Positions 1-64,000 of a stretch of DNA of 64,000 nucleotides are shown in pieces (position 1 is the first letter of the stretch; each line of letters opens with the position of its first letter). The position numbers and the translations under genes were made by a program. Location of the stretch: NCBI GenBank assembly GCA_016788375.1, contig JAEUSI010000005.1:1-64000 (forward strand), read 5' to 3'. Source of the stretch: Ignavibacteria bacterium (lineage in GTDB: Bacteria; Bacteroidota; Ignavibacteria; Tepidaquicellales; Tepidaquicellaceae). The notes under the pieces are model-generated. The model was not told the DNA's origin. It made no database searches and saw only the letters and a list, made by a program, of their open reading frames with translations.

Positions 1-183
1 ATTTATTACAATCCGTTTTCGGTAATCTTCTTTACATTTTCAGGATTGTTTTGTTTAGTTATTTTTATATTAAGTTTTTTTAATTATAAAGTTGATGTCC
101 GGTTTGACAGGAAATCTTTGTCTTTATTTCTGCTGTTGCTGCTTATAATCTGGATTGTAAATATTTATTACGGTCATCACTGA
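1..183 (+). CDS. C-terminal end of a small membrane protein (DUF2752-like?)
   Basis: An open frame runs in from the left edge and stops with TGA at 181-183, giving the last 60 residues of a protein. It contains two hydrophobic segments separated by a short basic, polar loop, and ends in a Trp-rich, aromatic tail (IIWIVNIYYGHH). The NPF near the start and the W..N..Y ending resemble the C-terminus of DUF2752 membrane proteins, but too little is visible to be sure. The start codon lies outside the window. Confidence 0.55.
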   Translation: MYYNPFSVIFFTFSGLFCLVIFILSFFNYKVDVRFDRKSLSLFLLLLLIIWIVNIYYGHH

Positions 184-261
184 TTTTTAAGAAACTTACC
201 CCTGGAATTTATCGGGTAATAAGAATTTACACGTAAATTAAATTTAATTGTACAAGAAGTT

Positions 262-1344
262 ATGTTTGAATATTCCGGCTCAATACATATTCACTCGAAG
301 TATTCCGACGGTTCGGGATCCGTTGAAGAAATTGCCAGATATGCTTCAGAATCTGATCTGGATTTTATTATACTTACTGACCACAATACTTTAAAAGCAA
401 AAGACAAAGGTTATGAAAGATGGCACAGGAATGTAATGCTTATTGTCGGTTATGAAGTTAATGATATTAAGAATAAAAATCATTATCTGGTATTCGGAAC
501 AGACAAAGTGGTCGGTACATATGAAAAGCTTCCGGACGGGGATCTCGGGAACAGGCTATCAGCGGCTGAGTATGTTAAGGAAGTCAAAGCAAAGGGAGGG
601 ATAGGTTTTCTTGCCCATCCTCATGAAAAGCGGAATAAGCTTCCTCAGCTTCGTTCATATCCCTGGACCGCTTGGGAGTCTGAAGATTTTACCGGAATAG
701 AAATCTGGAATCATATGAGTGAATGGGCGGAAGGTGTCAATGAATCAAATAAGTTTCAGAGATTTCTTCATCCGCTTAAGTCAATTACCGCTCCTCCGGA
801 AGAAACTCTTAGAAAATGGGACGAGCTTAATAAGAAAAGAAAAGTTGTCGGGATCGGAGGAATTGATGCTCACGCTCACAAACATAATGTGATGGGATTT
901 GAATTCGAGATTTTCGGATATAAAATTCTGTTTAAATCAATTAGAACTCACGTGCTTCTTGAAAAGGAAATTAAAAAAGGAAATGACAAAAATTTCGAAA
1001 GAGACAGGGATCAGATTATTGAAGCTCTGGGGAAGGGTAAATGTTTTATTGTAAACAATTATTACGGAAGCGGGAAAGGTTTCAGATTCTTTGCAGAATA
1101 TGAAGGCAAAAGTTATACATTCGGTGACGAGATATTTTTTAACAAACCGGAAGGGAAAAAGATATTACTGAGGACAATGCTGCCGTCGCGTGCACTTATC
1201 AGACTTATACATAACGGCAAATGCATTGATGAATCAGAAGGACTTGACTGTATCTGGGATACAGACAGGACGGGTTCTTACAGAATTGAAGCCTGGAAAG
1301 ACAATAAAGGCTGGATTTTTTCAAATCATATCATTGTAAAATAA
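262..1344 (+). CDS. PHP-domain metal-dependent phosphoesterase
   Basis: A 360-residue cytoplasmic protein with a PHP (polymerase and histidinol phosphatase) domain. Visible metal-site motifs are HIHSKYSDG (H9, H11, D16), LTDHNT (D40, H41), Glu65 in GYEVND, AHPHEK (H119, H121) and a late IDAHAHKH near residue 203. Such proteins hydrolyse phosphoesters using two or three divalent metals; the substrate cannot be told from sequence. About 130 residues follow the last metal motif and look like a separate beta-rich domain. The ATG has no clear Shine-Dalgarno sequence, as for most genes here. The gene stands alone between a membrane protein tail and a RodZ-like gene. Confidence 0.85.
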   Translation: MFEYSGSIHIHSKYSDGSGSVEEIARYASESDLDFIILTDHNTLKAKDKGYERWHRNVMLIVGYEVNDIKNKNHYLVFGTDKVVGTYEKLPDGDLGNRLSAAEYVKEVKAKGGIGFLAHPHEKRNKLPQLRSYPWTAWESEDFTGIEIWNHMSEWAEGVNESNKFQRFLHPLKSITAPPEETLRKWDELNKKRKVVGIGGIDAHAHKHNVMGFEFEIFGYKILFKSIRTHVLLEKEIKKGNDKNFERDRDQIIEALGKGKCFIVNNYYGSGKGFRFFAEYEGKSYTFGDEIFFNKPEGKKILLRTMLPSRALIRLIHNGKCIDESEGLDCIWDTDRTGSYRIEAWKDNKGWIFSNHIIVK

Positions 1345-1474
1345 TTCTCTGCGCTTATCTGCTCAATAAGCCAGTTCTAATCATTATCAGCTTCAAATCA
1401 GTTCATTTATGTATATTTAACTTTAAATTTTTCATTTATTATAATAAATTGATTTCAATCTTAATTACCATTTA

Positions 1475-2518
1475 ATGTTAAAAAATTTTGCAGAAGATTT
1501 AAAATACATAAGAGAAGAGAATAATATTTCGTTAAGGGATGTATCAAATAAAACAAGGCTGAATATTTCCATTTTAGAAAATCTTGAAAACGGTGATTAT
1601 AATTTTCAGCCCCAGGCTTATATAAGGGCTTTTCTTAAACAGTATATAACCGCGATAGGATTAGATCCGGAAGAGGTTTTATTTGATTATGATCTTGCAA
1701 GGAGCGGCAAGTATAAATCCAAAAGACAGAATCAGGCATCCGCTTCGGAGATAAATACTGCTGAAAACATTACAGAAGAAAAAAGAACTGTTTCCGAAAA
1801 AATACAGGAACTCACAAAATCCCCGGATATTGCATCCGGTTCAAAAATTAAAGAAGAGAGTTCTGAATCTGCAGTATCCGGAACACAGGAGAAAACGGAA
1901 GTTAATGAAACTGCCGGGTATGAATATAAACCAAGGAACAGATTTACAATTAATACAAATACTTCAAAACCATCATCGGTTAATCCGGAAATTAAAAAAA
2001 CTCCTGATTCATTATCATTTTTAAATTCACCTGTTTTAAGGAACATTGTGCTGATATTTTTTGCAGTACTGATTATCGCCGGACTGTATTCATTAATCAA
2101 CATGATTTTTTTTGAAGGGAGCAGGGATAAACCGGAAATTATCAGACAGAATTTTAATGATGTTGTTAATGAACAGGAGAGAAAAATTCTGGGAAAAAGA
2201 TCCCCTGAAGAAATTCAGGATTCTATAAGAAAAGCTGAAGAAATGCTGAACGCTGACGGTGATTCGGTGATTTTGTCAATTACTTCTGTTCTTCCGGGTA
2301 CGGTTTATATTGTCACCGATTCTGTAAACTACGGCAAACCCGATAAAATTGAATTTGAAAAAAATATGACCGGTGAATTCAAAGCAAAAAAGTTTTTTCA
2401 TATTTCAACGGCAAATACGTCTTCATTTAAAGCAAAGATAAACAACAAGACGCTTAACTTTGATTCCAAATCAGTAAGCAAAGTAAAGATAAACAAAGAC
2501 GGAATTGTTAAAAATTAA
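1475..2518 (+). CDS. rodZ: RodZ-like helix-turn-helix membrane protein
   Basis: A 347-residue protein with the three-part layout of RodZ. An N-terminal Cro/xre-like helix-turn-helix (about residues 1-75, with DVSNKTRLNISILENLENGD) is followed by a low-complexity Ser/Glu/Lys linker, one transmembrane helix (about 188-213) and a periplasmic beta-type C-terminal domain (DUF4115-like). In known systems RodZ links MreB filaments to the cell-wall elongation machinery. No MreB or Rod gene is beside it here, and ligA follows after about 100 bases. The architecture is clear; the role in cell shape is inferred from the family. Confidence 0.8.
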   Translation: MLKNFAEDLKYIREENNISLRDVSNKTRLNISILENLENGDYNFQPQAYIRAFLKQYITAIGLDPEEVLFDYDLARSGKYKSKRQNQASASEINTAENITEEKRTVSEKIQELTKSPDIASGSKIKEESSESAVSGTQEKTEVNETAGYEYKPRNRFTINTNTSKPSSVNPEIKKTPDSLSFLNSPVLRNIVLIFFAVLIIAGLYSLINMIFFEGSRDKPEIIRQNFNDVVNEQERKILGKRSPEEIQDSIRKAEEMLNADGDSVILSITSVLPGTVYIVTDSVNYGKPDKIEFEKNMTGEFKAKKFFHISTANTSSFKAKINNKTLNFDSKSVSKVKINKDGIVKN

Positions 2519-2605
2519 GTGTGACCCTTTCGGAGTTTTGTTTTCTGTTAATTGGGAATTCTGTGTGAGTATCTTATCTTATTAACCTCTTTAAAATATT
2601 TTTAA

Positions 2606-4633
<2,028 letters not shown>

Positions 4634-4665
4634 GAATAGTATTTTAAATCAGAACACTGAATTCA

Positions 4666-5160
4666 ATGGCATTTAATCTTAAAACAGATCAAGCGCTTTC
4701 AAAAGAGGAAAAATATAAACTTCTTATTTCTCAGATAAATAGTCTGACCGAAGATGAAAGTAATTTTACTGCAAACATTTCCAACATTACTTCAGCAGTC
4801 AAAAATTCATTTGAAAATTTTCTATGGACAGGTTTTTATTTTACAGATCCTGAAAATGAGAACGAGCTTGTTCTTGGACCGTTTCAGGGCAAAGTAGCAT
4901 GCACCCGCATACATTTCGGCAAAGGAGTTTGCGGAACCGCTGCTCAGAAAAAAGAAACTCTGACGGTAGGAAATGTTGATGAATTCCCCGGACACATTGT
5001 TTGCGATCCGGATTCAAAATCGGAAATCGTTATTCCTGTCATAAAAGACGGAAAGACTGTTGCAGTTCTGGATATAGACAGTGACATGCCTGATAATTTT
5101 GATGATACTGACAAATATTATCTGGAAAAACTGACTGAAAGCATTTTACATCTTTTTTGA
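4666..5160 (+). CDS. msrC: Free methionine-(R)-sulfoxide reductase (GAF domain)
   Basis: A 164-residue single GAF-domain protein of the fRMsr family, which reduces free (not protein-bound) Met-R-sulfoxide using thioredoxin. The three catalytic cysteines are present at C79 (VACTRI), C89 (GVCGTAA) and C113 (HIVCDPDSKSE), matching the spacing in the E. coli enzyme (84/94/118). Length is typical. The stop codon is one base from the ATG of the HU-like gene, so the two are probably co-transcribed. Confidence 0.93.
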   Translation: MAFNLKTDQALSKEEKYKLLISQINSLTEDESNFTANISNITSAVKNSFENFLWTGFYFTDPENENELVLGPFQGKVACTRIHFGKGVCGTAAQKKETLTVGNVDEFPGHIVCDPDSKSEIVIPVIKDGKTVAVLDIDSDMPDNFDDTDKYYLEKLTESILHLF

Positions 5161-5161
5161 A

Positions 5162-5959
5162 ATGAAGAAAAAAGAATTGATAAAAATTATTTCCGGAAAG
5201 ACAGGTATCAGGAAGAAAGTTTGTAAAGCTGTCTTTGACAATGTCTTTGAAAGAATACTGATTTTGCTTTGCGAAAAAAGATATGTTCGTATTGAAAATT
5301 TCGGAGAGTTTAAGGTAAAAAGAAAAAGAACTGAAGTAAAATTAAACCGGGAGAACATAAAAACCGTAATTCCGCCGGAAGATATAATTGTTTTTAAATA
5401 TACAATGAATTCCGAAGTAAGCGGCAAATATGATATTATTGATAAGAATCTCAACTGGTTTATAAATGATATTTCTGAAACTGAACATATCAGCATTGAT
5501 TCAGCCGGAAAAATTTATTGCGTGATATTTGAATCCATGAATGAATGTTTTGATAGAAAGAAGAACATAGAGATTTCCTCGTTCGGTAGATTCATAGTAA
5601 GAAAAAAATCTGAGTCCGGAACCGGCAGAGAGGAAAAAGTTCTATTCATTCCTTCCGGGAAAGTTTCCGGTAAAATAAATTATAATTTCAGTAATCTTAA
5701 TGCTTCCGCATACCCGGTTTCCGGTGAGAACATTATTCTTCGGAACAATGAATTTGAATTCATGATCAGCGAAGAATTTAAAAAAACATACTTGGAAAAT
5801 TCAGAGAGTGGTAATGAGATTATTAAAGAAGAAACCGAAACCGCTGAAAGCAGTGATTCAGGATTCAGGAAAAAACTTATTTCAGCCGAGCTGATCAGAC
5901 TTCACAAAGAAATTACAGAACGGGAAGTAAAACATAGAAGTGATAATTCAGGTTTGTGA
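5162..5959 (+). CDS. Tandem HU-like DNA-binding protein
   Basis: A 265-residue protein. Residues 1-90 look like a complete HU/IHF subunit (KKELIKIISGKTG... then RIENFGEFKVKRKRTEVKLN). Residues about 100-180 look like a second, more diverged copy with SFGRFIVRKK in place of the usual GFGTF signature. The last 60 or so residues are acidic and then basic, without a recognised fold. Single HU proteins are about 90 residues, so this resembles the two-HU-domain proteins of Bacteroidota. Whether it bends DNA like HU is inferred. Its 3' end overlaps the end of the convergent lnt gene by 12 bases. Confidence 0.75.
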   Translation: MKKKELIKIISGKTGIRKKVCKAVFDNVFERILILLCEKRYVRIENFGEFKVKRKRTEVKLNRENIKTVIPPEDIIVFKYTMNSEVSGKYDIIDKNLNWFINDISETEHISIDSAGKIYCVIFESMNECFDRKKNIEISSFGRFIVRKKSESGTGREEKVLFIPSGKVSGKINYNFSNLNASAYPVSGENIILRNNEFEFMISEEFKKTYLENSESGNEIIKEETETAESSDSGFRKKLISAELIRLHKEITEREVKHRSDNSGL

Positions 5960-7618
5960 GATTAATTTATTTTTGTTTTTAAGGAAAAATGAAATCAGGA
6001 ATGAGATTAATCCTGTAAGCAAACAGATACTTGCGAATAAATCCCCGTTTAATGTATAAAAAGTATTCTCTCCCCTGACTCCGATTTCCCTGACGAGATA
6101 TGTGTCTGTATCTATTTCTGTTTTGTCGTACATATTTCCGTACGGATCAATAAAGCATGAAATACCTGTATTTGCACATCTTGCAATCCATGTTCTGTTT
6201 TCAATTGAACGGAAGACAGCGAACTGGTTATGCTGGTAAGTTCCGAAAAGTTTTCCCCACCAGCCGTCATTAGTAATTATTACAGAAAAGTCAGTTCCTT
6301 TTTTTACAAACTCCGAAAAGAATCCCGGATAAACTGATTCATAGCAAATTGCCGTATTGAAACGATAAACTTTTTCTTTTCCTTTAAGAATAAACACCGC
6401 AGTATCTTTGCCAATCTGCCAGCTGCCGAGACCGACACCCCATTCGATCAGGCTTTTTGTAAAAGGCAGATATTCCTGATAAGGAAATCTTTCGCTTCCG
6501 GCTACAAGCTTTACTTTGTAATGTTTCTGGTATCCGGATTTGTCTTTTCCCGGTTCAAACAGAAATGCCGAATTATATGTATCATATTTAAGACCTGACT
6601 TTTTCATTACCTTTGCATCCGGAGGAGCAGATGACTGATTATCATAAATCTGAAGATCGGGAGTTCCGATAAGCAATGGCAGGTTAAGACTGTCACATAC
6701 ATTTTTTATAATTTCATATTTATCGTCAAAAAAAGATTCTCTGAAATAATAAGGAAATGCAGTTTCAGGAAGAATTACAATATCAACATCCTGATTTGCG
6801 GAATGAATTTTTCGGATATCACCGGCATAAGAATCAATTAGTTCCGACTGCCTGCCTCCCCATTTTCTCCATGGATTTATATCAGGTTGCAATATTCCGA
6901 TTTTTACTCTTCCTTCCTTTGTGTAACCGGTAAACTTTAATTCTGAACCCGAATATCTATTGTAAATATCCGGAAGAAAATAAATTAACAGCATAAGAAT
7001 AAAACATACTGTTAATTTTACCCTGGAATTTTTTAATCCGTCTTTTTTATAATTACTGTATATATAAAACAAACAAACACTGACAGTACAAATCCAGAAA
7101 GAAACTCCGAATACGCCTGTATATTCTGCGAACTGGATTTTTGCGAGATTGTATGTCTGTGTATTTCCTGAAAGAAGCCAGGGAAAGCTTATCTGACCCA
7201 GAGATGAAGTGTATTCAAAAGCAGTCCACACAAACGGGAAAAAAATCAGACTGAAAATAATACTGTACTCAGAAAGATTTTTTTTGATGAAATAAAAAAT
7301 AACGGAAGGTACAACAAAAAACAAAGGATAGATTAACATTATTACAATTCCGCCCAGTATTAAGAACGGATCTGCGCCTTCCCTTATTCCGCTCAGAGCT
7401 ATCCATGAGACAGCAGTCATGCATGCAGTAAAAAATACAAAATAAGTTCTTGACAGCAGCTGCCGGATATTTAAACTTGTGAAAATCAGGCTGAGCAGTA
7501 TACCGAATGAAAAATAAACGAAGAAAAATAAATTAACCGGCGGGAAGGATAACCCGTAAAGCAAGCCTGCTGTTATCACAGATAATATATTTCGATTGCC
7601 GGAAGTTTTAGTAAGCAC
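5948..7618 (-). CDS. lnt: Apolipoprotein N-acyltransferase
   Basis: A 556-residue inner-membrane enzyme that adds the third acyl chain to bacterial lipoproteins. The N-terminal half has about seven transmembrane helices. The C-terminal half is a nitrilase-type domain with the triad visible as Glu285 (VILPETAFP), Lys368 (in KHYKVKLV) and Cys425 (TAICYES). A final hydrophobic helix ends the protein. The presence of Lnt fits the several lipoproteins in this window. The protein is a little longer than the E. coli enzyme (512), mainly in loops. The downstream end overlaps the HU-like gene tail to tail. Confidence 0.93.
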   Translation of the reverse strand: MLTKTSGNRNILSVITAGLLYGLSFPPVNLFFFVYFSFGILLSLIFTSLNIRQLLSRTYFVFFTACMTAVSWIALSGIREGADPFLILGGIVIMLIYPLFFVVPSVIFYFIKKNLSEYSIIFSLIFFPFVWTAFEYTSSLGQISFPWLLSGNTQTYNLAKIQFAEYTGVFGVSFWICTVSVCLFYIYSNYKKDGLKNSRVKLTVCFILMLLIYFLPDIYNRYSGSELKFTGYTKEGRVKIGILQPDINPWRKWGGRQSELIDSYAGDIRKIHSANQDVDIVILPETAFPYYFRESFFDDKYEIIKNVCDSLNLPLLIGTPDLQIYDNQSSAPPDAKVMKKSGLKYDTYNSAFLFEPGKDKSGYQKHYKVKLVAGSERFPYQEYLPFTKSLIEWGVGLGSWQIGKDTAVFILKGKEKVYRFNTAICYESVYPGFFSEFVKKGTDFSVIITNDGWWGKLFGTYQHNQFAVFRSIENRTWIARCANTGISCFIDPYGNMYDKTEIDTDTYLVREIGVRGENTFYTLNGDLFASICLLTGLISFLISFFLKNKNKLISQT

Positions 7619-7655
7619 GTAAAACTAAAATAATTAACAGTCTGAAATTAATCAT

Positions 7656-8204
7656 TTAAATTATTTTCAGTTTGGAATTAACTTTTTTCCAGATGTATAT
7701 TAACAGCGCTGCAAAAAGTATTCCCGTTATTGCTCCGCCTATTATATCCGAAGGATAATGAACACCGCAGAAGATTCTTGAAATGCTGACAATAAAAGCA
7801 CCTGAAAACAAAAAGTTTTTCATGTCTTTATAAAAATAAGAAAACATTGCAGCTGCGGCAAAATTATTAACCGCATGTATTGAAGGAAAAGAAAATGATT
7901 CGGTACATCCGACCAGCAAATGAACATCAGCAACTGTGTGACAGGGTCTTATTCTCTGAAAAATTGCTTTTAAAACATTTTCTGAAAACTGATCACAAAT
8001 AAATATCAGAATCAGAACCATTACTGCTGATATTTTTCCTTTTCTTCCTCCTTTAAAAAACAGAAAAATCCAGATAAGTACATAGAAAATAAACCAGTTA
8101 TTTCTCTCTGTAATAAACGGCATTAACCTGTCTGTAAGCGGATTTGCAAGCCCGGTATTAATAAATCTGAATATGCTCTCATCTGCTTTTTGTAAAAATT
8201 CCAA
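7656..8204 (-). CDS. PAP2-family membrane phosphatase
   Basis: A 182-residue membrane protein with about five transmembrane helices and the three-part PAP2 phosphatase signature: KX6RP (K79 to R86-P87), PSIH (107-110) and R143-X5-H149-X3-D153. Members dephosphorylate lipid phosphates such as undecaprenyl diphosphate or phosphatidylglycerol phosphate on the outer face of the inner membrane; size and topology fit a BcrC- or PgpB-like role, but the substrate is not determined. It lies between ispF and lnt in a minus-strand run. Confidence 0.85.
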   Translation of the reverse strand: MEFLQKADESIFRFINTGLANPLTDRLMPFITERNNWFIFYVLIWIFLFFKGGRKGKISAVMVLILIFICDQFSENVLKAIFQRIRPCHTVADVHLLVGCTESFSFPSIHAVNNFAAAAMFSYFYKDMKNFLFSGAFIVSISRIFCGVHYPSDIIGGAITGILFAALLIYIWKKVNSKLKII

Positions 8205-8220
8205 ACTTTTTATACGGATT

Positions 8221-8700
8221 TTATTTGTATATCAATGCTGTTGAATAAGCAACGCATCCTTCTTTTCTGCCCACAAAACCTATTCCTTCGGAAGTTGTTG
8301 CTTTTATCATTACTGAATCTGTTTCAAGAATTGCGGAAATATTTTCGCGCATAATGCCTGAGTATTTATGGATTTTAGGTTCTTCCAAAATTACAACACT
8401 GTCTATGTTACCTACTTTCCAGCCTGCTTCTTTAAGTAATCCGTAAGATCTTTCGAGAAGGATTAAACTGGATATGTTTTTAAATTCCTGACTCGTATCC
8501 GGAAACTGATTTCCTATATCATTAAATCCCGCAGCTCCGAGAATTGAATCACAAACAGCATGAAGCAGAACATCTGCATCGGAATGACCTTCCAGTCCTA
8601 TTGAATCCGGTATTTCAACTCCACCGAGGATAAGCTTTCTCTTATCGGAAAATTTATGAACATCATATCCGAATCCTATTCTGAAATTTATATTGTTCAT
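8221..8700 (-). CDS. ispF: 2-C-methyl-D-erythritol 2,4-cyclodiphosphate synthase
   Basis: A 159-residue protein of normal IspF length. It converts CDP-methylerythritol 2-phosphate to the cyclic diphosphate in the non-mevalonate isoprenoid pathway. The zinc ligands D13 and H15 (GYDVHKF) and H47 (DADVLLHAVCD) are present, as is the ATTSEGIGFVGR segment near the C-terminus. First of a minus-strand trio with the PAP2 phosphatase (16-base gap) and lnt. It supplies the isoprenoid pathway used by the polyprenyl synthase at 56217. Confidence 0.96.
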   Translation of the reverse strand: MNNINFRIGFGYDVHKFSDKRKLILGGVEIPDSIGLEGHSDADVLLHAVCDSILGAAGFNDIGNQFPDTSQEFKNISSLILLERSYGLLKEAGWKVGNIDSVVILEEPKIHKYSGIMRENISAILETDSVMIKATTSEGIGFVGRKEGCVAYSTALIYK

Positions 8701-8904
8701 TTGAATATTAACTTATTACATTTAGATAATTAATACAATCCACTATAATTTTTTTTACTCCCGCTTATACTGATTCCCTTAACTAAAATTAAAATACCGG
8801 GTTTGTTTTTATGATTAGGAATTAAATTGACGGCAGAAGAAAATAATTTATAATTACTGAATTGTAATTAATTCCGGAAATTCCGAATTTGCTCTCGCTG
8901 TTCT

Positions 8905-8990
8905 GCCCGGGTGGCGGAACTGGTAGACGCGCAGGACTTAAAATCCTGTTGCCTGTAAAGGCAGTATCGGTTCGATTCCGATCCCGGGCA
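8905..8990 (+). tRNA. tRNA-Leu (anticodon TAA)
   Basis: An 86-base tRNA with a perfect 7-bp acceptor stem (GCCCGGG with CCCGGGC), discriminator A, a D arm (GGCGGAACTGGTAGAC), an anticodon loop CTTAAAA giving anticodon TAA, a long class II variable arm (TTGCCTGTAAAGGCAGT) and a T arm GGTTCGATTCC. The long variable arm and the anticodon identify a leucine tRNA reading UUA/UUG. CCA is not encoded. Confidence 0.96.
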
Positions 8991-9011
8991 CAAAAAAGTT
9001 AATTTTAATAT

Positions 9012-9047
9012 AGAAAGCCTGTTTCTTTTTTCAGAAACAGGCTTTCT
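9012..9047 (+). terminator. 15-bp perfect hairpin after tRNA-Leu
   Basis: Two perfect 15-base arms (9012-9026 and 9033-9047) flank a 6-base pyrimidine loop, starting 22 bases after the tRNA. It probably ends the tRNA transcript and may also serve the convergent gene at 9138-10385. There is no long T run after either arm, so it is not a textbook intrinsic terminator and could instead be a 3'-end processing barrier. Confidence 0.55.
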
Positions 9048-9137
9048 GTAAGAAATGAAAATTTTATTGCTAAAACTGTTTAGCTTGGATTTATTCTGTA
9101 TTAAGTTTTGTAAAAAAGTAAATATAAATAAAGTTTG

Positions 9138-10385
9138 TTAATTTCGTTTCACCGGCTTGTATTCTTTATTTATATCCACGTCATTTACAAAATTACTGTT
9201 CCAGCTTCTGAAAAACACACCCTGAAGATCCTTGTTTATTTCAGGATTATCAATAATCAGTGTTACATTCCTGCAATTATTGAAGTAACTCCATTCCCAG
9301 TTAGCCGAACTTATCCAGGAAATATTATCGTCAGAAATAAAATACTTGCAGTGCTCAACTCTTGAATAAGGTATAAACCCGCTGCTGTATTCGGGTACAG
9401 AACTGAATTTTATTTTAATATTTTCAACCTGAGAAAGAGATTTAATAAACTCAGTCGCTCCTTCACGGATGGACCAGTCACTGAAAATTATCCTGATATC
9501 AACTTTTCTTGAAGCAGCATCACGCAGAGCGAGGTCAATCCTGTCATAATAATTTTTTTCATTGTTTGCCTTTGGAGAATAAGAATACATCTGTATGTAT
9601 AGTTTTTCCTTAGTGTTCCCGATAATTTTTATAAGCTCATCTTCTTCACTGCTTAATCCCTGCATATTCAGTTTTGCAGGACTGAATGCCGGATAACAGA
9701 TAACTTTTCCGTATCTGACTGAATTTACTTCAGCCGGATTTTCTTCATTCACATAATAATTTGCAACTGTATTTGCGAGTCCGTAAAAATTATTGTCGCA
9801 AAGCTTCCAGTCCGTTTCAAACAGTTCCGTAAATGTTCTGGCAAGTTCTCTGCTTTTAATTTTGATTCCGATTTCATGAATGTGTTTCAGTGCGCGCCAG
9901 TCCATATTCTGACTTCCGGTAAATACATTCAAATTGTCGGTAATAAAATATTTAGCATGCATTACACCCCCTGCAAGATTTCCCAAGGGGATTTTCTTTA
10001 TCTCTATATTTGAAATACCTGAAAGTTCATCAACTGTTTTGTCGTTCTTTGAATAAAAGGACGAGTCCACAATAATTCTGATAATTACACTTCTTCCGGC
10101 AGCTGCCTTCAGAGCAGCTAAAATAGTGTCCAGTGGCTCACCCTGCTGACCGGCAAAATAGAAAGTTTCAATGTCAATTGATTGCTTTGCTTCATTAATC
10201 ATTTTAAGCCATACATCTGAAGTCCTCGGCAGTCCTGAAGATTCGAGAGAAGTCTCCGACGGAACACTCTCTGCAAGTTCAACTACATCATCAGACTGCG
10301 GAAAAACTTTTTCAGATGAAAGAACAAACAATATTAAACATATAAAACATAGTATAATTTCCTGCAGATTTCTTTTATTATTCAT
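9138..10385 (-). CDS. Exported phospholipase D-like protein
   Basis: A 415-residue protein with an N-terminal signal peptide (hydrophobic stretch about 9-23) and two PLD-type HKD motifs: HAKYFITD (H143, K145, D150) followed by GSQN, and HCKYFISD (H345, K347, D352) followed by SSAN. Two motifs in one chain are the arrangement of active phospholipase D-superfamily enzymes, which act on phosphodiester bonds in lipids or nucleic acids. The spacing and GSQN/SSAN signatures fit the PLD3-like branch. Substrate unknown; the site of action is outside the cytoplasm. Last gene of the minus-strand run that starts at dnaG. Confidence 0.8.
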   Translation of the reverse strand: MNNKRNLQEIILCFICLILFVLSSEKVFPQSDDVVELAESVPSETSLESSGLPRTSDVWLKMINEAKQSIDIETFYFAGQQGEPLDTILAALKAAAGRSVIIRIIVDSSFYSKNDKTVDELSGISNIEIKKIPLGNLAGGVMHAKYFITDNLNVFTGSQNMDWRALKHIHEIGIKIKSRELARTFTELFETDWKLCDNNFYGLANTVANYYVNEENPAEVNSVRYGKVICYPAFSPAKLNMQGLSSEEDELIKIIGNTKEKLYIQMYSYSPKANNEKNYYDRIDLALRDAASRKVDIRIIFSDWSIREGATEFIKSLSQVENIKIKFSSVPEYSSGFIPYSRVEHCKYFISDDNISWISSANWEWSYFNNCRNVTLIIDNPEINKDLQGVFFRSWNSNFVNDVDINKEYKPVKRN

Positions 10386-10395
10386 GCTGTTATTT

Positions 10396-11280
10396 TTATC
10401 CGAATTTTTTCATTAACATTTCAATTTGAGTGCTCTTTGCAGAATCATTTTCTTTTCGGAATACTTCATCAAGATTTCTCATAACTCTTAAGATTATTTC
10501 CTTTTCTCCCGCATTCTTAAGATACTGAATATTTTCAAATTCCCCGGCTTTGAGCCCTGCTTTCCCGGCAAACTCTGCTGCTTCTTTCATAGAAATTATC
10601 ACTCCTCCGTTGTACGGGTCGATAAAAAATTCTTCTGTGCTGTCAGAATATTTCAATATAAAGTGACCCGGAAGATTTATCCCGTAAACTGGTAAATTCA
10701 ATCTTCTTGCAATCAGCATATATAAAACAGAAAGTGAGATCTGAATTCCTGTTTTCCTCTCAATAACTCTGTTTAAATAACTGTTATCTGCATCATAGTA
10801 ATTTTCAGTATTTCCTTTGAATCCCTGTTCCTCGAAAAAATATTTATTTATTATACTGAGTTTATCTCTGCCTGATAAACCGGGATTTGCATTAAGACCG
10901 GATGCAATAGCGGCATTTAATTCGGAAGCCATTTCATCCAGCTTTTTTGAATATTCGTTTCTGTCTATCGCAGGATAACCTGTGGAAGCAATCAATAACA
11001 TTGCATCTTCAAGAAAATTTCTGCTTTCGCTGTTGATAATACGCACTAATTCTTTTTCGGTATAATCATAATTTACAGCTGATAAAATTTCATTTGCTCT
11101 TTTTTTTATAAGAAAATTTTCATCATTCAGAAATTTTCTGAGGAAATCTGCGGTGTTTTTTCCGTGAGAGATAAATCTTTCTCTTACATTGGAGTATATG
11201 TTTTCGTCTTCATCATCAAGAAGCTTTGCAAGAAAATCCAGCTCTTTGGTTTCATGAATTGTACTCTCTTCAGTTGTCAT
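10396..11280 (-). CDS. SirB1-family transglutaminase-like protein
   Basis: A 294-residue cytoplasmic protein. Its middle part (about 130-225) has the signature of the SirB1/transglutaminase-like family (GIQISLSVLYMLIARRLNLP, then INLPGHFILKY and FIDPYNGG). The N-terminal 90 residues look like HEAT-type helices. The typical transglutaminase cysteine is not evident (SLSVLY occupies the usual place), so catalytic activity is doubtful. The start is two bases from the stop of the upstream MFS gene and the end is 10 bases from the PLD gene, so it is operonic. Function unknown. Confidence 0.7.
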   Translation of the reverse strand: MTTEESTIHETKELDFLAKLLDDEDENIYSNVRERFISHGKNTADFLRKFLNDENFLIKKRANEILSAVNYDYTEKELVRIINSESRNFLEDAMLLIASTGYPAIDRNEYSKKLDEMASELNAAIASGLNANPGLSGRDKLSIINKYFFEEQGFKGNTENYYDADNSYLNRVIERKTGIQISLSVLYMLIARRLNLPVYGINLPGHFILKYSDSTEEFFIDPYNGGVIISMKEAAEFAGKAGLKAGEFENIQYLKNAGEKEIILRVMRNLDEVFRKENDSAKSTQIEMLMKKFG

Positions 11281-11282
11281 TT

Positions 11283-12494
11283 TTAGTATTTAATCTCCTT
11301 TATTTTTACTTTTTTAAGCAATAACATTCCTAATATAAAAAAAACTCCTACAGACAATACAGCAAGTTTCTGTGAACCTGAAATCCAGGATACAAGACCG
11401 AATGTTAAAGGTCCAAGTATTGTAGAGGTTTTTTCGAATAATCCGTAGAATCCGAAAAATTCAGTTTTGAATTCAGGCGGAGTCAGCATTGTCATAAGAG
11501 TTCTTGACAAACTCTGAGAGGAACCTAGAAAGGTTCCGGCAAATCCGCCGATTATATAAAAAGATGTTTTATCATTCGTAAAAAAAACAGCAAGCGTAAT
11601 TAAAGTCCAGATTATCAGATTGATATAGACAGACCTGATGATTCCGATCCTGCTGCCGAGATATCCGAAAAGCAGCGAACCGAGCATTGCGGTAAACTGA
11701 ACTATTAAAAAAAACACGGCAAGCTCGGATGTTTCAAATCCAAGTGTAGTGCTTGCATAAATTCCTGCAAAAAATATTATCGTGTTAACTGCGTCAATAT
11801 AAAGGAAATAAGAAATTAAAAAATTTTTCAGATTCACGAACTGATTAATATTTCTGAGAGTATTTCTTACTTTGTCAAAACCGTATTTTACATAACCCGT
11901 GTTTAATTCCTTCCTTACGTTTTTTTTCTCGTTCAGAAACAAAAACAGAGGCATTGAAAATATTAAGAAAAAGATCGCGCAAACTACAAAAAGCAGGTTG
12001 GGATTATCTTTAAGAGGAAAGACCAGAGCTACTGAAATCAATGAACCTATATAGCCGACAGCATAACCTATTCCGGATACTTTGTTATAAAATTTTTCTT
12101 CGGTAATTTCGGAAATAAACGCGTCATAAAAAGTCAGCCCTGTCTGAAACCCGATGTTAGAAATAATAAAAAGTATGAGAGCAAAAAGTATGGTTCCCTT
12201 CCCTGTGAAATACATCAATGAAGTCGGTATTATGCACAGAATTGTAAAAAAGAGAAGGAATTTTTTTTTATTTGAAGAATGATCCGCAATTGCCCCGCAG
12301 ACAGGATTCAGGACAGATGCAATCAGCATTGAAATATTTATTCCGATTGACCAGTATAAATCACCTGATGACTGACCTTCGGCAATAATCTGTTTAAAAT
12401 AAACGGCAAATACGAATGCGACTATTATTACAGCATAAGAAGAATTCCCGAAATCGAAGAGTGACCAGACAAATACCTGAGATTTATTCTTCAT
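11283..12494 (-). CDS. MFS transporter, UMF1/Atg22-like
   Basis: A 403-residue membrane protein with about 12 transmembrane helices. It begins with the sequence typical of the UMF1 family (WSLFDFGNSSYAVIIVAFVF), related to the yeast vacuolar effluxer Atg22. Bacterial members are probably solute exporters of unknown specificity. It sits directly between nusB (28-base gap) and the sirB1-like gene (2-base gap). Confidence 0.8.
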   Translation of the reverse strand: MKNKSQVFVWSLFDFGNSSYAVIIVAFVFAVYFKQIIAEGQSSGDLYWSIGINISMLIASVLNPVCGAIADHSSNKKKFLLFFTILCIIPTSLMYFTGKGTILFALILFIISNIGFQTGLTFYDAFISEITEEKFYNKVSGIGYAVGYIGSLISVALVFPLKDNPNLLFVVCAIFFLIFSMPLFLFLNEKKNVRKELNTGYVKYGFDKVRNTLRNINQFVNLKNFLISYFLYIDAVNTIIFFAGIYASTTLGFETSELAVFFLIVQFTAMLGSLLFGYLGSRIGIIRSVYINLIIWTLITLAVFFTNDKTSFYIIGGFAGTFLGSSQSLSRTLMTMLTPPEFKTEFFGFYGLFEKTSTILGPLTFGLVSWISGSQKLAVLSVGVFFILGMLLLKKVKIKEIKY

Positions 12495-12522
12495 CTATAA
12501 GCAGAATTAAGAGAATAATATT

Positions 12523-13014
12523 TTACTGCTTCAGCTTTAATTTTGATTCCGTTTTTTTCTTTTTGAGATTCAGCAGTCCCCTTCCGGTTTTATTGAGCTT
12601 GTTTTCCTTTTTAAGGTCTTCGTGAACGGCATCAAGAATACCGTTTACAAATTTACCGCTGTTTCGCGTGCAGAAATCCTTTGCAATATCTATGGCTTCG
12701 TTAATTGAAACTTTGGGAGGTATGTCGGGAAAATAAAGTAATTCTGCAATTCCCATTTTAAGAATCAGCTTGTCAAGCACTGAAATTCTTTCTAGCTCCC
12801 AGTTAACCACTTTTCCGAGGATATATTCATCCAGCAGTTTCTCGTGTTTTAGCACCAAATCAATCAGCAAATTTGCAAAATCTATATTCTCCTGTTCTTT
12901 TATATCTGTAATGAGATCCTTTTTTACTTTTTCAATGGGATCCTTGGACATTTTCTGAGCATATAGAACCTGCATTACTTTAATTCTTATATCTCTTCGT
13001 TTTAATTGCGACAT
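12523..13014 (-). CDS. nusB: Transcription antitermination factor NusB
   Basis: A 163-residue protein that begins RRDIRIKVMQVLYAQ and has the conserved late segment PPKVSINEAIDIAKDF...FVNGILDAV, both characteristic of NusB. NusB with NusE (S10) binds boxA RNA and supports antitermination in rRNA operons. A basic tail of about 20 residues rich in Lys is longer than in E. coli NusB (139 residues). Lies between the trmO-like gene and the MFS gene. Confidence 0.93.
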   Translation of the reverse strand: MSQLKRRDIRIKVMQVLYAQKMSKDPIEKVKKDLITDIKEQENIDFANLLIDLVLKHEKLLDEYILGKVVNWELERISVLDKLILKMGIAELLYFPDIPPKVSINEAIDIAKDFCTRNSGKFVNGILDAVHEDLKKENKLNKTGRGLLNLKKKKTESKLKLKQ

Positions 13015-13098
13015 TCAGTTCTGATTTAATATATCAAAGCTAATCAATAAAAATCAAATTTAATATTCTAATATAATTTTTTATTTTTTCCCCGGTTT

Positions 13099-13551
13099 CT
13101 AGTAATTCTTCAGCATTTCGGATGTCCATTCAGGCTGAATGATCTTATCATCCGGAAGAAATTCCCTGAGTACCGGTTTAATGTCAATTACGGGAGTACC
13201 GTTTACAGCGTCAAGTCCGGAAACGACCAGTTTATTTTTAACGGAGCTTATCAATTTCACTATTGTTGCACCTATAAGGTTTGGTCTGGCTTTCCGTCTC
13301 TGGGCAAAAATTCCCACGGAAGGAAATTTTTTGTTGTTTCTCGGATGAGTAGCTGAAATACTGATTTCAGACGGATCTGCAAGATGAAAATAAAAAATAA
13401 TTTCAAGATGAGAATACCCGTCAATACCTTTCAGGCTGCTTTCTGATATTTTATCGCTGATTATGATTTCCGAGATAACATCCCCCCAGTAATCATCTTC
13501 AATATTAATCCTGTTGTTTTTTACAAACCCTATTGGTTCAATAGTATACAA
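13099..13551 (-). CDS. TrmO/TsaA-family tRNA methyltransferase
   Basis: A 150-residue protein of the TrmO (YaeB/TsaA) family, which methylates N6-threonylcarbamoyladenosine at position 37 of some tRNAs using SAM. Visible family features are the start IEPIGFVKN, IDGYSHLEIIFYFH, THPRNN..PSVGIFAQRRKARPNLIGATIVKL and GLDAVNGTPVIDIKP. Proteobacterial TrmO is longer (about 235) because of an extra C-terminal domain; this short form corresponds to the single-domain members whose target is less certain. Downstream of dnaG in the same direction. Confidence 0.82.
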   Translation of the reverse strand: MYTIEPIGFVKNNRINIEDDYWGDVISEIIISDKISESSLKGIDGYSHLEIIFYFHLADPSEISISATHPRNNKKFPSVGIFAQRRKARPNLIGATIVKLISSVKNKLVVSGLDAVNGTPVIDIKPVLREFLPDDKIIQPEWTSEMLKNY

Positions 13552-13580
13552 AGCATTTATTCTTTTTTACTGCTGTAAAT

Positions 13581-15434
13581 TCAGTTATCCGAAATTTTTC
13601 TCAGTTCATTAATCTGTTTCGTAATTTCAAATATCTCCGACATCAGTTCGGGATTCTTCTTCATTTCGGATCTTTTTTCTTCAAGCTGATAAACTCTGAA
13701 CCTTTTAATAAGATCTTTGGCAGATTTCAGATTATATTCCTGATGAAGTGAACCTGTTATTATACTGTCTTTTCCGTGATTTTTTGGAAGGCTTGCTTCG
13801 TGTCTTACAATTGCAGCTTTAGTCACAAATATTCTTTCTTCTTCATCCTCAAGTTCATTCAGCGCTCTTGTCAGTTCTATTTTTCCGTGATTGATATATT
13901 CATCAAGAAAGAATTCCGTTAATTTCAGAATCATTTTGTTCTTAATAAAGCAGATTTCAAGATTGTTTTCCAGATAGGAAATTGCTTCTTCTTTTCCGTT
14001 AATAAAAAGTTCAATGAGTTCCTTTTCAATCGGCAGTATGTTTTTATAATTGTCGCTTTCTTTACCTGTGCTGGTTTTTCTTTCGGGTAAAACAACCGAA
14101 GACTTCGGAAAAGCTCTGGATTTATTTTCCTTAATGACCTTTTCAAGTTCATCCCGAAGATCTGATTCATAAAGCGAATACATTCTTGCAATTTCCTTTA
14201 TATAAAATGCTCTTTTTATACTGTCAGGAATTTTTCCGATCAGCCCTATTATTTCCTTTACGAATTCAGTTTTATCGTTTACAGTTTCCAGTTTGCCTTC
14301 CTTTGAATAAAGCTCAGATATAAAATTGATAACACTTTTTTTATTGTGAAGATATTTTTCAAATTCGGATTTACCGTATTTATTGATAAAACTGTCAGGA
14401 TCTTCACCTTCCGGCAGGCTTATTACAAACAGGTCAAGTCCTGCTTCAAGTATAATTTCTATGCCTCTTTTTGCAGCTTTAATTCCCGCAAAATCCGAGT
14501 CAAAAAGTATATAAATGTTTTTTGTGTATCTGGAAATAAGCTTCACCTGTTCTTCCGTGAGTGCGGTTCCGCTGGATGCAACAGTATTCTCTATGCCGAA
14601 TTTTGCAAGTGAAACTATATCCATATAACCTTCAACAAGAATTACATAATCAAAATACCTTATTTTATCTTTTGCAAAATTCAGTCCGTAAAGAATTTTA
14701 CTTTTACTGTAAACCTTTGACTCCGGAGAATTTATGTATTTACCCAAAGGATCATCTTCAAAAAGTTTTCTGCCTCCGAATCCTGCGACTTTTCCGCTTT
14801 CATTGATAATGGGAAAAATCAGCCGTCTCCTGAATCTGTCATAAAATTTGTTTTTATCTTTATCATTTCTGATTATCAGGCCAGCTTTTTCAATATCTTC
14901 TTTTTTAAAAACATCATCTTCCGAAAAATAATTAAGCAGTCCGTCCCAGCTGCTTCCGGCATATCCGATACCGAATTTCTTAATCAGTTCAGAATCAATT
15001 TTTCTGTTTTCAAGATATTTATAAACAAAATCCCTTTCACTTCCAGAGATTTTCCCGAGATTTTCATTGAAGTATTTTGCAGCAATTTTATTTATTTCAA
15101 GTATTTTGGAAATTTCATTAGAAAGATCCGGATCATTATAATTTTTTCTGAAATCTATGCCCGCTTTTGCTGCAAGTTTTTCTGCAGCTTCTATGAATGT
15201 GATTTTTTCATAATTCTGAACGAAAGTATAAACATTCCCGCTTGATTTGCATGAAAAGCAATGATATACCTGCTTTTCCTGTGAAATGTGAAGAGAAGGA
15301 TTCTTGTCGGGGTGAAAAGGACATAATGCAAGAAAAGACTTTCCTCTCTTTTTAACTTCAATATAATCGCTGATAACACTGACTATATCATTTGCAATTG
15401 CAATTTCATCAAATTTCTCTTTTTGTATCTGCAT
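13581..15434 (-). CDS. dnaG: DNA primase
   Basis: Synthesises RNA primers at the replication fork. With the start at 15434 it has 617 residues: a CHC2 zinc finger (C38, H41, C59, C62 in CPFH...YHCFSCKSSG), the catalytic TOPRIM core (LVEGYMDIVSLAKFG, ASSGTALTEEQ and DSDFAGIKAAKRG) and a poorly conserved C-terminal helicase-binding domain. An in-frame ATG 16 codons upstream (15482) would add a basic extension not normally seen in DnaG; the family begins close to the internal MQIQKEKFDEI, so I chose that. Confidence 0.96.
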   Translation of the reverse strand: MQIQKEKFDEIAIANDIVSVISDYIEVKKRGKSFLALCPFHPDKNPSLHISQEKQVYHCFSCKSSGNVYTFVQNYEKITFIEAAEKLAAKAGIDFRKNYNDPDLSNEISKILEINKIAAKYFNENLGKISGSERDFVYKYLENRKIDSELIKKFGIGYAGSSWDGLLNYFSEDDVFKKEDIEKAGLIIRNDKDKNKFYDRFRRRLIFPIINESGKVAGFGGRKLFEDDPLGKYINSPESKVYSKSKILYGLNFAKDKIRYFDYVILVEGYMDIVSLAKFGIENTVASSGTALTEEQVKLISRYTKNIYILFDSDFAGIKAAKRGIEIILEAGLDLFVISLPEGEDPDSFINKYGKSEFEKYLHNKKSVINFISELYSKEGKLETVNDKTEFVKEIIGLIGKIPDSIKRAFYIKEIARMYSLYESDLRDELEKVIKENKSRAFPKSSVVLPERKTSTGKESDNYKNILPIEKELIELFINGKEEAISYLENNLEICFIKNKMILKLTEFFLDEYINHGKIELTRALNELEDEEERIFVTKAAIVRHEASLPKNHGKDSIITGSLHQEYNLKSAKDLIKRFRVYQLEEKRSEMKKNPELMSEIFEITKQINELRKISDN

Positions 15435-15596
15435 AATGTAAAATAAATATTTAAAATTTAATTTTCGTTTGAAATTTTTCATATCAGTTTTTCATTTTTA
15501 AGTTAACTCTTTTCAAAATCATATGCAGAATTTAATTTTAATGTCATTTACACGCATTTTAATATTTATTAATTTAATAAAACTTTTAAACAGCAG

Positions 15597-16682
15597 ATGA
15601 ACAAAGAAAAAATTATCGCGGTTTTATCAAAAACAGATGATCCTGTACTAAACACTGATTTTGTAACACTTGATTTTGTAAGAAACATATCCCTGAACGG
15701 AAATAATCTCAGTTTAAAGCTCGGTGTATCGGATAATGCTGATGAATCAGTAAGTAAAATTTCGGATAAACTTAAATCTGAATTAAAGAAATCTATACCC
15801 GAAATTGAAAGCGTAAACATTGATTTTGTAACCGGGTTCACTTCACACAAAGACCCTAAAAAAATGTCGATCATGCCAGGCATAAAGAACACAATAGCCG
15901 TAGCATCCGGAAAGGGCGGGGTTGGAAAATCCACAATTGCGGTCAATCTGGCAGTTGCGCTTTCAAAGCTCGGCGCAAAAGTAGGACTGATTGACGCAGA
16001 TATCTACGGACCTTCTATTCCGTTAATGTTTGGAATTAACAAAAAGCCCGGTGTGATGAAGATTGGTGAAAAAAACATGCTTGTTCCTCTTGAGAAATTC
16101 GGTGTGAAAATTATGTCAATCGGTTTTTTAATTGAAAATGATTCCGCCGTAGTCTGGCGGGGACCAATGGCATCAAGTGCATTAAAACAGTTTATAGGAG
16201 ATGTAGTTTGGGATGAACTGGATTTCCTTTTGTTTGACATGCCTCCCGGTACGGGAGATATTCAGCTTACTTTAAGCCAGACAATTCCGTTAACAGGAGC
16301 AATAATAGTCACAACTCCGCAGGAAATTTCACTTTCAGATGCAAAAAAAGGATATATTATGTTCGAAAGAGTAAATGTACCGACAATAGGAATAATTGAA
16401 AACATGAGTTATTTCAATAATCCGGACGGCAGCAGGGAGTATATATTCGGAAAAGAAGGCGGTAAAAAAATGAGCGAAGAATATAATGTGAAACTTTTAG
16501 GTGAGATACCCATAAACACGAAAATAAGAATAGGCGGGGATAAAGGTATTCCGGTTGCAGCTGAGGATGAAAAATCAGAAACAGCGGGAATATTTTATTC
16601 TATTGCCGCCGAAACAGTAAAGGAAATTAATAAAATGAATATTGCTTCCTCAAAAAAGCAGAACCTTGAAATAGAAATATAA
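15597..16682 (+). CDS. apbC: Mrp/NBP35-family Fe-S cluster carrier ATPase
   Basis: A 361-residue protein with an N-terminal MIP18/DUF59-type domain (about 1-90) followed by a deviant Walker A P-loop ATPase (ASGKGGVGKST, about 103-113; later FDMPPGTGD and TTPQEISLSDAKKGY). Mrp proteins carry 4Fe-4S clusters to target enzymes. The segment that usually holds the cluster-binding CxxC (after ENMSYF) reads NNPDGSREYIFG here, with no cysteine; Bacteroidota homologues also lack it, to my recollection. It is followed by a lipoprotein and a NifU-like scaffold, which supports an Fe-S role. Confidence 0.9.
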   Translation: MNKEKIIAVLSKTDDPVLNTDFVTLDFVRNISLNGNNLSLKLGVSDNADESVSKISDKLKSELKKSIPEIESVNIDFVTGFTSHKDPKKMSIMPGIKNTIAVASGKGGVGKSTIAVNLAVALSKLGAKVGLIDADIYGPSIPLMFGINKKPGVMKIGEKNMLVPLEKFGVKIMSIGFLIENDSAVVWRGPMASSALKQFIGDVVWDELDFLLFDMPPGTGDIQLTLSQTIPLTGAIIVTTPQEISLSDAKKGYIMFERVNVPTIGIIENMSYFNNPDGSREYIFGKEGGKKMSEEYNVKLLGEIPINTKIRIGGDKGIPVAAEDEKSETAGIFYSIAAETVKEINKMNIASSKKQNLEIEI

Positions 16683-16722
16683 TCCGGCAATTATTGTTTA
16701 ATTCAGAATTAAATTTACGGAC

Positions 16723-17145
16723 ATGAAAAAATTATCGGCTGTGTTAGTTTTAACTGTATTTTTATCCGGTTGCGGACCTTCAGGAGGATCAGATTCTCCG
16801 GCAAATTCTGTAAAAGATTTTGTAGCTGCTTTAAAAGAACAGAATCCGGGAAAAGCATGGAATTTTCTCTCAAAGGGTTCACAGAAAATGTATAACGACA
16901 TTGCAAAAAACAGAAATCAGAGCGGGAAGGAATATTTTGAAAAAAGTGTATCTAATGTCAGCTCTCTCGGTATGATGGGAATGGATTTTGAAGTTGTGGA
17001 AGAAAATAAAGAAGGCGACAAAGCAACTATTGTCATTAAGTCAAAGGATCAGAGCACATCAGAACTTTATTCGGTTAAGGAAGACGGAGTTTGGAAATTG
17101 GATTATGCAAGAACTATAGAAGAAAGCATGAAAAAAGTAGAATAA
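16723..17145 (+). CDS. Small lipoprotein, DUF4878/NTF2-like
   Basis: A 140-residue protein with a lipoprotein signal peptide (lipobox LSGC, Cys18). The mature part has SPANSVKDFVAALKEQNPGKAWNFLSKGSQ, then a beta-rich half ending in DGVWKLDYAR, the pattern of NTF2-like lipoproteins such as DUF4878. No catalytic residues are evident. Lies between mrp and the nifU-like gene on the same strand, about 40 and 30 bases away; whether it shares their Fe-S role is unknown. Confidence 0.7.
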   Translation: MKKLSAVLVLTVFLSGCGPSGGSDSPANSVKDFVAALKEQNPGKAWNFLSKGSQKMYNDIAKNRNQSGKEYFEKSVSNVSSLGMMGMDFEVVEENKEGDKATIVIKSKDQSTSELYSVKEDGVWKLDYARTIEESMKKVE

Positions 17146-17176
17146 TTAAAGTGAATTAAAATTTTCGATTTAAAGT

Positions 17177-17413
17177 ATGACAGAATTAACACTGGAAAAT
17201 ATTGAAAGAGTTTTAAGCAGGGTCAGACCCTATTTACAGACTGATGAAGGAGATGTTGAAGTAATCAGTATCAGGGAAGGGGGTATTGTAAATGTAAGAT
17301 TGCTTGGAAACTGCAGGAACTGCCCATTAAGTCTTGTTACGCTGAGAGCCGGGATCGAAAGAGCTCTAATGCAGGAGATTCCTTCAGTTACAAGAATAGA
17401 ATCAGTAAATTAA
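17177..17413 (+). CDS. NifU-like C-terminal-domain Fe-S scaffold
   Basis: A 78-residue protein consisting only of the NifU C-terminal domain (NFU). The paired cysteines C46 and C49 (GNCRNCPLS) bridge a 4Fe-4S cluster between two subunits in the family. The start VLSRVRPYLQTDEGDVEVI is typical. It delivers clusters to apoproteins and sits in the same short cluster as mrp. Window products that would need such clusters include NadA and the hydrogenase. Confidence 0.93.
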   Translation: MTELTLENIERVLSRVRPYLQTDEGDVEVISIREGGIVNVRLLGNCRNCPLSLVTLRAGIERALMQEIPSVTRIESVN

Positions 17414-17435
17414 TAATCATTCAGCATACAGTTTT

Positions 17436-18110
17436 TCATAGATTTTCTAGTTTCCCGAGATCTTTGAATAAAGAATTTCCTGCATCAAATCCTTTTACAA
17501 AAATTTTTCCAGACTTGTCATTTTGAAGAACTTCAAAATAAATATCAAGTATATCCCTGTATTTTACTTCAAATCCTTTTTTAAAAATTTCAGCTGAAAT
17601 AATATGAATACCGTTAAAAGCGAAAAGATTATCTTTATCTGAACTGTCATTTTCTCTTCCGGCAAGTTTCATATCAGAATCAAATTCAAGATACCTTTTG
17701 GATATTCTTTTCTGAACCACGAGTGTAGCAAAAGGAGCATTTGAAATATGGAAGGAAATAACCTGTTTTAAGTCTATATCAGTATCAATATCTGCATTAA
17801 TTACCGTAAAAAATTTCTCGTCTTTAAAATATTTTCCGGCATTTAGTATACCTCCGCCGGTTCCGAGAATTTCATTTTCAGTGATTACACTGATTTTCAC
17901 CCCGAAATCATTACTGTCAAAATAGGAAGAAATCATTCCTGATCGGTGGTGTGCATTTACAATTATTTCATCCGCACCTGCGTTAATTAGTCTTTCTATC
18001 TGATATTTAATCATAGGAATGCCTTTGTAGCTGACAAGTGCTTTGGGTAAATTTTCAGTCAGATGCCTGAGTCTTGTGCCGAATCCTGCGGAAAGTATCA
18101 TTGCTTTCAT
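17436..18110 (-). CDS. Sugar-1-phosphate nucleotidyltransferase
   Basis: A 224-residue GT-A type nucleotidyltransferase. It begins with KAMILSAGFGTRLRHLT and continues with LPKAL, the nucleotide-binding loop, then VNAHHRSGM, LGTGGGILNA and INADIDTD (metal-binding Asp). These features match MurNAc-1-phosphate uridylyltransferase (MurU) and related NDP-sugar pyrophosphorylases, so it activates a sugar phosphate for glycan synthesis. An upstream in-frame ATG at 18227 would add 39 residues unlike the family, so the start at 18110 is preferred. Confidence 0.85.
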   Translation of the reverse strand: MKAMILSAGFGTRLRHLTENLPKALVSYKGIPMIKYQIERLINAGADEIIVNAHHRSGMISSYFDSNDFGVKISVITENEILGTGGGILNAGKYFKDEKFFTVINADIDTDIDLKQVISFHISNAPFATLVVQKRISKRYLEFDSDMKLAGRENDSSDKDNLFAFNGIHIISAEIFKKGFEVKYRDILDIYFEVLQNDKSGKIFVKGFDAGNSLFKDLGKLENL

Positions 18111-18227
18111 TGCATAAAATATCCAATTCAGGGTTAAGAAATAATTCAATTTATTCCACTGACGGACAGAAATATATTTTAACTTGTATAAATTCAATAT
18201 TATAATTTTATTGGACAAAGAAATCAA

Positions 18228-18992
18228 ATGAGTTTTAGAAGCGGTTTTTCCGGATTAGTGAAAAATTTATCGGGAAAATTCGGGTATGAGTTGCGGAGGA
18301 TTAAGTCCGTAAATACACCTACAAACAAGGCAGAGTCTCATCCGGAATATCTCAGGGATTCTATAGTATCAGGGCTTGATGTAAATGACTATCAGGAAAT
18401 AAAACTCGGCTTTCTGAAACCGATGCCTCTTCTTGAAAATTCTCTTTTCCCTTTAATAAACAAATTTGCAAATCCTGAAATTATAGAACTCGGACCCGGC
18501 ACTGGAAGATGGACAAGACATATTATTGATTATCTTAAAAATAAAAACGGAGGCGTGCTAGTACTTGCGGATCATTCGGAATGGATTCTTGAATTTCTGA
18601 AAGTTTACTTTGAGAAAAATGAAAGCTCCGGACTGAGGTTAAGATACGAACTTTGCGACGGATACAATCTCCCTGAAACAATTAAAGATTCTACTGCAGA
18701 TATTATTTTTTCAGCAAATACATTTATAGCATTCGGTGTTTACAAACTTTACACATACTCACATGATTTTTACCGAAAATTAAAAAGCGGAGGATACTGT
18801 ATTTTCGATTACATTGATATAGAGTCTGAAGGCGGATGGAAGTTTCTCAAACTAAAAACCGCTGAGAAGCTTGATTATTATACTTATCACAGATTTGAGG
18901 CAGTGAATAAAATATTTCTTGATGCAGGATTTGAGTTTACAGAAAGCAGAGAATACGGAAAAAGCACATATCTGACTTATAAAAAACCATAA
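18228..18992 (+). CDS. Class I SAM-dependent methyltransferase
   Basis: A 254-residue protein with the SAM-binding loop IIELGPGTGRW (about 85-95), an acidic strand end (VLADHSEW), and SADTADIIFSANTF-type motif IV region (FSANTFIAFG). The N-terminal 60 residues are unlike common methyltransferases. The neighbours (nucleotidyltransferase, putative GT-B protein, GT2) suggest it modifies a surface polysaccharide or its precursor, but the substrate is unknown. Confidence 0.75.
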   Translation: MSFRSGFSGLVKNLSGKFGYELRRIKSVNTPTNKAESHPEYLRDSIVSGLDVNDYQEIKLGFLKPMPLLENSLFPLINKFANPEIIELGPGTGRWTRHIIDYLKNKNGGVLVLADHSEWILEFLKVYFEKNESSGLRLRYELCDGYNLPETIKDSTADIIFSANTFIAFGVYKLYTYSHDFYRKLKSGGYCIFDYIDIESEGGWKFLKLKTAEKLDYYTYHRFEAVNKIFLDAGFEFTESREYGKSTYLTYKKP

Positions 18993-19026
18993 AATTTAAA
19001 ATACTGAATACACTACAGATACTTTC

Positions 19027-20697
19027 ATGAATATATTAAAAAGGATAAGCACATATTTAAAAAACAGGGATACTATAAAATACAGATTATACAAATTCCT
19101 GCAGAAGCATTCCAAAGTTACTGCTGATTCTCCGGTTGTTATAATCTGGGAATTCGGCGGTTACGGAGACATTTTAAAAAAGAATGCAATAATCTCAGCC
19201 GCTCTGAATCTCAGAGGATACAAAACACATTTTATTATTTGTGACGGAACACCAGAAGCCTGTATACAGAGAGGAGCTGAAAAAAACGAAAAAGTTGAGA
19301 ACTGGAAGGAAAGCTGTCCTAAGTGTATTTTCAGAATGAGATACAATGCAAGCCAGTACAGTGCTGATTACTCATTTGCAAAAGATTATGTAAATGATAA
19401 GGAAATAGATGAATTAAAAAGTATTTCGGATAAAATTGATATCAGTGATATTTACAATTACAAATACAAAGGAGTGGATGCCGGAATACTTGCATGGAGC
19501 TCACTGGTAAGATATATGAAAGGTTATGTTATTGAAAAAAAAGACCTTAAGCCTGAGGACGAAATAATTTACAGAAAATATTTTTTCGCAGGGCTCGTAA
19601 ATACATTAATCGCAGAAAAAGTAATAGATAAATACAGACCTGTCAGTGTATTCTGCTCGCACGGAGTTTATGTAGACTATTCTCCTCCCATACTTCTTGC
19701 ATATCTGAAAAAAATAAGCGCGGTAAGCTGGTCAAGCGGATACAAAATCCTGCTTCATTATTTTACCATTCCGAAGAAACCAAACAGGCTCGAATTCAGA
19801 GGGATGAAAGACGAAGAATGGAAGAAGAGATCCGAAACTCCTCTGACGGAAGCCGAGAATAAATTTCTCGACAAATATATTTATGAAAGATTTAATAAAG
19901 GGAACAAAGCGGATTTTCTTAACATTTCACTTCCGGAATCTAAAGCAGTGCTGAAGGAGAAGCTCGGAATCGGCAACGATAATAAAACAGTGTGCATGTT
20001 CTGTCATGTTGCATGGGATTTATCGTTTGATCTCTCTACAATGATATTTGAAAATGCGAACGACTGGTTTGATGAAACATTCCGGATAATGTCGGAAGTT
20101 AAGGATATTAACTGGATTATCAGGGTTCATCCTGGTGAAAAAGGCTCGGGAAGTCTGTACACCGTTGACGATTACATCAGGGAAAAATATCCTGTCATAC
20201 CGGATCATATAAAAATTTTATGGTCGGATTCCGAGATAAACTCTTACGGGCTTTATCAGCTAATAGATGCCGGGATTACATTATTCGGAACGACTGGAGC
20301 AGAGCTGCCTCTTCTCGGAAAGAATGTTATTTCCGGAGGAGAGGCTTATTTTTCAAACAAGGGATTTTCACTGGATGCAAAGTCAAAAGAAGAATACCGT
20401 GAACTGCTCAGGAATATAAATAACATCAAACCGCTGAGCAGTGAACAGATTGAAACCGCAAGAAGATATGCTTATTCTTATTTCATTCAGAGACAGATAC
20501 CGATTAATGTAATAAATAAAAAAGAAGGACATTTCGGGAATCTTAATCCTGATAAAATCAGCAGCCTCCTTCCCGGAAAGGATCTGATTCTTGATTCAAT
20601 CTGTGAGAGTATTATAGAAGGTAAGGATGTTATTCTGAATGAAGAAATGATTAATATTGTCGATACTGAACTGGACGACAGATTTCTGCCGTTGTAA
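19027..20697 (+). CDS. Putative GT-B/capsule-synthesis-like glycosyltransferase
   Basis: A 556-residue soluble protein that I do not recognise with certainty. The N-terminal half starts with a Rossmann-like segment (VVIIWEFGGYGDILKKN) and a CPKC pair near residue 99. The C-terminal half has a second nucleotide-binding-like segment (NKTVCMFCHVAWD), then WIIRVHPGE and LFGTTGAELPLLG, which resemble the donor-site part of capsule polysaccharide biosynthesis (KpsS-like) GT-B proteins. Between a methyltransferase and a GT2 gene, it is probably part of a surface-glycan pathway. The exact reaction is not known. Confidence 0.55.
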   Translation: MNILKRISTYLKNRDTIKYRLYKFLQKHSKVTADSPVVIIWEFGGYGDILKKNAIISAALNLRGYKTHFIICDGTPEACIQRGAEKNEKVENWKESCPKCIFRMRYNASQYSADYSFAKDYVNDKEIDELKSISDKIDISDIYNYKYKGVDAGILAWSSLVRYMKGYVIEKKDLKPEDEIIYRKYFFAGLVNTLIAEKVIDKYRPVSVFCSHGVYVDYSPPILLAYLKKISAVSWSSGYKILLHYFTIPKKPNRLEFRGMKDEEWKKRSETPLTEAENKFLDKYIYERFNKGNKADFLNISLPESKAVLKEKLGIGNDNKTVCMFCHVAWDLSFDLSTMIFENANDWFDETFRIMSEVKDINWIIRVHPGEKGSGSLYTVDDYIREKYPVIPDHIKILWSDSEINSYGLYQLIDAGITLFGTTGAELPLLGKNVISGGEAYFSNKGFSLDAKSKEEYRELLRNINNIKPLSSEQIETARRYAYSYFIQRQIPINVINKKEGHFGNLNPDKISSLLPGKDLILDSICESIIEGKDVILNEEMINIVDTELDDRFLPL

Positions 20698-20804
20698 ATA
20701 CGGAAGCGTGAAGTATAATCTAAATCAGAACTGTTCATTATAACCGGTTTTATAAGGTTTTTTGTAAACAATTTTTTAGTAAATTTGCTGAAATAAAAGG
20801 CTTA

Positions 20805-21785
20805 ATGAGCGAAAACCTCAGAACAGTTTCAATAATTATTCCCACATACAACCGTGAAGAATTACTGGGATTAACAATAGAAAGTTGTATTAATCAGACC
20901 TATCCGAAAGATAAATTCGAAATAATAATTGCCGACAATAATTCAACAGACAACACAAAATCCGTGGTTGAGGAATGGGCAAATAAATCGCCTGTTCCGC
21001 TGAAATATTTATTTGAACCGAGACAAGGTGCTCATTTTGCAAGAAATACGGCAGCAAAGCAATCACAGAGCGATATTTTATATTTTACAGATGATGATAT
21101 GATAGCGGACAAGGATCTGCTTGTAAATATAGTAAAAGTATTTGATCTTGATTATAATATTGCTGTAGTCGGTGGAAAGGTGCTTCCGAAATGGGAATTT
21201 AATCCCCCCGAATGGCTTGAAAAATATTTTAAAAACGGATCTCTCAGTTTAATTGAAAAATCAGAAAAACTGATAATAGCTTCTTATGACATTGGCATTT
21301 ACAGCTGTCATCAGGCAATGCTGAGGAAAGTACTGTTTGAGTGCGGAGGCTTTAATCCGGATATCGAAAAAGATACACTTGTCGGAAACGGTGAGACGGG
21401 ATTAAATATCAAGGTGCTTAACGCCGGATACAATTTTGCCTATACAGGTGAAGCTGTTTCTTATCATATTATTCCGAGATCGAGAATGACACAGAAGTAT
21501 CTTAATAAAAGATTCAGCAATCAGGCTAACTGCGACAGTTTTACAACATTCAGGAAAAATGAGAATTCGAAAAAATCACTTTTGAAACTTATTTTGTATT
21601 CACATATTCCGAATTTCTTAAAGTATATGACAGGATCTGTTCTGAAAAGAATTTCAAACAGTGATTTATGGAGACTTGAAAGAGTTTATGCCCATTATTA
21701 CTTACAGAAAATATTTACCGATTACAGATTTGCGACCGACAGAAAACTGAGAGAGTTTGCATTAAAGTATAATTATATCGATTAG
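20805..21785 (+). CDS. Family 2 glycosyltransferase
   Basis: A 326-residue GT-A glycosyltransferase: SIIIPTYNREELLGLTIESC, the nucleotide-binding DNNSTDNT, and the metal-binding motif FTDDDM (about 96-101), followed by GGFNPDIEKD. Such enzymes transfer a sugar from a nucleotide donor to a growing glycan on the cytoplasmic side of the membrane. No strong transmembrane segment is seen at the C-terminus. Its stop overlaps the end of the convergent MFS gene by four bases. Confidence 0.88.
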   Translation: MSENLRTVSIIIPTYNREELLGLTIESCINQTYPKDKFEIIIADNNSTDNTKSVVEEWANKSPVPLKYLFEPRQGAHFARNTAAKQSQSDILYFTDDDMIADKDLLVNIVKVFDLDYNIAVVGGKVLPKWEFNPPEWLEKYFKNGSLSLIEKSEKLIIASYDIGIYSCHQAMLRKVLFECGGFNPDIEKDTLVGNGETGLNIKVLNAGYNFAYTGEAVSYHIIPRSRMTQKYLNKRFSNQANCDSFTTFRKNENSKKSLLKLILYSHIPNFLKYMTGSVLKRISNSDLWRLERVYAHYYLQKIFTDYRFATDRKLREFALKYNYID

Positions 21786-22969
21786 TCTTTTTTTCTCCTG
21801 AAAGAATAAATAAAATAACAAGCTACTGCAATTGTTCCTACTGAAGAGAAAACGAACATTACCCCCGGACTGTAACTGTACCAAAGAAATCCCGCAAAAG
21901 CGCTGGCAGCAAGAGAGAAGATGCTGTTTAGACCCGTATAAAATCCGAGTGCAGTTGCAGTATCCTCTGACCGGCAAATATTTGTAATCCAGGCTTTAGA
22001 AATTCCTTCAGTCGATGCCGCATATATTCCGTACAGAAAAAAAATCACAAAAACAAAATCAGAACCCGGATTTAAAGCCATGCCTCCGTAAACAACCGAG
22101 AAAATTATCAAACCTGAAATATAATTTTTCTTTAAACCGATTTTATCCGCAATTATACCAATAGGCAAAGAAGCAAGAGCATAAACAAGATTATAAAAAA
22201 TATAAACAGTAATAATCAACTGATCTGAAAAACCGTAGTTCTTAAGCATGAGAAGGAGGAAAATATCCGAACTGTTCAGCAGTGTAAAAGCAAACAGACC
22301 AAGTATAAGTTTTTTGTATTCTGAGGATGAAGTTTTCCAGTATGAAAGAAACGAGAAAAATCCTTTGTTTTCCGAAGCAGCATTACCACTGAAGACTGTT
22401 TTTTTATTATCCTTAATCAGGTAAGTAAACGCAACACCTGTCAGAGCCGGAATGAATGCAATAAAAAATAATGTTCTGTAATTTTCAGGGAAGTAATTAA
22501 GGTAAACAAGCGCTGATAAAGGACCGATGACTGCTCCGAGCGTATCCATACCTCTGTGAAATCCGAAGACCCTTCCCTTTGTCTCCGGTGTGGATTCAGA
22601 GGAAAGTATAGCATCTCTTGCTGAAGTCCGGATTCCTTTCCCCAGCCTGTCAATTGTTCTTGCAAAAAAAATCCAGACCGGATAGACAAACATTCCCATC
22701 ATGGGTTTTGAAACAGAACTGAGCATGTAACCCAGTCTTACAAACGGAACTCTTTTGCCTGTTACATCAGACATTTTTCCGAAGTATCCTTTGCTCAGAC
22801 CTGCAACTGCTTCAGCTATACCCTCAAGTATACCGATCAGAAGCACTGAGAATCCAATGCTTTTCAGATATAAAGGCATAACCGGATACAGCATTTCACT
22901 CGATATATCAGTAAGAAGGCTTACAACAGAAAGAATGATTACGGCGCGGGTGAATATTCGTTTTTTCAC
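21782..22969 (-). CDS. MFS transporter
   Basis: A 395-residue membrane protein with about 12 predicted helices and the MFS loop 2-3 motif (GYFGKMSDVTGKRVPFV), repeated in the second half as GIIADKIGLKKNYISG. Charged signature residues and length fit a drug/solute permease of the major facilitator superfamily; the substrate is unknown. Transcribed away from nadA, with a 124-base divergent intergenic region that presumably holds promoters for both. Confidence 0.85.
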   Translation of the reverse strand: MKKRIFTRAVIILSVVSLLTDISSEMLYPVMPLYLKSIGFSVLLIGILEGIAEAVAGLSKGYFGKMSDVTGKRVPFVRLGYMLSSVSKPMMGMFVYPVWIFFARTIDRLGKGIRTSARDAILSSESTPETKGRVFGFHRGMDTLGAVIGPLSALVYLNYFPENYRTLFFIAFIPALTGVAFTYLIKDNKKTVFSGNAASENKGFFSFLSYWKTSSSEYKKLILGLFAFTLLNSSDIFLLLMLKNYGFSDQLIITVYIFYNLVYALASLPIGIIADKIGLKKNYISGLIIFSVVYGGMALNPGSDFVFVIFFLYGIYAASTEGISKAWITNICRSEDTATALGFYTGLNSIFSLAASAFAGFLWYSYSPGVMFVFSSVGTIAVACYFIYSFRRKKD

Positions 22970-23093
22970 GTGAAATATTATGGCTTAATTTTAAAAAAGT
23001 TAATACTATTTGCAAGTGAGAATTGATTTTAAAATAAGTAAATTTATTACACATCATTTTTAAAAATACGTTTATACAATACAATTATATTTT

Positions 23094-24065
23094 ATGGAAG
23101 CTGTATTAAAATTTAGAAAAGATAAATCCGTTTCAATTGATCTTTCTTTAAATCTTGAAGAAGAAATCAGAAAACTGAAAAAAGAATTAAACGCTGTAAT
23201 TCTTGCACATTATTATCAGGAATCGGAAATTCAGGATCTGGCTGATTTTATAGGAGACAGCCTGCAGCTATCTCAGCAGGCATCAAAAACCGAAGCCGAA
23301 GTAATTGTTTTTGCAGGTGTTCATTTCATGGCAGAGACAGCAAAAATTCTGAATCCCGGCAAGCAGGTCCTGCTTCCCGATCTTAATGCAGGATGCTCGC
23401 TTGCGGAAGGCTGCCCTGCAGAATTGCTGAAAAAATTCAGGGACAAATATCCGGATCATATTCTGATAAGTTATATAAACTGCACCGCAGATGTAAAAGC
23501 TATATCTGATATTATCTGCACTTCATCAAACGCTGTAAAAATCGTAAACAAGCTTAAGCCTGATCAGAAAATTATTTTTGCTCCGGATAAAAATCTCGGA
23601 AAGTATGTAATGAAACAGACTGGAAGGGATATGGTATTATGGCAGGGGTCATGCATTGTTCATGAAACTTTCAGCGAGCGCAAAATAATCAGATTAAAGA
23701 CAGAGCATCCGGATGCACTTCTTATTTCTCATCCCGAATGCGAAGAATCAGTTCTTGCCGAATCGGATTTTATAGGTTCTACAAGCGGACTTCTGAAGTA
23801 TGTGACTGATTCTGAAAACAAAAAATTTATAGTTGCGACCGAACCCGGAATTATACATCAGATGCTGTTAAAGAACAAAGATAAAACATTCATTCCGGCT
23901 CCTCCCGAAAACAACTGCAGCTGCAATGAATGTCCGTATATGAAATTAAATACTCTGGAAAAACTTTATCTCTGCATGAGAGACAGAAAACCTGAGCTGA
24001 CAATTGAAAAAGAGATTCTGGAAAAAGCCGCAATTCCTCTGCAGAGAATGCTTGATATGAGTTAA
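23094..24065 (+). CDS. nadA: Quinolinate synthase
   Basis: A 323-residue NadA, which condenses iminoaspartate and dihydroxyacetone phosphate to quinolinate for NAD synthesis. It is a 4Fe-4S enzyme. Conserved features are [56 protein letters not shown], and a C-terminal [17 protein letters not shown]; the three cluster cysteines are in the DLNAGC, WQGSC and NECP regions. nadB and nadC are not in the window. The gene is convergent with rnpB. Confidence 0.95.
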
Positions 24066-24072
24066 AAATATT

Positions 24073-24454
24073 CTGTACAGTTCTGTAAGCCGGATTCTGT
24101 ACCGGTTTTCACCGGTGACAATCATTTATCTTATCCTGACATTACTGTCAGGATTTTTGCAACCTACCCCGGGAACATGTGAAGTGAGCAGAGCTTCTAT
24201 TCCCTATACATGGTCTTGCTCCGGATGAGGTTTGTCAATCTCAGAAATTACTTTCTGAATGGTAGGCTCTTACCCTGCCTTTTCACCCTTATCCCGTTGC
24301 CGGGACGGTATATTTTCTGTGACACTTTCTGTTTTATAAATTTGCATTCATAAAACCCGGGAATTTCTCCCGGCATCCCTGCCCGTTTGCGGAGTCCGGA
24401 CTTTCCTCACATTCCGTCTTAACGGAACAGCGCGATTGTCCCGAACTGTACAGA
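24073..24454 (-). ncRNA. rnpB: RNase P RNA (bacterial type A)
   Basis: Read on the minus strand this contains the universal RNase P RNA elements: GAGGAAAGTCCGGAC near the 5' end, CAGGGTAAGAGCC and TAGGGAATAGAAG-type central elements, and GGGGTAGG plus ACAGAATCCGGCTTAC near the 3' end. The 5' and 3' termini pair through CTGTACAG (P1). It processes tRNA 5' ends. Its 5' end lies about five bases after the stop of the RNase H gene, so it is probably made as part of that transcript or from a promoter inside it. The exact ends are approximate. Confidence 0.96.
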
Positions 24455-24458
24455 GTTT

Positions 24459-24908
24459 TTAAAGAACATTATTTTTTCTTATCGTTTCATTTTCACTGAA
24501 TTCATCAATCGCTTCATTTGCAAGCTTATCTGCAAGCTTATTCTCTCCTCTGGGTAAATGCTGAATTGTAAAGTTCCTGCCGAGTTTTTTTATTTCACTC
24601 CAGAACTCAAGTGATAATTTTATCAGATCCTTATTGCGTATTTTGTACTCACCTTTAATCTGTTTTACCATAAGCTCGCTGTCAGAATAAAAAACAATGC
24701 TGTCAAAAGAAAAATTCAGTCCGCTCAGATATTTAACACTCTCAATAAGCGCAGTATATTCAGCAACATTGTTTGTTGCCGTTCCGAGAAAGTTTTTATG
24801 AGTTTCTAATATATTTCTGTCTTCGTCAGATATCACAATGCCTGTTCCCGCAGAACCGGGATTTCCTCTTGAAGCACCGTCTATATATACATTTATGACT
24901 GTTGGCAA
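24459..24908 (-). CDS. Ribonuclease H (RNase HI-like)
   Basis: A 149-residue RNase H-fold protein that would cleave the RNA strand of RNA-DNA hybrids. The four acidic catalytic residues are visible: D10 (YIDGASRGNPG), E50 (NNVAEYTALI), D76 (FYSDSELMV) and D127 (ENKLADKLANEA). The sequence is closer to the short RNase HI subgroup found in Gram-positive bacteria and archaea than to E. coli RnhA. It lies 11 bases after the zinc-ribbon gene and about five bases before rnpB. Confidence 0.9.
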   Translation of the reverse strand: MPTVINVYIDGASRGNPGSAGTGIVISDEDRNILETHKNFLGTATNNVAEYTALIESVKYLSGLNFSFDSIVFYSDSELMVKQIKGEYKIRNKDLIKLSLEFWSEIKKLGRNFTIQHLPRGENKLADKLANEAIDEFSENETIRKNNVL

Positions 24909-24919
24909 GGAATTGATTT

Positions 24920-25825
24920 TTAGTTTGCCGTTAATTCTTCCGATATAAGAATTCTTCCGCAGGACTGACAGGTATATATCTTTTCGGCAACTCTGATTTC
25001 AATAACACGCTGAGGCGGAATCGAATTAAAGCATCCAGAACAGTTGCTTCTTCTTACTATTGCTGTCGCTTCTCCTTTATGCATTTTATTTATTCTGTCA
25101 TAAAGAGAAATATTATCGGAGCTTAATCTGGATGTAAGTTCATTTCTTTTTTCACGCAAAACAGTTTCTTCCTGTTTGAACTGTTCGTCAAGTTCATCCA
25201 GCAAAGTCTGTTTTTCACCAAGATCAGAGTTCAGTTCTTCGAGTTTCTTTTCCAGAGTTTCAATGTCCGAGGCAAAATTCTGCGATTCATTGTCTATTGC
25301 TTTTATTCTGGCTTCTTTTTTCTTGACTTCCTCGAATAATGATTCTATGGTTTTTACGATTTCGTCATATTCGCTGTTGGATCTTACATTGTATTTCTGT
25401 TCATCATACTTATTGATTTTTTCTTCAAAGGAAGAGTTTTCTTCAGCCAGTCCGGCTCTTTCGTTAAGCAGATTTTTTTGCTTTTCCTTAATCCCGGAAA
25501 GTTCTCTTTCAGAATTTTCAATTCCCGATTTTATGTTTTTTATGGTATCAGGAAGGTCTCCTTTTTCTTCTTCAATCTCAAAAAGTTCTTCATCAATGTT
25601 TTTCAGTTGAAGAAAAACCTTTAAGGTCTCAGTCATCTTGGGATTCTCCGATTCGACATTTTCAGAAAAATATTCCTGAAATCTGCTTTCCTGTGAATTT
25701 TCATCTGAGTCCGTTTCAGTTGATCCGGAATTTTCTTTTTTGGTGATTTCATCTGAACTGTCGGAGATTTCTTTTTCTTCGTTTGAATCTGTATTTTTAG
25801 TTTCCTGAATTTCGTTCATAATCAT
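24920..25825 (-). CDS. Coiled-coil protein with C4-type zinc ribbon
   Basis: A 301-residue protein of the C4-type zinc ribbon (zf-RING_7/CdsZ) family. An acidic, disordered N-terminal tail of about 55 residues is followed by a long coiled coil (about 65-250, rich in Glu/Lys heptads) and a C-terminal zinc ribbon with two CxxC pairs (CSGC...CQSC). The family is normally encoded beside Nif3/YqfO, as here, and is thought to bind RNA or DNA. Its ATG overlaps the stop of the Nif3-like gene (ATGA), indicating translational coupling. Confidence 0.85.
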   Translation of the reverse strand: MIMNEIQETKNTDSNEEKEISDSSDEITKKENSGSTETDSDENSQESRFQEYFSENVESENPKMTETLKVFLQLKNIDEELFEIEEEKGDLPDTIKNIKSGIENSERELSGIKEKQKNLLNERAGLAEENSSFEEKINKYDEQKYNVRSNSEYDEIVKTIESLFEEVKKKEARIKAIDNESQNFASDIETLEKKLEELNSDLGEKQTLLDELDEQFKQEETVLREKRNELTSRLSSDNISLYDRINKMHKGEATAIVRRSNCSGCFNSIPPQRVIEIRVAEKIYTCQSCGRILISEELTAN

Positions 25826-26445
25826 ATATTAATAAGTTTGATATTTCTTTTGAATTTAGTCAGCATAAATCTGATATCTGTCAGTTTTGCCGAAACATTA
25901 ACATCATTCATCTGATTTGTATTAAGGATAATTATCTTTCTGAACCTTTCATCCTGTCCGTAAATTTCTGTTTCTAATTTACTGTTAATTCTGTGTATAA
26001 GCTGACTGACAGACATTTCTTTTTTCAATTCAAGTATAACTCCTGATTCTCTCAGGCTTCTTCTAAAAAACGGATACACTTCATATGCGACTTCTTCATA
26101 AGGATGATATTTCAGCAATACTTCAATAACTTTATTCAGGACTTCCTTTCCGCATTCGACTTCAAGCTTTGTCTCTTTCTCATACGATAATCTGTTCTTT
26201 ATACCCGAAAAGGGCTTTGCTTTTTTCACAGGTTTGAAAGTTCCCGTACCTTCGGTTCTGAATGAACACATTTCATAACTGCCTATTATTCCTGCCCCGG
26301 CTTTACTCATTACACTATATATTTTTTCAGTATAATTTAACGGAACAAATACAATTACTTTATACTTTTCAACGAACGTATAAAACTTTTCTTCGGAAAA
26401 TATTTCTGCTTTTTTAAATAAACTTTTTAGACTGTTTAAAGACAT
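25822..26445 (-). CDS. Cut-down Nif3/YqfO protein (PII-like middle domain only)
   Basis: A 207-residue protein. Residues about 28-127 match the PII/CutA-like insertion domain of YqfO-type Nif3 proteins (FVPLNYTEKIYSVMSKAGAG, IGSYEMCSFRTEGTGTF, KYHPYEEVAYEVYP). Residues about 135-175 match only the first part of the following Nif3 half. Both metal-binding halves of normal Nif3, with their His/Asp/Glu ligands, are missing: the N-terminal one entirely and the C-terminal one cut off near residue 175. Full YqfO is about 370 residues. Reading frame and codon use look intact, so it may be a functional reduced form rather than a fresh pseudogene. Confidence 0.75.
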   Translation of the reverse strand: MSLNSLKSLFKKAEIFSEEKFYTFVEKYKVIVFVPLNYTEKIYSVMSKAGAGIIGSYEMCSFRTEGTGTFKPVKKAKPFSGIKNRLSYEKETKLEVECGKEVLNKVIEVLLKYHPYEEVAYEVYPFFRRSLRESGVILELKKEMSVSQLIHRINSKLETEIYGQDERFRKIIILNTNQMNDVNVSAKLTDIRFMLTKFKRNIKLINI

Positions 26446-26461
26446 GTTTTAATGGCAAAAA

Positions 26462-26491
26462 AAAAGTGTATCCTGATTAAGATACACTTTT
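26462..26491 (-). terminator. Rho-independent terminator between metF and the Nif3-like gene
   Basis: An 11-bp stem (arms 26462-26472 and 26481-26491) with an 8-base loop. Read on the minus strand it is followed by a run of T extending through 26456-26465. It ends about 15 bases before the ATG of the Nif3-like gene and some 130 bases after the metF stop, so it likely ends the metF transcript. Confidence 0.75.
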
Positions 26492-26618
26492 ACTTTTCCG
26501 GCAAAATCTGCTTTCTGAATGAATATTTTCTTTTAAATGCCTGTAATGAATTAAATAATCTTGCAATTTCATTTGATTTAAAATAATCACGTTTAGTAGT
26601 AAAATCAAGATACTAAAC

Positions 26619-27569
26619 TTACAGCTTCAGCCTGTCCAATACTCTCTGAATTGGTTTTGGGTTATGCATAATATAAAAATGCAGTGACGGAGCACCATTG
26701 CCGAGCAGTTCTTCACATTGCTTCAAAGCCCATTCAACTCCGATATCAGCAACATGCTCGGGAGCAGACTCGGAAATCTGACCGGATAATTCCTCGGGCA
26801 GATCAACGAAAAATGTTTTCGGTATGACATTAAGATGTGATTTACTTGTGAGAATTTTAAGACCGGGAATAATAGGTACGGTAATCCCGGCTTCCCTGCA
26901 TAGCTTTACAAATTCGAAGTAATACTGATTGTTAAAAAACATCTGTGTGACTATATAATGTGCTCCAGCATCGACTTTATCTTTAAGATACTTTATGTCA
27001 CTCTTCAGATTGGGAGATTCAAAATGTTTTTCGGGATATCCGCTGACACCGATGCAGAATTTTGTAGGTGATGCATCCAGCAGTTCTTCTTCAAGATATT
27101 TTCCGTTATTCATTCTTACAATCTGATTCACAAGATCAATTGCATATAAATTTGAAGTTCGTCCTTCGGGAACAGGTTTTTTATATCCGGATTCATCGCC
27201 TTTGATAGCAAGTACGTTTTCTATACCGAGATAATTAAGTTCTATAAGCGCATCTTCGGTTTCCTCTCTCGTAAATCCGTTGCATAGTATATGCGGTACA
27301 GTATCTATGTTGAATTTATTCTTAATTGCCACACAGATTCCTATAGTCCCCGGCCTTTTTCTTTTGACTTTTTTCCTTATTCCTCCCGGAGTTTCTTCAA
27401 ACTGTACTTCCGATGAATGTGAAGTAACGTCTATAAACGGCGGATTATATTTTATAAGCTTTTCTATAAGCCCGAACAGCATATTAATATCACCTCCTCT
27501 CGAGAGAGGAAGAATTTCAAAACTGACAAACGGGGTTTTTGCCTTATCTAAATGTTCTGTAACTTTCAT
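26619..27569 (-). CDS. metF: Methylenetetrahydrofolate reductase
   Basis: A 316-residue flavoenzyme of the MTHFR family that reduces 5,10-methylene-THF to 5-methyl-THF for methionine synthesis. Recognisable parts are FVSFEILPLSRGG near the start (Glu of the FEFFPP region), IDVTSHSS, ENVLAIKGDE, CIGVSGYPEKH, DAGAHYIVTQMFFNNQYY and VPIIPGLKILTS. Length is normal for the bacterial form. It works with GlyA (54072), which makes methylene-THF. A terminator separates it from the downstream gene. Confidence 0.95.
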   Translation of the reverse strand: MKVTEHLDKAKTPFVSFEILPLSRGGDINMLFGLIEKLIKYNPPFIDVTSHSSEVQFEETPGGIRKKVKRKRPGTIGICVAIKNKFNIDTVPHILCNGFTREETEDALIELNYLGIENVLAIKGDESGYKKPVPEGRTSNLYAIDLVNQIVRMNNGKYLEEELLDASPTKFCIGVSGYPEKHFESPNLKSDIKYLKDKVDAGAHYIVTQMFFNNQYYFEFVKLCREAGITVPIIPGLKILTSKSHLNVIPKTFFVDLPEELSGQISESAPEHVADIGVEWALKQCEELLGNGAPSLHFYIMHNPKPIQRVLDRLKL

Positions 27570-27636
27570 AATTTAAAACCGGGAAATACCCCCCAGATTT
27601 ATACTCCTTCTGTTTTTATGCATGATTTATATAATC

Positions 27637-28632
27637 TTACTTTCCTTTCTGACAACTCGGCTGCAGATTAAATCCTCCGGAAGCAATAATTTCCGAATTA
27701 CCGGAGTCTACATCGATTATTCCGATGCTTAATTTTGATTCTGAACCTGCGTCATACACTATTGATTCGTTGTCAATCCACTCGAATGTTCCGACGTTTC
27801 CTCCCGAAATCTGCAGATCTTTTTTTCCGCTTCCGTCACTGTTCATTACATAAAGCGAAACACTGTTTTCTCCGATAACTACAAAAGCAATTTTATTTCC
27901 GTCAGGTGAAAATCTGGGCACATTAGAGCTTGCCATTCCCTTTGTAAGTGCAGTTTCGTTTCCGGATTCATTTATTCTGATTGTACCTTTCAGATTATTA
28001 TCAAAACTGGAATAAACAAATTTCCTGCCGTCTGATGAAATATCGGGTTCAAGATTAGCATCATTGTTTTTGCTCACTTTAGTAATATAATTATCCGTTG
28101 TATCATTTAAATCTGCAATCATAACTGCCTTTGTTCCGTCATTGAAAGCTGAGAAAACCAGTTTGCTGCCGTCTGCTGACAGTACCTGCATATTGGAATA
28201 CCCGCCGTCAGAAACCATATAAGGCTCTGCTCCGAATGCAGCAGTATCAATTACAAAAATTGACAGTACATCATCATTTTCAGAATTATACATTATCTGC
28301 TGACCGTCCGGCATAAATGAAGGATTTACTCCGTTATATAAGTAAAAAGGGTCTGCTGAAGGTGATGCTGTTTCTATATTTCTGATCAGATATATATATT
28401 CCCTGTCTGTATAAAACACAATCTGTTTACCGTCGGGAGACCATTTCGGCTTCATGCAGTTTTCTTTTATGTCAGTCAGCTGTTTTTTGTCCGAACCGTC
28501 TTCATTCATAATAAATATCTGAAGGAAACCTGATTCTGTCTGATTTGAACAATAAGCAATTTTTTTCTGCTGAGCATATCCCTGTCCTGCAAATAATACA
28601 AATGCAATTATTATTAATCTGATTAATTTCAT
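27637..28632 (-). CDS. Exported TolB-like beta-propeller protein
   Basis: A 331-residue protein with a signal peptide (about 1-20, ending GYAQ) and repeated TolB/PD40 blades, seen as WSPDGKQIVFYTD, FMPDGQQIMYNSE, ISSDGRKFVYSS and FSPDGNKIAFVV, interspersed with NEDGSDKKQLT-type strands. Such propellers bind partners in the periplasm; full TolB has an extra N-terminal domain that is absent here. Stands alone downstream of the ABC exporter pair with 88 bases between. Confidence 0.8.
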   Translation of the reverse strand: MKLIRLIIIAFVLFAGQGYAQQKKIAYCSNQTESGFLQIFIMNEDGSDKKQLTDIKENCMKPKWSPDGKQIVFYTDREYIYLIRNIETASPSADPFYLYNGVNPSFMPDGQQIMYNSENDDVLSIFVIDTAAFGAEPYMVSDGGYSNMQVLSADGSKLVFSAFNDGTKAVMIADLNDTTDNYITKVSKNNDANLEPDISSDGRKFVYSSFDNNLKGTIRINESGNETALTKGMASSNVPRFSPDGNKIAFVVIGENSVSLYVMNSDGSGKKDLQISGGNVGTFEWIDNESIVYDAGSESKLSIGIIDVDSGNSEIIASGGFNLQPSCQKGK

Positions 28633-28720
28633 TTCTGGATTTATTTTTATAATCGGTAAAAATACTCAACATATAATTCTTTTAAAAGAGATTTTAATGT
28701 CTTGCTTTCACTTATTTAAA

Positions 28721-30514
28721 TTATGGAATATAATTTTCTTCTTTGTATTGCAGCTGATACAGCTTGTAATAAAGTCCGTTATTTTCTAGCAGTTCCTGAT
28801 GAGTCCCCATTTCCTTGATTTCGCCTTTATGCATTACGATAATTTTGTCGCATGTCTGAATTGTTGAAAGTCTGTGAGCAATTATAATCGAAGTCCTGCC
28901 TTCAATAAGTTTTCTGATTGCATTCTGAATTAATATCTCCGTATTTGTGTCTACACTTGATGTTGCTTCATCAAGAATAAGTATCTTCGGGTCATATGCC
29001 AGCGCTCTTGCAAAAGATATCAGCTGTTTCTGGCCGACTGATAATGTCGAACCCCTTTCATTGACGGGATGATCAAGTTTTTTTTCTGTACTGTTAATGA
29101 AGTCTCTGAGCCCGGTATTGTCAACGGCTTTATTTACGGCTTCTACGGTAATGTTTTCATTTCCCAGGTCTATGTTTGACCTGATGTTTCCCGAAAACAA
29201 AAACACATCCTGAAGAACTACGGCAATATTTTTTCTGAGTTCGCTCTGACTGATATCTTTAATATTTACTCCGTCAATCAGTATCTCGCCGCTTTTTACG
29301 TCATAAAATCTTGTAAGCAGACTTATTATTGTAGTTTTACCGGCACCAGTTGCTCCGACAAATGCTACCTTTTCACCTTCCCTTATTTTGAATGATACAT
29401 TTTTCAAAACATAATTTTCCCTGCTGTAGGAAAAATTTACATTCCTGAATTCAATGTTCCCTTTCAGTTCTCCTGGTACTACCGGATTTTCCGGATCTGT
29501 AATTTCAGGTTTCTCGTCCAGTAATGCAAAAATCCTTTCGCTTGATGCCATCGCTGTCTGAAGGATATTGTACTTTTCCGACAGGTCTCTGATTGGTCTG
29601 AAAAACATTTCGGTGAACTGTATAAATGAAATCAACACACCGACAGATACTGCATTCTGAATAACCTGTCCCCCGCCGTACCATATTATAAGTCCAGCGG
29701 AAATTGCACCGATCAGTTCGACTACAGGATAAAATACTGCATAATAAAACACACTCTTTATATTCTGATTCGTATGGTCACGGTTAATTAATTCAAATTC
29801 TTCAATTGTTCTTTTTTCCTTTCCGAAATACTGAACAATTGTAATTCCCGTTATGTGTTCCTGGATAAATGAATTTAACTTTGCAACGAGTATTCTGATT
29901 CTTCTGTATGAATCCCTGACTTTTTTTCTGAAGACCGATGTGGCATATATTAAGACAGGCAAAACTGAAAGCGTGACAAGAGCAAGCTGGTAATCAAGCG
30001 CAAACATGAAATACAATACCCAGATTATAAGAAAAATATCACCGAATGCTGTAACAAGTCCGGATGAAAATACTTCAAAAAGAACTTCAACATCTCCGGT
30101 AACACGTGTTACTATTCTTCCTATCGGATTTCTGTCAAAAAATTTCAGATCCAGACTCAGTAAGTGTGAAAAAATTTTTTTTCTTAGGTCATAAATTATT
30201 TTCTGTCCTATCCAGCTTGTAAGATATGTCATTCCGTACTGCAATATTCCCTGAAGCACAAGAGTTCCGAGCATTATCAGAACTATTGTCTGCAGTCCGG
30301 GCAAATCCCTGTTCATAATTTTGTCGTCGACTGCAATAGGAGTTAGCCGCGGTCTGAGGGCTGCCAGAGCTGAAATAGTCACTGTTAGAACTGTTGCTGT
30401 AACTATATATCCCGAATAAGGTCTGAAGTATGAAAGCAGCCTCTTCATTATTCTTGAATCAAGGGCTTTTCCCAGTGCTTCTTCTTCAGGTTTATTTATT
30501 TTTTTTTCCGGCAA
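28721..30514 (-). CDS. ABC exporter half-transporter, second subunit
   Basis: A 597-residue protein with an N-terminal six-helix exporter domain (about 35-340) and a nucleotide-binding domain: Walker A GATGAGKTT, signature TLSVGQKQ (Val instead of the usual Gly), Walker B ILILDEA with the catalytic Glu, and the H-loop AHR. It follows its partner by 26 bases. The pairing of a subunit with a normal catalytic Glu and one without is typical of heterodimeric exporters such as TM287/288 or LmrCD. Substrate unknown (drug, lipid or peptide). Confidence 0.9.
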   Translation of the reverse strand: MPEKKINKPEEEALGKALDSRIMKRLLSYFRPYSGYIVTATVLTVTISALAALRPRLTPIAVDDKIMNRDLPGLQTIVLIMLGTLVLQGILQYGMTYLTSWIGQKIIYDLRKKIFSHLLSLDLKFFDRNPIGRIVTRVTGDVEVLFEVFSSGLVTAFGDIFLIIWVLYFMFALDYQLALVTLSVLPVLIYATSVFRKKVRDSYRRIRILVAKLNSFIQEHITGITIVQYFGKEKRTIEEFELINRDHTNQNIKSVFYYAVFYPVVELIGAISAGLIIWYGGGQVIQNAVSVGVLISFIQFTEMFFRPIRDLSEKYNILQTAMASSERIFALLDEKPEITDPENPVVPGELKGNIEFRNVNFSYSRENYVLKNVSFKIREGEKVAFVGATGAGKTTIISLLTRFYDVKSGEILIDGVNIKDISQSELRKNIAVVLQDVFLFSGNIRSNIDLGNENITVEAVNKAVDNTGLRDFINSTEKKLDHPVNERGSTLSVGQKQLISFARALAYDPKILILDEATSSVDTNTEILIQNAIRKLIEGRTSIIIAHRLSTIQTCDKIIVMHKGEIKEMGTHQELLENNGLYYKLYQLQYKEENYIP

Positions 30515-30540
30515 ATATTCCGAATTATATTTGTGTGTTT

Positions 30541-32292
30541 TTAATAATCTTTTATTTCTTCCTCAAGCAGCTGTTTCCTGTAAATATCACTGTACAATCC
30601 CCCGAGTGAAACAAGTTCATTATGAGTTCCGGATTCTTTAATAACTGAGTCGCCCAGTACTATAATGTTATTTGCATTTTTTATGGTTGAAATTCTGTGT
30701 GAAATTATTATGCTTGTTCTTTCATTCATTACATGTTTCAGTTCATTAAGTATTTCCTCTTCCGTATTGGTGTCTACAGCCGACAATGAATCGTCAAGTA
30801 TCAGTATTTTAGGTTTCTTATATACCGCCCTTGCTATCGACGTCCTTTGCTTCTGCCCGCCTGAAAGCGTTATTCCGCGCTCTCCGAGAACTGTGGAAAA
30901 CTTATCCGGAAATCCTTCAACATCTTTGTACAAACCTGATATCTTTGAGCTTTTTATTACTTCTTCGTAACTGACTGTATTTTCAGAATAAGAAATGTTT
31001 TTATCAATTGTATCCGAAAACAGGAAGGACTCCTGGGGCACTATTCCTATTGATTCCCGGAGAACTTTTAAAGGAATTTTCTTTATGTCTGTCCCGTCAA
31101 TTAAAATCTCTCCTTCGGTAACATCCCAGATTCTGGGTATAAGATTTATCAGTGTGCTTTTTCCGGAGCCGGTATGACCTATAATTCCGAGTGTTGTGCC
31201 TTTTCTGATTTTGAGATTAATATTTTTCAGGATGTAATTGTTTGATAACGGATATCTGAATGAAACATTCTTAAATTCTATATCTCCTTTAATGTCCGTG
31301 AATTTTATTTTCATATCCGTCAGTCCGGAATCGGAAATATCAGGTTTCGACTCCATAATATTCATCAATCGCTCCATTGAAGGTGCTGCTCTTTGCACAA
31401 GATTTATTATCCAGCCGAATGCTATCATTGGCCAGGTCAGCTGTCCGAGATATATTATAAAAGAAGATATGTTTCCTATTGTCATTGTACCGTCCATGAC
31501 TCTTTTACCGCCGAAGTAAATGACAATTATTATGGAAAGGCTTGTCAGAAGAAACATCATCGGAAATGAATATGACTGAACCTTTGCAAGTTTTAAATTT
31601 TTCTTCTGGTAATCATATGATATTTTGTCGAATTCCGATATCTCATGGCTTTCTCTGGAATAAGATTTTACCACTCTGATTCCGGATAAAACTTCCTGTG
31701 ATTTGGATGTCATCTCGGAAAATATTTCATATACTTTTCTGGATCTGCTGAAAGTAAGCTTTCCAACTTTGTAAACTATAAACGTAATAAACGGAAGAGG
31801 TATAAGCGCAAATAGAGTTACAGATGAATTTATTGAAAACAAAATTACCAGTGCCATAACAGTTCTGGTAAAAGTCTGCATAGAATACATAATACCTGGT
31901 CCGACAAAATTTCTTACATTGCTGATATCATTAGTTGCATGAGCCATTATATCACCGGTGGACCGGGTATTGTAAAAGGATCTTGACATATACTGAAGAT
32001 GCGAGAAAAAATCGAGCCGCAGGTCATTTTCTATTTCTCTCGAGACTACAATAATATTCTGTCTTATAAGAAAAAGAAAAAATCCGCTGAAGATAACCAG
32101 ACCTATTCCCGAAAGAGCATACGTAAGAATGCTGTATCTGAAAATCCCGCTGGTGAGGTCATCTATTGCAGCTCCGATTACCAACGGGTAGAGACTGTTT
32201 GCGCCGACTGATAAAATTATAAAAAAGAATCCCGTGAGCAGTTTTTTTTTGTATCTTTTTATATATGGTATTAAAGGGAAAAGTGATTTCAT
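30541..32292 (-). CDS. ABC exporter half-transporter, first subunit (degenerate site)
   Basis: A 583-residue partner of the downstream ABC protein. The exporter domain covers about 1-320; the nucleotide-binding domain has Walker A GHTGSGKST, a canonical signature TLSGGQKQR, and Walker B ILILDDS, in which the catalytic Glu is replaced by Asp. That substitution marks the non-hydrolysing site of heterodimeric exporters. First gene of a two-gene operon, with about 274 bases upstream shared with the divergent cyclase gene. Confidence 0.9.
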   Translation of the reverse strand: MKSLFPLIPYIKRYKKKLLTGFFFIILSVGANSLYPLVIGAAIDDLTSGIFRYSILTYALSGIGLVIFSGFFLFLIRQNIIVVSREIENDLRLDFFSHLQYMSRSFYNTRSTGDIMAHATNDISNVRNFVGPGIMYSMQTFTRTVMALVILFSINSSVTLFALIPLPFITFIVYKVGKLTFSRSRKVYEIFSEMTSKSQEVLSGIRVVKSYSRESHEISEFDKISYDYQKKNLKLAKVQSYSFPMMFLLTSLSIIIVIYFGGKRVMDGTMTIGNISSFIIYLGQLTWPMIAFGWIINLVQRAAPSMERLMNIMESKPDISDSGLTDMKIKFTDIKGDIEFKNVSFRYPLSNNYILKNINLKIRKGTTLGIIGHTGSGKSTLINLIPRIWDVTEGEILIDGTDIKKIPLKVLRESIGIVPQESFLFSDTIDKNISYSENTVSYEEVIKSSKISGLYKDVEGFPDKFSTVLGERGITLSGGQKQRTSIARAVYKKPKILILDDSLSAVDTNTEEEILNELKHVMNERTSIIISHRISTIKNANNIIVLGDSVIKESGTHNELVSLGGLYSDIYRKQLLEEEIKDY

Positions 32293-32566
32293 CTTTATGT
32301 TTGCAAATATAAGTTTTATAAATTACAATATTCAGTTAATAGCAATCAGACAACTGAAGCATAATTCATTTCCCGGTTAAAAAAGTACATAAGTAAACAT
32401 GCTTAACATTTAAGCTTCTCAGGGAAATTAATTAATGAACAACAGCAGTTTTACAGTTTTTATTTTTTTGTATTATTATTAGATTGAAAACAAAATATAC
32501 CCCAATATTAAACTTATTGATTCTTCGGAATTTATCAGGATTTTTTAATTAATATTCTATCAGTTA

Positions 32567-35500
32567 ATGATTAACATTCCGGGCGGTACTGTCACATTTA
32601 TGTTTACGGACATTGAAGGAAGCACTATGCTTGCGCAGAATTATTCGGACAAGTATAATGCCGCAATGAAAAAACATCATGATCTTCTAAATAAACTTAT
32701 ATCATCTGAAAACGGATTTGTTTTTGAAAATATAGGCGATGCATTCTGCTCCGCTTTTGCAAATGCAGATGATGCAGTTTACTGCGCAGTGGAAATACAA
32801 AAGAGACTGAAAACCGAAGACTGGGATGAAACTCCGATTAAAGTAAGGATAGGCATTCACAGCGGTAATGCGGAGTGGAACGGCACAACATATATGGGCT
32901 ATATAACTCTTGCAAGAACAAACAGGATAATGTCAGCAGCTCACGGCGAACAGATTCTTATTTCCAATGATGCTGTCGAGCTTGCCAAAGATAAGGTTTC
33001 AAGCGATTATGTATTCCGGGATCTTGGAGAAAGAAGGATGAAAGATCTTATTCATCCTATGAGATTGTTCCAGATTGTTACCGAAGGAATAAGAGAAGAC
33101 TTTCCGGTTCTTAAGACGCTTGATGCCAGACCGAATAATCTGCCTGTTCAGCTGACAAGTTTCATAGGAAGAGAAGATGAAATGAAACAGGTTAAGAATA
33201 TTCTTAAACAAAATCATCTTACGACACTGACCGGTTCGGGCGGATCAGGAAAAACAAGACTTGCGTTTCAGGTTGCAGCCGACATGATCGATGAATTTGA
33301 AAACGGTGTGTGGTATACGGAGCTTGCCTCACTGTCGGATTCAATGCTTCTGCCGCAGACAATAGCCAATGTACTCGGATTAAAGGAAGAGCCCAAAAGA
33401 ACTATGGAAGAAACCTTAAGTGATTACCTGAGAGATAAGGAAATGCTGCTGATACTGGATAATTGCGAGCATATGATAGATGCATGCGCCAGAGTTGCTG
33501 AACTGTTGCTAAGCAAAAGCCCGAAGCTGAAGATAATAGCCACCAGCCGGGAAGCTCTCAGATGTTCGGGGGAAATGACTCACAGAATAATGTCTCTTGA
33601 AGTTCCTGATTCGTCAAAAAAAATCTCTCCCGAAAAACTAGCCGAAAATACTTCGGTTAAACTTTTTATAGAAAGAGCAATTGCCGTAAACCCTAAGTTC
33701 AGGCTGAATGAAGAAAACGCTTCTTCAATTGCGCAGATTTGTTTTCAGCTTGACGGAATACCGCTGGCGATTGAACTTGCAGCCGCAAGAATTAATGTTC
33801 TTTCCGTAGATAAAATCAACGAAAGACTTTCCGACAGGTTTAAACTGCTCACCGGAGGGAGAAGGACTGCCCTACCGAGACAGCAGACATTAAAAGCACT
33901 TATTGACTGGAGTTATGACTTGCTGTCGGATATTGAAAAGACATTGTGGAACAGGCTTTCCGTATTTTCAGGAGGATGGACACTTGAAGCAGCTGAAATT
34001 ATCTGCAGCGATGATAAAATAGATGAAAGCGACATTCTCGGTTTGCTGGATAATCTTACTGAAAAATCTGTAACAATTTATTATGAAGAAAAGGAAAGAT
34101 ACGGAATGCTGGAAACTATGAGAAGTTACGGTGAAGATAAACTTAAAAATTCCGGGGAACTGAAGTTTGTTTCCGACAGGCATTTTAAATTTTTCAGGGA
34201 GATCGCTGAACAGTCAGAGCCTGCTTTGTACAGCAGTGAAATGAAATTTTATCTCAAAAAATTAAACGATGAAAACGGAAATCTGGAAAATGCTCTTCAC
34301 TGGTCGATAATCGAAAATGAACCCGGAAACGGTCTGAAACTTGCCGGTGCACTCGGAAATTTCTGGCAGATAAGAGGAAATTATTCTGAAGGAAGACACT
34401 GGTTTGAAAGCTTTATCGGAAAAAGCGGTGTTTTAAAGTCGCCGGATTACTGCAAAGCTCTGAAATTTGCCGGAACATTTACCAAGATTCAGGGTGATTA
34501 TGAACTTGCACTGAAACTTCTGAATGAATGTCTGGTAATAAGCCGTGAGATAAACGACATGAAAAGCATTGCTGATGCTATATCAGGTCTCGGTAATCTG
34601 AAGATTTATACCGGAGATTTTGAAGATGCTGCCGATAATCTTGAAGAAGGTTTAAAATTTTATAAGGAGCTTAATGACAATCACGGGATTGCCGCTACCA
34701 TAAATGATCTCGGTTTGGCAGCATTGAACAGGGGAGAAAATGAAACCGCTCAGAAATACTTTCAGGAAAGTCTGGAAATACGTACAAAATCGGGAGACAG
34801 CTTGGGCATTGCAAATTCTTATAACCTCCTTGCAACTGCCGCTTATTATAAGGGAAATAATGATCTTGCGCTTGAGCTTTATGAAAAAAGCCTTCAGATG
34901 TTCCGTGAAACAGGTGAAAAGAGAAGCATTGGAAATCTTCTAAACAATCTTGGTTCTATTGCAAATTTTCAGGAGCAGTTTGAAAAATCATTGACATATC
35001 ATGAAGAAAGCCTTTCAATCAGGAGAGAAATCGGAGATAAAAACGGCATTGCATCTTCTCTGCATAACCTGGGTGTAGTATCATACCATATGAAAAATTA
35101 TACCGGAGCTGAAAATTATTTCAGGGAAAGCACAGTCTTGTTCCGTGAATTACAGAATAAAGAAGGTATTGCTCAGTCACTTAATTATTCAGGACTGATA
35201 GCTTCAGATCAAAATGATTTTGTTCTTGCCGAAAAAATGTTCGAAGAAAGCCTTTCTGTCAGAAAATCACTGGCTGATAAATCCGGATTATCAATGGCAT
35301 TTTATTATGCAGGCAGTGCTGCACTGAAACTCGGCAATACAGTAAAAGCAGAAAGTTATTTTAAGGAAGGATTATCACTGATCAGAACTTCGGATGAACT
35401 TAAAGAAATACTGACAATTATTATCGGCATTATGGAAATATTTCTGCTGAAATCAAATTACATTAATGTCGCTTTGCTTTCAGGATTTACCGGTTCAGCA

Positions 35501-35665
35501 ATTAATTCAAAAGGCATTTCTCTTGACAAAAATGTAATGACTGAATTTGAAGAGCTGAATTCTAAAGTTAAAGAATATCTCGGAAAAACCGAATATGACC
35601 GCTGCTGTTCGGAAGGCAGTAATCTGACTTCTGAAAAAGCTGTTGATATTGCATTAACAGTTTAA
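32567..35665 (+). CDS. Class III nucleotide cyclase-STAND ATPase-TPR protein
   Basis: A 1032-residue multidomain signalling protein. Residues 1-170 are a class III cyclase domain (FMFTDIEGST with metal Asp15; NIGDAFC with Asp58). About 190-470 is a STAND/NB-ARC-like ATPase (P-loop TGSGGSGKTR, LILDNCEH, ATSREALR). From about 590 to 990 at least eight TPR repeats follow. The base-selecting Lys of adenylate cyclases is Glu54 (ENIGD) and the transition-state Asn before the Arg is replaced (ARTNRIM), so the catalytic site is atypical and may be GTP-preferring or inactive. No regulator gene is adjacent. Confidence 0.85.
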   Translation: MINIPGGTVTFMFTDIEGSTMLAQNYSDKYNAAMKKHHDLLNKLISSENGFVFENIGDAFCSAFANADDAVYCAVEIQKRLKTEDWDETPIKVRIGIHSGNAEWNGTTYMGYITLARTNRIMSAAHGEQILISNDAVELAKDKVSSDYVFRDLGERRMKDLIHPMRLFQIVTEGIREDFPVLKTLDARPNNLPVQLTSFIGREDEMKQVKNILKQNHLTTLTGSGGSGKTRLAFQVAADMIDEFENGVWYTELASLSDSMLLPQTIANVLGLKEEPKRTMEETLSDYLRDKEMLLILDNCEHMIDACARVAELLLSKSPKLKIIATSREALRCSGEMTHRIMSLEVPDSSKKISPEKLAENTSVKLFIERAIAVNPKFRLNEENASSIAQICFQLDGIPLAIELAAARINVLSVDKINERLSDRFKLLTGGRRTALPRQQTLKALIDWSYDLLSDIEKTLWNRLSVFSGGWTLEAAEIICSDDKIDESDILGLLDNLTEKSVTIYYEEKERYGMLETMRSYGEDKLKNSGELKFVSDRHFKFFREIAEQSEPALYSSEMKFYLKKLNDENGNLENALHWSIIENEPGNGLKLAGALGNFWQIRGNYSEGRHWFESFIGKSGVLKSPDYCKALKFAGTFTKIQGDYELALKLLNECLVISREINDMKSIADAISGLGNLKIYTGDFEDAADNLEEGLKFYKELNDNHGIAATINDLGLAALNRGENETAQKYFQESLEIRTKSGDSLGIANSYNLLATAAYYKGNNDLALELYEKSLQMFRETGEKRSIGNLLNNLGSIANFQEQFEKSLTYHEESLSIRREIGDKNGIASSLHNLGVVSYHMKNYTGAENYFRESTVLFRELQNKEGIAQSLNYSGLIASDQNDFVLAEKMFEESLSVRKSLADKSGLSMAFYYAGSAALKLGNTVKAESYFKEGLSLIRTSDELKEILTIIIGIMEIFLLKSNYINVALLSGFTGSAINSKGISLDKNVMTEFEELNSKVKEYLGKTEYDRCCSEGSNLTSEKAVDIALTV

Positions 35666-35718
35666 AAAAAATTTTCGGATAGTTTTCTGTTGAATTAATT
35701 ATACAAAGATTTATTATA

Positions 35719-35738
35719 TTGTAAAAAATTTTTTACAA
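35719..35738. promoter_or_regulatory. Perfect 20-bp palindrome, candidate operator
   Basis: The sequence TTGTAAAAAA is followed directly by its exact reverse complement TTTTTTACAA. It ends 10 bases before the TTG start of the cysteine-rich gene, where a bound repressor would block transcription or translation initiation. The A/T-rich centre means part of the symmetry could be chance. Confidence 0.45.
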
Positions 35739-35748
35739 AAGAATAATA

Positions 35749-36111
35749 TTGAAAAATCTCAGAAAAATATTCTGTCTGTTTTTAACGATGATTTTATTTC
35801 TTCACGTAAATTATCTGTCAGTATATTATTCTTTATACAAATTAAATTCAGAAGAACTTACAAGAAGCTGCTGCGAAAAGAAAGTTGCCGGATGCAACGC
35901 GAAATGCTATGTTCAGAAAAAAATGAATGATGACAGCAGCAGCAGAGGCAGACATGAATCTCCCGAGATCAAGCTTAAAATCTCGGAGTTTAATCAATCC
36001 GAAGAAAATTACATCTCGCCCGATATCTATACTGAAATATACTACCCGAATAAAATAAATAATCTGCTGAAGGGATATGTATCTGAAAATGATCATCCCC
36101 CCGAGTTGTAA
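35749..36111 (+). CDS. Small cysteine-rich membrane-anchored protein
   Basis: A 120-residue protein starting at TTG. It has one N-terminal hydrophobic helix (about 7-28), then a cysteine cluster C41, C42, C49, C53 (RSCCEKKVAGCNAKCYV), followed by a hydrophilic tail. The layout resembles a Bacteroidota family of small proteins with a CE-K-x-C-x-x-K-C motif, often encoded near metal or TonB genes. I cannot name a function; cysteine-based metal binding near the membrane is a guess. First of three same-strand genes ending at a terminator. Confidence 0.65.
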   Translation: MKNLRKIFCLFLTMILFLHVNYLSVYYSLYKLNSEELTRSCCEKKVAGCNAKCYVQKKMNDDSSSRGRHESPEIKLKISEFNQSEENYISPDIYTEIYYPNKINNLLKGYVSENDHPPEL

Positions 36112-36151
36112 TCCTTAACAGAAATCATTTAAAATCTCTTAAGAATTGCTT

Positions 36152-36169
36152 CTGATACAATTGTATCAG
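36152..36169. promoter_or_regulatory. Perfect 18-bp palindrome, candidate operator
   Basis: CTGATACAA followed directly by TTGTATCAG, a perfect inverted repeat in the 91-base gap before the histidine-rich lipoprotein gene, 33 bases before its ATG. It contains the same TACAA/TTGTA half-sites as the palindrome at 35719 but in the opposite order. A regulator site is plausible; which regulator is unknown. Confidence 0.5.
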
Positions 36170-36202
36170 TCAATTTATTAATTTAAAATTATTTATTTTA
36201 TC

Positions 36203-37030
36203 ATGAAAAGAAAAACATCCGTTTCAATATTGATATTTATTATACTGATAAATTTACCATTTATTTTTACATCATGCTCGGACGATTCAAATCCGTCTGC
36301 GCCGGATGAACCTGTAACAACGCAGCTTATCCTGCTTGATTCGGCATATGCTGAAGGTGCAAGAGCCAATGTTTATCTTTATACGGAAGATACGCTGCAT
36401 GTAGGATACAATCCGGTATACATTGTTCTGCATGATTCACTTACAAATCAGATTATTACCGACGCTCACGTGGAGTTTGATATTGTAAATCACGGACATA
36501 ATGTCCCGGTTGAAAATCCTGCTTCGAGTAATGCAGTTGACGGAAAATTTCCGGGTGCATTTATTCTTAATACTTCACAAACCGGAGACGAAATAATGCA
36601 TTATCATTATCACGTAATTGTGCATAATCATCAGGCACCGGGAAAGCCGGAAGGTGAAGCAGCATTTTCGGATTTTATTGTTAAGGAAAACCCGGATAAG
36701 TTTAAATCTATCGTTATGAGCGACAGTACAAAATTATACTTGTCATACATTACTCCGAAAAACCCGGCTTCCGGTCTGAATGATTTCGAATTCCTCATTA
36801 ACAGAAATGAGCCGGAGCTCTTTCCGCCAGACGGAACATTTACAATCGCTGTAACACCTGAATTTCTGAGTGATCTTCATACAACTTCCGGAAATACAAA
36901 TCCCGTTCATACTACGATCGGGCATTACAAGGGCAAAATCAGCCTTGACAGAAGCGGCTCATGGAGAATAAAGCTCAATGTTTCAAAGAACGGAATTTCT
37001 TACGATACATCATTTGAACTGAGTTATTAA
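36203..37030 (+). CDS. Histidine-rich lipoprotein with YtkA-like domain
   Basis: A 275-residue lipoprotein (lipobox FTSC, Cys25). The mature part contains two beta-sandwich-like modules; the first is strikingly His-rich (VNHGHNVP, then MHYHYHVIVHNHQAPG) and looks like a YtkA/FixH-type domain of the sort linked to copper handling. The second (about 165-275) lacks the histidines except HTTIGHY. A metal-binding outer-leaflet or periplasmic role is likely but inferred. Stop is 13 bases from the next gene's start, so they are co-transcribed. Confidence 0.65.
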   Translation: MKRKTSVSILIFIILINLPFIFTSCSDDSNPSAPDEPVTTQLILLDSAYAEGARANVYLYTEDTLHVGYNPVYIVLHDSLTNQIITDAHVEFDIVNHGHNVPVENPASSNAVDGKFPGAFILNTSQTGDEIMHYHYHVIVHNHQAPGKPEGEAAFSDFIVKENPDKFKSIVMSDSTKLYLSYITPKNPASGLNDFEFLINRNEPELFPPDGTFTIAVTPEFLSDLHTTSGNTNPVHTTIGHYKGKISLDRSGSWRIKLNVSKNGISYDTSFELSY

Positions 37031-37043
37031 AAATTTTAAATAT

Positions 37044-38051
37044 ATGAATAAGTTATATCTTGTAATATTCTTTCTGATTTCTTTTTCTTCTGTTTTTGCC
37101 GGAGAAAATCCGGATAAAGACTTATTGAAAAATATTAAAAAGCTGTCGGATATTTCCGGGATAAATGAAAATTCCCTGAAAGGCGACATATCAGAAACCG
37201 GTTGTGATCTCTGCGGTTGTTACATGGGACTTGAACCGAATTTCAACATGAATTCTGTCGGGGTGAGATTCTCATCTTTTAAGTTTTACTCGCCTGCTCA
37301 TACAGCCCCGGACGGGAATTCCGATCATCCTTCAGACGGTTCCGAGTCGACTGAGTATTATTCAAACATAGATGTTTATATCAGATATTATATAAATCCG
37401 AAATTCAGAATTATTGCTACTATTCCGTTTTCATTCAACGAGATTAATACAAAAAAACTGAACGGATTCGGAGATCTTGTAACAATTGCACAATATCAGA
37501 TTTACAATACAAACATGACGGCAGAAACAAATTTCTGGCAGCGAATTTTTCTCGGCGGAGGTTTTAAATTTCCTACAGGGGTTTACAATAAATCTCTTGT
37601 ATACTACGGGACAGTCGAACCTCATTTTCAGCCGGGCACGGGAAGCTTTGATTTTATGTTTTCCGGTCTTTATATCGCAAAGCTGGAAAATACAGGCATC
37701 GGCTGGAGGAATGATTTTATTTATACCGTCAGCACTGCAAATAAAAATGACTACCGTTTTTCAAACAGATTTAATGTTGCATCTACTTTCACATATGAAA
37801 TAGACACAGAGACTCTTACTTTTCTTCCGCATACAGGACTGTATTTTGAATCTGCTGGTGAAGATGAAGATGCAGGCCAGCCTGTAACTGACTCCGGAGG
37901 AGATATTTTATTCGGGACAGGAGGAGTTGATGTGTTTTACGGAGATTATTCTCTGGATTTTAATTATACATTTCCGATCAGCGAGAAACTTAACGGTGAT
38001 CAGCCGCAGAATGAATACAGGTTTTTTATAGGACTGGGATTTGCATTCTGA
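37044..38051 (+). CDS. Outer-membrane beta-barrel protein with CxxCxC motif
   Basis: A 335-residue exported protein with a signal peptide (about 1-19). After a short helical stretch comes CDLCGCYMG (C54, C57, C59), followed by an alternating amphipathic, Tyr/Phe-rich sequence (IDVYIRYYINPKFRI, GLYFES, NEYRFFIGLGFAF) that ends in Phe, as outer-membrane barrels do. Bacteroidota homologues with a CDxCGC motif are annotated as transporter-like. Together with the upstream Cys- and His-rich proteins it suggests metal handling; the barrel call is firmer than the role. Confidence 0.7.
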   Translation: MNKLYLVIFFLISFSSVFAGENPDKDLLKNIKKLSDISGINENSLKGDISETGCDLCGCYMGLEPNFNMNSVGVRFSSFKFYSPAHTAPDGNSDHPSDGSESTEYYSNIDVYIRYYINPKFRIIATIPFSFNEINTKKLNGFGDLVTIAQYQIYNTNMTAETNFWQRIFLGGGFKFPTGVYNKSLVYYGTVEPHFQPGTGSFDFMFSGLYIAKLENTGIGWRNDFIYTVSTANKNDYRFSNRFNVASTFTYEIDTETLTFLPHTGLYFESAGEDEDAGQPVTDSGGDILFGTGGVDVFYGDYSLDFNYTFPISEKLNGDQPQNEYRFFIGLGFAF

Positions 38052-38073
38052 TCCGGACTTTTTGAGATTTGTT

Positions 38074-38111
38074 AAAAAAGTGAAGCTGATTTTTTTAAGC
38101 TTCACTTTTTT
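38074..38111. terminator. Bidirectional Rho-independent terminator
   Basis: A 14-bp stem (38074-38087 with 38098-38111) with a 10-base loop, bounded by A runs on one side and T runs on the other, so each strand reads a stem followed by U residues. It lies between two convergent genes, the outer-membrane protein (ends 38051) and the DUF1028 gene (ends 38116). Confidence 0.85.
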
Positions 38112-38115
38112 TATT

Positions 38116-39108
38116 TCAGTTCTTATCTTCTGAAATAATTCTGTTTAATGTATTTTCATCTGTATTCAGAAGACCGCAGTCAGGCAGTCGCATGAGGAGT
38201 GTCTTCCAGTTGCTGTTTTCGGAGAATACTTCTTTAAAAAGCGGAAGAGCTTCTTCAGTCATAGAATTATTTACAAGCGTTACGGCATGCCAGAATTTCA
38301 TTTCAGTATTTTCCGGGAACATATTTTCAGCATCAGAGTATTCTTTCATAGCAAGCTTCATATCCTTGTTTTCAACTGCAATGTCGCCTTTGTTCATATG
38401 TTCATAAGCCCTGTATACTTTAACGAGTCTTTTCAGCTCATTTACCGGATCCTGATTATCTTCCACCCTGAGATCCATTATTCTGTCTTCCCAGACTTTA
38501 CCTGATGATTCGCCTTTGACAATAAGAATTGATGCAGACTGCCTGCCTCTGATGTCACCGCCGGCATTCTGCGCCGCTTCAAGCGCTGCAATCATTCTTT
38601 CTGCAAGCGGACCAGTCGAATTTTCAAAAGTTTCGGACATTGCAGGCCATACATTGCTGCTGAGCATCAGATTAGCCTGAACGGAATAGTTTTCCTTTGC
38701 AATATTGCCGGCTTCCGGGATGCATTTTGAACCTGTATAAGAAGCCGACCTTCCCTTTGAATCCAGAATTGCAAGTTGTCTGACATCCCTTCCCTCATCC
38801 GAAGAAATCAGTTCATCTACCGCTTCCTGAGGAGACTTGCCCGCTTTCAAAAGATCAAGCCCCCGGATTCCAAATGAAGGATTTACAAAAGACTGTGTTG
38901 CAACAACACCCACTCCTGCTTCTCCCCAGCTTACAATTGATCCGACAGAAAACCAGTGAGACTGCACTGCAACACCCATTTCACCTGTAACCGGATCCCT
39001 TGCCACTATAGAATAAGTATGAGCTAAATTTCCGGAATATACGGATTGAGGATAAATTTTCATTGTCACAATTATAATAAATAAAATTATAAAATTCAGA
39101 ATTTTCAT
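38116..39108 (-). CDS. Exported DUF1028 protein with TPR-like tail
   Basis: A 330-residue protein with a signal peptide (about 1-20, IYPQS). Residues about 25-235 are a DUF1028 domain (HTYSIVARDPVTGEMGVAVQ, GVGVVATQSFVNP, GLDLLKAGKSPQEAV, RQLAILDSKG), a fold related to Ntn hydrolases with no confirmed activity. The C-terminal 90 residues form two TPR-like helical pairs (AMKEYSDAENMFPEN, EEALPLFKEVF). Function unknown. Between the terminator and the MFS exporter gene. Confidence 0.8.
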   Translation of the reverse strand: MKILNFIILFIIIVTMKIYPQSVYSGNLAHTYSIVARDPVTGEMGVAVQSHWFSVGSIVSWGEAGVGVVATQSFVNPSFGIRGLDLLKAGKSPQEAVDELISSDEGRDVRQLAILDSKGRSASYTGSKCIPEAGNIAKENYSVQANLMLSSNVWPAMSETFENSTGPLAERMIAALEAAQNAGGDIRGRQSASILIVKGESSGKVWEDRIMDLRVEDNQDPVNELKRLVKVYRAYEHMNKGDIAVENKDMKLAMKEYSDAENMFPENTEMKFWHAVTLVNNSMTEEALPLFKEVFSENSNWKTLLMRLPDCGLLNTDENTLNRIISEDKN

Positions 39109-39155
39109 TTTCTGTGTTTTTTTATCTGATTAATAAATATGTTTTTAAATTATAC

Positions 39156-40571
39156 TTATGCTAATCTCTGTGTCTTTATTAATCCGGTTCTGTTTCTGCT
39201 TTCAGAATAGTATATCAGCAGCATAGAAATCAGGGCTGACACAATTCCGGCAAAAACAGCTCCACGGAAACCCGATACTATCAGTTCCTTTGATACCTGA
39301 GATTTCAGCGGATCAGGAAACGGGACATAGTGGCTGAAAAGAGATCCGAATATTACTGTGCCGAAAGCTGAACCGATCCTTATGAAAGTTGTCATAAACC
39401 CTGAAACTGTTCCTTTGCTTATTTCAGGAGCATTTGTCATAATTGCGTTTGTATTTGATGGTATAAAAAATCCTATAGCAGCTCCGTAAAAAGCCAGCGT
39501 AATAATGATAAAATACATACTGCTCTCAGGTGTAAACATCAGGTGAAGGATCAGAGAAACAAATATAAACACCAAAGCATAAAGACAGATTTTTGATTTG
39601 CCGTAACTGTCGGATAATTTCCCGGAAATATAACCTGCAATCATCTGCATTACACTGGGAACTGCCATTAAAAGCCCGGCTTCCTGTTTTGAAATTAATT
39701 TTACCCACTGCAGAAAGAAAGGAACTAAAAAAATCATGCCGTTTGTGATCAGATAAACCAGTGCAAAAGCTATAACAGGAAAAGATATTCTTTTATTCTT
39801 AATGATTAATTTGTCAATCAAAGGATTTTCTGATTTCATTTGTACGTTATAAAAAAGCAAAATCAACACAGCCGAAGCAGTGAATGATAACAGTACCGGA
39901 ACAGACGTCCATCCAGACTGATTGCCGGTATTTAAAGCTGTCATAAGAAAAAACAAACCCGAAGAGATCAATAGTGCATTCTTAAAATCAAATCTTTTCT
40001 TTTCGCCTGTGGGAACAAATTCAGGAAGATACCTGTAAATCAGAATCAGAGCCAGTAAGCCAAACGGAATATTGAGATAAAAAACAGAATTCCATCCGAG
40101 ATTTGAAACAAGAAAACCGCTGGCTGCTCTCCCGGTTATGCCTCCGAGAGCGGTAAATGAATAATTTATTCCGAAAACCCTGCCTCTGACTTCTTCCGGA
40201 AAATAAAAAGTTATAATTGCAGGAGTAAGCGCAAACATAGCAGCAGCACCGGCTGCCTGAACTATTCTCGATAACAGAAGAAAGTTAAAATCAAAAGAAA
40301 CTGATGCAAGAAGAGATCCGGCAATAAAAAGTATAATACCTGAAGTGTATATTTTTTTAAAACCTTTTATATCTCCGGCTTTACCTGTTGCAAGCAGCAG
40401 GCATACAATCACAAGAAAATATATCCATATTATTCTGTTTACTGTTCCGGGATTTACGCTGAAATATTCGGAAATTGAAGGGAGTGATACACTTATTATG
40501 TTAATGTCAAATCCCAGCAGAAAATGTATCAGACAAACACTTACAAGCAAACTGTAATTATATTCCCGCAA
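39156..40571 (-). CDS. MFS exporter, DHA2-like (14 helices)
   Basis: A 471-residue membrane protein with about 14 hydrophobic helices. It has the early DHA2 segment DINIISVSLPSISEYF, the loop motif ATGKAGDIKGFKKIY, and the helix 5 motif IFGINYSFTALGGITGRAASGFL related to drug/H+ antiporters of the EmrB/QacA type. Probably exports a drug-like or small organic compound. Divergent from the TonB receptor gene, with 122 bases between. Confidence 0.85.
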   Translation of the reverse strand: MREYNYSLLVSVCLIHFLLGFDINIISVSLPSISEYFSVNPGTVNRIIWIYFLVIVCLLLATGKAGDIKGFKKIYTSGIILFIAGSLLASVSFDFNFLLLSRIVQAAGAAAMFALTPAIITFYFPEEVRGRVFGINYSFTALGGITGRAASGFLVSNLGWNSVFYLNIPFGLLALILIYRYLPEFVPTGEKKRFDFKNALLISSGLFFLMTALNTGNQSGWTSVPVLLSFTASAVLILLFYNVQMKSENPLIDKLIIKNKRISFPVIAFALVYLITNGMIFLVPFFLQWVKLISKQEAGLLMAVPSVMQMIAGYISGKLSDSYGKSKICLYALVFIFVSLILHLMFTPESSMYFIIITLAFYGAAIGFFIPSNTNAIMTNAPEISKGTVSGFMTTFIRIGSAFGTVIFGSLFSHYVPFPDPLKSQVSKELIVSGFRGAVFAGIVSALISMLLIYYSESRNRTGLIKTQRLA

Positions 40572-40693
40572 AGTTCTGAAATTAAATTCGTCAATAATAA
40601 ACGAATTGCAGAATTATAAAAAGTCAGTACGGGAAACTGCTCACAGAAAAATTTATAAATTGAATAAGCAGTCTGTTTATAATAATTTTATTC

Positions 40694-43117
40694 ATGAACA
40701 ATTCTGCTTTCAGATCATTTTCCCGTCTGATTTTATTCCTCACGGTGTTATTTTTATTAAATTACGGTTTTACTTATGCTCAGTACGGCTCACTTTCAGG
40801 AAAGGTCACGGACAGAATAACGGGTCTGGCATTAAACGGAACTGAAGTTAAAATCAGATTCAGCAGTTTCAAATCAGTTACGGATGATGAGGGATTTTTT
40901 TTTATAAGTAATATACCTGCCGGGAAATATTCAGTTCTGATTAAGCAAATCGGATACACTGAATCAGAGCAGAGCGTTGTTATCACAGAAAATGAAATTA
41001 CAAAAATTGAAGTTGAACTTGTCTCATCCGAAATAGAAACCGGCGAGATTAAAGTTTCGAGTGTACGCTATGAAACGATGATTAAAGATGTGGCTGTTCC
41101 GATGGAAGTAATATCTTCGGAAGACATTCTGAGAAGACCGGTGAGCAATGTTTCTGAATCTCTCGCAGATAAAGCGGGTATTTCACTGACACGCGACGGA
41201 ATATGGGCTGCGGATATAAGCATACGCGGACTCAGCAAATCCGGAATTGTGATTTTAATTGACGGAAACAGGGTTGAGACTGCTAATGATCTTTCTGCGA
41301 GACTTTCAATGATTGAGATTTCTGATGTGGAAAGGATTGAAGTCATAAAAGGCGGGGCATCTTCTTTGTACGGAACGGGGGCTGTCGGAGGCATAGTGAA
41401 TGTATTTACAAAAGAGGGAAGGTTTGAGAAGAAGCTTAACTTCGGCGGTTCACTAATCAGCGGATACAATTCAGTCAATAAAAACGGAAGCATCTGGATG
41501 TCACTGAATGCAGGCGCCGGGAAATGGTTTGCCAAGCTGACAGGAAGTTTCAGAAAAGCTTCGGATATAATGACTCCTGCAGGAGAAGTGCCGAACAGTC
41601 AGTTTACAGATTACAATTTTTCCGCCAAACTGGGATACAAGCCTTTTACTGATCAGAAAATCAAGTTAACATTTGAAAACTATAAGGCTGAAGACGTCGG
41701 TATACCGGGAGGATATCCTTTGTTTCCGCAGAATGCGCTTGTGACTTATCCTCTTGAAAAACGGAATTTGTTTTCCGCAGAATATATAATCAACAATCTC
41801 TCCGGAAAATTCGGACAGCTGTCCTTCAAGTATTTTTATCAGTATATATTAAGGGATGTTGAAAATATTCCTTATACATTTCAGATAAAACCAGCGGGAA
41901 ACGGTCAGCCGAAGCAAAAAATTTCGGTTCTGGAAATATCCCCGACAGGTAAACACTACACAAATGAATTGCAGATCCAGTCCGACTGGAATTTCGGGAA
42001 GCAGAATTTTTTTATTGCAGGAATAGAAGCATGGCAGAGAAATCTTGACAGCAAAAGAGAAAGAGATCTGAGGATTGAAACCTATGATTCCTCGGGTACA
42101 AATGTAATCAGCACTGTATACAAGACAGTCGGCGAAAAACCTTTGCCGGATGCTTCATATACAAGTATCGGAATTTTTTTACAGGATGAGATTAAACTTT
42201 ATAATAACAGGCTGAAAATCATTCTCGGAGCAAGGGCAGACAGGATCAGCGTATCCAACACTGAAACCATGCAGCCTTATTATGAAATTTCAGGAGGCAT
42301 TATCAATTTAACTCCTGCAGGACAGAAAATTATCTGGAATGCCGGATCTTCGGAAGATTATTCATGGAGCGGTAATGCAGGGTCAGTATATTCTTTAAAC
42401 AAATCAGTTGACCTGACAATCAATGTTTCCCGTTCATTCAGATCTCCGTCTCTTGAAGAGCGTTATCAGTATATTGACCTCGGGAGTTTAATACGTGTCG
42501 GGAATCCTTACCTTTCTCCCGAAAACGGATTATCAACAGATTTGGGATTAAGAATTTGGAAAAACAGTTTTAATTTTTCAGGTGATGTATTTTACAATTC
42601 TTTCAGTAATCTTGTTACGGAAATTCCGGGAGTTTATGAAGGACGCAGTGCATTGATTAAAACTAATATCGGCAGTGCAGTGCTTTACGGTTATGATTTT
42701 AATTTTAATTACAACTTCTATAAAAGTTTTGTTGCATACGGAGTGATGTCTTATGTAAGAGGCGAAGATACTGAAGAAAATCTGAACCTGCCTCAGATAC
42801 CTCCTCTGAATTTCAGAATCGGAATGAAATTTTCACTTCCCGGCTTTATTTATGCGGATCTGAATTCTGTTATATATGCGAGGCAATCTAACACTGCGCT
42901 TTCCGAAATATCAACCGCCGGTTTTGCAGTTTTTAATGCTGAATTCAGTACGCAGTATTTTGGGTTTAAAGGAACAGGTGAAACTAAATATTTAGTAACA
43001 GCTGGTGTTTCAAATATACTTGATAAAGAATACAGAAATTTTCTCACGACTAACAGAGGTTCATATACTTCCGAATCCGGCATTAATCTGTTTATTAAAT
43101 TCAAAATAGATATGTAA
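40694..43117 (+). CDS. TonB-dependent outer-membrane receptor
   Basis: An 807-residue outer-membrane receptor: signal peptide (about 1-29), a carboxypeptidase regulatory-like domain (about 33-115, GSLSGKVTDRITGLALNG), a plug (about 125-240, IKDVAVPMEVISSEDI, KGGASSLYGTGAVGGIVNV) and a 22-strand-type barrel to the C-terminus. It imports a ligand such as a metal chelate or vitamin using TonB energy. The sequence is closest in style to siderophore/colicin-type receptors, but the ligand is unknown. No ExbBD/TonB genes are in the window. Confidence 0.92.
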   Translation: MNNSAFRSFSRLILFLTVLFLLNYGFTYAQYGSLSGKVTDRITGLALNGTEVKIRFSSFKSVTDDEGFFFISNIPAGKYSVLIKQIGYTESEQSVVITENEITKIEVELVSSEIETGEIKVSSVRYETMIKDVAVPMEVISSEDILRRPVSNVSESLADKAGISLTRDGIWAADISIRGLSKSGIVILIDGNRVETANDLSARLSMIEISDVERIEVIKGGASSLYGTGAVGGIVNVFTKEGRFEKKLNFGGSLISGYNSVNKNGSIWMSLNAGAGKWFAKLTGSFRKASDIMTPAGEVPNSQFTDYNFSAKLGYKPFTDQKIKLTFENYKAEDVGIPGGYPLFPQNALVTYPLEKRNLFSAEYIINNLSGKFGQLSFKYFYQYILRDVENIPYTFQIKPAGNGQPKQKISVLEISPTGKHYTNELQIQSDWNFGKQNFFIAGIEAWQRNLDSKRERDLRIETYDSSGTNVISTVYKTVGEKPLPDASYTSIGIFLQDEIKLYNNRLKIILGARADRISVSNTETMQPYYEISGGIINLTPAGQKIIWNAGSSEDYSWSGNAGSVYSLNKSVDLTINVSRSFRSPSLEERYQYIDLGSLIRVGNPYLSPENGLSTDLGLRIWKNSFNFSGDVFYNSFSNLVTEIPGVYEGRSALIKTNIGSAVLYGYDFNFNYNFYKSFVAYGVMSYVRGEDTEENLNLPQIPPLNFRIGMKFSLPGFIYADLNSVIYARQSNTALSEISTAGFAVFNAEFSTQYFGFKGTGETKYLVTAGVSNILDKEYRNFLTTNRGSYTSESGINLFIKFKIDM

Positions 43118-43238
43118 ACGTTACTGCCCCGTTTATACGAAATCACTAATTTCCCTTTTTCTTCATACAGAAAAGTATACAATTATTTTTGAATTTAATT
43201 TATCTCCGGACACATGTATTTTTATATGCAATAAAATG

Positions 43239-43245
43239 AAGGAGG
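43239..43245 (+). promoter_or_regulatory. Strong Shine-Dalgarno sequence
   Basis: AAGGAGG lies 10 bases before the ATG of the DUF2202 gene. Most starts in this window show no such element, so this gene stands out as having a canonical strong ribosome-binding site and may be highly translated or recently acquired. Confidence 0.7.
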
Positions 43246-43255
43246 TAAATTTAAG

Positions 43256-43864
43256 ATGAAAACCAGCTTAATATTAACAGTTGCATTACTGTTAAACTGC
43301 TTATTCCCCGTAAGATCATTTTCTCAGATATCAGAAGAAGAATCCGCAATAATTATCAGCATGAAAGATAAAGAAAAGCTTACTTATGATGTTTATTATT
43401 CGCTTAATGAAAAATACAATTCGGATATTTTCAAAAAGATGATACAGAATGAACTTCAGCACAAGGAACTTTCAGCCGGACTTGCCGGGAAATTCGGAAT
43501 TAACATTTCTGTAAATTCAGATAATGAAGTCGGGAAGTTTTCCAATCCGAAAGATCAGAATATTTATGATGAAATGATGAGATACGGAGGCTATTCTCTT
43601 CTTGATGCATTCAGAGCCGGTGCCAGAATGGAAGAAATAAACATAAGCGAGCAGTCGGATTACATATCTAAATCTTCCGATGAAGAAGTAATAAAAGTGT
43701 TTGAAATTATTGAGAAGGGTTCTGAAGAGCAGCTGAGAACTTTTGTAAGGGAACTTCAGGAAGAAGGAATTACATACAAGCCTAACAAGCTTTCGCAGGA
43801 AGAATATGACAGGATTGTATCCGTTAAGGATGAAAACAAAGCCAAAAAGGACAAGAATAACTGA
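43256..43864 (+). CDS. Exported DUF2202 ferritin-like protein
   Basis: A 202-residue protein with a signal peptide (about 1-22, ending SFSQ). The mature part matches DUF2202, a helical ferritin-like family: KEKLTYDVYYSLNEKYNSDIF, then KKMIQNELQHKEL (E..xxH pattern that would bind metal), and ELREEG-like terminal helices. Family members are linked to metal or peroxide handling only by structure. It follows the TonB receptor by 138 bases with its own ribosome-binding site. Confidence 0.78.
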   Translation: MKTSLILTVALLLNCLFPVRSFSQISEEESAIIISMKDKEKLTYDVYYSLNEKYNSDIFKKMIQNELQHKELSAGLAGKFGINISVNSDNEVGKFSNPKDQNIYDEMMRYGGYSLLDAFRAGARMEEINISEQSDYISKSSDEEVIKVFEIIEKGSEEQLRTFVRELQEEGITYKPNKLSQEEYDRIVSVKDENKAKKDKNN

Positions 43865-44133
43865 AATTACAGTTTCAGCTTAATAATTAATTTTTTGGTT
43901 TGCAGATCATACGTGAAACAGACAGTACTTTTCTGAAGGGAAAGTATATTATTAAAAACAGATGTACAGATGTAAAAAATACAGGAACAATCAGACTCCG
44001 GCAAACCTCTGAATTATTTTATACATTCTGCTGAAAAAATATTTTCAGTAAATATTTTAGTCTTGAAGTAAATACCCGTATTAGCTAATTTTATGTAGCA
44101 AAATAATATAGTATTAAATTAAATATTATCATT

Positions 44134-44808
44134 ATGAGCAATGCAAACAGAAATCTTAACATCACAAAAGCCAGCCACATTTCCTCCACTCTCAGAAATG
44201 CAATAATATTCGGAGATCTGAAGCCGGGTGAAAAAATAACCGAGAGCAGAATCTCAAAAAAGTTCAACACAAGCCATATACCCGTCAGAGAAGCGCTTAA
44301 ACAGCTTGAGAGAGAAGGTTACATTGAGAGCAAGCCGTATTCAGGCAACAATGTCCGCAGCACAAGCTATCATAATCTTGCCGAATACAATACTATTCAC
44401 AAAATGTTTATCAGAAACTTTCTGAAACCTGCTGTACAGCAGTACACTGAAGCTGATTTCAGGAAGTTTAACGAGATAATAAAGAAAATGGAAAAGAGCG
44501 TTGATTACAGGGAAGCAAGTCTGCTTATGATTGAACTCAATGAACTGCTTTATGAACCTGTAAAGATGCCTTATATGTCTCTTCTGCTTAAGAAATTTTT
44601 ATATGATAATCTGATTTACATCAGTATTTATCTTAAGGAGATTTCGAAAGGAAACATTAATACTGAAGCAATAAAAAAGTTTCTGAAGCTCTGCCGGGAT
44701 AAAAAGATTAAAGAAGCAGTTTCGTTCTGGATAAAAACCCAGGATGAAGAGACAAAAGTGCTTATAGATCACTTTAAAAAGGAAATAAAGGAAAAATTTT
44801 TCCTGTAA
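44134..44808 (+). CDS. GntR-family transcriptional regulator
   Basis: A 224-residue regulator. Residues about 12-78 form the GntR winged helix-turn-helix (LRNAIIFGDLKPGEKITESRI, FNTSHIPVREALKQLEREGYIES). The C-terminal 140 residues are all helical like an FCD effector domain, but the histidines that usually bind metal and ligand are not visible (LNELLYEP stands where a FH motif is common). Located 31 bases upstream of hydC on the same strand, so it probably belongs to and controls the hydrogenase operon. Confidence 0.88.
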   Translation: MSNANRNLNITKASHISSTLRNAIIFGDLKPGEKITESRISKKFNTSHIPVREALKQLEREGYIESKPYSGNNVRSTSYHNLAEYNTIHKMFIRNFLKPAVQQYTEADFRKFNEIIKKMEKSVDYREASLLMIELNELLYEPVKMPYMSLLLKKFLYDNLIYISIYLKEISKGNINTEAIKKFLKLCRDKKIKEAVSFWIKTQDEETKVLIDHFKKEIKEKFFL

Positions 44809-44839
44809 CAAAATTTAAAAATATTAAAACTGAAATCTT

Positions 44840-45307
44840 ATGAATGCAAACGGAACATTAATAAAGGAACTTGCCGATAAATACGGGAGAGAGAGGACAT
44901 CATTGCTGCCGATATTTCAGGGAATTACAGACAAGAATAATTACCTTACGGAGGAAGATCTGACTCAGATAGCGGCAGAGCTGCATTTATCCGGAGCGCA
45001 GGTATTCGGCACAGCATCGTTTTATTCTTTTCTTAACATGGTGCCGAGAGGGAAATACGTAATCAGAGTTTGCAAGACTATATCATGCGATATGAAAAAC
45101 AGGAGAGAAATAACAGAACAAATTGAAGATATGCTTAAAATCAGTACAGGCGAGACCACAGAAGACAAAAAATTTACGCTGCTTTATACAAACTGTATGG
45201 GCTGGTGCGATAAAGCTCCGAGCATGCTTATAAATGAAACACCGTATACAAATCTCACTCCGGCAAAAGTTCAGACCATATTAAAAGAATATATTGAAAA
45301 AGAATAA
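44840..45307 (+). CDS. hydC: [FeFe] hydrogenase subunit HydC (NuoE-like)
   Basis: A 155-residue thioredoxin-like 2Fe-2S protein of the NuoE/HydC family. The four cluster ligands are C78 and C83 (VCKTISCDM) and C119 and C123 (TNCMGWC). In trimeric NAD-linked hydrogenases HydC passes electrons between the flavin subunit and the rest. First of three tightly packed genes, 24 bases before hydB. Confidence 0.93.
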   Translation: MNANGTLIKELADKYGRERTSLLPIFQGITDKNNYLTEEDLTQIAAELHLSGAQVFGTASFYSFLNMVPRGKYVIRVCKTISCDMKNRREITEQIEDMLKISTGETTEDKKFTLLYTNCMGWCDKAPSMLINETPYTNLTPAKVQTILKEYIEKE

Positions 45308-45331
45308 CAAATTATTTCGGGAGATAATAAA

Positions 45332-46501
45332 ATGACAGAAGGAAAGAAAATTAACAGAATAGACAGTATTTTCAAAGAATATGCTGACGATAAGTTTGAT
45401 TATCTGAAAATGATAAGCGAAATGTCGAATGATAAAATAATCAGGGATTTAACTGAATCCGGTTTGAGAGGAAGAGGAGGTGCAGGATTCCCGACCGGAG
45501 ATAAATGGAAATATGCAGCAGCCGAGCCCGGAGACGAAAAATACGTTATCTGCAATGCGGATGAAGGCGAACCCGGTACGTTTAAAGATAAAGAAATTCT
45601 CATGAAAGTACCTCACAAAGTGCTTACAGGTATGACTGCATGTGCAAAGGTAACAGGTGCGAAAAAAGGCTACATATATCTGAGATGGGAATATAAATTC
45701 ATGAGAAATGATCTGCAGAAATTCACTGATGAGTTTAACAGGGTTCTGAAAGATATGAATATAGATTTTGAAATAGGAATTGTTACCGGCGCTGGCGCTT
45801 ATGTCTGCGGAGAGGAAAGCGCTTTGTTTGATTCGATGGAAGGAATGCGCGGAGAGCCGAGAAACAAACCTCCGTTTCCGACTGCAAGCGGATTTATGAA
45901 TAAGCCTACAGTCATAAATAATGTTGAAACTTTTGCGGCTTCGACTATGATACTGCTGTTCGGAGGAAAGAGCTATGCAAAGCTCGGTACGGATTTTTCG
46001 CACGGTTCAAAATTATTCTGTGTCTCGGGAGATACAGATAAGCCGGGGATATACGAACTCGAGTTAGGAATGACACTTCACGAATTTGTGGAAAAATTCG
46101 GTGACGGAGATACAAAAGCTGTATCGGTCGGAGGAGTCTCAGGAGCGCTTGTTCCGAGAAAAAAATTCAAGGATACTGTAATTGGCTGGGAAGGTGTGCC
46201 TACCGGAGGAGCAATGATACTCTTCAACAGTACACGTTCAATTTATCATATTCTTCACAACTATCTGGAATTTTTTGAGGAGGAATCATGCGGCCAGTGC
46301 ACGCCGTGCAGAATCGGCTGCCAGCAGCTGAGGAAAGGAATAGAAGAAATAAAGAAGGGTGAAATGGATCCGTCTTATCTGGATACACTTTCAAACCTGA
46401 GCAAAGTAATGAATGTAACCGCAAAGTGCGGACTGGGTCAGTCGGTAATGAATCCTTTTACTTCTGCGGTAACCAATTTTAAAGAAGAGCTGTTATATTA
46501 A
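45332..46501 (+). CDS. hydB: [FeFe] hydrogenase subunit HydB (NuoF-like)
   Basis: A 389-residue NuoF-type flavoprotein that binds FMN and NAD(H). Motifs: GLRGRGGAGFPTGDKW (46-59), NADEGEPGTFKD (75-86), GAGAYVCGEESAL, an SLBB-type segment, and a 4Fe-4S site C320, C323, C326 and C366 (CGQCTPCRIGC). Unlike T. maritima HydB it has neither the N-terminal thioredoxin-like domain nor C-terminal ferredoxin-like clusters, so it is the minimal form. A GGGAG sequence precedes its ATG. Confidence 0.94.
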   Translation: MTEGKKINRIDSIFKEYADDKFDYLKMISEMSNDKIIRDLTESGLRGRGGAGFPTGDKWKYAAAEPGDEKYVICNADEGEPGTFKDKEILMKVPHKVLTGMTACAKVTGAKKGYIYLRWEYKFMRNDLQKFTDEFNRVLKDMNIDFEIGIVTGAGAYVCGEESALFDSMEGMRGEPRNKPPFPTASGFMNKPTVINNVETFAASTMILLFGGKSYAKLGTDFSHGSKLFCVSGDTDKPGIYELELGMTLHEFVEKFGDGDTKAVSVGGVSGALVPRKKFKDTVIGWEGVPTGGAMILFNSTRSIYHILHNYLEFFEEESCGQCTPCRIGCQQLRKGIEEIKKGEMDPSYLDTLSNLSKVMNVTAKCGLGQSVMNPFTSAVTNFKEELLY

Positions 46502-46522
46502 AATTCAAAACTTACAATTGAG

Positions 46523-48319
46523 ATGAAAAAATTAATAAACTTAACTATCGATGATCAGAAAATTGCCGTAATGGAAGGAACAACTATACTTGAAGCAGCA
46601 AAAAAATCAGGGATTAATATTCCTACTTTGTGTTATCACGAAGACCTGTGTATAGCAGGAAACTGCAGAATTTGTATTGTCGAACAGGAAAATACCAGAG
46701 CTTTGCCGGCTGCATGTGCCACACCCGTGACCGAAGGTATGGTTATTTCCACAACAAGTTCAAAAGTAAGAAATGCAAGAAAATATCTTGTTGAACTCCT
46801 TTTATCCGAACACAATGCAGACTGTACTGCCTGTGTTAAAAACAGACACTGTGAACTTCAGACTCTTGCAGAACAAAATCATATCAGAGAACATACCTTT
46901 ATAGATCTAAAGTTTGATAAAAATTATACTATAGACAAATTAAGTCCGGCTATTATTATTGACTACAGTAAATGCATCAGATGTCAGAGATGCGTAAGAA
47001 CCTGCGAGGAAATTCAGTCAATTAGCGCATTAAGCGCTGCTTACAAAGGCAAGGATATGAAGATTACTACTTTCTTCGAAAAGCCAATCAATACCGTTGT
47101 ATGCTCGACTTGCGGTCAGTGCGTTGCTCACTGTCCGACAGGCGCTCTTACTGAACATTTTTACATTGACGAAGTATGGGATGCAATTAACAATCCGGAC
47201 AAGCATGTTGTTGTTCAGACTGCGCCGTCTATTCGCGTTGCTCTGGGTGAAGAGTTCGGAATGCCTCCCGGATCAATTGTAACCGGGAAAATGGTTTCTG
47301 CTCTGAAAAGAATAGGATTTGACAGTGTTGAGGACACTGATTTTACGGCGGACCTGACTGTGATTGAAGAAGGAAATGAACTCTTAAGAAGGCTGAAATC
47401 GAAAATTGTGGATAAAGATCCGAATGTAAAACTTCCGATGATTACTACCTGCTCCCCTGCCTGGGTAAAATACTGCGAGCATGCATTCCCGGATCAGCTG
47501 GATCATCTGTCAACATGCAAATCTCCGATGTCTATGTTCGGAGCTTTATCAAAGACTTATTATGCAGAAAAATTCAAAATTGATCCCGCAAAAATCGTAT
47601 CCGTAGCAATAATGCCGTGCATCGCAAAGAAATTCGAAAGCAACCGTCCCGAAATGAATGCAAGCGGTTACAGGGACACGGATTATGTCCTGACAACTCG
47701 TGAATTAGCTGTAATGATTAAACAGGCAGGTATAGATTTCAACAAGCTTCCTGAAACTAACTTTGATTCTCTGATGGGTGTTGCTTCAGGAGCAGGAATG
47801 ATATTCGGAAATTCCGGAGGCGTCATGGAAGCTGCTCTGAGATGCGCATATGAAATAGTCGTGGGAAATGACATTCCGTTTAAAGATCTTTCGATTACTC
47901 CTCTGCACGGAAGCGAAGGTGAAATAGTCGAACTTTCGCTTACTTTCAGAGACACAAAACCGGAATGGAGTTTTCTTGAAGGTGTGACAGTCAATCTTGC
48001 TCATGCCAATATGCTGAGCAATGCATATAAAATAATGAATGAAGTAAAGGATGGAAATTCCAAGTATCATTTCATAGAGATAATGTCCTGTCCGAACGGA
48101 TGCATCGGCGGTGCAGGCCAGCCTCTGCCTACAAGCAGGGAAAAGAGAGCTGCAAGAAAAGATGCAATTTACAAAGGGGAAAAACAGATTGAGATAAGGA
48201 AAGCGCAGGATAATCCGCAGATAGTGAATGTGTATGATGATTATCTCGGAAAACCTCTTGAAGAAAAAGCTCATAAACTTCTGCACGTTCCGGGATTTAC
48301 TCCGAGGAAGCGGCATTAA
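46523..48319 (+). CDS. hydA: [FeFe] hydrogenase catalytic subunit HydA
   Basis: A 598-residue enzyme that makes or oxidises H2. N-terminal plant-type 2Fe-2S (C37, C48, C51, C65), His-Cys3 4Fe-4S (H97, C101, C104, C110), two 4Fe-4S clusters (C151-C161 and C194-C204), then the H-cluster domain with L1 TTCSPAW (309-314 region), L2 MPCIAKKFE (C366) and L3 EIMSCPNGCIGG (C523, C527). It ends like the monomeric clostridial enzyme, with no extra C-terminal 2Fe-2S domain. With HydB and HydC it probably forms an NAD(H)/ferredoxin-coupled trimer. The maturases HydE, HydF and HydG are not in the window. Confidence 0.96.
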   Translation: MKKLINLTIDDQKIAVMEGTTILEAAKKSGINIPTLCYHEDLCIAGNCRICIVEQENTRALPAACATPVTEGMVISTTSSKVRNARKYLVELLLSEHNADCTACVKNRHCELQTLAEQNHIREHTFIDLKFDKNYTIDKLSPAIIIDYSKCIRCQRCVRTCEEIQSISALSAAYKGKDMKITTFFEKPINTVVCSTCGQCVAHCPTGALTEHFYIDEVWDAINNPDKHVVVQTAPSIRVALGEEFGMPPGSIVTGKMVSALKRIGFDSVEDTDFTADLTVIEEGNELLRRLKSKIVDKDPNVKLPMITTCSPAWVKYCEHAFPDQLDHLSTCKSPMSMFGALSKTYYAEKFKIDPAKIVSVAIMPCIAKKFESNRPEMNASGYRDTDYVLTTRELAVMIKQAGIDFNKLPETNFDSLMGVASGAGMIFGNSGGVMEAALRCAYEIVVGNDIPFKDLSITPLHGSEGEIVELSLTFRDTKPEWSFLEGVTVNLAHANMLSNAYKIMNEVKDGNSKYHFIEIMSCPNGCIGGAGQPLPTSREKRAARKDAIYKGEKQIEIRKAQDNPQIVNVYDDYLGKPLEEKAHKLLHVPGFTPRKRH

Positions 48320-48361
48320 ATTTTCCCGGAGATATATTCAGTAACTTCAAAAATTAAAGCC

Positions 48362-48844
48362 ATGAAAAATTTAATTTTCAAATCGGTGAGTGCCCTGGTA
48401 TTTATGCTGATTTATATTCCGGCTGTATTTTCACAGGGCAACTTCTATTATTTTAAAAACGCTAATATGAATATTCCTTTACCCGCCAACTGGGTTGCAA
48501 GCGAACATATTCTGCTTTTATTAATGCCCAGGAATGAAGAACTGCAGCTGAAAATTGAACTGGTTCCGGAAGTCAGTCTGAAAGATGAGGTGTTGAATAC
48601 GATAAATGAATTTAAAAACTTATATCCGGATGATACAACTTATGTATTAAATGATTTTGTTGTAAATAAATTAATAATAAAGGAAATCAGCAAGGTGATA
48701 AACGGAGAAAAATTAAATTACTTTATTATCAGCACTCCTGATAATCAGATTGTAAAGATTCATTATATTGCACCAAAGGATATTGCTTTGAAATACAACG
48801 GCGATATTCAGAAAATAATCAAGAACCTGAAGTTAAAAGGTTAA
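48362..48844 (+). CDS. Small exported protein, unknown
   Basis: A 160-residue protein with a signal peptide (about 1-24, AVFSQG). The mature part has an aromatic start (NFYYFKNANMNIPLPANW) and alternating strands and helices that vaguely resemble PsbP/DcrB-like folds. No cysteines or recognised motifs. It starts 42 bases after hydA on the same strand, and the next gene starts 41 bases on, so it may be co-transcribed, but a link to hydrogenase is not supported by sequence. Confidence 0.6.
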   Translation: MKNLIFKSVSALVFMLIYIPAVFSQGNFYYFKNANMNIPLPANWVASEHILLLLMPRNEELQLKIELVPEVSLKDEVLNTINEFKNLYPDDTTYVLNDFVVNKLIIKEISKVINGEKLNYFIISTPDNQIVKIHYIAPKDIALKYNGDIQKIIKNLKLKG

Positions 48845-48885
48845 TTTATAAAATTCCAAACAGTAAAAAAACTTACGGGGGATTT

Positions 48886-49308
48886 ATGAAAAAGAAAATA
48901 ACGTCAGTTGTTTTTTTTGTACTGGTAATCTTAACGGTTGTTCCGTCTGCTTTTTCACAGAATAAAAATCCTACAGACAAATTGCCGACAGATAAAGCAG
49001 TACAGGAAAATTACAATATAGAAGGTATTTTTCAGTGTGACTGGAACGGAAAATATTATGTAAGACAGATCGGGAATGAAATACTTTGGTTCGGAGAGGA
49101 TGACAGTGTAAGTCCGCTCTGGTCAAATGTTGCTCACGGAACAATAAACGGTAATGTATTAACAGTTATCTGGGGGGATGTTCCGAAAGGAAGCATTATG
49201 CAGCACGGAAATCTTGTAATACAGATAAATTCAAACGACAATTTCACTTTGATTTCGCAGGACGGGGATAATTTCGGAAGTTCTGTCTGGAACAGGGTTA
49301 ATCCGTAA
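48886..49308 (+). CDS. Small exported protein, unknown
   Basis: A 140-residue protein with a signal peptide (about 1-24, SAFSQN). The mature domain is a short beta-rich unit (DWNGKYYVRQIGNEILWFGE, NVLTVIWGDVPKGSI, NNFTLISQDG) typical of small eight-stranded barrel-like domains in secreted proteins of this group. A GGGGGA run before the ATG acts as a plausible ribosome-binding site. Function unknown. Confidence 0.6.
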   Translation: MKKKITSVVFFVLVILTVVPSAFSQNKNPTDKLPTDKAVQENYNIEGIFQCDWNGKYYVRQIGNEILWFGEDDSVSPLWSNVAHGTINGNVLTVIWGDVPKGSIMQHGNLVIQINSNDNFTLISQDGDNFGSSVWNRVNP

Positions 49309-49474
49309 TCTGAACTGACTGTTACAATATTTCATAAACTGAAAACCTGCTTTTGAAAAAAACAGGCTTAAAGATTGATTTATTCCGTATTTCATTAATT
49401 AAAGCATTGTATTCTCTGATTTTACATTGCTAATCAAGCACTTTATAATTATTTTTGTTTAAAACAATTCCTTA

Positions 49475-50953
49475 ATGGCTAAAGGTTATAATGTTCTATT
49501 TGTAACAAGTGAAGTATTTCCATATTCAAAAACAGGCGGTTTGGCAGATGTTTCAAATTCCCTCCCCCAGGCTTTAAATTCACTCGGAAATGACGTAAGA
49601 ATTATAAGTCCTAAATATGGTCAGCTTGATGAAAGACGGCTTCAGATTCATGAAATTAAGCGTCTGAAAGAATTAAAAATAAATGTTAACAGGAAAGACA
49701 CGAGATTCAGCATAAAATCTTCCTTTATTCACGGAAAGAATACCAAAGCCCAGATGTATCTTGTCGAAAGCAATGATTATTTTAAGAATAAAGGTATTTA
49801 TCAGAATTCAAAGACCAAGAAAGATTTTTCAAATAATGATGAACGGTATCTGTTCTTTTGTAAAGCCGTAATCGAAATTCTTGAAATTCTTCAGTGGAAG
49901 CCGGATGTGATTCACTGTAATGACTGGCAGACAGGTCTTATTCCAGCTTTTATAAAAACTCTTTATAAAAATAATCCTTATCTTTCTGACATTAAAACTG
50001 TTTTCACAATTCACAATCTTGCTTATCAGGGTAATTTTCCGAAATCAACATTTGTAAAGACTGAAATGCCGGATTCAGTGCTGACGGAAAAAGGAGGGCT
50101 TCATTTCGGACAGTTCAGTTTTCTCAAAACCGGACTGAATTACGCGGATAAAATAAGCACTGTAAGCCAGAAGTATTCCGAAGAAATCAGATCTGACAAG
50201 GAATTCGGATGCGGACTGCAGGATGTGCTTAATTCCAGAAAGAAAGATATTGTGGGTATTTTAAACGGCATTGATTACTCAATATGGAATCCGACTGTAG
50301 ATAAACTTATTCCGTACAGATATACTTATCAGGAAGTTCCTTTAAAGTATGAGAACAAAAGAGAACTTCTCGAAAAATATAAAATCGAATATAACGAAGA
50401 TATTCCTCTGATAGGTGTTATCAGCAGGCTTGTTGATCAGAAGGGATTTGATCTGATAGAAAAGGTGATTCCCCTGCTGATGAAAGAAAAAGTTCATATG
50501 ATTATACTTGGAACAGGCGAGGAAAAGTATCATAAGTTTTTAAAGAAAGTTGAAAAAAAATATAAATCGAAACTTGCCGTTCATATAGGTTTTGACGAAG
50601 ATCTTGCTCATCATATAGAAGCTTCTTCCGATATGTTTCTTATGCCGTCAAAATACGAACCCTGCGGGCTTAATCAGATGTACAGCCTGAAATACGGAAC
50701 CGTTCCGATTGTCAGGAATACCGGCGGGCTTTCCGATACTATCATTGATTACAGAAAACCGAAAGGAAACGGATTTCTCTTTGACAAATATGACCCGAAC
50801 GAACTTATGAAAACCGTCAAAACTGCGCTTAACCTTTTTAAGGACAAGAATAAATGGAATAAGCTTGTAAGAGAAGGTATGTCTCTTGATTTTTCATGGA
50901 AAGTTTCCGCTCTGAAGTATATGAAACTTTACAAAGATGTTTCCTCAAAGTAA
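49475..50953 (+). CDS. glgA: Glycogen (starch) synthase
   Basis: A 492-residue GT5 glycosyltransferase that extends alpha-1,4-glucan from ADP- or UDP-glucose. Signature parts are KTGGLADVSNSLP (ADP-glucose binding loop), HCNDWQTGLIPAF, TVFTIHNLAYQG, VSRLVDQKGFDLI and PSKYEPCGLNQMYSLKYGT. Length is normal. Other glg genes are not in the window. The next gene starts eight bases after the stop. Confidence 0.95.
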   Translation: MAKGYNVLFVTSEVFPYSKTGGLADVSNSLPQALNSLGNDVRIISPKYGQLDERRLQIHEIKRLKELKINVNRKDTRFSIKSSFIHGKNTKAQMYLVESNDYFKNKGIYQNSKTKKDFSNNDERYLFFCKAVIEILEILQWKPDVIHCNDWQTGLIPAFIKTLYKNNPYLSDIKTVFTIHNLAYQGNFPKSTFVKTEMPDSVLTEKGGLHFGQFSFLKTGLNYADKISTVSQKYSEEIRSDKEFGCGLQDVLNSRKKDIVGILNGIDYSIWNPTVDKLIPYRYTYQEVPLKYENKRELLEKYKIEYNEDIPLIGVISRLVDQKGFDLIEKVIPLLMKEKVHMIILGTGEEKYHKFLKKVEKKYKSKLAVHIGFDEDLAHHIEASSDMFLMPSKYEPCGLNQMYSLKYGTVPIVRNTGGLSDTIIDYRKPKGNGFLFDKYDPNELMKTVKTALNLFKDKNKWNKLVREGMSLDFSWKVSALKYMKLYKDVSSK

Positions 50954-50961
50954 AATTGCCG

Positions 50962-51540
50962 ATGCAGAAAGCTATTTTTCTTGACAGGGACGGTACAATT
51001 AACGAAGAAGTAAACTATTTAAAAAAAATCAGCGATATCAGAATTTTTCCCGGTGCTGTAAAAGCTCTTCAGAAATTCAAATACTTAGGTTACTTAAATA
51101 TTGTCATTACTAATCAGTCGGGAGTTGCAAGAGGATTTCTGAGTGAAGAACAGCTGAATTATATACACTCTGAATTGAAGAATATTCTGACCAGCAGCGG
51201 CGAATGCCTGATTGATGATATCTTTTATTCGCCTTATCACGCTGAAGGGATTATTGATAAATATAAAATACAGAGTCCAGACAGAAAACCCGGTACGGGC
51301 ATGATTTCTAAAGCCTGTTCAAAGCATAATATTGATTTGCAGGAATCATATTTTATAGGTGACAGTTTTACCGATATGCTGTGCGCTCAAAACGCAGGAC
51401 TGAAAAAAATCCTCGTGAAAACAGGTTATGGCGCAGCTGACCTTATTAAGTGCGCTGATAATAATCTCAGTGTGGAATATACAGCTGATGATTTGCTTGA
51501 TGCTGCGGATTTTATAGAAAAATCTTTTCAGAACGTTTAA
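50962..51540 (+). CDS. GmhB-like HAD phosphatase (no zinc site)
   Basis: A 192-residue HAD-superfamily phosphatase of the GmhB/HisB-N type, which in other species dephosphorylates heptose bisphosphate. Core motifs are FLDRDGTINEE (nucleophile Asp), VITNQSGVARG, and the late Asp pair in YFIGDSFTDM. The usual zinc loop cysteines (CPHH...CxCRKP) are absent: here SPYHAEG...QSPDRKPGTG. The 22-residue in-frame extension upstream lies inside glgA and does not match the family, so the ATG at 50962 is chosen. Confidence 0.82.
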   Translation: MQKAIFLDRDGTINEEVNYLKKISDIRIFPGAVKALQKFKYLGYLNIVITNQSGVARGFLSEEQLNYIHSELKNILTSSGECLIDDIFYSPYHAEGIIDKYKIQSPDRKPGTGMISKACSKHNIDLQESYFIGDSFTDMLCAQNAGLKKILVKTGYGAADLIKCADNNLSVEYTADDLLDAADFIEKSFQNV

Positions 51541-51565
51541 ATTAAAATTAACTTTTCCGGATTAA

Positions 51566-52771
51566 TTGAAAATAAATAATAAGAGCCGAAATAAAATTTT
51601 TAAGATGTATCATTGCTTCGGCATGTTTCTTGTCGCCGCAATGCTGATTTCATTTCAAAGCTGTGAGAACAATCCTAACGATCTCGGATTAAGCTTTATC
51701 CCTTCTGATGATACTACATCCGTAAGGTTTCTGGATTCTGAAACTGACAGTATGACGATTACTTACGATAATTACAGACAGTATATAAATACATATCTGT
51801 CTGATTTGCTTTTGGTGGGAAACTATCAGAGTTATCAGTCCAGCTTTTTGTTAAAGTTTTATCAGATTACACAGGATTATGACAGTTCGGAAGTTTTGTC
51901 CGCTTCTTTGAAGCTCAGATACGGAGGCTATTACTTTAAGGATGAAAACGGTCAGACTGACTTTAATATTTATAACGTAGTTTCTGATCTGAATTACGCT
52001 ACCATTACATATGATTCGGTTTCTTCTTCGGATTTCGGCAGTAAATCTGTCGGAAGTTTCAGCGGTGTTGTTCCGGATTCGACATATCTTGAATTGACCA
52101 TAGATAACAATACTGTCAGAGACTGGTTAAATTATTCTGCTGATACTTCTTATGCTGTTAAAAATAACGGAATTGCTTTTCTTCCGAATATGAGTTCTTC
52201 AACAATAAAAGGATTTTTTCTTATTAACAATAATGTTGAATACATTCCGACTTTGACGGTAATTGTTTCGAAAAACGGTGACATTGACACGCTGAAATTA
52301 AACACATCTGTCGGTCTGTTTCTGTCTAATGCTCCTGCGTCAATAATTCCCCCGGAAAGATTCCTTCTTCAGAACGGAATCGGTTATAAAAATATTCTGA
52401 AATTTGATTTGTCAAAACTTCCGGCAAACGTGATAATTAACAATGCTAATCTTCAGTTCACTCTGGATAATTCGGAATCTTTTATTTCTTCCGGAACCGA
52501 CAAGCGGATGGTTATAGGCATGGTTACCGACAGCACCACAAAAGACGACAGTTTGTTTTTTGACTGCTATATTCAGGATTCAGTTTTGTATAATGTTAAC
52601 CTGAACTCTGTCTTTCAGAGATGGAACTCGGGAGTTATGCCCAATCTCGGGATTACAATCAGAAATGCTGATCAGAAGGAAAATCTCGATAACTTTGCAA
52701 TTTTTTCACCGCTGTATTCCGATCCGAATAAAAGACCTCATTTAAAAATCACCTATACTTTGAGGAATTAA
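51566..52771 (+). CDS. DUF4270-like lipoprotein
   Basis: A 401-residue lipoprotein starting at TTG (a later ATG at 51605 is possible but would remove the basic n-region). The lipobox is SFQSC (Cys33), followed by ENNPNDLGLSFIPSDD, the typical opening of Bacteroidota DUF4270 proteins, then a long beta-rich region. In Bacteroidota these lie next to glycogen synthase, as here. Function unknown; the mature protein probably sits on the outer membrane. Confidence 0.75.
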   Translation: MKINNKSRNKIFKMYHCFGMFLVAAMLISFQSCENNPNDLGLSFIPSDDTTSVRFLDSETDSMTITYDNYRQYINTYLSDLLLVGNYQSYQSSFLLKFYQITQDYDSSEVLSASLKLRYGGYYFKDENGQTDFNIYNVVSDLNYATITYDSVSSSDFGSKSVGSFSGVVPDSTYLELTIDNNTVRDWLNYSADTSYAVKNNGIAFLPNMSSSTIKGFFLINNNVEYIPTLTVIVSKNGDIDTLKLNTSVGLFLSNAPASIIPPERFLLQNGIGYKNILKFDLSKLPANVIINNANLQFTLDNSESFISSGTDKRMVIGMVTDSTTKDDSLFFDCYIQDSVLYNVNLNSVFQRWNSGVMPNLGITIRNADQKENLDNFAIFSPLYSDPNKRPHLKITYTLRN

Positions 52772-52773
52772 TC

Positions 52774-54030
52774 ATGAAGATAAAACTTATTTTAATATTC
52801 ATTTTTTCTTTTATAGGTTTACGCGGATATTCACAGGTCTCTAATGAATTTCCCGGAGGTTCTCCTTATTCAATTTTCGGAATGGGCGATCTGAATTATT
52901 ATACAAGCGCCAGAACTTATTCGATGGGAATTTTAGGAACTTCTCTTTTCGGAAATTACGTAAATACTTACAATCCTGCCGCTCTTACTAAACTCAGGAA
53001 TACTATTATCACGACAAATTTTAATTACGGATTCTTAAGGTCTGTAAATGACATTTCACAGAATGAAGTGTCCGACGGCAATGTCCTTGGTATAAATCTG
53101 GGAATTCCGTTTGATCAGGTTAGAGGATGGGCTATGTCTCTCGGATTTAATCCAGCCACGCTCGTAAATTATAAAATCAAACTGCTTGAAAGTATCGGCG
53201 GAGAAGAGTATTCGCAGACTTATTCCGGAAACGGAGGCCTTTCCAGAATCAGCATCGGAATGAGTTATAATGTTCTGAGAAAAATAAGCATCGGTCTGGA
53301 ATATGATTATGCATTCGGTGAAATAATGAGGCTTAATTATATAAATTTTAATAATTCAGGTTATACAAATACATTGATAAGAAAGGAAACCGATTTTCAG
53401 AATTCGTTTATGAAAGCCGGAATAATTTTTGAAATTGGCAAACTGCTGAATAATCTGAAAATAAGAAATCTTTCTTTAGGATTTGCTTACCAGTCGGGAT
53501 TTGATCTTAGTACAAGGCAGGACGGGATTTATACTACAGCAACCGGAATCGATACGGTTTTTCTGAAACAGGGTTTAACTTCGTTCCCGGCTTCATACAG
53601 TGCTGGAATTTCTAACTTATTCGGAAATAAATATCTTGTAAGCGCTGATATTGCGATGCAGGACTGGAGCAATTTCACCGAACTCAGCGCGTCTGCAACA
53701 AATTATTTTACATCTTACAGAGCCGGTATCGGAATGGAAATATTTCCTGATCCGGAAAGCGTGACTTTTTTCGGAAGAATGACTTACAGGCTCGGAGGTT
53801 TTTATGAGAAGTCGTATTATCAGGTGAAAGGTCAGGACATAACCGGCTTCGGAATCAGAGGAGGCGTAAATGTACCTATCAGTACTTACAATTCTCTGGA
53901 TTTCGGAGTAAATTATTCCGTCAAGGGTACTTCCGATAACGGACTTATCAAGGATGAATTTCTAAATTTTACAGCCGCCGTAAACTTCGGAGAACTCTGG
54001 TTTATCAGACCGAGAGATGAAGATAAATAA
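52774..54030 (+). CDS. FadL-like outer-membrane beta-barrel protein
   Basis: A 418-residue exported barrel with signal peptide (about 1-20, GYSQ). It begins [23 protein letters not shown], a sequence common at the N-terminus of Bacteroidota OmpP1/FadL-like proteins, then alternating strands ([35 protein letters not shown]). It starts two bases after the DUF4270-like stop and so shares its transcript. Whether it transports or scaffolds is unknown. Confidence 0.7.
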
Positions 54031-54071
54031 ATAAACTAAATTTTTTTCAAAGAATATTAATACTTTCTGAA

Positions 54072-55385
54072 ATGGAATCTGTAAATCATAATCTTAAAGA
54101 TTACGACAGCGAAATTTTTGAAGCCGTAAAGAACGAAACAAGAAGGCAGGCTGAAAAGCTGGAGCTTATAGCTTCGGAAAATTTTGTTTCACATGCTGTC
54201 ATTCAGGCGCTTGGATCGGTTCTGACAAATAAGTATGCCGAAGGCTATCCCGGCAAAAGATATTACGGAGGATGCGAATATGTTGATGTTGCCGAAAATC
54301 TCGCCAGAGACAGGGCAAAGAAATTATTCGGAGCCGAATATGTAAATGTTCAGCCTCATTCGGGAAGTCAGGCGAATATGGCCGTTTATTTTACTCTCGT
54401 AAAACCTGGTGATAAGGTTATGGGAATGGATCTTTCGCACGGCGGACATCTTACTCACGGTTCTCCCGTTAACTTTTCCGGACAGCTGTATAATTTTACC
54501 CAGTACGGTATTAATCCCGAAACTGAATTACTCGACTATGATTTAATCGAACAGGTTGTATTAAAGGAAAAACCGAAGATGATTACTGTAGGCGCCAGCG
54601 CTTATTCAAGAAATATTGATTATAAAAAATTCAGGGAAATAGCTGATAAAACAGGCTCTTTTCTGTGGGCTGATATTGCTCATCCCGCCGGATTAATTGC
54701 AAAAAAACTTCTTAATGATCCCGTACCTTACTGTCATATTATCACAACTACTACTCACAAAACTCTCCGCGGTCCGAGAGGCGGAATGATTTTGATGGGA
54801 AAGGATTTTGAAAATCCCTTCGGTCTAAAAGCTCCTAAATCAGGACGTACAAAAATGATGAGCGAACTGATTGATTCTATGGTTATGCCGGGTATTCAGG
54901 GCGGTCCGCTTATGCACGTCATTGCCGCCAAAGCCGTCGCATTTAAAGAAGCTCTTGAAGATGATTTCCTTGTTTATGCTAAACAGGTAATTAAAAATGC
55001 TCAGGCATTTGCAAATAAAATGATTTCTCTTGATTATAAAGTAATATCCGGAGGAACTGATAATCACTTATTCCTTATTGACCTCAGAAATAAAAATATT
55101 TCCGGCAAAGCTGCTCAGGAAACGCTTGATGAAGTCGGCATTACATGCAATAAAAACTCGGTTCCTTTTGATGACAAAAGCCCTCTCATAACAAGCGGTG
55201 TAAGAATCGGAACTCCTGCTCTTACTACAAGAGGAATGAAAGAAGCTGAAATGGAGCAGATTGCAGAGTTTATTGACAGGGTAATTTCTGATTCTAAAAA
55301 TGAAAATGTAAAAAAAGAAGTAAGTGAAGATGTAAAAAGTCTTACGTCGAAGTTTAAACTTTATGATGATCTGAAAATCGGTTAG
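54072..55385 (+). CDS. glyA: Serine hydroxymethyltransferase
   Basis: A 437-residue PLP enzyme that converts serine and THF to glycine and methylene-THF. Conserved features: [56 protein letters not shown] and the PLP-lysine motif [14 protein letters not shown]. Slightly longer than E. coli GlyA (417). Feeds the one-carbon pool used by MetF. No riboswitch was seen in the 41 bases upstream. Confidence 0.97.
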
Positions 55386-55406
55386 CGGACAATTTTAACA
55401 TTAACT

Positions 55407-56204
55407 ATGGTTACTGATCCTGAAGCGGACAATACTGATTATGAAGTGACAAATGAAACCGAAATGACTTTCATTGAACATCTGGAAGAACTTCGGTGGA
55501 GAATTATAAAATCAGCAGCCGGAATAATTATAGGCGGAATAATTGCAGGCATTTTTATTACGAGGATTATGGATGATATTCTCCTTCTTCCCGCTGCGCA
55601 GACTGTCCCCCCGCTCAAACTTCAGAATATTAAGCCTTTCGGACAGTTTTCTCTTTATATGGAAGTAATAGTTTTCTCCGGCGTGATACTGAGTCTCCCT
55701 AATATTTTGTTTCAGATCTGGAAATTTATCGAACCTGCGCTTAAGCCTTCTGAAAGAAAATATATTTCGTCAATTGTGCTCTTTTCATCGGTTTGTTTTT
55801 TAGCCGGAGTCGTGTTTGCTTATTTTGTCCTTCTTCCGACAGCTTTATCTTTTTTCGCGACAGTCGGTTCTTCCATCATTGACAATAATATTGCAGTTGA
55901 CGAGTATTTCAGTTTTATAATTTCCACTATGATTGCTGCCGGTCTGGTTTTCGAACTTCCGATGATTTCATTTTTTCTTTCAAAAATCGGGATACTGAAG
56001 CCCGAATTTATGCGCAAATACAGAAAGCATGCGGTCATAATAATCTTAATTGCAGCCGGCATTCTTACTCCGAGCCCGGATGTTACAAGCCAGCTCCTGC
56101 TTGCAGGACCTTTGTTTGTATTATATGAAATAAGCATTATCATTTGCAGGTTTTCTCAGAAAAAAAACATCACTGAAACTTCTCCGGAAGGTTATAATAA
56201 ATAA
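55407..56204 (+). CDS. tatC: Twin-arginine translocase subunit TatC
   Basis: A 265-residue inner-membrane protein with six hydrophobic helices and the TatC start (MTFIEHLEELRWRIIKS), then an FSLYMEV and PNILFQIWKFIEPALKPSERK loop pair. TatC recognises twin-arginine signal peptides and exports folded proteins, often metalloenzymes. TatA/B are not next to it; the closest neighbours are glyA (21-base gap) and the prenyl synthase (12-base gap). Confidence 0.95.
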   Translation: MVTDPEADNTDYEVTNETEMTFIEHLEELRWRIIKSAAGIIIGGIIAGIFITRIMDDILLLPAAQTVPPLKLQNIKPFGQFSLYMEVIVFSGVILSLPNILFQIWKFIEPALKPSERKYISSIVLFSSVCFLAGVVFAYFVLLPTALSFFATVGSSIIDNNIAVDEYFSFIISTMIAAGLVFELPMISFFLSKIGILKPEFMRKYRKHAVIIILIAAGILTPSPDVTSQLLLAGPLFVLYEISIIICRFSQKKNITETSPEGYNK

Positions 56205-56216
56205 AAACATCTTAAT

Positions 56217-57185
56217 TTGAATTTAAACAGGATTTCCGAACCGGTCAGAACAGAATTAAAAGAATTTGAAAATCAGTTTGCTGATGTACTTAAAACAAGA
56301 GTTGCTCTCATTGACCTGATTACAAAGTATATTCTCAGGCAGAAAGGCAAGAAAATCAGGCCTATACTGGTTTTGCTCTCGGCAAAACTCTGCGGGGAAA
56401 TTAACAGAAGAACCTATATTGCGGCAAATCTCGTCGAGCTGCTTCATACGGCAACTCTCATTCATGATGATGTCGTGGATGATGCAAAAACCAGAAGAGG
56501 AATCGCTTCCGTTAATGCCGTCTGGAAAAACAAGGCATCCGTCCTTATCGGTGATTATCTGCTTTCCAAAGGACTTCTTCTTTCTCTTGAAAACAATGAA
56601 TATGATTTTCTTCAGCTTACTTCCGAAGCCGTAAAAAGAATGAGTGAAGGCGAGCTTCTTCAGATTCAGAAAGCAAGAAATTTTGATGCCACCGAAGAAA
56701 CTTATTTCAGGGTTATTTCCGACAAGACTGCGTCACTTATTAAAACCTGCTGCAAACTCGGCGCTCTGAGCACTGCAAAAGACAAAACAGATATTGACAG
56801 ACTCGGAAGTTTCGGCGAGAATATCGGCATTTCGTTTCAGCTGAGAGATGATATACTGGATTATACGGGAAGAAAAAAGCTTCTCGGTAAATCAACGGGA
56901 AATGATCTCAAGGAAAAAAAGTTTACTCTGCCGCTTATTGTCGCGCTCCGCAATGCCCCGAAGAAAAAATCCGCCGGGATTATGAAACTGATAAAAAGCG
57001 ACCGTACAAAAAAATTCGATGAAGTTTATGAGTTTGTTGTTGAATTCGGAGGCGTTGATTATGCGCTCAAGAAAGCGGATGAATATTCATCCGCGGCGAA
57101 AACTGCTTTGAATGATTTCAAAAGCAGCGACGTGAAAGATGCTATGATCGGGTTTGTGGAGTTTGTAAGCAGAAGAGATTACTGA
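56217..57185 (+). CDS. Polyprenyl diphosphate synthase
   Basis: A 322-residue trans-prenyltransferase starting at TTG (no nearby ATG). The first Asp-rich motif is HDDVVDDAKTRRG and the second is RDDILDYTG; both bind Mg2+ and diphosphate. Residues before the first motif (VELLHTATLI) favour a long-chain product, as in octaprenyl (IspB) or heptaprenyl synthases that make quinone side chains, but chain length is not certain. Convergent with ccmF. Confidence 0.9.
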   Translation: MNLNRISEPVRTELKEFENQFADVLKTRVALIDLITKYILRQKGKKIRPILVLLSAKLCGEINRRTYIAANLVELLHTATLIHDDVVDDAKTRRGIASVNAVWKNKASVLIGDYLLSKGLLLSLENNEYDFLQLTSEAVKRMSEGELLQIQKARNFDATEETYFRVISDKTASLIKTCCKLGALSTAKDKTDIDRLGSFGENIGISFQLRDDILDYTGRKKLLGKSTGNDLKEKKFTLPLIVALRNAPKKKSAGIMKLIKSDRTKKFDEVYEFVVEFGGVDYALKKADEYSSAAKTALNDFKSSDVKDAMIGFVEFVSRRDY

Positions 57186-57248
57186 TTTATGAATCAGACT
57201 CTCCTGCAGCTTAATATTTGATTTTAACTTTTCCTGTAATTTAAAAAA

Positions 57249-59522
57249 TTATTTCTTCAGCTCTTTTCTTCTTTTTAAAATAGAAATAAAGAATCCGAGC
57301 ACAAGCACTCCTGTACCGATCCATAATACATTGATGAACGGCTTTACGGATGCTGTGAGTACAAGCGTTTCATCGGTTCTGTGATTATGCGATGTATTGT
57401 TCTTGTTTACGACTGCGATAGTTGCCGTAGTTCCGCCTTCTTCCTCGCCCTTAATTGACATTTTTACAAAATAAAATCCGTAAACATCATTTCCCGTAAT
57501 ACCCGCAGCAAGATATTCCGGATTGCCGTCGGTGTATTTAATCTTAGGCTCGAGTGTTTCGGTGAATTTGCTGTCCTTTACTTTTATAATTGCTCCGATT
57601 GTGTAATTACCGGAACGGATTTCTTCACCTCCCATATCCAGATTGTATGTATTAAAATCATTAAACTGGATTGAAACATCTCCGACTTTTTTCTCTTCGC
57701 CTTTTTTAAGTTCGATAAGTTCATCCTGCGAGAACACCTCCGGCTCGACAAGACCCATCGGAGACAGATACAAATCCTTCGTGACAAAATTTGCAATGTC
57801 CGGATTTTTCATTACTCCTTTGGAATATTCGCTGTAATACATTACCGGCTGAAGAAGCATTTCTTTGTTGTCCTTTTCAATCTTAACGTTAAAATGATAT
57901 TTGGTATCGGTTTTATTGTTAGGATCTTCAAATGGCGTTGCGCCGAGATAAGTCAGAGTATATCCGAAAGCATCCTGCGGTTTATTCAGCTCGAGAGAAA
58001 TATTTTCGTCTTCGCTGTATTTGGACGAACCGATAATTCCGAGAAAAACCAGTGCAAGTCCGATATGCGCTGTATAGGCTCCGATTGAAGTTTTGTTTTT
58101 TCTGAATGCATTGACGGCTAATTCCGCATTAACAAAGAATGTAAAAAGAGCGGCGAGTGCAAACAAAGCAATTAGAAAATCCTGAACTCCGATGAAAACA
58201 AGTCCTAATGTTACAACGATTGCAAGCGAAAGCGGAAATATAAGGCTTTTGAAAAATCTTTTTTCGTCATCCTGCTTCCATTTCAGCAAAAGGCTTATTC
58301 CGTTAATGAGCGCTATCATTATTGCAATGGGAAGATTCATCTTATTGTAAAATGTAGCGTCAATCGTTCCCTTCTGAAATATCGGCCATGTCGTCCCCGC
58401 TAATATCACAAGCGCGGCTGCACAAAGGGTTATCGATCCGATAAAAAGCGTTGATTCCCGCGAAAGCATTTTATTAGGTTCGGCGTTAAGTGCTTTGAGC
58501 TCCTTGTATCTGTATAATATTGCGGCTATTGAAATCAGAGTGAACAGTGAAATAAATACTATTAAAGCCAGATATACTTCATATCCGGGATCTACAAATG
58601 AGTGAACGGATGAATCGCCGAGTATTCCGCTTCTTGTAAGAAATGTCGAATACAGCACAAGCAGGTAAGAAGCTATGCACAGCACAAGATTCGTTTTCTT
58701 GTATCCGCCTGTTCTTCTCTGCGCAATCATTGTATGAATTGCGGCAACGATTACAAGCCATGGTATAAATGATGAATTTTCCACCGGATCCCATGCCCAG
58801 TATCCGCCCCAGCCCAGCACACCGTATGCCCAGTATCCGCCCATCATAATTCCTAGACCCAGTATCATTCCGGAAAACAAAAGCCACGGCATCGAAAATT
58901 TAATCCAGTCATTGTATCTGTTCTTCATAAGCGTTCCGATTGCAAAGCAAAACGGAGCTGCAAGCGATGAAAATCCGAGGAACAGCGTAGGCGGATGTAT
59001 TACTATCCAGAAATTCTGAAGCAAAGGATTTAGTCCTCTTCCCTCCGGCGGAATAAATCCGACTTCGACTTCACCGGCAAATTTTTCCCATATATACAGA
59101 AACGGGGATTTCAGAATTAATATCAGTCCCAGAAAGGAAACTATCAGCGTGAAAATGCTCATTACCTGAGCTTCAAGCCTGTCGCCTCTCGATACGTAAT
59201 TAAGGAGAAAAATTCCGATTATCGCAGTCATTGTTGTCCACAGCATGAAACTTCCCTCCTGCCCAGAATAAAATGTAGACATAAGCAGAGGAAGCTGCAG
59301 CTCCGAATTGCTCTGCTCCCATACGTATGCATACTGATACTGATGTGTAAGTATCAGATACATGAAAAATGCAGCCGTCGACAATATTCCTATCGCAGTT
59401 ACATGATAAAAGAATCTTCCCGTTTTCAGAAATTTTTCCTTTCCCATGTGGGTAAGGAAATAAAACAGGCTCGAAAGTACTGCCGTAGTAAAAAAAATGT
59501 AAACCAGAAATTTACCTGTCAT
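57249..59522 (-). CDS. ccmF: Cytochrome c-type biogenesis protein CcmF
   Basis: A 757-residue inner-membrane heme lyase with some 14-15 helices and the WWD heme-handling motif (GWGGYWAWDPVENSSFIPWL) about one third in, plus conserved histidines nearby (WIVIHPPTLFLGFS). A large periplasmic domain (about 500-720) precedes the last helix. It ligates heme to CxxCH apocytochromes. Last gene of the minus-strand ccm cluster, three bases after ccmE. Confidence 0.94.
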   Translation of the reverse strand: MTGKFLVYIFFTTAVLSSLFYFLTHMGKEKFLKTGRFFYHVTAIGILSTAAFFMYLILTHQYQYAYVWEQSNSELQLPLLMSTFYSGQEGSFMLWTTMTAIIGIFLLNYVSRGDRLEAQVMSIFTLIVSFLGLILILKSPFLYIWEKFAGEVEVGFIPPEGRGLNPLLQNFWIVIHPPTLFLGFSSLAAPFCFAIGTLMKNRYNDWIKFSMPWLLFSGMILGLGIMMGGYWAYGVLGWGGYWAWDPVENSSFIPWLVIVAAIHTMIAQRRTGGYKKTNLVLCIASYLLVLYSTFLTRSGILGDSSVHSFVDPGYEVYLALIVFISLFTLISIAAILYRYKELKALNAEPNKMLSRESTLFIGSITLCAAALVILAGTTWPIFQKGTIDATFYNKMNLPIAIMIALINGISLLLKWKQDDEKRFFKSLIFPLSLAIVVTLGLVFIGVQDFLIALFALAALFTFFVNAELAVNAFRKNKTSIGAYTAHIGLALVFLGIIGSSKYSEDENISLELNKPQDAFGYTLTYLGATPFEDPNNKTDTKYHFNVKIEKDNKEMLLQPVMYYSEYSKGVMKNPDIANFVTKDLYLSPMGLVEPEVFSQDELIELKKGEEKKVGDVSIQFNDFNTYNLDMGGEEIRSGNYTIGAIIKVKDSKFTETLEPKIKYTDGNPEYLAAGITGNDVYGFYFVKMSIKGEEEGGTTATIAVVNKNNTSHNHRTDETLVLTASVKPFINVLWIGTGVLVLGFFISILKRRKELKK

Positions 59523-59525
59523 AAT

Positions 59526-59927
59526 TTAACTCCCCTTTTTTTGCTGAATCTCTTTACCGTCAGCTTCATATTTTGAAGGACATTTTGTTAAAACTTCTTT
59601 TGCATGAAAATAACCGTCTTTTACTTTGCCTTTCGCCACAACTGCTTCAGCCACGTCAAAGTTATTCGGCTTAGCGCCGTCAAGGACAACCTTCATTTCA
59701 TTGTTAAAATCATCTCTCATGTAAAATGAAAATGTGTTTGTCTTTGAGTCAAAACCCGATTCCTTATCTTTAAGCCACTGACCTTTTACTTCAACTGTCC
59801 TCATTCTGTCTTTTGCTTCGCTGAAATTTACATACTCTATCTTGCTGTCCATAAATGACATAAACCCTATCACAAGAAAAACCAGAATGATTAATACTCC
59901 CGTAATTGTTTTTGCTTTTTTTGACAT
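59526..59927 (-). CDS. ccmE: Heme chaperone CcmE (CxxxY variant)
   Basis: A 133-residue membrane-anchored heme chaperone: one N-terminal helix (about 8-27), then the OB-type barrel with VEVKGQWL, VVLDGAKPNNFDVAEAVVAKG and HAKEVLTKCPSKYEA. In the common form the heme is bound covalently by a histidine in HxxxY. Here the motif is C116-P-S-K-Y120, so a cysteine takes the place of the histidine. This matches the variant CcmE of some sulfate reducers and archaea. Confidence 0.92.
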   Translation of the reverse strand: MSKKAKTITGVLIILVFLVIGFMSFMDSKIEYVNFSEAKDRMRTVEVKGQWLKDKESGFDSKTNTFSFYMRDDFNNEMKVVLDGAKPNNFDVAEAVVAKGKVKDGYFHAKEVLTKCPSKYEADGKEIQQKKGS

Positions 59928-59994
59928 GATATTTTTTCCTTCTGCTGTTTAAAACTTGTCTTTTTAATCACTGATATTTTTTGTCGGATCAGTT

Positions 59995-60132
59995 TTAATT
60001 TAACTCTTCGAGTTTTTTAATTTTTTTATCCATACTCCTTATATATCCGAATATGCCGATCCAAATAATTAACACTATAAATAAGACAACATACATCGAA
60101 TTTGTTTCCAGAAAATCATAAATTGAACTCAT
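59995..60132 (-). CDS. ccmD: CcmD-like small membrane protein
   Basis: A 45-residue protein not reported by the usual length cut-off. It reads MSSIYDFLETNSMYVVLF, a single transmembrane helix, then a charged tail (RSMDKKIKKLEELN), which is the standard CcmD pattern. Its ATG overlaps the stop of ccmC (TAATG), so the two are translationally coupled. CcmD helps release CcmE from the CcmABC complex. Confidence 0.8.
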   Translation of the reverse strand: MSSIYDFLETNSMYVVLFIVLIIWIGIFGYIRSMDKKIKKLEELN

Positions 60133-60797
60133 TAATCTTCGGTATTTTTTAATTTATATAATTCTATTTTTTCTATTCTGATTTTCAGATTCAGCATCCA
60201 TAAGTACAGCATCGTAAAGCCGACGAGTGAAGTCAGAAAAACAGTCAGCATTGTACTGTTCATATGAATTTTCCCCTGATTGTTGATAATCGGATCCGGA
60301 TGTAGGCTTTCTACAAGCCGAGGCATTATAAATACAAAGAACGGAACCGTTACAGCCGCAATAATTGAATATACAGATGAAAGCTTTGCGCGCTGCTCCG
60401 GCGAATCAATTGCCGACCTCAGCGCAAAATATGCTCCGTATATCATCAGAAGAATAAATATGGAAGTCTGTCTCGGATCCCAGTTCCAGAATGATCCCCA
60501 GTTGAACTTCGCCCATAATGAACCTGTTGCAGTTGCAAGTATGCAGAACAAAAATCCGAGCTGCGCTGATGAAAATGATTTTATGTCGTAATCAATTTCC
60601 CTCGTTTTTAAATATCTGATCGAATACCACATTGACATAAAAAATGCAAGCACTGATATCCATGACATCGGCACATGAAAATACAGTACTCTCGCTTTGT
60701 CACCGAGCGCCGGTATTTCCGGAATCGGAAGTACAATTCCCGTTATTATAACAAATGTTATCAGTATAAATGTCAGTATTACAAAAAATTTATTCAT
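60132..60797 (-). CDS. ccmC: Heme exporter subunit CcmC
   Basis: A 221-residue membrane protein with six helices and the tryptophan-rich heme-binding motif (WGSFWNWDPRQTSIFI), plus FHVPMSWISV with a conserved periplasmic histidine. CcmC loads heme onto CcmE. Overlaps ccmD at its 3' end. The region upstream (60798-60953) holds a coding-like frame without a start. Confidence 0.94.
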   Translation of the reverse strand: MNKFFVILTFILITFVIITGIVLPIPEIPALGDKARVLYFHVPMSWISVLAFFMSMWYSIRYLKTREIDYDIKSFSSAQLGFLFCILATATGSLWAKFNWGSFWNWDPRQTSIFILLMIYGAYFALRSAIDSPEQRAKLSSVYSIIAAVTVPFFVFIMPRLVESLHPDPIINNQGKIHMNSTMLTVFLTSLVGFTMLYLWMLNLKIRIEKIELYKLKNTED

Positions 60798-60805
60798 TTA
60801 CTTTT

Positions 60806-60931
60806 TCAGTTTATAAAAAATGCATTGTCTGTCATTTTTTTTATTCTGCTAAAATCATTAACAAGTCTGTTGATACCGGATGATATGAATACTTCCGCAA
60901 CTTCCTCCGCGCTGTCGGGAATATTTATTTT
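60806..60931 (-). other. Coding-like frame without a start codon
   Basis: Between the TPR lipoprotein and ccmC a 41-codon stretch is open and has protein-like composition (NIPDSAEEVAEVFISSG, then INRLVNDFSRIKKM), ending in TGA at 60806. An in-frame TAA lies directly upstream and there is no ATG, GTG or TTG near the 5' end; the only ATG is ten codons before the stop. It could be the remains of a small gene, an unrecognised start, or chance. Confidence 0.3.
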
Positions 60932-60953
60932 TTATTCATTATTCAGGAATAAA

Positions 60954-61406
60954 TCAGTTTGTCGGAACAGGCATTCCCATGCTTTTGTAAATATCCTCTA
61001 TCTGCGTTTTATTCTTTATTGCTTCTGCGTTTGAAGGATCTGCTTCCAGTACTTTCCTGTAATATTTCAATGCAGGTCTGTACTTTTCCTTCGGCGGAAG
61101 ATCCGCTTCAAACATCAGGTAATTGCCGGCAGCAAGGCACTTTGCCACAACTTTATTCTTGTTTTCGGCTGATTTGTCGGCTGAATAATTTGTAATGGCA
61201 TCTTCGGCGCTTTTGACAAGCGTCTCGGCTTTTTCATCTTTCATATCAGATGACTTATTTTCTTTCTGTGTATTGTTTTCGGATTTTGGTGTTTTTGGAA
61301 TTTCTGTACCCGGTGTTTTTGTGTCGCCTGTCGGCTTTTTCTCCTGCATTTTTGAACATGATGAAGCTAAGAACGAAAATAATAACAGAATTAAGATTTT
61401 TTTCAT
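60954..61406 (-). CDS. TPR-containing lipoprotein within the ccm cluster
   Basis: A 150-residue lipoprotein (lipobox ASSC, Cys17). A low-complexity Lys/Thr/Pro/Glu linker of about 45 residues is followed by helices and one clear TPR unit (EKYRPALKYYRKVLEADPSNAEA). It lies between ccmB and ccmC in the same direction. In other Ccm systems CcmH/CcmI TPR domains hold the apocytochrome; a similar job here is a guess based on position. Confidence 0.7.
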   Translation of the reverse strand: MKKILILLLFSFLASSCSKMQEKKPTGDTKTPGTEIPKTPKSENNTQKENKSSDMKDEKAETLVKSAEDAITNYSADKSAENKNKVVAKCLAAGNYLMFEADLPPKEKYRPALKYYRKVLEADPSNAEAIKNKTQIEDIYKSMGMPVPTN

Positions 61407-61485
61407 TTTTATGAGGTTGAGATGTTTTATTTATAATGCTAATGCTTAAAATTACTTTAAAATTTCCATTAAGCCAATACCTTAC

Positions 61486-62157
61486 TTAATCCTCCCAGAC
61501 GAATCTGAAAAGCATAAAAGAAGCAACAGTTATTACTATTGTATATGAAACAAGTATCATTAGCTCGCCGGAAAGTTTCTCCGTATCAATTCCGAGACTT
61601 GCAAGCTTTGTTGCGTTTATTACGGTTATCAGAAGCGGCAGAAGAACCGGAAATGACAGCACCGGATACAGTGTTCCTTTTGAATTTGCCTTTGAAATGA
61701 TCGCCGCTATTATTGTCGATGCAGATACGAGTCCGAAATTTCCGAGCACTATTGTTATCAGAAATCCTGTCAGGTTTTTTATCGTATAATCTGTAATCAG
61801 AATAAATAATATCAGTATTAGAAAATTCAGTGCAAATGTCAGAACGAGATTAAAAAATAGCTTGCCCGTAAATACGGGTATTGAATCGGATGATAATTTC
61901 AGCGCGACGGATGTTTCCTTCTCTTCTTCCTTTACAAATGTTCTTGAAAGCCCGTTCGATGTCGTAAAAAATATCGAAATCCACAGAAGTCCCGTGAGTA
62001 TTTCATTTTCCGTTTTCTCGTCTCCGAGAGCAAATCTTATTATTGAAATCGTCACAAGCACAAACATCAGAAGCGAATTGATGACGTATCTCGTCCGGAG
62101 TTCGGATTTAATGTCCTTTCTGAAAATCAGCACCGATGCCCTGATAGTTTTATTCAT
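61486..62157 (-). CDS. ccmB: Heme exporter subunit CcmB
   Basis: A 223-residue membrane protein with six helices. It begins with a basic segment (FRKDIKSELRTRYVINSL) and includes TSNGLSRTFVKEEEKETS and PVLSFPVLLPLLITV, characteristic of CcmB. With CcmA and CcmC it forms the ABC-type complex that releases holo-CcmE. Its start overlaps the stop of ccmA by one base. Confidence 0.92.
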   Translation of the reverse strand: MNKTIRASVLIFRKDIKSELRTRYVINSLLMFVLVTISIIRFALGDEKTENEILTGLLWISIFFTTSNGLSRTFVKEEEKETSVALKLSSDSIPVFTGKLFFNLVLTFALNFLILILFILITDYTIKNLTGFLITIVLGNFGLVSASTIIAAIISKANSKGTLYPVLSFPVLLPLLITVINATKLASLGIDTEKLSGELMILVSYTIVITVASFMLFRFVWED

Positions 62158-62801
62158 TACCTGTAATCCTCAATGTTTAATGTTCTGTCGCAAAGCTGTT
62201 TATCGTCTTCGTCGTTAGTGGCGATTATAAGTATTCCTTTTTCTTTCTGTGCGCCGGCAAACCTGTTCATTATTTCTATTCCGTATTTGTCAAGATTAGT
62301 CCTCGGCTCATCCATAAAGAGAATTTCAGGTTCATTTATAACTGCAAATGCAAGCTTAAGCCTTTGCTTCATTCCGGACGAATAATTCTTTACGAGTTCG
62401 TTTCTTTTATCATACAGGCTCACTTCATGCAGGAAAAAATTCACGCGTTCGTTTATAAATTCTTCTTTTTTATTTTCCTGTAATTTCAGTTCGTAAAAAA
62501 ATCTGAGATTTTCAGATCCCGTAAGTTCATCATAAAGATTATAATACGGAGTCAGAAGCCCGGTTCTGAGAAACCAAGTTTCTGCATTGAGATCTTTCCC
62601 GTTTTCTCTGACAGTAATTCTGCCTTTGGAATTTTTTACAAGATTTGAAAGGACTTTAATCAGCGTGGATTTTCCGGTGCCGTTCCTGCCGGTTATTGTA
62701 AGAGATTCTCTGCTTGAAATTTTAAGATTTAGATTTTTGAAAATACTTTTTCCGGAGTAGGATTTCGAAATGTTATCACAGACTATTTCAATAATGTTCA
62801 T
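62157..62801 (-). CDS. ccmA: Heme exporter ATP-binding subunit CcmA
   Basis: A 214-residue ABC ATPase with Walker A TGRNGTGKST, signature YSSGMKQRL, Walker B ILFMDEPRTNLD and an N in place of the usual H-loop histidine (IATNDEDD). The short length, SSGM signature and coupling to ccmB identify CcmA. First gene of the ccm cluster; 33 bases after the thioesterase gene. Confidence 0.9.
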   Translation of the reverse strand: MNIIEIVCDNISKSYSGKSIFKNLNLKISSRESLTITGRNGTGKSTLIKVLSNLVKNSKGRITVRENGKDLNAETWFLRTGLLTPYYNLYDELTGSENLRFFYELKLQENKKEEFINERVNFFLHEVSLYDKRNELVKNYSSGMKQRLKLAFAVINEPEILFMDEPRTNLDKYGIEIMNRFAGAQKEKGILIIATNDEDDKQLCDRTLNIEDYR

Positions 62802-62834
62802 TTATTATAGTAATTGAGATAAGATTATATGCTT

Positions 62835-63311
62835 TCAGCTCTGTATAATTCCGTGTGTCTCGGAAAGTCTCTGCTTTCTTCTCATCAGTGCCTGTTCATA
62901 TCTCCGCTTCTCGTCTTCGGTTTCGGGAATTATTTCCGGGACTTTCATTGTCTTTCTTGTTTCCATGTCAATGCTGACAAAGGTCATATAAGCGCTGTTT
63001 GAATGAATAATCTCGCCTGTTCTTATTGATTCTATTTCAACTCTTACGCCGACTTCCATCGATGTATTGAATGCGCGGTTGACAGATGCCTTGAGCCGGA
63101 CTATATTTCCGAGAAGAATCGGCTTGTGGAAATTCAGATTATCCACGGCAGCCGTAACAGCCACGGTATTGCAGTGCCTTGCAGCAGACAGCGCAGCGGA
63201 AATATCAATCCAGTGCATCAATCTTCCGCCGAGCAGATTGCCCAGTATGTTTGTGTCGTTAGGCAGTACAAGCTCTATCATTTCTACCTGTGAATTTTTA
63301 ACTGTCTTCAT
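62835..63311 (-). CDS. Acyl-CoA thioesterase (hotdog fold)
   Basis: A 158-residue single hotdog-domain protein of the YciA/ACOT type: ELVLPNDTNILGNLLGGRLMHWID, AALSAARHCNTVAVTAAVDNLNF and SAYMTFVSID. The Asn/Asp near NILGN and the His in the HWID region are typical of acyl-CoA hydrolases. Substrate chain length is unknown. Sits between bamD and ccmA on the same strand. Confidence 0.88.
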   Translation of the reverse strand: MKTVKNSQVEMIELVLPNDTNILGNLLGGRLMHWIDISAALSAARHCNTVAVTAAVDNLNFHKPILLGNIVRLKASVNRAFNTSMEVGVRVEIESIRTGEIIHSNSAYMTFVSIDMETRKTMKVPEIIPETEDEKRRYEQALMRRKQRLSETHGIIQS

Positions 63312-63327
63312 TTTTTAATCAGTTTAA

Positions 63328-64000
63328 TTAACGCAATCCTGATTTAAGATTTTTTACTTTGTAAAGAAGAGGGCTTGATGAAAAATATTTCTCGAATCTT
63401 TCAATTTCCTTTAATGCCGCTTCGTAATTCTTTTTTGAAATAAGAGCCTGGATTTTCCCGTAAAGCGCATCATCTGCATATTCGCTGTCAAAATACATCT
63501 CAAGCACATCGTCATAATAAACAATTGAAGATCTGTACTTTTCCATTGTATAATAAAGCTCCGCGCTCTTCAGCAGTTTTAAGGCAAGCTTGTTCTCCAT
63601 CTCAGTGATTTTTCTCTCTGCTTCCGGTGTGTACTTGCTGCCCGGATACAGGTCAATAAAATTCTGAAATTCGGTTATGGCGTATCTCGTATATGTCTGA
63701 TCAAGCGAATATTTCGGCGAAAGTTTGTAATAACTCATAGCAAGATGGTATCTCGCGTCTTCGGTAAAACTGCTGGAAGGATAATTTTTTACGATAGTTT
63801 CAAATTCATATACACCGAGTATGTATTCCTCCCTCTTGTAATAACTCATCCCGAGATAGTATACGGCTTTATCAATAATTTTGCTTCCCGAAAACTTGAG
63901 CTTAATCATATTAAAGTCGTCTATGGCGTCTAGATAATCGCCTTTATCATATCTTGCTTTTGCCTGTAAATATGCGCTTTCCGGATCGTCCGTGACAATT
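63328..64000 (-). CDS. bamD: Outer-membrane assembly lipoprotein BamD (partial)
   Basis: The frame stays open through the right edge, so the start is outside the window; 223 codons are visible. It shows TPR-type repeats in the BamD style: AKARYDKGDYLDAIDDFN, KAVYYLGMSYYKREEYILG, FETIVKNYPSSSFTEDARYH, FIDLYPGSKYTPEAERKI and VLEMYFDSEYADDALYGK. BamD is the essential lipoprotein partner of BamA in inserting outer-membrane barrels. An internal ATG at 63909 is not the true start. Confidence 0.9.
   Translation of the reverse strand, partial: IVTDDPESAYLQAKARYDKGDYLDAIDDFNMIKLKFSGSKIIDKAVYYLGMSYYKREEYILGVYEFETIVKNYPSSSFTEDARYHLAMSYYKLSPKYSLDQTYTRYAITEFQNFIDLYPGSKYTPEAERKITEMENKLALKLLKSAELYYTMEKYRSSIVYYDDVLEMYFDSEYADDALYGKIQALISKKNYEAALKEIERFEKYFSSSPLLYKVKNLKSGLR

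Follow-up and report, generated by a model that had tools for sequence, protein, structure and literature searches.

Three adjacent genes of an Ignavibacteria bacterium raise the question of whether their products handle a metal in the cell envelope, which metal this would be, and how the genes are controlled. The original prediction, made from the DNA sequence, described a membrane-anchored protein with four cysteines, a lipoprotein with HGH and HYHYHVIVHNH stretches and an outer-membrane barrel with CDLCGC, and proposed that together they form an envelope path for a soft metal such as copper or zinc. We analysed the locus within a window of 64,000 nt, which is the whole stretch of DNA under study and comes from a 3.5-Mb draft genome. 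The three open reading frames, here called P1, P2 and P3, exist as predicted, at the correct coordinates and on the same strand, with gaps of 91 nt (P1-P2) and 13 nt (P2-P3). The features of the locus are as follows.

35719..35738, no strand: perfect 20-nt palindrome TTGTAAAAAATTTTTTACAA just upstream of P1, a possible operator, found in the window only
35749..36111, plus strand: P1, a 120-aa candidate copper-sensing leader with a TTG start
35872..35907, plus strand: cysteine core of P1, C42-EKKVAG-C49-NAK-C53 (CX6CxxxC)
36097..36102, plus strand: Pro117-Pro118 codons of P1, a putative stall site two residues before the stop
36140..36180, plus strand: hairpin between the P1 stop and the P2 start, stem CUGAUAC/GUAUCAG, -11.6 kcal/mol, z -5.2
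36152..36169: palindrome CTGATACAATTGTATCAG between P1 and P2
36203..37030, plus strand: P2, a 275-aa two-domain YtkA-like His-rich lipoprotein related to the copper-binding CrdA
37044..38051, plus strand: P3, a 335-aa predicted 12-strand outer-membrane channel with the FapF/COG4313 fold and an N-terminal CDLCGC
38074..38111, plus strand: terminator-like hairpin after P3, arms AAAAAAGUGAAGCU / AGCUUCACUUUUUU, -16.8 kcal/mol, z -5.0

Boundaries and surroundings of the gene set

In close relatives, P1 starts with TTG (GTG in one), and P2 and P3 with ATG. Downstream of P3, the terminator that had been predicted is borne out by the strong hairpin at 38074-38111 (-16.8 kcal/mol), beside a convergent DUF1028 gene. 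The palindromes, which had been thought to frame the set, are both real, and two perfect palindromes of at least 18 nt within 174 nt of equally AT-rich sequence arose in 0 of 400 simulations. However, the second one sits inside the set, in the gap between P1 and P2, so they do not frame the genes. No equivalent of either was found in eight relatives, and for this reason we rejected them as conserved operators. The CopY-like core TACAATTGTA within CTGATACAATTGTATCAG is thus a curiosity, as the second palindrome is not conserved.

With regard to RNA, the hairpin at 36140-36180 is a possible regulatory stem-loop. Hairpins occur in the P1-P2 gap of most close relatives, and the gaps that follow P1 modestly exceed control gaps in structure (mean z -1.9 vs -1.1, p = 3e-4), though gaps shorter than about 60 nt mostly lack hairpins. 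The RNA structure of these gaps is too weak to bear an argument alone. An Rfam search over the window gave RNase P and one tRNA only, and no known riboswitch before P1.

The gene upstream of P1 (32567-35665, plus strand) encodes a single 1032-aa protein that joins a class III cyclase domain, an NB-ARC ATPase and TPR repeats, an unusual signalling fusion. Farther downstream, a TonB receptor (40694-43117, plus strand) moderately matches models of several receptor types, including hemin and copper receptors. We tried it as a further member of the operon and excluded it because the terminator and two opposite-strand genes intervene. It is followed by a gene for a 202-aa secreted protein, DUF2202/ferritin-like by eye (43256-43864, plus strand), likewise outside the operon. 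Then come an apparent GntR-like regulator (44134-44808) and three genes (44840-48319, plus strand) that, judged by sequence, resemble a NuoE/NuoF-type pair and an [FeFe]-hydrogenase of the trimeric, electron-bifurcating type.

Recurrence of the three genes in copper loci

The three families co-occur in other genomes. Among 197 genomes of the class, relatives of P2 are present in 37, of P3 in 32 and of P1 in 22, and the complete P1-P2-P3 set recurs in the same order and orientation in six genomes besides that of the window (L106-L111). The genes upstream of P1 vary among these six. The repetition of the order in six other genomes indicates that it is not due to chance; moreover, no unrelated known function came to light for the families. 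In a contig search with a narrow P3 alignment, the nine loci obtained were all from metagenome-assembled genomes of Ignavibacteria/Ignavibacteriae or unclassified Bacteroidetes, and viral contigs held no P3 relative.

Partial sets are also common in the class. P1 and P3 occur without P2 in L117, L116, L086-L088, L123-L125, L103 and L101; P1-P2 is followed by a TonB receptor or a receptor-size protein in L112, L113, L115, L118, L119, L122 and L098; and in L089, L120 and L121, the gene directly after P1 encodes a TonB receptor or a protein as large as one. In these arrangements, P1 is the constant element, and P3 and the TonB receptor are alternative outer-membrane partners. In two P1-TonB receptor operons, the receptor is followed by a lipoprotein-like BNR-repeat (propeller) gene (L121 12948-14231, L120 12299-13636), whose product is possibly a further copper partner.

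Several loci with relatives of P1 or P2 lie within nitrous oxide reductase (nos) gene clusters. The order is NosZ-x-NosL-P2-TonB receptor-NosD in L094 and L097 (in L094, the receptor and NosD were named by position and by similarity to other loci), NosL-P1-P2-TonB receptor-NosD-NosF in L122, and NosF-x-P1-P2-TonB receptor in L098, where x is probably NosY. The genome of the window has its own nos operon on another contig (L206 10205-16023, contig 309) in the order NosZ, x, NosL, NosD, NosF, NosY, with NosZ identified by Pfam and NosL, NosD, NosF and NosY by position and sequence. Between its NosL and NosD, where the relatives have P2 and a TonB receptor, there is nothing, which would fit a P1-P2-P3 set sited elsewhere in the same genome. 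P3 also lies directly after an MbnH-type CCP_MauG gene in three sampled loci (L090, L100 and L091), one of which (L091) has the order P1-MbnP-like-MbnH-P3.

On the scale of the phylum, the P1 profile is present in 164 of 395 Bacteroidota genomes (~40%), with up to five copies in one genome (G441). We retrieved 40 P1 loci outside the close set. The first gene after P1 (n=43) encodes a TonB plug in 18 cases, MbnP in 11 and Phenol_MetA_deg in 3, and the second (n=35) encodes an MbnH-type CCP_MauG protein in 12, PepSY_TM in 6 and SCO1 in 3. Of the 18 TonB-plug genes, 12 show some degree of similarity to the copper-receptor model TIGR01778 or match it below its cut-off, and the receptors also hit models of other types.

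The suspected link to copper is thus strengthened by NosZ, NosL, NosD, NosF, TonB receptors, MbnP-MbnH, PepSY_TM and SCO1 near the families, and by the resemblance of P2 to the copper-binding CrdA. It is well supported, and we consider it highly probable, that P1-P2-P3 is a conserved copper operon.

P1 resembles a sensing leader

P1 could not be placed in any named Pfam or NCBIfam family, and nothing consistent emerged even at E 1-5. No member matches DUF2946 (PF11162) at E <= 1, and a search for DUF2946 in 61 class genomes, that of the window among them, found none. The protein consists of a hydrophobic N-terminal segment, a CC(X6)CxxxC core, a variable linker and a C-terminal DHPPEL-stop. 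The hydrophobic segment is visible at about residues 8-30 in the members of the family. The description as a membrane-anchored protein with four cysteines was right in that four (C41, C42, C49 and C53) lie outside this segment, with a fifth (C9) inside it.

Conservation is concentrated at two points. In the class alignment of 28 members, no residue other than C42, C53 and P118 is shared by all, with C49 and P117 close behind; the P1 of one class member (L120) ends in PSPIPIV, without adjacent prolines. Among 73 homologues across the phylum, C42 and C53 are present in all and C49 in 99%, and a Pro-Pro lies at most 10 residues from the end in 70 of the 73 aligned. In the other ORFs of the same loci, Pro-Pro occurs within the last 11 residues of just 12 of 611. 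Its contexts are mostly FHPP, DHPP or FRPP (HPP/RPP), and it is encoded by 15 different codon pairs, which argues for selection on the protein rather than on the DNA. The distance from C53 to Pro-Pro is 66.2 +/- 2.4 residues (range 61-73; 5-95%: 62-71; n=70 with both C53 and Pro-Pro), and in the window 63 residues lie between CxxxC and Pro-Pro. The linker itself is free to vary: the commonest residue has a frequency of 0.21 per column, against 0.99 for Pro-Pro.

The position of the gene is also constant. P1 heads its operon, a same-strand gene follows it in 71 of 74 homologues (in the other three, a short antisense ORF is listed first), and each operon has one copy, even where two such operons are adjacent, as in the tandem operons of L167, L189, L190 and L195. 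In one tandem example, P1-MbnP-MbnH stands beside P1-TonB receptor-PepSY_TM.

Because of the CX6CxxxC core, the variable linker of fixed length, the C-terminal Pro-Pro, the first position and the separate copy for each operon, it is likely but unproven that P1 is a copper-sensing leader of the CutF/CruR kind known from Proteobacteria, with putative stalling at Pro-Pro, rather than a metal carrier. A nascent chain spans roughly 30-35 residues in the ribosome tunnel and about 30 in the translocon. The span of about 66 residues in P1 would therefore set the cysteines beyond the Sec channel while Pro-Pro is at the peptidyl-transferase centre.

Alternatively, P1 might act as a stable protein, a membrane-anchored copper binder or chaperone from which P2 and P3 receive copper. 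In favour of this are its hydrophobic anchor, the conserved CX6CxxxC on its presumed outer face, and the copper proteins encoded next to it. However, its linker varies freely yet keeps its length, the C-terminal Pro-Pro is the best-conserved feature besides the cysteine core, and P1 comes first in the operon, with adjacent operons each having their own copy. It is not evident why a chaperone would need any of these features, and we consider this explanation unlikely. Thus, of the three-part envelope path that had been proposed, the copper or metal reading stands, but P1 as a component of the path is probably wrong.

P2 and the identity of the metal

P2 has the predicted features of a lipoprotein with HGH and HYHYHVIVHNH: a lipobox with Cys25, which is invariant in the family, NHGHN at about residues 96-100, and HYHYHVIVHNH at 133-143. 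Its predicted model has two Ig-like domains. The YtkA-like family PF13115 is matched by 19 of 22 members of the P2 family (best E 9e-23), and P2 of the window falls just under the Pfam cut-off of 25.9 bits (23.0 bits, E 1.2e-4). The P2 profile matches CrdA of Helicobacter pylori (9ll2) over the second domain (E 2.8e-5). The fold search with the P2 model also found CrdA (TM 0.61 on target), although other Ig-like proteins equal or beat it by E-value; as the Ig-like fold is so common, the sequence match to CrdA outweighs the fold match. We also considered MbnP: no match was found to the MbnP profiles (PF20243 / TIGR04052), and hhalign against 13 mostly MbnP proteins gave 53% probability with no meaningful alignment, so P2 was rejected as an MbnP.

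Most members of the P2 family carry the motifs PGMMxHSxP and PSMGHGS, a Met/His pattern that occurs in copper proteins. In the window and its close relatives, these are replaced with the His-rich NHGHxxPV and LADGHTTSG, respectively. Given this exchange, the proteins of this branch might handle zinc or some other ion instead of copper. On the other hand, the cysteine core of P1 and the CDxCxC of P3 are unchanged, the relatives of P1-P3 remain in copper contexts, and Cu(II) sites are also His-rich. A metal other than copper is accordingly quite improbable.

P3 and the direction of transport

The prediction of an outer-membrane barrel gained support from modelling. The AlphaFold2 model of P3 is a 12-strand barrel (mean pLDDT 68), and its best Foldseek matches are 5o67 and 4rl8 (E about 1e-8; TM 0.5-0.6 on query). 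The CDLCGC motif lies at residues 54-59, within the N-terminal 60 residues that are of low confidence in the model, and is presumably periplasmic; among 23 members, C54 and C57 are invariant and D55 and C59 are conserved in more than 90%. No Pfam match was found, and none of the 23 members matches Phenol_MetA_deg (PF13557) at E <= 0.01. P3 does not look like a TonB-dependent receptor, as it has no Plug and, with 335 aa, about 12 strands compared with a 22-strand barrel, and it holds the position of the TonB receptor in sister operons. P3 is a candidate non-TonB outer-membrane copper channel.

The nearest characterised relative of P2, CrdA, is a copper-resistance determinant, a role that speaks for efflux no less than for import. 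In an operon for copper efflux or detoxification, P1 would act like CutF (more copper, more P2 and P3), P2 like CrdA, and P3 as the exit channel. This would suit the name of CrdA, the closest solved relative of P2, the increase of CutO production by CutF under copper (PMC9973294), the absence of a TonB plug from P3, and its fold relative FapF, which is a secretion channel. However, no RND pump, CopA ATPase or multicopper oxidase was seen beside the sampled P1-P2-P3 sets, for which part of the neighbours were family-searched. Moreover, the other partners of P2 are TonB receptors and nos genes, which speak for supply, and across the phylum P1 usually stands with a TonB receptor, which in several loci is joined by PepSY_TM, the arrangement known from CruR-BfrG. 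We therefore find an efflux operon rather doubtful and lean, with moderate confidence, towards import.

A model for the operon

The gene order, the families, the conservation pattern, the copper-gene neighbourhoods and the predicted folds, all read from sequence, are best explained, to our mind with reasonable probability, by an envelope copper operon with its own translated sensor. That the metal is copper, that the ribosome stalls, and the sign of control and direction of transport are what we infer from them. During synthesis of P1, its N-terminal segment would enter the membrane and the CX6CxxxC core would emerge outside, while the ribosome arrives at Pro-Pro, two codons before the stop. 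Copper bound to the cysteines may then alter the length of the pause at Pro-Pro, and the pause would set the output of P2 and P3 via the downstream hairpin or via termination between P1 and P2. P2, the CrdA-like lipoprotein, would bind copper in the periplasm or at the outer membrane, and P3, plug-less and with CDxCxC ahead of its barrel, would pass or hand over copper across the outer membrane. The likeliest use would be the supply of copper enzymes such as the N2O reductase of this genome.

A wider generalisation can be put forward tentatively: the P1 family may be a class of exported arrest peptides that sense copper, spread throughout Bacteroidota and distinct from the DUF2946/RAPP leaders, with a ruler of about 66 residues and each tuning its own operon. 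Under this generalisation, the span would correspond to the tunnel plus the Sec channel, so that the cysteines would probe the copper of the periplasm at the very moment when the ribosome occupies Pro-Pro, and the plug-less CDxCxC channel P3 would replace the TonB receptor in one version of an outer-membrane copper operon.

Implications

Little is known of how Bacteroidota take up copper and regulate this uptake. Should P1 prove to sense copper as a nascent chain, the 164 of 395 sampled genomes of the phylum would carry at least one metal-sensing leader unnamed by Pfam or NCBIfam, and any gene after P1 would become a suspect for copper handling. By the ruler argument, a leader that senses the periplasm (about 66 residues) could be told apart from CruR (45), whose activity does not depend on its signal sequence. 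The tandem P1-headed operons (L167, L189, L190, L195 and G441) offer a natural set for differences in copper threshold between leaders. Finally, the analysis connects the P1-P2-P3 set with the provision of copper to N2O reductase, whose activity removes a greenhouse gas.

Comparison with known systems

The original prediction knew of no described system with this exact composition. This holds for the trio among openly licensed papers, but each part has a known relative. The kind of leader is already known, since the CutF study counted many Bacteroidota proteins in its list of 'CutF-like' proteins (PMC9973294). In openly licensed papers, we found no account of the P1 family, of the rule for its spacing or of its association with P2 and P3.

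In many Bacteroidota, P1 is followed by MbnP-MbnH where P2 would otherwise stand, and in L091 P3 comes next, whereas the operon of the window has no MbnH and its P2 is not MbnP. The predicted 12-strand barrel of P3 shares the fold of the COG4313 / FapF channels (PDB 4rl8, 5o65) but has no sequence-family match to them, and it differs in the conserved CDxCxC before the barrel and in its copper loci. CrdA of H. pylori (PDB 9ll2/9ll4) is matched by the second domain of P2 in both profile and fold; P2 differs from CrdA and YtkA-like proteins in being a lipoprotein with two Ig-like domains, and the window copy is His-rich, not Met-rich.

CutF-CutO-CutG of Rhodobacter capsulatus has in common with P1 a small, in P1 presumably exported, Cys protein with CxxxC and Pro-Pro near the C-terminus, encoded by the first gene, with a short gap containing a stem-loop and a copper gene downstream. 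CutF is recognised by CxxxC and a PP-rich end, and its motif did not act as a strong arrest sequence in a standard assay (PMC9973294). P1 fits the search rules of that study on length (fewer than 150 aa), on Pro-Pro (within the final 15 residues), on the metal motif (Cys or His) and on the neighbour (same strand, within 1000 nt), with 120 aa, PP at 117-118, C49NAKC53 as CxxxC, and P2 at 91 nt. For the N-terminal Sec signal peptide among these rules, P1 offers a candidate in its hydrophobic segment at about residues 8-30. Unlike CutF, P1 has no match to DUF2946, the family of CruR and CutF, and it is followed by a lipoprotein and an outer-membrane channel instead of a multicopper oxidase.

CruR, which is recognised by CXXC-45 residues-RAPP with a spacing constant within one or two residues, precedes a TonB receptor and then PepSY_TM in the CruR-BfrG-BP2921 layout of Bordetella pertussis (PMC9426467). 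Arrest of CruR at its Pro-Pro was shown in vitro, RAPP and RGPP are the contexts shown to arrest, and no copper uORFs with RAPP/RGPP turned up among Bacteroidota in a survey (PMC12992588). In CruR-BfrG(CrtA)-PepSY_TM (PMC9426467, PMC12914433), a leader with a Cys motif and a C-terminal Pro-Pro at constant spacing heads a TonB receptor and PepSY_TM, and Bacteroidota P1 does the same in several genomes. P1 differs in having CxxxC-about 66 residues-(H/R)PP, without RAPP. CruR works without its signal sequence, whereas the longer spacing of P1 would suit emergence of the cysteines past the Sec channel.
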